Virus record (IMG/VR): IMGVR_UViG_3300000405_000072
Coordinates: 1-21,130 of that record
Direction: 5' to 3' (one strand)
Length of the DNA stretch: 21,130 nt
Source of the DNA: a virus
How positions within the stretch are numbered: position 1 is the stretch's first letter; the number at the start of each line of letters is the position of its first letter. This document shows positions 1-21,130 of the stretch, in pieces. The notes beneath the pieces are model-generated. The model was not told the origin of the DNA and made no database searches. It saw only the letters and a list, made by a program, of their open reading frames with translations. A program made the position numbers and the translations under genes.

Positions 1-2407
1 GGTTGTGTTTTAAATAATAATAAAGCTTCTTATTTTCTACTGTTCCAAATAATAGAGAAGATAAATAAGGCCTATTATCTGTACCTATACTAAGAGCATT
101 ATAAGCATCCCATGATACACCTTCATCTCCTTTAATACATACTAGTTGATTGCTTTCATTAACAAAATAAATCTTGTCAAATAAATAAGAATCTACAAAT
201 CTATTAGCACCAAAATAATTATTAGCAAAAATAGTTTGTGGGTTTTGAAGTTCATATTCTTCTATAATTTCATTAAATTCATAAGTTTCGTATGAATTAC
301 CTTTTTTATAAAATATATAATCTGTTAGCCCTGTAAAAACAATATCGGAGAAGTAAGCATCTACTTGAGATCGTGCAGCAAAAGCAACTTTAGTAGCTGT
401 TTTAAAAGCTTCTAGTTGAGGGTAGTTATCTATATCTATAGTAATAAGAGTAGTATCATCAATAATAGCACTTTTAAATTGACTGGTTTTAATAGTGTAT
501 ATATTACCTATTCTCTCTACTGCTACTCTAGTAGGGCTATTAACATTCCAACCACCTGGAGTACTTGTAGGGTAAGGAGAAAGATTAGAAGCATCTACAA
601 TAACTTCTTCCGTTAATTGTGTAAAGTTTTTAATCACTCTATAAGTAAAATTACCTTGACCAGAGCTTTGACTTAATTGTTTTACTACAGAAAGAGTATG
701 CTCATATTTAGTTACAGGGTCTACCCAAAATCCAATAACTAAAGCTATTTGATCATCATCTGAATTAGGAGAAGAAAAGGTAGCTTCAAATTTAAAATTA
801 CCAAACTCTCTAGGGGATACAAAACCAGTATAAGGATGAACATTTCTAGTAAGAGCTATTCTATCATTAATAACATCATATTTCCATAAAGTTCCTGAAT
901 AATATATATCAGGTGTAAGTCTTGTACCTGATTGAGGATCATCAGGAGTTAATGCAGGAAAATCAGGTGGAGATACTAATGCAGAAGTAAAATTTGTAAC
1001 AGAATTATCATAATGAGAAAACAATTCCCAAGTATTAAACACCTCTTCTAAAGAAAGTGCTATAGTACTAGCTACTTCATATTCTCTTTCAGTTTGTACT
1101 ATTATACCTTTTTTCATTAACCAATCAGGAATAACCTCATTAGTATTTTCTTCGTTAATAAAATATAATTGATCTTTTCTACCTATAGGTAATTCATCTT
1201 CTTGTACTACTGTAGTAGCTACCCCACTTTTAGCTATTAATTTAAAATCATCCATAGTAATCTGAGTATTAGTTTCACCTAATAAAACAGGTTGAATTCC
1301 TTCATATAAATATGTATAATCAATTAAATCTTTAGTAAATGTAAAGAAATATAAATCAGTAGCATTTAAATTATATTCAGCATTAGTAGTTGTATTAATA
1401 AAAGTATCTAAATATAATCCATTAGAATCTCCTAATGCAATTACTTGGCCTGTTACACTTAAATCCTCGTTACTTAAAGGAGAGGTTTCAACTATAGTAC
1501 CTATATTTTCTAAAAGTACAATAGTCTCATTTAAACCAAAAGTACCTGAACCTCCTTTAAAAAATCTGGTAGTTCTATATAAATCAACACCAGTATTATC
1601 TTTATTAGACTTATAATCAGTATAAGTAAACATTGGTACTTCTTTATTTAGTACTCCAAAAGTAATAGAGTTTAAACCATCTACAATATTCTGTAAAGTA
1701 GTAACTTGACCTGTATTAGGTAAAGTAAAAGTAGTTACAATATTAGGTATATTATCTTCTATAGTACCAGGAGGACCTTCCGGGCCTTCTGGGCCTTCTG
1801 GGCCATCAAATCCTTGAAACCCTCTAAGACCTCTATCACCTGTATCTCCTTTAGCACCTTTAAGAAAATTTATAAAATCTTGTTGTGTTCCTGTATAGCC
1901 AATATTTAACCATATATCATATACAGATAAACCAGTATCACCTTTTTCTCCGTCATAGTAATCAAAATCTTTAACAGGGGTATAACCATCATTTCCGTTA
2001 TCTCCAGTAACTCCTATATCTCCTTTAATACCTTTAAGAAAAGCTATAAAATCTGTTGAAGTACCTGTATTACCTTCAAGTAACCAGACATCATAAGCAG
2101 AAAGACCGTTTTCTCCTTTTTCTCCTGGAGGACCTTGAGGCCCTATTTGAACATCAGGCCAACTTATATGTTCAAATACAATAGTTAAATAAGCTTTAAG
2201 ATCATTAAATGTAGGAAATATAATATTTTGTTGATCTGTAATATCTTGCCAATGAGTATATACATCATTTTTATTAGTCTGTAGACTTTTAATGATTACA
2301 TCAGTAGCTGTATAAGAGACTTCATAATTGTTAGGAAAGCTTTTAGACACCCCTACAATTACGGACTCTTTAATTACATAATCTCTATATATTACTAGTT
2401 TAGCCAT
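1..2407 (-). CDS. Collagen-like, lectin-domain tail fibre (3' end missing)
   Basis: The frame is open from an ATG at 2407 to the left edge, giving 802 residues without a stop; the C-terminus is outside the window. Residues 1-88 form a likely virion-anchoring head. Residues 89-214 are collagen-like Gly-X-Y runs (GPQGPPGEKGENG, three GPE triplets, GPPG) interrupted by two copies of a 31-residue unit at 102-132 and 160-190, which share LS-YD-WL, TGT, DF and FLKG-KGD. This unit is common in phage fibre stalks. Residues about 456-694 look like a concanavalin/LamG-type beta-sandwich (DDDQIALVIGF, YEHTLSVV, AVERIGNIYTIKTSQF, SQVDAYFSDIVFTG), a likely carbohydrate-binding module. More distal sequence follows. 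The start overlaps the stop of the preceding connector gene by 8 nt, suggesting translational coupling. It probably contacts the host surface glycan. The receptor is unknown and a chaperone or peptidase at the missing end cannot be excluded. Confidence 0.88.
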   Translation of the reverse strand, partial: MAKLVIYRDYVIKESVIVGVSKSFPNNYEVSYTATDVIIKSLQTNKNDVYTHWQDITDQQNIIFPTFNDLKAYLTIVFEHISWPDVQIGPQGPPGEKGENGLSAYDVWLLEGNTGTSTDFIAFLKGIKGDIGVTGDNGNDGYTPVKDFDYYDGEKGDTGLSVYDIWLNIGYTGTQQDFINFLKGAKGDTGDRGLRGFQGFDGPEGPEGPEGPPGTIEDNIPNIVTTFTLPNTGQVTTLQNIVDGLNSITFGVLNKEVPMFTYTDYKSNKDNTGVDLYRTTRFFKGGSGTFGLNETIVLLENIGTIVETSPLSNEDLSVTGQVIALGDSNGLYLDTFINTTTNAEYNLNATDLYFFTFTKDLIDYTYLYEGIQPVLLGETNTQITMDDFKLIAKSGVATTVVQEDELPIGRKDQLYFINEENTNEVIPDWLMKKGIIVQTEREYEVASTIALSLEEVFNTWELFSHYDNSVTNFTSALVSPPDFPALTPDDPQSGTRLTPDIYYSGTLWKYDVINDRIALTRNVHPYTGFVSPREFGNFKFEATFSSPNSDDDQIALVIGFWVDPVTKYEHTLSVVKQLSQSSGQGNFTYRVIKNFTQLTEEVIVDASNLSPYPTSTPGGWNVNSPTRVAVERIGNIYTIKTSQFKSAIIDDTTLITIDIDNYPQLEAFKTATKVAFAARSQVDAYFSDIVFTGLTDYIFYKKGNSYETYEFNEIIEEYELQNPQTIFANNYFGANRFVDSYLFDKIYFVNESNQLVCIKGDEGVSWDAYNALSIGTDNRPYLSSLLFGTVENKKLYYYLKHN
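1766..1813 (-). repeat. GC-rich tandem 9-bp repeats encoding (Gly-Pro-Glu)n
   Basis: Three near-identical 9-bp units (CCTTCCGGG, then CCTTCTGGG twice on the plus strand) lie inside the fibre gene and encode GPEGPEGPE, followed by GPPG. It is one of the few GC-rich spots in an AT-rich window. Because the unit is a multiple of three, gain or loss of copies would change stalk length without shifting the frame. Confidence 0.75.
1838..2104 (-). repeat. Two copies of a 31-residue stalk unit in the fibre gene
   Basis: Residues 102-132 (nt 2104-2012) and 160-190 (nt 1930-1838) align without gaps. Both share LS-x-YD-x-WL, TGT, DFI-x-FLKG-x-KGD-x-G. A collagen-like spacer (GVTGDNGNDG through YDGEKGDTG) separates them. 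The copies have diverged at both DNA and protein level, so this is an old modular duplication and not a recent slippage product. Confidence 0.8.
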
Positions 2408-3671
2408 TGTATGTATTATCTATATAAAGTTGTATATCGTATATTTCAAAATTAGCATCTATTGTAGTTTCTAAAAACATTTTATTATAATTTACAATAG
2501 AGTCTAAAATATAAAAAGGTAAAATTATGCTTATAGTTTTTACTGCCCCTGCATCTGAATTAGTTGTAAATTGACCTGTACTAATAGTTATATCAGAAGT
2601 TTCATTTAAATCATTTATTAATTTAAATATAATATTACCTTCTTTAGATGGAACATTAGCTATAATCTTAAAAGTTAAAGTACCAATGTAAGTACTATTA
2701 ATATCAACTAAATTAATAGTACTATCTGAATTAACTAATGCTTTAAGTTCTTCTGTTGCATTAGAATCGTTAAGAACAATATTACTAGTAGGGAACTTAA
2801 AGGCAATGTTTTGATTCCCTGTATAGGCTTGTGAAACGGTGTAATAAGGATTGTATAATAATATCCAACCTTTAATAGTTTCAGTTCCACCTTCTATTAC
2901 TGTCTTACTAATTGTAGTAGTATTATTTATTATAGTAGTACCTGCTCCACCTACAGAATTTATTCCAATATCTCTATCTCTATAGAATCTATTAGCAAGA
3001 GTTTCAAAATCTACATCTCCTGCACAACATTTCAAAATATCAATATAAAGAGGATTAGTATTAACTTCAGTAAAATGCTGCATCTCCTCAATAGAAGGAT
3101 AATTCATACTATTTGAAGCTCTTGGAAAAAGAGTCTCCCACATTTGAAAAGCGTCTCTTGGTGCAATCATAGGATGCTTATAACCTGAAAAACCTAATCT
3201 ATATATTACATAATATGGAATAGCTTCAAATAACTCAGCATTATCAGGAATCATTAAATCTCCTTCTTCATCAGTAGGTAACCCAAAGTATAAAAAAACT
3301 ACTTCTCCTTTGTTAAAGGTAGTGTATAAATAGTTATTATTAATGTAGCCTTTGTCGTGTTGGTGATATATTAAGCCATTCAATTTTTCATCGAATGTAA
3401 GCTCCGTGGTTAGCGGCAAACGACAAATACCTGTGCCGTTTCTAACCATTACACCTATCAGATATTTATTATCACAAGGAATTAATACTTTACCTTCATC
3501 AACAAGATTAAAAGATGATTTAAATTCAAAATAACCATCTACTTGCATTAACTCTATTGCTCTAGTTATATGTCGTTGAGATTTATTAACCCAATCCGTA
3601 CCAGTAATATTAAAGTCAGTAAATAACTCCGCTATTAACTGTTTACTTGATACTAAATTAAATTTGCTCAT
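2400..3671 (-). CDS. Neck/tail connector-type protein with C-terminal beta domain
   Basis: The protein has 423 residues from the ATG at 3671. An upstream in-frame ATG at 3713 would add 14 residues (MLFLYIQELQIIKL) and lengthen the overlap with the previous gene to 56 nt; I prefer 3671 because MSKFNLVSSKQLIAELFTDF matches how connector-type proteins usually begin. Residues 1-240 resemble the helical neck proteins of crAss-like phages (SKQLIAEL, DWVNKSQRHITRAIELM, then a beta region and YYVIYRLGFSGY). A low-complexity link rich in Thr, Ile and Asn (about 247-262) leads into a beta-rich domain (about 265-423) with no motif I recognise. It overlaps the fibre start by 8 nt and the preceding gene by 14 nt. 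The context suggests the distal neck or the fibre attachment site. The exact position in the particle is inference. Confidence 0.72.
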   Translation of the reverse strand: MSKFNLVSSKQLIAELFTDFNITGTDWVNKSQRHITRAIELMQVDGYFEFKSSFNLVDEGKVLIPCDNKYLIGVMVRNGTGICRLPLTTELTFDEKLNGLIYHQHDKGYINNNYLYTTFNKGEVVFLYFGLPTDEEGDLMIPDNAELFEAIPYYVIYRLGFSGYKHPMIAPRDAFQMWETLFPRASNSMNYPSIEEMQHFTEVNTNPLYIDILKCCAGDVDFETLANRFYRDRDIGINSVGGAGTTIINNTTTISKTVIEGGTETIKGWILLYNPYYTVSQAYTGNQNIAFKFPTSNIVLNDSNATEELKALVNSDSTINLVDINSTYIGTLTFKIIANVPSKEGNIIFKLINDLNETSDITISTGQFTTNSDAGAVKTISIILPFYILDSIVNYNKMFLETTIDANFEIYDIQLYIDNTYNG

Positions 3672-4470
3672 TAGCTTTATAATTTGGAGTTCTTGTATAT
3701 AAAGAAAAAGCATTATCTCTATTACCTTTTACTTCATTTAATTTCATTACAATAGATTTTTTACCTCTAGCAGGTTTAAATTTATAATCACTTAAAATAG
3801 GATTATATTTTTTAGCTACATACTTAGTATGCCATTGTACAAAAAAATCAACAGAAGGATGATAAACTAACCATTCTTCTCCTTGATAATTAGATACACT
3901 TTCTGCATCTTTTTTAAGATAAGGAGTACCACCTTTATCTAATATTCTTTTTTTATTTTTATTACTTTTACCCCAATCAGGTCTTAAATTTTTATTCTCA
4001 TTTTGTACTACACCTATTGAACCAAATAAAGGATTTATACTAAAGTAATAATTATCATATATAATTCTATCTATTACTTTACCATTAAATTTATTTATAA
4101 TCTTTTTATAAATAGTAGCTGTAATAACTTTACTTTTAATATCTTTTTCATACTTAATAGTTTTATTTAAAATAGTCGTATGTGTTAAATATTTTTCTAA
4201 ATACAATTTAATGATATCAAAATTAATTTCTTTACCATCTTTAAACCCTCTTGTAAACTTTAAATTATTTAAAACATTTGTTGATGTACTTTTTATAAGA
4301 AAATCATATTTACTATTAGAGTATCTATTAATCTCTTTTTTATAATTCTCTAATAAATTAAGGTATTGTTTTTTATATGTAAGGTTAATTCTTATAATCT
4401 CTTTATATTCTATAAGAGACACATTAAGCTTATCAATATAAAGAGCATACATTACATTAATTTCTATCAT
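3658..4470 (-). CDS. Basic crAss-like connector/tail-region protein, role unknown
   Basis: This 270-residue protein is very rich in Lys, Ile, Asn and Tyr and has a strongly basic C-terminal third. Residues 1-120 are predicted mostly helical; the second half carries the pattern WGKSNKNKKRILDKGGTPYL (about 166-185), then WLVYHPSVDFFVQWH and a basic tail (FKPARGKKSIVMKLNEVKG). I recall similar KGGTPY patterns in structural-region proteins of Bacteroidota phages, but no enzymatic motif is visible. The start overlaps the previous gene by 14 nt and its end overlaps the next by 14 nt, placing it in a tightly coupled connector-fibre set. It could be a ring, muzzle or minor tail component. An alternative start at Met7 (4452) is possible and would shorten the overlap. 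Confidence 0.65.
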   Translation of the reverse strand: MIEINVMYALYIDKLNVSLIEYKEIIRINLTYKKQYLNLLENYKKEINRYSNSKYDFLIKSTSTNVLNNLKFTRGFKDGKEINFDIIKLYLEKYLTHTTILNKTIKYEKDIKSKVITATIYKKIINKFNGKVIDRIIYDNYYFSINPLFGSIGVVQNENKNLRPDWGKSNKNKKRILDKGGTPYLKKDAESVSNYQGEEWLVYHPSVDFFVQWHTKYVAKKYNPILSDYKFKPARGKKSIVMKLNEVKGNRDNAFSLYTRTPNYKANEQI

Positions 4471-5080
4471 CTTTGTCTATGTTTATTTCTTCTCCATCTT
4501 TAGAAGGTGCTTGATACTCTCTTCTTACAATCTTTTTAATATCTGCAATCATATCAGCAGGAAGAGAAAAAGGAAGATCATCAGGTAGCACATCAGAATT
4601 ACAATCTTCTATATTTCTTGGGTCAGCAATTACTTCTTCTACTACAAGTTTACAAGGTTTTAAGTTATTAAGCAATAATATTTCATCATTTATTGCAGTA
4701 TAATAAAAGATATTTTTTTGTAAGGGTAAGTGAGCTAAATATTCAAATTCTTGTAATGTACTAAAAGTGTAAATAGTTCGTCTATCTTTACTACCTACAA
4801 AATTATAATTAATTCTACCGTTAGTAGTTTGTTTTAGGGGTCTTGCTACTTTTTGTTTACTTTTTAACATTGGCCTACCTTGATAATCTACTAACTCAAA
4901 TTCTATATTAATCTCTTGTAAATAATCAGTATAGCTTAATGCATTTCTTTGTAAATCTTGTTTAATAAGTAATGCTCTATAATCTATAATAGAGTTCTTA
5001 ATACTTTCCTTTAAAGTGCTATTAAATTGCTCCCCAATAGAGAAAGCTATATTTTCTGCAATATTATTTAAACTAGCCAT
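4457..5080 (-). CDS. Probable head-tail connector (ring-type) protein
   Basis: The protein has 207 residues. Residues 1-45 form an amphipathic helical region (IAENIAFSIGEQFNSTLKESIKNSIIDYRALLIKQDLQRNALSY) typical, from memory, of a conserved small virion protein in crAss-like phages. The middle (about 55-150) is beta-rich, and the C-terminus is acidic and charged (KDGEEINIDKDD). There are no membrane segments, signal peptide or catalytic motifs. The start codon shares one base with the preceding stop (TAATG), a strong coupling arrangement. Between the lysis-type genes and the fibre genes, it most likely belongs to the neck ring stack. Assignment to a specific ring would need structural comparison. 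Confidence 0.62.
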   Translation of the reverse strand: MASLNNIAENIAFSIGEQFNSTLKESIKNSIIDYRALLIKQDLQRNALSYTDYLQEINIEFELVDYQGRPMLKSKQKVARPLKQTTNGRINYNFVGSKDRRTIYTFSTLQEFEYLAHLPLQKNIFYYTAINDEILLLNNLKPCKLVVEEVIADPRNIEDCNSDVLPDDLPFSLPADMIADIKKIVRREYQAPSKDGEEINIDKDDRN

Positions 5081-5760
5081 TAGAAATTTTTTATAATTTT
5101 TAAAGAAATCAAGTCTTTATTAGGTATAGTATAAGTTTTAAAATTGTTTAATTGTATATTCTCTATTCGTTCTAAACTCTTTCCATATTCACCTATAAAT
5201 TGCCAATCACTTTTAGTAGTATAACTAAGTAATAAAGAAGCGTGGTTTAAATTATTATATCCTATTCCTGCACCTATTTTAACTCTCTCATTACTAAGAG
5301 TATTATTTACTGTTTTAGTTACTTTAACTGTATCTACTCTTGTAATATATTTAGGAAATAAAGGTTTATACTTAAATTGTACATCTTTTAAATCACCAGA
5401 AAAATCATTAAGTATTATAGCTTCTCCTATAAGTAATGAATCAGATAAATTTACAGTAAATTCTTTAAAATCTTTAAACGACCTAGCTCCACCATTCTTT
5501 GTACCGGGAACTTCTTTAGTTACAATTCTAGGTGTAGGATTTAATATTACACCATTAGTTTTTACATAATGATTAAAAATTGCTAATGTGTCTATTTTAC
5601 CTTTAATATATTCAGTATCTATTACTATTTCAGTTTGCTTATCTGTATAGCCTCCTAATAAAGTTATTATCTTAGTACGTAACCATTCTTTTATTAAAAA
5701 TAATAATAAAAATAGTATTACTATTATAAGTATATTTCTTATGTTTTTGGATATTAACAT
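5080..5760 (-). CDS. Membrane-anchored, outer-membrane-like protein; candidate spanin
   Basis: The protein has 226 residues. A short basic N-terminus (KNIR) precedes a clear transmembrane segment at about 8-23 (NILIIVILFLLLFLI), followed by KEWLRTK, so the bulk is probably periplasmic. Residues 40-155 have alternating Thr/Val strands (KYITRVDTVKVTKTVN). The last 70 residues look like outer-membrane beta-barrel strands (VKIGAGIGYNN, ASLLLSYTT, WQFIGEYGKS) and the chain ends in Phe (LKIIKNF), a typical C-terminal signature of outer-membrane proteins. The gene overlaps the end of the amidase gene by 7 nt. In a lysis cassette, a protein that could bridge inner and outer membrane right after the amidase suggests spanin-like function; that is inference. 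A structural or entry-related membrane protein is the main alternative. Confidence 0.55.
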   Translation of the reverse strand: MLISKNIRNILIIVILFLLLFLIKEWLRTKIITLLGGYTDKQTEIVIDTEYIKGKIDTLAIFNHYVKTNGVILNPTPRIVTKEVPGTKNGGARSFKDFKEFTVNLSDSLLIGEAIILNDFSGDLKDVQFKYKPLFPKYITRVDTVKVTKTVNNTLSNERVKIGAGIGYNNLNHASLLLSYTTKSDWQFIGEYGKSLERIENIQLNNFKTYTIPNKDLISLKIIKNF

Positions 5761-6389
5761 TTATTACTGTAGTTAAGAATTCCGGTTGAAATAGCTTCGG
5801 ACACCCTGTTTTGGAACGATTCTGAACGTAAAAGTTCAAAGTCCTCCCTATTGTCAAAGAATAAATTTTCAATCAATACGGCTGCCCCTATGGTGTGTTT
5901 GAGAACATAAAAATTAGATTCTTTATCTAAATCTCCATCTGTAGTATCTGTTCTAAATTTTATTTGAGGAAATGTAGCTTTTATTTCTTCTCCTATTGCA
6001 GTAGCTAATATATCGCTTTTAGTTTGACCTACACTAGTAAAAATTTCAAAACCTCTACCACCACCTGCATTACTATGACAGGATATAAAAAGAGTAGTAT
6101 AATTATCTTTTTGTAAATTATGTTCTATTTTTACTCTATCTACTAAAGACATATCAGTAGCATCACAAGGGTCAACTGTATATACAGTCTCTAACCCAGC
6201 TTTTATTAGTTTTTCACTAATTTTAGCACCTATTAATCTATTATACACGCCTTCATAAGCTATACTACCATCAGGAAATTTAAATTGCTTACCTCTTGTA
6301 GTATAGATACCATTATCATCTATACCTCCGTGTCCACAATCTATAATAACTATTATTTTAGGATTTACAATAAACACTTTAGAGGTCAT
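5754..6389 (-). CDS. N-acetylmuramoyl-L-alanine amidase (Amidase_3), endolysin
   Basis: This 211-residue protein is essentially one Amidase_3 catalytic domain, a zinc enzyme that cleaves the bond between MurNAc and L-Ala in peptidoglycan. The expected residues are visible: H20 in IIDCGHGG, E46 in YEGVYNRL, H105 in ISCHSNAGG (zinc ligands) and the catalytic glutamate E174 in VLIENLFFDN. There is no signal peptide, cell-wall-binding domain or membrane segment, so release to the periplasm would need a holin or another export route. It overlaps the upstream one-TM gene by 11 nt and the downstream TM/outer-membrane-like gene by 7 nt, forming a compact three-gene membrane and lysis group inside the structural region. 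Lysis is the most likely role. A virion-associated entry enzyme is possible given its position among neck genes. Confidence 0.93.
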   Translation of the reverse strand: MTSKVFIVNPKIIVIIDCGHGGIDDNGIYTTRGKQFKFPDGSIAYEGVYNRLIGAKISEKLIKAGLETVYTVDPCDATDMSLVDRVKIEHNLQKDNYTTLFISCHSNAGGGRGFEIFTSVGQTKSDILATAIGEEIKATFPQIKFRTDTTDGDLDKESNFYVLKHTIGAAVLIENLFFDNREDFELLRSESFQNRVSEAISTGILNYSNKC

Positions 6390-7173
6390 ATCTATTTGTT
6401 TTTAAACGATCAGGGGTTTCATAGATTAAACTTTTTAATCTTTCTTTAGTATTTAAAACTTTTATAAATAAATTAGAATCTAATATCCCAGGATTGGTAA
6501 CAGTAAAAGAAGCAGTTAGAAAATAAGAAGAACTTAAAGATTTAATATAAATTGTAATAAAAGATTGCATCCCAACTTCAACACAATAATCTCGTGATAA
6601 ACCTGTATAATTTTTATTTGTATATATATTAGGTATATAAGTAAAATCATTAGCAATAGTATTAGAAACTAACCAATTATTGCCAGAAGCTATAATTCTT
6701 TTTTGATAGTCCATTAAAATATCTACCCCTTCTACAGTAGAAATACTATACATTACTGTTAAATACTTAAAACTACTAGTACTAATAGGATTCCCTCCAT
6801 CATGAGCTTTAACTATAGTAATACTATGTACATTATTTAAATTTCTAGCAAGATTTTTAACTTCTTCTAAAATATATTTTTGATCTAAAAAAGCACGTTC
6901 TGTAAATTTAGTTCTTTCTACATCTACAATACTATCCATAAATTTTACTCTATGAATTTCCTCTTTATAATCATCTAGTTTACGTGCTTCCTCTGATTCA
7001 AAAACTGTAGAAGCAAAATCCCAAAATTGAGGAAGTAAAGCTACTGTAGCTATTGTTAGTATAAATTGCAAACCATAACTAAGAAATATTTTATTTTTAG
7101 GGTTGGGTTTATTTTTCTCATTTTTGGGGGAATTTGAATTCATTTCTAAAAAGTAAAAGTTTAGTGGTTTCAT
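6379..7173 (-). CDS. Single-pass membrane protein next to amidase; holin or sensor candidate
   Basis: The protein has 264 residues. A hydrophilic Asn/Lys/Pro-rich N-terminus (about 1-28) precedes one transmembrane segment (about 29-50, FLSYGLQFILTIATVALLPQF), then a charged helical stretch, probably coiled coil (58-112), and a mixed alpha/beta domain (115-240). Within it, ITIVKAHDGG (118-127) resembles the HNGG-type motif I recall in GAF-like membrane proteins of Bacteroidota phages. An alternative start is Met11 (7143). It begins 2 bp after the previous stop and overlaps the amidase gene by 11 nt. The context points to membrane timing of lysis or to a membrane-bound regulator, but it is longer than classical holins and has a large soluble domain. 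Function is unproven. Confidence 0.6.
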   Translation of the reverse strand: MKPLNFYFLEMNSNSPKNEKNKPNPKNKIFLSYGLQFILTIATVALLPQFWDFASTVFESEEARKLDDYKEEIHRVKFMDSIVDVERTKFTERAFLDQKYILEEVKNLARNLNNVHSITIVKAHDGGNPISTSSFKYLTVMYSISTVEGVDILMDYQKRIIASGNNWLVSNTIANDFTYIPNIYTNKNYTGLSRDYCVEVGMQSFITIYIKSLSSSYFLTASFTVTNPGILDSNLFIKVLNTKERLKSLIYETPDRLKTNRYDL

Positions 7174-7175
7174 TT

Positions 7176-7901
7176 TTATCCATTATAAATAACTTCTAAA
7201 TCTTCTAAAGTAATACAAAGATCACATAAAGCATTGTTTATATATTCATAATAGTACTTACTTTGTATGTAAGCCAGTTCATCTTCATCAGTAGTACCAT
7301 TCTTAGCCATAAAGTACATACCCGCCCAATAGATAACTAAATATAATTCAAATAAAGTATTGCTTGAAGTGTGATTACCATTACATTCATCTTCAAGTAT
7401 TTTATTAATTTTATTTTGTACATTACATTTATATTCTTCTACTGCATTAGTCATATAAATATTAAAAATAATACTTGTAGTACCGCTAATATTAGGAAGA
7501 TATTTAAATTGATAAGTAAGTAATTTTACAAATAGTTCTTTAGTCTTTAAAACTTTTCTATCTAATTTACTTGTACAGTTTTCTCTAATTACATTACAGC
7601 CAGAATCATAATCATTCTTAACAAGAATATAATAAGCATCAGAAGCTATACTTTTTTCAAGATATGCGGTTACTCTAAATTCAAATATAGTTTCTAATAA
7701 AGTTATAGGCTCTATTAATATTACTTTATATACCCCATCTTTAGAGGTACTTAATGGAACACTATCATTAGCTTCTAACTCTACAGAAAGTATAAGCTTG
7801 TCTGTAACTTTATCTTTATAGTAAAACTTAACAGTAGCATCTGCTAGTACTTCTAATATGTAAGAATCTTTTGTTTTAAAAAGATTATATCCTATTATCA
7901 T
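7176..7901 (-). CDS. Hypothetical two-domain virion-region protein
   Basis: I do not recognise the function of this 241-residue protein. Residues 1-85 are beta-rich (YILEVLADATVKFYYKDK, ILSVELEAND, VYKVILIEP), resembling a small immunoglobulin-like or beta-barrel fold. Residues 100-235 are helical and contain six cysteines (two in CNVIRENC, one each in YKCN and DECNG, two in LCDLC), with a C-terminal helix pair (FELYLVIYWAGMYFMAKNG and DEDELAYIQSKYYYEYINNALC). From memory, similar C-terminal helices occur in conserved proteins of crAss-like structural clusters. It is the first gene after the terminator at 7918-7951, so it probably depends on read-through or its own leader. A neck or ring component is plausible; there is no catalytic motif. 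Confidence 0.6.
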   Translation of the reverse strand: MIIGYNLFKTKDSYILEVLADATVKFYYKDKVTDKLILSVELEANDSVPLSTSKDGVYKVILIEPITLLETIFEFRVTAYLEKSIASDAYYILVKNDYDSGCNVIRENCTSKLDRKVLKTKELFVKLLTYQFKYLPNISGTTSIIFNIYMTNAVEEYKCNVQNKINKILEDECNGNHTSSNTLFELYLVIYWAGMYFMAKNGTTDEDELAYIQSKYYYEYINNALCDLCITLEDLEVIYNG

Positions 7902-7923
7902 AATTTTTGTTGTTATTAAAAAA
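7902..7923 (-). promoter_or_regulatory. Short A/C-rich leader before the 241-aa gene
   Basis: After the terminator T-run, the minus strand reads AATAACAACAAAAATT directly up to the ATG at 7901. It closely resembles the leader after the other terminator (AAACAACAAATAATAATAATTTT before the ATG at 11056). There is no Shine-Dalgarno sequence. An A-rich translation enhancer is plausible for a Bacteroidota host; no convincing TAnnTTTG promoter box is visible. Confidence 0.35.
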
Positions 7924-7951
7924 CCCTTACTAATTCTACATTAGTAAGGGT
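7918..7951 (-). terminator. Rho-independent terminator after the 341-aa virion gene
   Basis: CCCTTACTAA (7924-7933) pairs perfectly with TTAGTAAGGG (7941-7950) around a 7-nt loop, giving a 10-bp stem that A7923/T7951 extends to 11 bp. On the minus strand the stem is followed by six T residues (7923-7918). It lies 29 bp beyond the stop of the 341-aa gene and just before the start of the 241-aa gene, so it should end most transcripts of the former. Confidence 0.9.
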
Positions 7952-7979
7952 GTTAGTTTAATGGAGTTCCGTCCTTTCT

Positions 7980-9005
7980 TTAGTTACCTGCCACTCCATC
8001 AGTAGCAGTTCCGTCATCTGCTGCCGGTTCTGCGCCTGCTACAGAATCAAATGCTTTACCTATTAAAGATTTAAGATAGAAAAGAACTGCTGTTCCTGCT
8101 TGGTTAACTGCCCCATCAATAGCAGCAATCATAACTCTATTTCTCATTACATTATGAGTACGAGTAGGAGAACTATGTCTACCTTCCCAAATCATATTGA
8201 TAACATCATAGTTAGCATTAGGATCAGTATCAAAAGATCTTTTATAGTAATCTCCACCGTAATCAATGTAATTACCGTTTCCTTCTTCTACACTAAAATC
8301 TTTTTCTATTAGTAAAATATCTTCACCAACCCCATCCCCATATATTTGGGCAGTAGTTGTTTCAATATTACCAAATTCAAATGTCCCACTAATAGCAGCA
8401 GTAATTGTAGTACGAGCATCTTTAGGAGTAAGTGTAATACCCATATTAGCAGTACCACCACCAACTTTAGCGGCTATTACAAAACTATCTTCTTTGTTTA
8501 ATTTAGCAACTAAACGATCTACTACAGCTTCATTAGTTTCTCCAATACGCTTCATAGTAGAAACATTCATGTCTTGGATATTGTAACGAGAAGTAAATGA
8601 AGTATCATATACTTTAACTACAGCTTCTTCGTTTTCTGCAAACACCAGTGCTTTTCCAGCAGTAATACCTCCTACAGTAACTACCATAGCTACAGGTGCT
8701 TTGTAACCTTTATAAGTTACCGCCTCAATTTCTTGTCTTGGTATAGTATTAATAACTTGTACACCCGCACTACGTCCTACTGCAAGAGTAAAACTTTTAC
8801 TATCTGCTACAAGAGCAGAAGCAATAAAAGCAGGGTTAGCAACAGGGTCTACTCCTTCCGGGGTTACTACAAGTAATTCTCCTCTGTCATTAAGAAAGGC
8901 TAATGCACCAGACGCAAGAACATTAAGTTCATTAGCCCCTGCTATAGTACCTCCACCTTTTTTAGCAGCATAAGCTACGTCTTTAAGTACAACTAATCTA
9001 TTCAT
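7980..9005 (-). CDS. Ala/Gly-rich structural protein, probably abundant in the virion
   Basis: The protein has 341 residues. Its composition differs from its neighbours: rich in Ala, Gly and Val, with more GC-rich codons, as seen in highly expressed virion proteins. Residues 1-130 are beta-rich (LVVLKDVAYA, GELLVVTPEGVDP, VAMVVTVGG). Residues about 150-215 carry an alpha/beta segment (NEAVVDRLVAKLNKEDSFVI). Residues 225-300 hold an unusual Gly/Tyr/Asp segment (YGDGVGEDILLIEKDF, DYGGDYYKRSF, INMIWEGRHSSPTRTHN), and residues 318-341 are a flexible acidic Ala/Gly tail. It has its own strong terminator 29 bp downstream. A capsid auxiliary or decoration protein, or a tail-tube-like protein, are both possible; I cannot choose between them from sequence. 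No enzyme motif or signal peptide is seen. Confidence 0.62.
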   Translation of the reverse strand: MNRLVVLKDVAYAAKKGGGTIAGANELNVLASGALAFLNDRGELLVVTPEGVDPVANPAFIASALVADSKSFTLAVGRSAGVQVINTIPRQEIEAVTYKGYKAPVAMVVTVGGITAGKALVFAENEEAVVKVYDTSFTSRYNIQDMNVSTMKRIGETNEAVVDRLVAKLNKEDSFVIAAKVGGGTANMGITLTPKDARTTITAAISGTFEFGNIETTTAQIYGDGVGEDILLIEKDFSVEEGNGNYIDYGGDYYKRSFDTDPNANYDVINMIWEGRHSSPTRTHNVMRNRVMIAAIDGAVNQAGTAVLFYLKSLIGKAFDSVAGAEPAADDGTATDGVAGN

Positions 9006-9022
9006 AATTTAAATTTTAAGTG

Positions 9023-10093
9023 TTATTCTGTTATTAAGTTTTCTTGTGCGTATGCTTGATAATTGGGGTCTGCAATAATTGCTTTAATGTATCTAGCAGT
9101 ATTTGAAATAATCTCTTTAATACTATTATCATTTAGGTTAAACCCACTATTCAAAAGTAGATTAATAGGGGTCGGCTTACAAATATATGTAGTTTCTACC
9201 CAATCAGCTATAACACCATTAGGGGGAATTATTAGTATCTCTCCTGTCCGAACGACGCACACAGGGGAGTTAAGCGTTGAACCTGATAAATCAGATTCTA
9301 ATATGCTAGGTAAAAATTCCTCGTTCACAAGCCTTAATTTCCGCTTTAAAGGGAACTTTTTTAATGATACACTATTGATAATTATTTCTTCGGTATTAAA
9401 TAAATGACTATCATTATTAACTTCTATAATAATAGAAGCACCTTCAGAAAGTATATCCAAAGTAAATGAAAAAGGGTTAAAGTCTTTACCTCTTCTATCC
9501 CAGTATAATTGAGTATAGGAGATTTTATTCTTTTTAAGTTCTCTAGGTATAATAATCTTTAGAGCATCTATTAATAAAAAATCTTGTCTAACAAATTCAA
9601 GTGTAGTACTAAGATAATTTAAAGGGAGCATAGATAAATCAAAAAGAGTAACTGCTATACCATCTATTAATAATTTAATATTATATGTAGTAAGAGTAGT
9701 AGAAGGTAGATTTAATTCAGTATAAATATTATATAGTTTAAATTCTTCCTTTCTAATTCTTTCATCTATACAATCTCTTTTCATATATAAAGAAGAAACT
9801 ACATAAGAGAAATAATCAGAAGGGAGAGTAATAAAACTCTCCCCTTGATTATTAATCTGTATTTGACTTCTAAGCGGCTTAATTAATTCTTGTATATCAT
9901 CTAATCTTTTAACAGTATCTTCAAATCCTGTTTGTTTACTATTAGAGTCTGAATTAGTCCGTTGCTTTATAAATTTAAGAGATTCATTATTTAGAAAATA
10001 ATCTTTTTCTTGTGCTTCAAGAGATTTAGTACTAAAAGAATTAATCTTTTGAAGTTCTGCATCTAAAGCAATATGAATTTCTTGTGGTGTCAT
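9023..10093 (-). CDS. Portal-proximal neck (ring) protein candidate
   Basis: The protein has 356 residues. The N-terminus (MTPQEIHIALDAELQKINS, about 1-20) followed by DYFLNNESLKFIKQRTN and GFEDTVKRLDDIQELIKPL (30-75) strongly recalls a conserved neck protein of crAss-like phages, with the helical hairpin used to dock on the portal. Then comes a beta-rich body with ITLPSDYFSYVVSSLYMKRD (about 88-107), and C-terminal helical sequence ending DPNYQAYAQENLITE. There are no membrane segments or catalytic motifs. It starts 6 bp after the preceding stop and ends 17 bp before the next start, so it is co-transcribed with its neighbours. I am fairly sure that it is a head-to-tail connector; the ring number is not determinable here. 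Confidence 0.7.
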   Translation of the reverse strand: MTPQEIHIALDAELQKINSFSTKSLEAQEKDYFLNNESLKFIKQRTNSDSNSKQTGFEDTVKRLDDIQELIKPLRSQIQINNQGESFITLPSDYFSYVVSSLYMKRDCIDERIRKEEFKLYNIYTELNLPSTTLTTYNIKLLIDGIAVTLFDLSMLPLNYLSTTLEFVRQDFLLIDALKIIIPRELKKNKISYTQLYWDRRGKDFNPFSFTLDILSEGASIIIEVNNDSHLFNTEEIIINSVSLKKFPLKRKLRLVNEEFLPSILESDLSGSTLNSPVCVVRTGEILIIPPNGVIADWVETTYICKPTPINLLLNSGFNLNDNSIKEIISNTARYIKAIIADPNYQAYAQENLITE

Positions 10094-10099
10094 AATTTA

Positions 10100-11056
10100 T
10101 TATGAAGTTTTAAGTCTGCTTTCTATAACTTGTATAACTTTAGCATTTTTTTCGTTAGTCCAGAAAAGTACAGCGTCAAGTAATGTGTTACCTAATGCAA
10201 CATCATTATTATCTCCATAGTAATAGCTATCTGTATTATCAGGATTATGGATAATTCTTAAATCTACGGCTCTTTTAATTTTAGCCTTAACTTCTAATTG
10301 AGTATCTTCTACATAAGCTAAGAATTTTTCAGGGCTATTTTTAATAAGTCCTTCAAGTACTAAATGTTTCTCAGCTAAATCTTCAAATACACTAATATCT
10401 TGATCAAATAGTAGAAGTACTGAATCAATAATAGACTCTTTCATTAGAATCTCTGCGAACTTATTACCAGCTCTAACTCTAGCTTTAAGTGCTTGGTGAT
10501 TAGTTTTAACTTCATTTTGTTTACTATATAAGTAAAACTGAATTTTAGGAGACCTATTTACATCTTCTACATTATTAGCTACTTTACTATAAACAAGACA
10601 ATATCTAAATAAAATATAATCGCTTATACCATCTACTAGATCACATTTTTTATCTAAGTCTAGTTTCTTAATGATCTTAGCTTTCTCTTCAAAATTAAAA
10701 ACACTTTCAAATGCTTGTTTATCAGAAGCGTGTTCAAAAGCAATTTTAAAAGTTAATATTTTACCTTGTAATTTTTCAATAGTCATTCCATCAGCAGGAA
10801 TAGATACTGAAATATTATTCCAATATTCAGAAGTAACTTTTCTCCAATCATTATCAGAAGGAGCGTAACCTACAACTTCAGGAAGATATTTAACTTCTTC
10901 TTCATATTCTAATCCTCTTAATGGGGTATTAGATTTAGCTTTTAGTGCTGAACCAATTTTTAAATTATGTAGTGTAGGATCATCACCAGGAAGTCCTATA
11001 CTATTTTTTCTTCTTATTGAAAGTTCAACTGTACTAATGTGTTTAAATGTGCTCAT
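10100..11056 (-). CDS. Conserved crAss-like virion protein following the MCP
   Basis: The protein has 318 residues. It carries a segment I recall from proteins encoded next to the capsid gene in crAss-like phages: PLRGLEYEEEVKYLPEVVGY (45-64), then SDNDWRKVTSEYWNNISVSIPADG. The middle (about 130-260) is mostly helical (DYILFRYCLVYSKVANN, AEILMKESIIDSVLLLF), and the C-terminus has YYYGDNNDVALGNTLLDAVLFWTNEKN. There is no transmembrane segment or active-site motif. It is the first gene after the MCP terminator, with a short A/C-rich leader, and lies 6 bp before the next gene. Capsid auxiliary or head-completion roles are likely; that is inference from position and remembered similarity. Confidence 0.68.
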   Translation of the reverse strand: MSTFKHISTVELSIRRKNSIGLPGDDPTLHNLKIGSALKAKSNTPLRGLEYEEEVKYLPEVVGYAPSDNDWRKVTSEYWNNISVSIPADGMTIEKLQGKILTFKIAFEHASDKQAFESVFNFEEKAKIIKKLDLDKKCDLVDGISDYILFRYCLVYSKVANNVEDVNRSPKIQFYLYSKQNEVKTNHQALKARVRAGNKFAEILMKESIIDSVLLLFDQDISVFEDLAEKHLVLEGLIKNSPEKFLAYVEDTQLEVKAKIKRAVDLRIIHNPDNTDSYYYGDNNDVALGNTLLDAVLFWTNEKNAKVIQVIESRLKTS

Positions 11057-11079
11057 AAAATTATTATTATTTGTTGTTT
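11057..11079 (-). promoter_or_regulatory. A/C-rich leader before the 318-aa gene
   Basis: On the minus strand, the T-run of the terminator is followed by AAACAACAAATAATAATAATTTT up to the ATG. It shares an AACAACAAA core with the leader at 7902-7923. No ribosome-binding purine box is present. It may be an A-rich translation-initiation region used after read-through; promoter activity is not demonstrable from sequence. Confidence 0.35.
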
Positions 11080-11113
11080 AAAAAAAGGGTAGATACTATT
11101 ACCTACCCTTTTT
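11080..11113 (-). terminator. Rho-independent terminator after the major capsid gene
   Basis: GGGTAG (11087-11092) pairs with CTACCC (11103-11108) around a 10-nt loop, and the stem is extended by A-tract/T-tract pairing on both sides. On the minus strand, transcripts leaving the MCP gene meet the hairpin and then seven T residues (11086-11080). The flanking T-run on the other side makes the structure roughly bidirectional, but no plus-strand gene is present to use it. It starts 24 bp beyond the MCP stop codon. Confidence 0.88.
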
Positions 11114-11136
11114 GATACATTATATATTACTTATTA

Positions 11137-12651
11137 TTATGCGGCTAGTTCACAGCTTAATTTAAAACAATGAGTGTTCCTACGAATAACAACTCCTAAA
11201 GTTTTAAGGAAGTGAACAGCAGACTTATCTACATCAGTAGCAAGTTGAAGATTTTTAGCGTTTCCGTTATAATCTCCATAAGAACTACCTTTAAGTAAAG
11301 TCATACCTTGTTCAACACCTCTAATCATTGAACGACCTTTTTGAGTTACCATTTGAACATTACGTTCTCCGTCATAAGTACTCATATCTACGAAATACAT
11401 TTCGTAAGAAGTAAGAGGTAATCCACTTTCAGGGTGTTTAGGGGCGTTATCAGCGCGTCCACCATAATCAAGAAGATTAAGCATTTTAATAGTCACAATA
11501 TGACCATCAACGTGCTGGTAAGTATTAAAGTAACCACCATATTTAAGTTTGTTACTTCCGGCAGTACCAGTTACAAATTTATCTGCAACATTACCTTCAA
11601 GTAATCTCCAACCACCTGCACCATTAGCATCACGTTTAATAGCAGCATCAAATTCTCTTGCTCCGCCTACACCAGTAAAAAGAACAACTTCCATAGAACC
11701 TGTATCAGTACCACCATATAATATATCCCCGATAGTATTATGAAGTTTCTTAACAGTAAGAAGTCCATAAGTATCTTGGTGAGGAATTTGATCATTGATA
11801 CCTGCTCCAATAGGAATAGGGAAACCTGTTTCGTGATCTATAGTAGTAATATTACCTTGATTATCCCTGTTGTATTTACTCCACCACAAATGCTCTTCGC
11901 ATTGTTCTTTAAAGTCAATTTCGTGTTGGTATTCTTCAAAAGGCATCCAGTAATTAGTAGAGCCGCCTTTCATTTTAAATTGAAACTCTACAGTTCTATT
12001 ACTAACATTACCACCTAGTTCATAAGACTTTCTTATAATACCTATTTGGTTCTTTAATTTTCCTGGAGCTTGTTTGTTACTCTCGTTACCACTAGAGTAA
12101 GCTTCAGAAACGTTAGCACCACCTACCATTGCCCATCTTACTCCGGGTTGAAGTTCAGATACAGCACAAAATTCATCAAGACTTCTATAGATAAGTTGTA
12201 GAGTATATTGATAACCAGTAGACACAGGAAGAGGTTTTCCTTGAATACGTGCTTGTACTCCATTAGGAGAGTGAACAGTATGTTGTTGTTTAAGCCAGTC
12301 ACTTTTAAAAATTATTTTAAAAGTAGAACCTGCAAGTCCTGGCTTAGCATCACTACCGTATTCAGTACTAGCAATAGAATCTGATTTTTTCATACGACCC
12401 ATAACAGGCCAGTTATACTCTACATCTTCTATTTCTACTTGTTTAAGACCACCTCTTTGACCTTCTGTAAGAAAGGTAAGGGGGAATTTCTTGTTTTCCT
12501 CTCCCATAAGGTGAGTAATAACAGGGTTCAAGGTATCACTCTTAGTAAGTCGCATAGCAGCAAGCGAGTTATTCGTAGTAAAACCTTTACCATCAAATTG
12601 TTCATGAATTAGAATCCTACTTGAATTCTGTTTAGCCAACGTGTTTTCCAT
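11137..12651 (-). CDS. Major capsid protein (HK97-fold, crAss-like)
   Basis: The protein has 504 residues, about the length of known crAss-like capsid proteins. The N-terminal part has KKFPLTFLTEGQRGGLKQVE (54-73) and IEDVEYNWPVMGRMKKSDSI (74-93), a pattern I associate with this capsid family. Beta-rich Gly-containing blocks follow (GSTFKIIFKSDWLKQQHTVH, YQYTLQLIYRSL, GVRWAMVGGANVSEAYSSGN, VGGAREFDAAIKRDANGAGG). No scissile delta domain is evident, which fits a separate scaffold gene upstream. Codons and base composition are more GC-rich than in most neighbours, and a strong terminator follows, both expected for the most abundant virion protein. It starts 29 bp after the scaffold-like gene, behind a TTAATTAATTAAT stretch. 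Identity rests on position and recalled motifs. Confidence 0.85.
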   Translation of the reverse strand: MENTLAKQNSSRILIHEQFDGKGFTTNNSLAAMRLTKSDTLNPVITHLMGEENKKFPLTFLTEGQRGGLKQVEIEDVEYNWPVMGRMKKSDSIASTEYGSDAKPGLAGSTFKIIFKSDWLKQQHTVHSPNGVQARIQGKPLPVSTGYQYTLQLIYRSLDEFCAVSELQPGVRWAMVGGANVSEAYSSGNESNKQAPGKLKNQIGIIRKSYELGGNVSNRTVEFQFKMKGGSTNYWMPFEEYQHEIDFKEQCEEHLWWSKYNRDNQGNITTIDHETGFPIPIGAGINDQIPHQDTYGLLTVKKLHNTIGDILYGGTDTGSMEVVLFTGVGGAREFDAAIKRDANGAGGWRLLEGNVADKFVTGTAGSNKLKYGGYFNTYQHVDGHIVTIKMLNLLDYGGRADNAPKHPESGLPLTSYEMYFVDMSTYDGERNVQMVTQKGRSMIRGVEQGMTLLKGSSYGDYNGNAKNLQLATDVDKSAVHFLKTLGVVIRRNTHCFKLSCELAA

Positions 12652-12680
12652 TTGTGTAATAAAATTAATTAATTAATAGT

Positions 12681-14021
12681 TTAATCTAACATTGAATTGA
12701 TGCTAATGTCTTGAGTATTCCTAGATGTTATGCCGTTGGCGTCATTTGCAGGAGTAGGCTTCATTTTAGCACTTCTTTTTAATCTATCCATTAGACTATG
12801 TACATTTTTAGTCTTGGATTTTGCATCTATTATATCGTCTAATTTATAACCTTTAAAACGAATATAAGCAAATGCTAATTTTTGTTCCATACTCTCCTTA
12901 GAAGAGTCTTGCATTTCTTTACTATTTCCTTTATCATCTATAGGACTAGAAATATAATCAAAGAAACCTTCTTTATCTTTTTCAGGTACATTAACATTGT
13001 TTAATTCCCCTTTATTGATAGTTTGTTGAACGTCATCCCAATACTTAGCTGTCTCCGTATTTCTATCGTCAACACTTTGTTTATAAGTAGCATCTCTTAC
13101 TTTTTTAGATTCTTTATCTCTAAAAGTAAGATCAGCTAAAGCTTCCTCTGCTTCTGCATCTACATCATTACTATCTTCAATTCTTTTTATCATAGCGGTA
13201 ATACGAGTATCAGTCATACCACCTGCTTTTAAAGAATCTTTTATATAGTTTAATTTTTGAGACTTCTCTAAATCTTTAACAGAAACTTTAGAGTAATCTA
13301 TTGGGTCTTTAAAAGTATCTAAAGAACCTCCAGATAGTATATGTTTAGATATCTCAGCTAATTCAGGATTTTGATTAAAGAAGCTAGATTTAAATTGTTC
13401 TAGTTTATAATTAGCCATATCATCAGATAGACTTTTCATCCCTTCATTATCATCAGTATATATCTTAACTTCTCCTTTATCATCTAAAAACTCATAATCA
13501 AGTTCAGAATGTAACTTATTAACTACAGAATTTTCAGCAGCTAATTCAGTTTTAGTTTTAACTACATTACCCTCTGCATCTACTAAATCTCCTTTATCAT
13601 TAGTAGTATTACCTTCATCTAAGGATTTAAGTACATCTTCAACAGAAGTAGTAATATTATCATTTTCATCAATAATATCTCCATTTTCGTTAAAAGCTGT
13701 TCCTTTATATTTTTCAAGAAGTTCTGATTTAAGTACTTTTGTATCTTCATCTAAATCTTCATCATTAAAAGAAGTTAAAAGAGTCTTCAATTCAGCAGAA
13801 TCTCCTTTACCCTTATCATCATCCGTATCTGTAGAGGAATCTATATCTTTAGCGGAATCTATAGAAGGGTCAGTTGACTCTTTGTTCCCTGTATCTACAG
13901 GTGTTGGAGGTGTGTTAAACTGATCTCTATCTGTATCACTACCACTATTGGTAATTTGATTAATATCTATACTACCTTCCTCAGAAGGATTAGATTGGAT
14001 AGTGCTTAAATCTTTTGCCAT
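12681..14021 (-). CDS. Acidic scaffold-like capsid assembly protein
   Basis: The protein has 446 residues. The first 80 are low-complexity, rich in Asp, Ser, Thr and Gly. Three related beta-turn units follow: FNENGDIIDENDNIT (110-124), NDKGDLVDAEGNVV (141-154) and DDKGEVKIYTDDNEG (about 181-194), each predicted as a short hairpin. From about 195 to the end it is charged and helical (DMANYKLEQFKSSFF, KSKTKNVHSLMDRLKRSAKM), with a more basic C-terminal region. Acidic, helical, low-complexity proteins between portal and MCP are typical scaffolds, whose C-terminal basic helix binds the capsid protein. No protease motif is visible. It starts 27 bp after the portal stop and ends 29 bp before the MCP start. 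A cargo or inner-core protein is the main alternative. Confidence 0.68.
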   Translation of the reverse strand: MAKDLSTIQSNPSEEGSIDINQITNSGSDTDRDQFNTPPTPVDTGNKESTDPSIDSAKDIDSSTDTDDDKGKGDSAELKTLLTSFNDEDLDEDTKVLKSELLEKYKGTAFNENGDIIDENDNITTSVEDVLKSLDEGNTTNDKGDLVDAEGNVVKTKTELAAENSVVNKLHSELDYEFLDDKGEVKIYTDDNEGMKSLSDDMANYKLEQFKSSFFNQNPELAEISKHILSGGSLDTFKDPIDYSKVSVKDLEKSQKLNYIKDSLKAGGMTDTRITAMIKRIEDSNDVDAEAEEALADLTFRDKESKKVRDATYKQSVDDRNTETAKYWDDVQQTINKGELNNVNVPEKDKEGFFDYISSPIDDKGNSKEMQDSSKESMEQKLAFAYIRFKGYKLDDIIDAKSKTKNVHSLMDRLKRSAKMKPTPANDANGITSRNTQDISINSMLD

Positions 14022-14048
14022 AATATTTTTAGTTATTATCTATTATTA

Positions 14049-16385
14049 TTATTTAGTTGTAGTTTTTTGTTTTGCTGCTTGTATTCTAGCAGTAGCTTCT
14101 TTTGCTTTAATTGCTATATTTTTTTTATCTAATTTTAAACCTTCTTTATCCATATTTATTTTATGGTTATTCATTTTATGATCTTCATTGTCAACTTCAA
14201 GTCTATCATCCATTCCTTCTATATCATCTGTCTCTCCTAGATCAAGTAACTTAGCATCTATTACTTTATCATAATCTTTATCAGCTTTATAGACTTCAAT
14301 ATCTCTAGTAGCTTGCTCACTTTCTCTTTTAGCAGCTTCTATAGCTTCGTTAGATTTAGTTATAGATTCTTGATTAGCTTGTTCTCTTTTCTTATTGTTT
14401 TCATCTATCTCCCCTATAAGTTTTTTAGTTTTAGCAAAGTTAGTAGCATCAATAAGTTCTAACATTTCAGGAGTACTTCCATTTTGTGCTAGGCTAAATC
14501 CATATTCTTTCGCTATCTGTATATTCTCACTTTCTTTTCTACTGTTCTTAACAAAGATATTCGTATCAGTACCAAGTCTATGAATAGCATCATCAGGGTT
14601 TAAATTAAGATAAGATTCTCTACCATCAGAATTAACATACTTACCTTTTTTACCATTTATATAAGCTAATTTAGATAAATCTAATAACCCTGCATAATCT
14701 TTCTCCATAAACTTCTCAAACTTCCTATTTAATTCATCGCTTATTATAGCACTTCTGAATATAGCTTGCTCACTTACAGCTTTTCCGTCACTAGCTTTAC
14801 TATCTCCGTATCTCTGTCTATTCATACCAATAGCTTCCCACCATTCATTCTTAATAGATTGCATTAAGTCGATACTTTCTTTAGCATATTGAGCTAAACC
14901 CATATCTAAAACTTTAATACCTTGCATAGCTAAACTTGCAGTAGGTCTAGTTTCATCTACAACCATCATACTATTAGCGTGAGCGTAGTACATAAATTTT
15001 TCTTCATTCCAACCTCCTTTACCTTTTGGTATGATACCTTGAGGGATTACAACAATTTTATCTTTATTTTTATTTATAGTTTTTTCAAATTGATAATGAA
15101 GTATATTATATATAACCTGATAAGGTCTACCTGATTTTACAATACTTCTAACGTCTCCTGTAGATGATGTATTAAACCTACCGTTATAGCTTAATTTCTG
15201 AGCAGAACTATTATTTAATTCCATTCTATTGTATTCTAAGGGGCCAGCATCTATATAGATATCATGTACAATATCTCCTATTCTCCATAACTCGTTTACT
15301 TCACTTTCCCACTCCCATTTAATACTTATATCTCCACCTTCTTTATTAAGTTTATAAGTATCATCAACTTCCATTGTTTCTACTTGTCCTTGTAAAGTAT
15401 CATAAGTAAGAAGTCCTACTTTTCTCCAACCTCTCCATTGAGTATGAAATACTTCAATACCATTTGTTTCATCTAAAATAGAGAACTTACCGTAATCCTC
15501 CTCATTTGATATATACTGGGTCGGGAGTCTTACATAACCTGTACTAATATTACTTGCATCACTACCTAATTCATTTAAAGTATCTTCTTGAGCTGAAGTA
15601 AATTTACCATGAAATCTATCTAATAATTGATTAGCAGTCATTACCTGCCTTCTTACAATCCAATCCCTATCTTCAATAAAATTACTTTTAGCGTTATTAG
15701 GAGAAGTAATTTCCCATGGGGGCACAACTTCATAATCAATATCATCGTGAAAAATACCCTTATAAGTAACAACTCTACCACAAGTTAACCAGTCAGTATA
15801 AGCATCTTGTTGCTTATCATCCATATCTTGATCAAAAGTAATATAGTCTAATATCTCTTGACCTGTAATGGCTTTATTAGAATCAAAGTCATCATTGAAT
15901 TTAGCAACTTCTTCTTGTAGTGTACCTTGTGCTTCTTTATCTTTACCTAAATCAATACCCATACCCTGTAACTCATTAATAAGTTTTTGGGCATAGTAGT
16001 TTTTAATAGTTCTTTGTAAACCTTCTTTATATTTATTCTCGTCTCCTGGATTAGCATCTAATACATTTACTGTTTTAAATCTTTGTCCGAATTCCCCTGT
16101 ATAAAGATCGAGGACAGGAGTTATAATATTATAATTTCTAAGTTTAGCTCCAAATCTTTTATAGTTATCAATACTAGTATTAAAAGGATTTAGTACATAT
16201 TCATAATCTTTATCATCTAACTTATTCTCTACTAACCTATAAAGAGATAGTATTTCATCTTTATCATCATTATTAACGCTTTGATCTATATAGTAGTTAC
16301 CAGCTTGTTTATAATAATTAAGACCGTTATCATCAGTCTTTTCTTTTTCTGCTGTACTAATCTTATGTTTAGGAAGTATTGCCAT
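14049..16385 (-). CDS. Portal protein
   Basis: This 778-residue protein begins 1 bp after the terminase stop, the usual TerL-portal order. The N-terminal portion has YEYVLNPFNT (61-70) and FGAKLRNYNIITPVLDLYTGEFGQRF (78-103), a pattern I associate with crAss-like portals. The wing and stem regions follow, including WLTCGRVVTYKGIFHDDIDYEVVPPWEI and SIKNEWWEAIGMNRQRYGD. The last about 130 residues are highly charged and helical (NNKKREQANQESITKSNEAI, then KMNNHKINMDKEGLKLDKKN), likely the coiled barrel pointing into the head. Length is in the large-portal range. It forms the dodecameric vertex through which the terminase pumps DNA and to which the neck rings attach. Position between terminase and scaffold-like gene supports the call. 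Confidence 0.86.
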   Translation of the reverse strand: MAILPKHKISTAEKEKTDDNGLNYYKQAGNYYIDQSVNNDDKDEILSLYRLVENKLDDKDYEYVLNPFNTSIDNYKRFGAKLRNYNIITPVLDLYTGEFGQRFKTVNVLDANPGDENKYKEGLQRTIKNYYAQKLINELQGMGIDLGKDKEAQGTLQEEVAKFNDDFDSNKAITGQEILDYITFDQDMDDKQQDAYTDWLTCGRVVTYKGIFHDDIDYEVVPPWEITSPNNAKSNFIEDRDWIVRRQVMTANQLLDRFHGKFTSAQEDTLNELGSDASNISTGYVRLPTQYISNEEDYGKFSILDETNGIEVFHTQWRGWRKVGLLTYDTLQGQVETMEVDDTYKLNKEGGDISIKWEWESEVNELWRIGDIVHDIYIDAGPLEYNRMELNNSSAQKLSYNGRFNTSSTGDVRSIVKSGRPYQVIYNILHYQFEKTINKNKDKIVVIPQGIIPKGKGGWNEEKFMYYAHANSMMVVDETRPTASLAMQGIKVLDMGLAQYAKESIDLMQSIKNEWWEAIGMNRQRYGDSKASDGKAVSEQAIFRSAIISDELNRKFEKFMEKDYAGLLDLSKLAYINGKKGKYVNSDGRESYLNLNPDDAIHRLGTDTNIFVKNSRKESENIQIAKEYGFSLAQNGSTPEMLELIDATNFAKTKKLIGEIDENNKKREQANQESITKSNEAIEAAKRESEQATRDIEVYKADKDYDKVIDAKLLDLGETDDIEGMDDRLEVDNEDHKMNNHKINMDKEGLKLDKKNIAIKAKEATARIQAAKQKTTTK

Positions 16386-16386
16386 A

Positions 16387-18639
16387 TTAGTAATATGCTC
16401 TATTAAATATATTATCTTCGTCTCCCTCTGGTGTAGAAGGTTTTTCTATCTCTGTATGAAATTGTTCCTTTATATCGTATTGTCCTACTATGATAGTAGA
16501 TACAGCATCAAAATTACCTTTTTCAAGATTGAACCTTAGTAGTTCTTTAATGCCAGGTTCATCATAAAAGTAATGTAAATTTAGTAAACTTTCATCATTT
16601 TCTCCTTGCCCTCTTTTAAGTCCAAACCAATCCCTTGCATATATAACACCGTCAAGCTTTCTATTCATATTTATTGATATCCCTTTATTCCTACCTGTCT
16701 TATTAGTTTGTAACGCTTTTTTCCAAACAACATCAGGTTCATCTGCAAGTTGATGTAATCTTGTGTTCTTTTTAGCATAATTCTTAACATCACCTCTATC
16801 ATTCTCAAACATAATAATAGCATTATAATAATCAGCGGCTTTAAATAGAATCTCATTAAACTCATCTGTACTATCAGGACGTCCTCTAAAGGCTGCAACT
16901 ATCCTATCTCCTTTTCCTGGGGTATAGATATTATTTCTTTCATATACATAAAAGACACCTAATGAATCTCTACCTGTAATATTTTTTCCATCTTTATCTA
17001 TAGCAAATGGATCATGCCATATTCTATAGAGATTTTCAGGAATCATACCAGTCATTCTATCCCTATATGGTGGACTCCACATTACAAAACAACCGTGAGG
17101 GTCATCTGTTTTCTTTAAAGGAAAGTTAGTAATAGGTTCGTGATAATGCTTTAATTCAGCATCAGTCATAAACATCTTATCCTTAAAAGTAACTTTACCT
17201 TTAACAGTAACTAGATTACCTGATCTAGTAATAGCTTTAATATCAGGATCGTGTTGTACTCTTCTAAGTTGTTCTTCAAATTCTTCTTGTTGGAATATAC
17301 CACTACTATTACGACTAAAAGCTTCTCTAGGAGTAAAGGGTTCTTCCATTACATAATCAGAAAGCTTAGTGGCTTTTCTTGACTTCTTCTTCATTGCCCT
17401 CATTTTGTGTTCATAGTCTACAGCACCTGTAACATTACTATTACCGTGTCTATCTACAAACCCTTCTTTACCCATATAAGTAGCTACAAAGAAACCACAT
17501 TCAGTACCTCTACTATCTTTATCCCATATATTATTAAATGCTAAGAATCCATCTGCACTAGGAGAATACATTAAATCTTCAAAACCTTCCCATTGTTTAT
17601 CTTCACCACCACCAGTACCAAAGACAATCATAAGTCCTGTAGCAAATACACCTGCACCAAGAGTAGGTAAAGTAGAAGATAGTACTTCACTTAATAAGGG
17701 ATTTTTACCGCTTTCCTCTAATAGTACAAAATCACTATCTTTACCCCTTGCAGCACCAGGATTATTAGTAGCAAAACTAACTGCTATTATCCTAGATTTA
17801 AAACCATATTCAATTCCTAAACCATCATTCTTTTTAAATCCAAATTTAATAAATTCCTCTCTATTTAATAATCTTCTTTTCGCCCAATCGGTATTCTTAG
17901 CTATATCTTGAAGATAGTTATCAGCCATAGTCATAGTACCTTCGGGATATAAACTATCAGCGTGATATGCTCCTAATACAGTAGTACTGTTCCTAACTAA
18001 ATCAGCTTTATTTGCAGCAAGCCAACCATTCTTATAAGAATAACCTTTACGTCTAGCTTTACCTACTACTAAATGTTTACCTTTTTTTCTAGCTAGTTCA
18101 ATAGCTTTAAAGTAATAATAATCACTATCAAAGAATTGAGGTAAGGACGTTTCTTTTTGATCTGATAATTCAGAAATATCTTCTCCATTAGCAATCTTAT
18201 CATTAATTGCATCAAGTGTCTTTTTACTTACACGCTTAATTAAAGCAAAATTAAGGTAACCATAATGTTCTCCTGTAATGTGAAGATTCTGTAAACAATA
18301 ACTGCCGTCATCTCTTTTAGAAATAACGGCAGGTAATGTAAGTCCTTCTTTTCTTCTTGTCTCCTCTTTATCCCAGAAAGCATCATACTCTTTCTTATTA
18401 TAAATAGGATGGAAATTAGTGTATTTACCAGTTTCTAAAAAAGTTCTACCAGTAGCACTAAATTCTTCTGTATTATAAAATACTAAATCTATAGGTTCGT
18501 ATAAATCATCTTCATTAAAATCCTTAACAGTAGTATAAGGAGTAGTAATGGTAGGTAGAGTTTCATCTACATTTAGACTAACTAATAAATCAGGAGGCAA
18601 GGATTGCAATATATCAAAACTTTTATAATCTATATGCAT
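16387..18639 (-). CDS. terL: Terminase large subunit (ATPase and nuclease)
   Basis: The protein has 750 residues. The ATPase half shows a P-loop-like segment at 193-202 (GKARRKGYSY) and an acidic Walker B/catalytic element at 302-309 (SDFVLLEE), followed by a GTGGGED coupling-type motif (341-347). The RNase H-like nuclease half shows D543 in RIWHDPFAID, the E612/D614 cluster in IIMFENDRGD, and D711 in KGNFDAVSTI, the three acidic positions expected. It packages DNA into the prohead through the portal encoded directly downstream. The start overlaps the HAD gene by 10 nt. The P-loop lacks the canonical GK[ST] lysine, as in a divergent terminase group. No small terminase gene is recognisable in the window. 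The assignment is strong; no residue was tested. Confidence 0.9.
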   Translation of the reverse strand: MHIDYKSFDILQSLPPDLLVSLNVDETLPTITTPYTTVKDFNEDDLYEPIDLVFYNTEEFSATGRTFLETGKYTNFHPIYNKKEYDAFWDKEETRRKEGLTLPAVISKRDDGSYCLQNLHITGEHYGYLNFALIKRVSKKTLDAINDKIANGEDISELSDQKETSLPQFFDSDYYYFKAIELARKKGKHLVVGKARRKGYSYKNGWLAANKADLVRNSTTVLGAYHADSLYPEGTMTMADNYLQDIAKNTDWAKRRLLNREEFIKFGFKKNDGLGIEYGFKSRIIAVSFATNNPGAARGKDSDFVLLEESGKNPLLSEVLSSTLPTLGAGVFATGLMIVFGTGGGEDKQWEGFEDLMYSPSADGFLAFNNIWDKDSRGTECGFFVATYMGKEGFVDRHGNSNVTGAVDYEHKMRAMKKKSRKATKLSDYVMEEPFTPREAFSRNSSGIFQQEEFEEQLRRVQHDPDIKAITRSGNLVTVKGKVTFKDKMFMTDAELKHYHEPITNFPLKKTDDPHGCFVMWSPPYRDRMTGMIPENLYRIWHDPFAIDKDGKNITGRDSLGVFYVYERNNIYTPGKGDRIVAAFRGRPDSTDEFNEILFKAADYYNAIIMFENDRGDVKNYAKKNTRLHQLADEPDVVWKKALQTNKTGRNKGISINMNRKLDGVIYARDWFGLKRGQGENDESLLNLHYFYDEPGIKELLRFNLEKGNFDAVSTIIVGQYDIKEQFHTEIEKPSTPEGDEDNIFNRAYY

Positions 18640-19115
18640 CCTCTACTTATCCAGTCTATATTAATAATATCAATTAAACTTAGATAACTCATAGATACAT
18701 TTGTAGCTAAGATACTTGTAATATCAGTAGAGCCAAATATAATACACTTAGTAGTATCTAATTCATAATCAATAGCTAATTCATATATCATACCCGGACT
18801 AGGCATAGTATAATAATTCTTTTTATTATTGTAGTTATACACAATACTTTGTGGGGCTATCTTTAACTCTTTTTCTAAAACTTTACAGATTTTTTCTAAC
18901 TTAATTATAAGAGCTTTTTCTATTATATACCCTTCTTCTATACTTGTTTGATTACTTATTATAATAGTCATATAACCCATTCTATTATAATGTTGTATAG
19001 CGTCTAATGTTTCAGGTATAAATTTCCAATCTTCACTATGTATTGGATATTTTTTACCACTTCTAGTAGTAATTAGGGTATTATCTAAATCTATAAACAC
19101 AGCTTTATCTTGCAT
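18630..19115 (-). CDS. HAD/PNK-type phosphatase-like protein with altered motifs
   Basis: This 161-residue protein is a small HAD fold of the histidinol-phosphatase/polynucleotide kinase 3'-phosphatase type. Motif I is intact (FIDLDNTLIT; D9 nucleophile, D11 acid/base) and motif II is visible (IIISNQT; S54, N55, Q56). Motif III is changed: where relatives have a KPxPGM-like pattern, this protein reads TMPSPGM, so Met104 occupies the usual lysine position. Motif IV reads IIFGSTD where VGD is expected. It ends in TAG, the only non-TAA stop in the window, and overlaps the terminase start by 10 nt and follows the nuclease by 2 bp. If active, removal of 3'-phosphates from DNA ends is likely; it may instead be a catalytically weakened or binding protein. 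Confidence 0.75.
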   Translation of the reverse strand: MQDKAVFIDLDNTLITTRSGKKYPIHSEDWKFIPETLDAIQHYNRMGYMTIIISNQTSIEEGYIIEKALIIKLEKICKVLEKELKIAPQSIVYNYNNKKNYYTMPSPGMIYELAIDYELDTTKCIIFGSTDITSILATNVSMSYLSLIDIINIDWISRGCI

Positions 19116-19117
19116 AC

Positions 19118-20122
19118 TTAGTGGGGTTTAATACCTAATCCTAATGGGTTAGGTTTTTTATTATTACTTATATTATTATAATGATGTTCTAACATATTTA
19201 TTACGTCTTGTTCCATATAACGTATTTTTATACACTTAGGGGCAAGACCTGGCCTAATATGCCAAATCTCTAATCCATTCTCTACTAGCTTATATCCCCA
19301 TCTAATCATTATGTAAGCATATAAACTAAGTTGTAAGCTATAGGTCATACCTTTACATAACTCAACATTATTCAAAGGAGAGTGCATATATTCTAGTTTT
19401 CTTACAAACTCACTTGTCTTAACATATACTCCCCCTATTTGTTTCTTCTTGAAATAACCGGATTCAAAGATCATTTCATCTTTATTAGTTTTCCAATCTA
19501 AGATACAAAATTGACGTCCTTTAACAATAAGAACATCAATCATACCTGCAACTTGATAAGCTGTACTATATATTCTTTTTTCAGCAAATATAGTACAACC
19601 TTTATTAATAAAAACAAGTAGTCTATCATATATAACAGGATAGTTAACTCCAATATCAGTAGCATCTAAATCGTGCTTAGTCCTTATAACTAATAACCCT
19701 GCACCTAGAGAAGGGCTAATTAATTTATTAGTTAAACCTTCTTTATCATTCTTACTTTTATTAATACCATCCTCTAGGAAATCGTGTATTTCATTTCCTC
19801 TTGCACAGGCATCTTCTGTAAGTTTCTTCCATTTATTAACAACTAAACTTACTTCATTATTGTTAATAGGGTTTTTATATAAACTTTCTAATGATCTAAA
19901 ATTTCCATCTACAACAATATCTTTACATTTACCTCCATCAGGTCTAACTTTAAATCCGTTATCCCTAAGAGCAACATACATACTCCAATATTTACTATTA
20001 AACTTAGGTTTGTATTTATCAATTAATGTAGTAACACTAGTATATACTAAACCACTATCATCAGTATATTTATGTTCTATAGGCTCAAAAGTTATAGTAG
20101 TTTGTTTTTCTACTCTATCCAT
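19118..20122 (-). CDS. PD-(D/E)XK nuclease (RecB/Cas4-like)
   Basis: This 334-residue protein carries the core of the RecB-like nuclease superfamily in order: H113 (ARGNEIHDFLE), E181 (FAEKRIY), D196 (VAGMIDVLIV), D209 and K211 (CILDWKTNK), and the QxxxY motif (Q264, Y268 in YSLQLSLYAYIM). These define the metal-binding site that cuts DNA. The N-terminal 100 residues (FEPIEHKYTDDSGLVYTSVT and following) are a small lead domain of a type often found in phage nucleases of this group. No Cas4-like cysteine cluster is evident. It lies 2 bp upstream of the HAD gene, so a DNA-end cutting and cleaning pair next to the terminase is attractive. A role in recombination or genome processing is inference; fold assignment is firm. 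Confidence 0.88.
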   Translation of the reverse strand: MDRVEKQTTITFEPIEHKYTDDSGLVYTSVTTLIDKYKPKFNSKYWSMYVALRDNGFKVRPDGGKCKDIVVDGNFRSLESLYKNPINNNEVSLVVNKWKKLTEDACARGNEIHDFLEDGINKSKNDKEGLTNKLISPSLGAGLLVIRTKHDLDATDIGVNYPVIYDRLLVFINKGCTIFAEKRIYSTAYQVAGMIDVLIVKGRQFCILDWKTNKDEMIFESGYFKKKQIGGVYVKTSEFVRKLEYMHSPLNNVELCKGMTYSLQLSLYAYIMIRWGYKLVENGLEIWHIRPGLAPKCIKIRYMEQDVINMLEHHYNNISNNKKPNPLGLGIKPH

Positions 20123-20138
20123 TTCAATACTTATTAAG

Positions 20139-20813
20139 TTATGCTTCTCTATTTCCTACAGTACCTCCACCGTATAATGTACCTTCTTTCAATTCTTCGT
20201 CTAGTAGCTTTTGTTTAAGTTTTTCTATAGTTTCATACGCTTTAGGTAAACTATCATTAATGCTCATAATCTTAGTAGTAGTACCCATTAAAGAATCAGT
20301 AAGATAACTCACCTCTCTCTCTAACTCTTGTTTTTTCTCTTCCTCTATTTCTGCATCTAATTGTAATATTTTATTTTTAAGTCTATCTCTAATTTTTTCT
20401 TTTCTTTCATTAAAAAATCTAATATCTTGACCTAAAGAATAAATAGCTCTATTAGCATTTACATAAGTATAAAACATACTACTTAGATTAAGACCTTCAA
20501 CTAAAGCTACACCTGCTGCACTAATAAGATTATCTAACTTCCAGTTATTAGGTAAACTAGCATAACTTATACAAGAAGTAAAACGAGCTTCATCTGCTAA
20601 ATCCCTGTACATAGATAAAGGGTGATAGTACGTATATACAAACATAAGTTCTTTAAAAGCAAATGCTTTTTTTCTACCATCGTGATCTCCATCACTACCT
20701 CTATCTCTAATAAGAATAGCTTTAAATTCAGGTACATTTCTAGCTTCTGGTTTATTAATCTCTAATAAGCCATCATTATTAATTAAAAATATATCATTAT
20801 GAATTTTTCCCAT
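20139..20813 (-). CDS. Conserved hypothetical protein with C-terminal coiled coil
   Basis: This 224-residue protein has an N-terminal conserved portion with IRDRGSDGDHDGRKKAFAFKE (35-55) and YTYYHPLSMYRDL, which I recall from unknown proteins near the packaging genes of crAss-like phages. Residues about 125-200 are charged and helical (NERKEKIRDRLKNKILQLDA, EIEEEKKQELEREVSYLTD), likely a coiled coil. The C-terminus is Gly-rich (LYGGGTVGNREA). There is no membrane segment or enzyme motif. The start shares one base with the preceding stop (TAATG), and the end lies 16 bp before the nuclease. Position upstream of the nuclease and terminase could hint at a DNA-processing or packaging accessory role, but nothing in the sequence proves it. 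Confidence 0.6.
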   Translation of the reverse strand: MGKIHNDIFLINNDGLLEINKPEARNVPEFKAILIRDRGSDGDHDGRKKAFAFKELMFVYTYYHPLSMYRDLADEARFTSCISYASLPNNWKLDNLISAAGVALVEGLNLSSMFYTYVNANRAIYSLGQDIRFFNERKEKIRDRLKNKILQLDAEIEEEKKQELEREVSYLTDSLMGTTTKIMSINDSLPKAYETIEKLKQKLLDEELKEGTLYGGGTVGNREA

Positions 20814-21043
20814 TATATTGCTTCAACTTGTTTTAGTAATACTTCTAATTCTTCTTTATTACCTATAATACCTTGAAATAAGAATTCTGTTTCATTCCCT
20901 CTTTTACCTTTAATGGTTTGCTTATCGTTAAAACGTAAATCAACAAGTACTTCTAAAAAATACCCTAATTTTCCAGGAGCGTCTTTTACAAAATAGTTTT
21001 TATAAGTTTCTTTAAAATTTAAATCAATTAATAGTTGTTTCAT
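20813..21043 (-). CDS. Small hypothetical protein (76 aa)
   Basis: I do not recognise this protein. It has 76 residues with a mixed pattern: a helix-prone N-terminus (MKQLLIDLNFKETYKNYFV), a beta stretch (FLEVLVDLRFN, ETEFLFQGIIG) and a C-terminal helix (NKEELEVLLKQVEAI). It is soluble, with no signal peptide or membrane segment. Its stop overlaps the next start by one base (TAATG), so translation is probably coupled. It starts 15 bp after the stop of a gene that enters from the right edge. Codon use and gene packing match the neighbours, which supports it as a real gene. Confidence 0.62.
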   Translation of the reverse strand: MKQLLIDLNFKETYKNYFVKDAPGKLGYFLEVLVDLRFNDKQTIKGKRGNETEFLFQGIIGNKEELEVLLKQVEAI

Positions 21044-21058
21044 ATTATTAATTCTACA

Positions 21059-21130
21059 TTAGTCACACTCATTATTTAATTTAGGTAAAGGCTCATTAAG
21101 ATCAGTCGAAAGCATATACTTTTTATAATC
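21059..21130 (-). CDS. 3' end of an unknown gene (partial)
   Basis: The minus strand is open from the right edge for 23 codons (ending PLPKLNNECD) to a TAA at 21061-21059. The tight 15-bp spacing to the next start and the TAA stop fit the operon style. The visible tail is too short to assign a function, and the frame is inferred only from its openness and spacing. Confidence 0.4.
   Translation of the reverse strand, partial: DYKKYMLSTDLNEPLPKLNNECD

Follow-up and report, generated by a model that had tools for sequence, protein, structure and literature searches.

A survey of spanins published in 2018 reported no spanin in about 13% of the examined phage genomes, Bacteroides phage B124-14 among them, and noted that an outer-membrane protein (OMP) might serve as an o-spanin, a type of protein to which the criteria of the survey were blind (PMC6139136). 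In the same work, the periplasmic part of the known u-spanins (n = 58) was described as beta-rich and free of Cys, and a separated two-component spanin pair was reported for Bacteroides phage B40-8 (PMC6139136).

The gene family examined here fits the gap left by that survey. It is represented by gene X of the window, the whole analysed stretch of 21,130 nucleotides (positions 1 to 21,130 of IMG/VR record IMGVR_UViG_3300000405_000072), which covers part of the genome of a crAss-like phage of Bacteroidota bacteria. Gene X had been proposed to encode a single-protein spanin with an inner-membrane anchor and an outer-membrane-like C-terminus. Based on its homologues, predicted structure and genomic position, X is rather likely to serve as the spanin of the lysis cassette, disrupting the outer membrane as one chain.

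Gene X, its neighbourhood and its homologues

Gene X occupies positions 5080..5760 on the minus strand, exactly the open reading frame of the original prediction, starts with ATG and encodes 226 amino acids. It is part of a minus-strand late operon and overlaps by 7 nt the gene of an N-acetylmuramoyl-L-alanine amidase (5754..6389, minus strand; PHROG_435 endolysin, E 5.8e-33), a true Amidase_3 enzyme (PF01520, E 7.4e-27) that confirms the predicted amidase neighbour. On its other side, X overlaps by 1 nt the gene of crAss tail ring protein 2 (CrAss_Ring_2, 4457..5080, minus strand; PF25702, E 1.4e-14), which lies just downstream together with CrAss_Ring_1 and is a virion gene outside the lysis module. 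Upstream of the amidase, a one-helix membrane protein of unassigned fold is encoded (6379..7173, minus strand); it has no Pfam or PHROG match, and its position and a 46% identical homologue in locus L066 make it a possible holin or lysis regulator. One-helix membrane proteins with sensor-like domains recur beside endolysins of Bacteroidota phages, including this product, the PAS-fold protein g078 upstream of the endolysin in phage phi14:2 (L145:5795-6424) and a protein after the endolysin in pT24 that is GAF-like by eye (L121:3167-3748); such proteins could be lysis regulators or holins. Homology between the window protein and g078 was considered and received no support from hhalign.

X belongs to no Pfam, PHROGs or NCBIfam family and has no PDB match by sequence search. 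As sole query in direct sequence searches, it retrieved no match from viral contigs and none from annotated phages, and its homologues were first reached via neighbouring genes and later via alignments. L066 was reached through a 67% identical ring protein 2 and L069 through the capsid protein; both carry an X homologue at 42-47% identity. Alignment searches added L079, L081 and L085, the remote members L086-L089, the prophage-like Flavicella locus L095, L096, and five copies in Polaribacter, and a genome survey contributed the remote homologues L105-L108, L135 and L138, which are in flavobacteria (hhalign E 5e-9 for L105). By sequence, the homologues fall into tiers of 40-50% identity, 20-30% identity and profile-level similarity, with an N-terminal helix in all of them. 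The family is marked by the signature DSL..G...N..G.L....F.YKPLFPK.. (residues 98-141; 5338..5469, minus strand), identified from the alignments; among the 12 full-length core members, the C-terminal residue is Phe in 11 and Trp in the remaining one. The motif and the terminal Phe are common to full-length homologues at 40-48% identity, and X is therefore, on sequence grounds, a real and conserved protein and not a chance ORF. No X was found in the whole record of L074, a 49-kb contig that is possibly a fragment, and therefore not every close relative by major capsid protein (MCP) shows the gene.

Two remote relatives come from cultured Cellulophaga phages. The hypothetical protein gp084 of phi38:1 is a remote X homologue (hhalign E 7e-7; HMM score 25.6 bits versus 10.9 for the best shuffle), and g076 of phi14:2, a cultured member of the Crassvirales, is linked to gp084 by tblastn (8e-14) and scores 16.6 bits versus 5.4 for the best shuffle. 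Both are annotated as hypothetical proteins and, like X, directly follow the endolysin; they are shorter than X, and the LGGY segment that comes after its helix is missing from them.

Membrane helix, predicted strands and the partner scan

The proposed topology, comprising an N-terminal transmembrane helix, a long presumed periplasmic part and an OMP-like end, holds up and is strengthened. Hydropathy analysis revealed a single strong segment (KD 2.48, window from residue 9) and no second segment above 1.3, with the most hydrophobic window at residues 9-27, and AlphaFold2 likewise predicted a helix at residues 5-34 (5659..5748, minus strand). The charge balance flanking this helix, which would provide a positive-inside signal, is ambiguous; the remainder of the chain is presumed to face the periplasm. 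The AlphaFold2 model was built on a 17-sequence alignment (pLDDT 73, pTM 0.32) and places a beta-rich body at residues 40-156, followed by four strands at 161-169, 173-181, 186-195 and 217-224, ahead of the last residue, Phe226. A model of the remote member L086 shows the same plan, with the helix and the C-terminal strands predicted best (pLDDT 57, pTM 0.26).

The predicted C-terminal meander (residues 161-226; 5083..5280, minus strand) is amphipathic. Hydrophobic residues alternate with polar residues or Gly in the four strands more regularly than in shuffled sequences (p = 0.0013), and the alternation is weaker in the other strands (p = 0.064). Together with the terminal aromatic residue, these are features of outer-membrane barrels. 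The terminal Phe of the original prediction is confirmed, and its beta strands are seen in the models. Using VIA-align, the meander could be aligned with the final strands of the EspP, OmpK35 and OmpF barrels, as far as the C-terminus of each (Z 4-5), although these middling Z values are mixed with matches to unrelated sheets, making the barrel resemblance a hint and not proof. With four predicted C-terminal strands, one chain of X falls short of a closed barrel, which takes at least eight; since the four strands cannot close a barrel alone, outer-membrane insertion would need an oligomer. Such insertion is plausible, and a soluble periplasmic sheet is possible as well, given the low overall confidence of the models and the modest Z of the barrel matches.

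A Foldseek search of the X model against the PDB returned no match below E 0.001. Among viral proteins, the best named match was the DUF6808 protein A0A8S5PJU3 (E 2.9e-6, probability 1.00), with a TM-score of 0.33-0.37 obtained from a low-confidence X model. DUF6808 (PF20647) is a function-unassigned family of Bacteroidota phages, and the DUF6808-like protein of L126 follows an amidase, as X does. However, the DUF6808 HMM had no match in the window at E<=10, and hhalign did not support homology between X and the L126 protein.

To find a lipoprotein partner, all reading frames near X in phage loci were scanned for lipoboxes. No lipoprotein ORF (o-spanin) was found near X apart from two opposite-strand matches, one in the window (14002-14181, 59 aa) and one in L108 (81 aa), and X is therefore without a visible o-spanin. 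True u-spanins next to amidases were recovered as positive controls in L028, L035 and L040. This result bears on the reading of X as an i-spanin-like half that sits in the inner membrane and binds a host OMP or a distant phage lipoprotein through its periplasmic beta domain. A single N-terminal helix is i-spanin topology, the X model is of low confidence with modest barrel matches, and phage B40-8, for which the separated pair was reported, encodes a protein with an N-terminal helix immediately behind its peptidase. On the other hand, the scanned loci hold no lipoprotein ORF near X, the terminal Phe is conserved, the strands are amphipathic, and the models contain no long coiled coil, all of which make an i-spanin half unlikely. 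The B40-8 protein (L127:15801-16406) has a counterpart in B124-14 (L128:6765-7370); both are rich in Asp and Ser/Thr, and the preceding peptidase is M15-like by eye. By hhalign, X and the B40-8 protein have no sequence homology.

Position behind endolysins and exceptions to it

In the core phage and prophage set (the window, L066, L069, L079, L081, L085, L095 and L096), X lies directly 3' of an endolysin gene in 8/8 cases, counting L095, where a DUF5675 protein (L095:4539-4955; PF18925, E 5.8e-26) takes that position, with a holin-like gene on its other side. The enzymes themselves are exchanged: the gene ahead of X encodes an Amidase_3 enzyme in the window, L066, L089 and L096, in L069 a PHROG_894 endolysin (E 1.4e-14), in L079 Peptidase_M23 (E 2.2e-9), in L081 a PHROG_465 endolysin (E 1.3e-29), in L085 a CHAP enzyme (E 1.1e-8) and in L088, which has a remote homologue, Peptidase_M15_3 (E 1e-12); the X relative g076 of phi14:2 is preceded by the GH19 endolysin g077. 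Since some of the M15-like enzymes are possibly related to one another, the count is given as at least five unrelated enzyme types. The expectation that X always follows an amidase did not hold, and a tie to the amidase as such was dropped: the constant neighbour is an endolysin of whatever class. In the flavobacterial loci L105, L106, L107 and L138, the gene order is CHAP/TIGR02594 enzyme, Phage_holin_4_1-type holin (PF05105, E 2.8e-11 in L105) and X, and in L086 and L087 a small multi-helix protein is located between endolysin and X. All loci except L066, L069 and those of the Cellulophaga phages were reached via similarity to X and not via position, so the endolysin neighbourhood constitutes independent evidence for a lysis role; the detailed position survey excluded L134, L136 and L137.

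Two further observations concern the same slot. The DUF5675 protein of L095 occupies the exact place of an endolysin, which suggests that DUF5675 may be a wall hydrolase. Moreover, classical u-spanins of about 140 aa, with an N-terminal FSC lipobox and a C-terminal membrane helix, occur right after an Amidase_3 gene related to that of the window in L028, L031, L034, L035, L037, L039, L040 and L042; in the window, X fills this slot.

A role in the virion or tail, with X beside endolysins by chance, would fit the place of X in the late operon, between amidase and ring protein 2, and gains weight from a look-alike. In phi4:1 and phi17:2, gp057 (L144:3614-4330) and its copy gp059 (L120:3114-3830) follow the endolysin and have the place and architecture of X: a hydrophobic segment at the N-terminus, then a charged, helix-like middle part, then beta-like strands at the C-terminus, with Phe as the last residue. 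Of the two, gp057 was detected in virions by MS/MS, and Foldseek paired gp059 with the L086 model. Since virion preparations can be contaminated by membrane proteins, the detection of gp057 is a reason for caution and not a refutation. Furthermore, gp057 has no sequence similarity to X, and hhalign found no homology between X and gp059. The closer relative g076 of phi14:2 carries no MS/MS annotation, nor does the endolysin g077, while virion MS/MS underlies the annotation of at least seven neighbours (g071, g072, g074, g080, g081, g083 and g085), and gp084 of phi38:1 bears no structural mark. Virion detection, named with the original prediction as evidence against it, has thus been made in part, for the look-alike although not for the closer relative. 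A virion role is also at odds with a membrane helix at the N-terminus and with the occurrence of X behind exchanged endolysins in varied phage and prophage contexts, and it is improbable.

It is quite improbable, too, that X is another inner-membrane element of the lysis cassette, such as an endolysin regulator, a wall-binding factor or an antiholin: its single helix and adjacent endolysin would suit these roles, but a large conserved beta body and an OMP-like end would be unneeded for them, and a regulator dedicated to one enzyme would not be expected beside unrelated endolysins.

Some homologues occur elsewhere. Those not behind an endolysin comprise the remote members L108 and L135 and five copies in one Polaribacter genome (L090:609-1271, L091:605-1267, L092:648-1310, L093:4941-5603 and L094:4941-5603). 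All five are intact and under purifying selection (dN/dS 0.08-0.19) and adjoin repeats; in L093 and L094 they lie downstream of an HU-related gene, and the surrounding sequence available for the five contains no endolysin beside them. The proposed part of X in lysis is strengthened by its position behind unrelated endolysins and in holin-endolysin-X cassettes, with these copies as exceptions; homologues away from lysis genes, which the original prediction had listed as counter-evidence, are thus found in part. That X acts on the envelope otherwise, for example by blocking superinfection at the outer membrane, and is hence retained in some bacterial genomes is very improbable, for although the stand-alone Polaribacter copies are under purifying selection, the core phage copies are all in late lysis loci and no early or lysogenic expression setting was seen.

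Candidate spanin function and comparison with known systems

Overall, there is strong circumstantial support for X as a one-protein spanin. The original prediction is partly supported, in its topology and its link to lysis, while outer-membrane engagement, oligomerisation and lysis activity are inferred. In the proposed mechanism, X would be made late, its N-terminal helix would hold it in the inner membrane, and the remainder would lie in the periplasm. There, the beta-rich body would cross the cell wall and the last ~65 residues, with their four amphipathic strands and C-terminal Phe, would contact the outer membrane, probably in oligomeric form. Intact peptidoglycan would cage X until the neighbouring endolysin cuts the wall, upon which X molecules could gather and pull or fuse both membranes. 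More tentatively, X may represent a third kind of spanin, in which a single chain combines an N-terminal helix in the inner membrane with C-terminal strands that are assembled by BAM and close an oligomeric outer-membrane barrel.

If true, this third kind would be widespread in Bacteroidota phages and would explain their often spanin-less look. A spanin function would also give a name to a gene that crAss-like and other Bacteroidota phages carry next to their endolysins, as well as a test for it: the relatives in phi14:2 and phi38:1, which are cultured phages of Cellulophaga baltica, make the idea directly testable.

Among known systems, Rz of the Rz/Rz1 pair resembles X in its N-terminal helix, in the location of its gene beside the endolysin and, if X is oriented as presumed, in its inner-membrane anchor and periplasmic body. 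The two differ in that the body of Rz is a coiled coil whereas that of X is predicted to be beta-rich, and in that an Rz1-like lipoprotein gene was not found nested in or adjacent to X. With respect to the C-terminal strands, a parallel exists in trimeric autotransporters of the YadA type, in which each chain contributes four C-terminal strands, as predicted for X, and the barrel is closed only as an oligomer. Autotransporters differ from X in that their signal peptide is cleaved off and they lack an anchor in the inner membrane, and no homology is claimed.

The u-spanins, of which T1 gp11 is the type, share several features with X: a single protein, a place in the lysis cassette behind the endolysin and a beta-rich periplasmic part free of Cys, as in the core X family. 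X itself has no Cys at all and hence no lipobox, in line with the lipobox scan of the window, which marked nothing in X, and it has no C-terminal transmembrane helix; it is thus not a u-spanin by definition, and hhalign found no sequence homology to the lipobox-type u-spanin of L028 (probability 0.1%). In u-spanins, the lipobox at the N-terminus sits in the outer membrane and the membrane helix is at the C-terminus (PMC6139136). If the model of X is right, X would likewise be tied to both membranes, by an N-terminal inner-membrane helix and OMP-like C-terminal strands. X would probably act in the manner of a u-spanin with its topology reversed, a design not described before.
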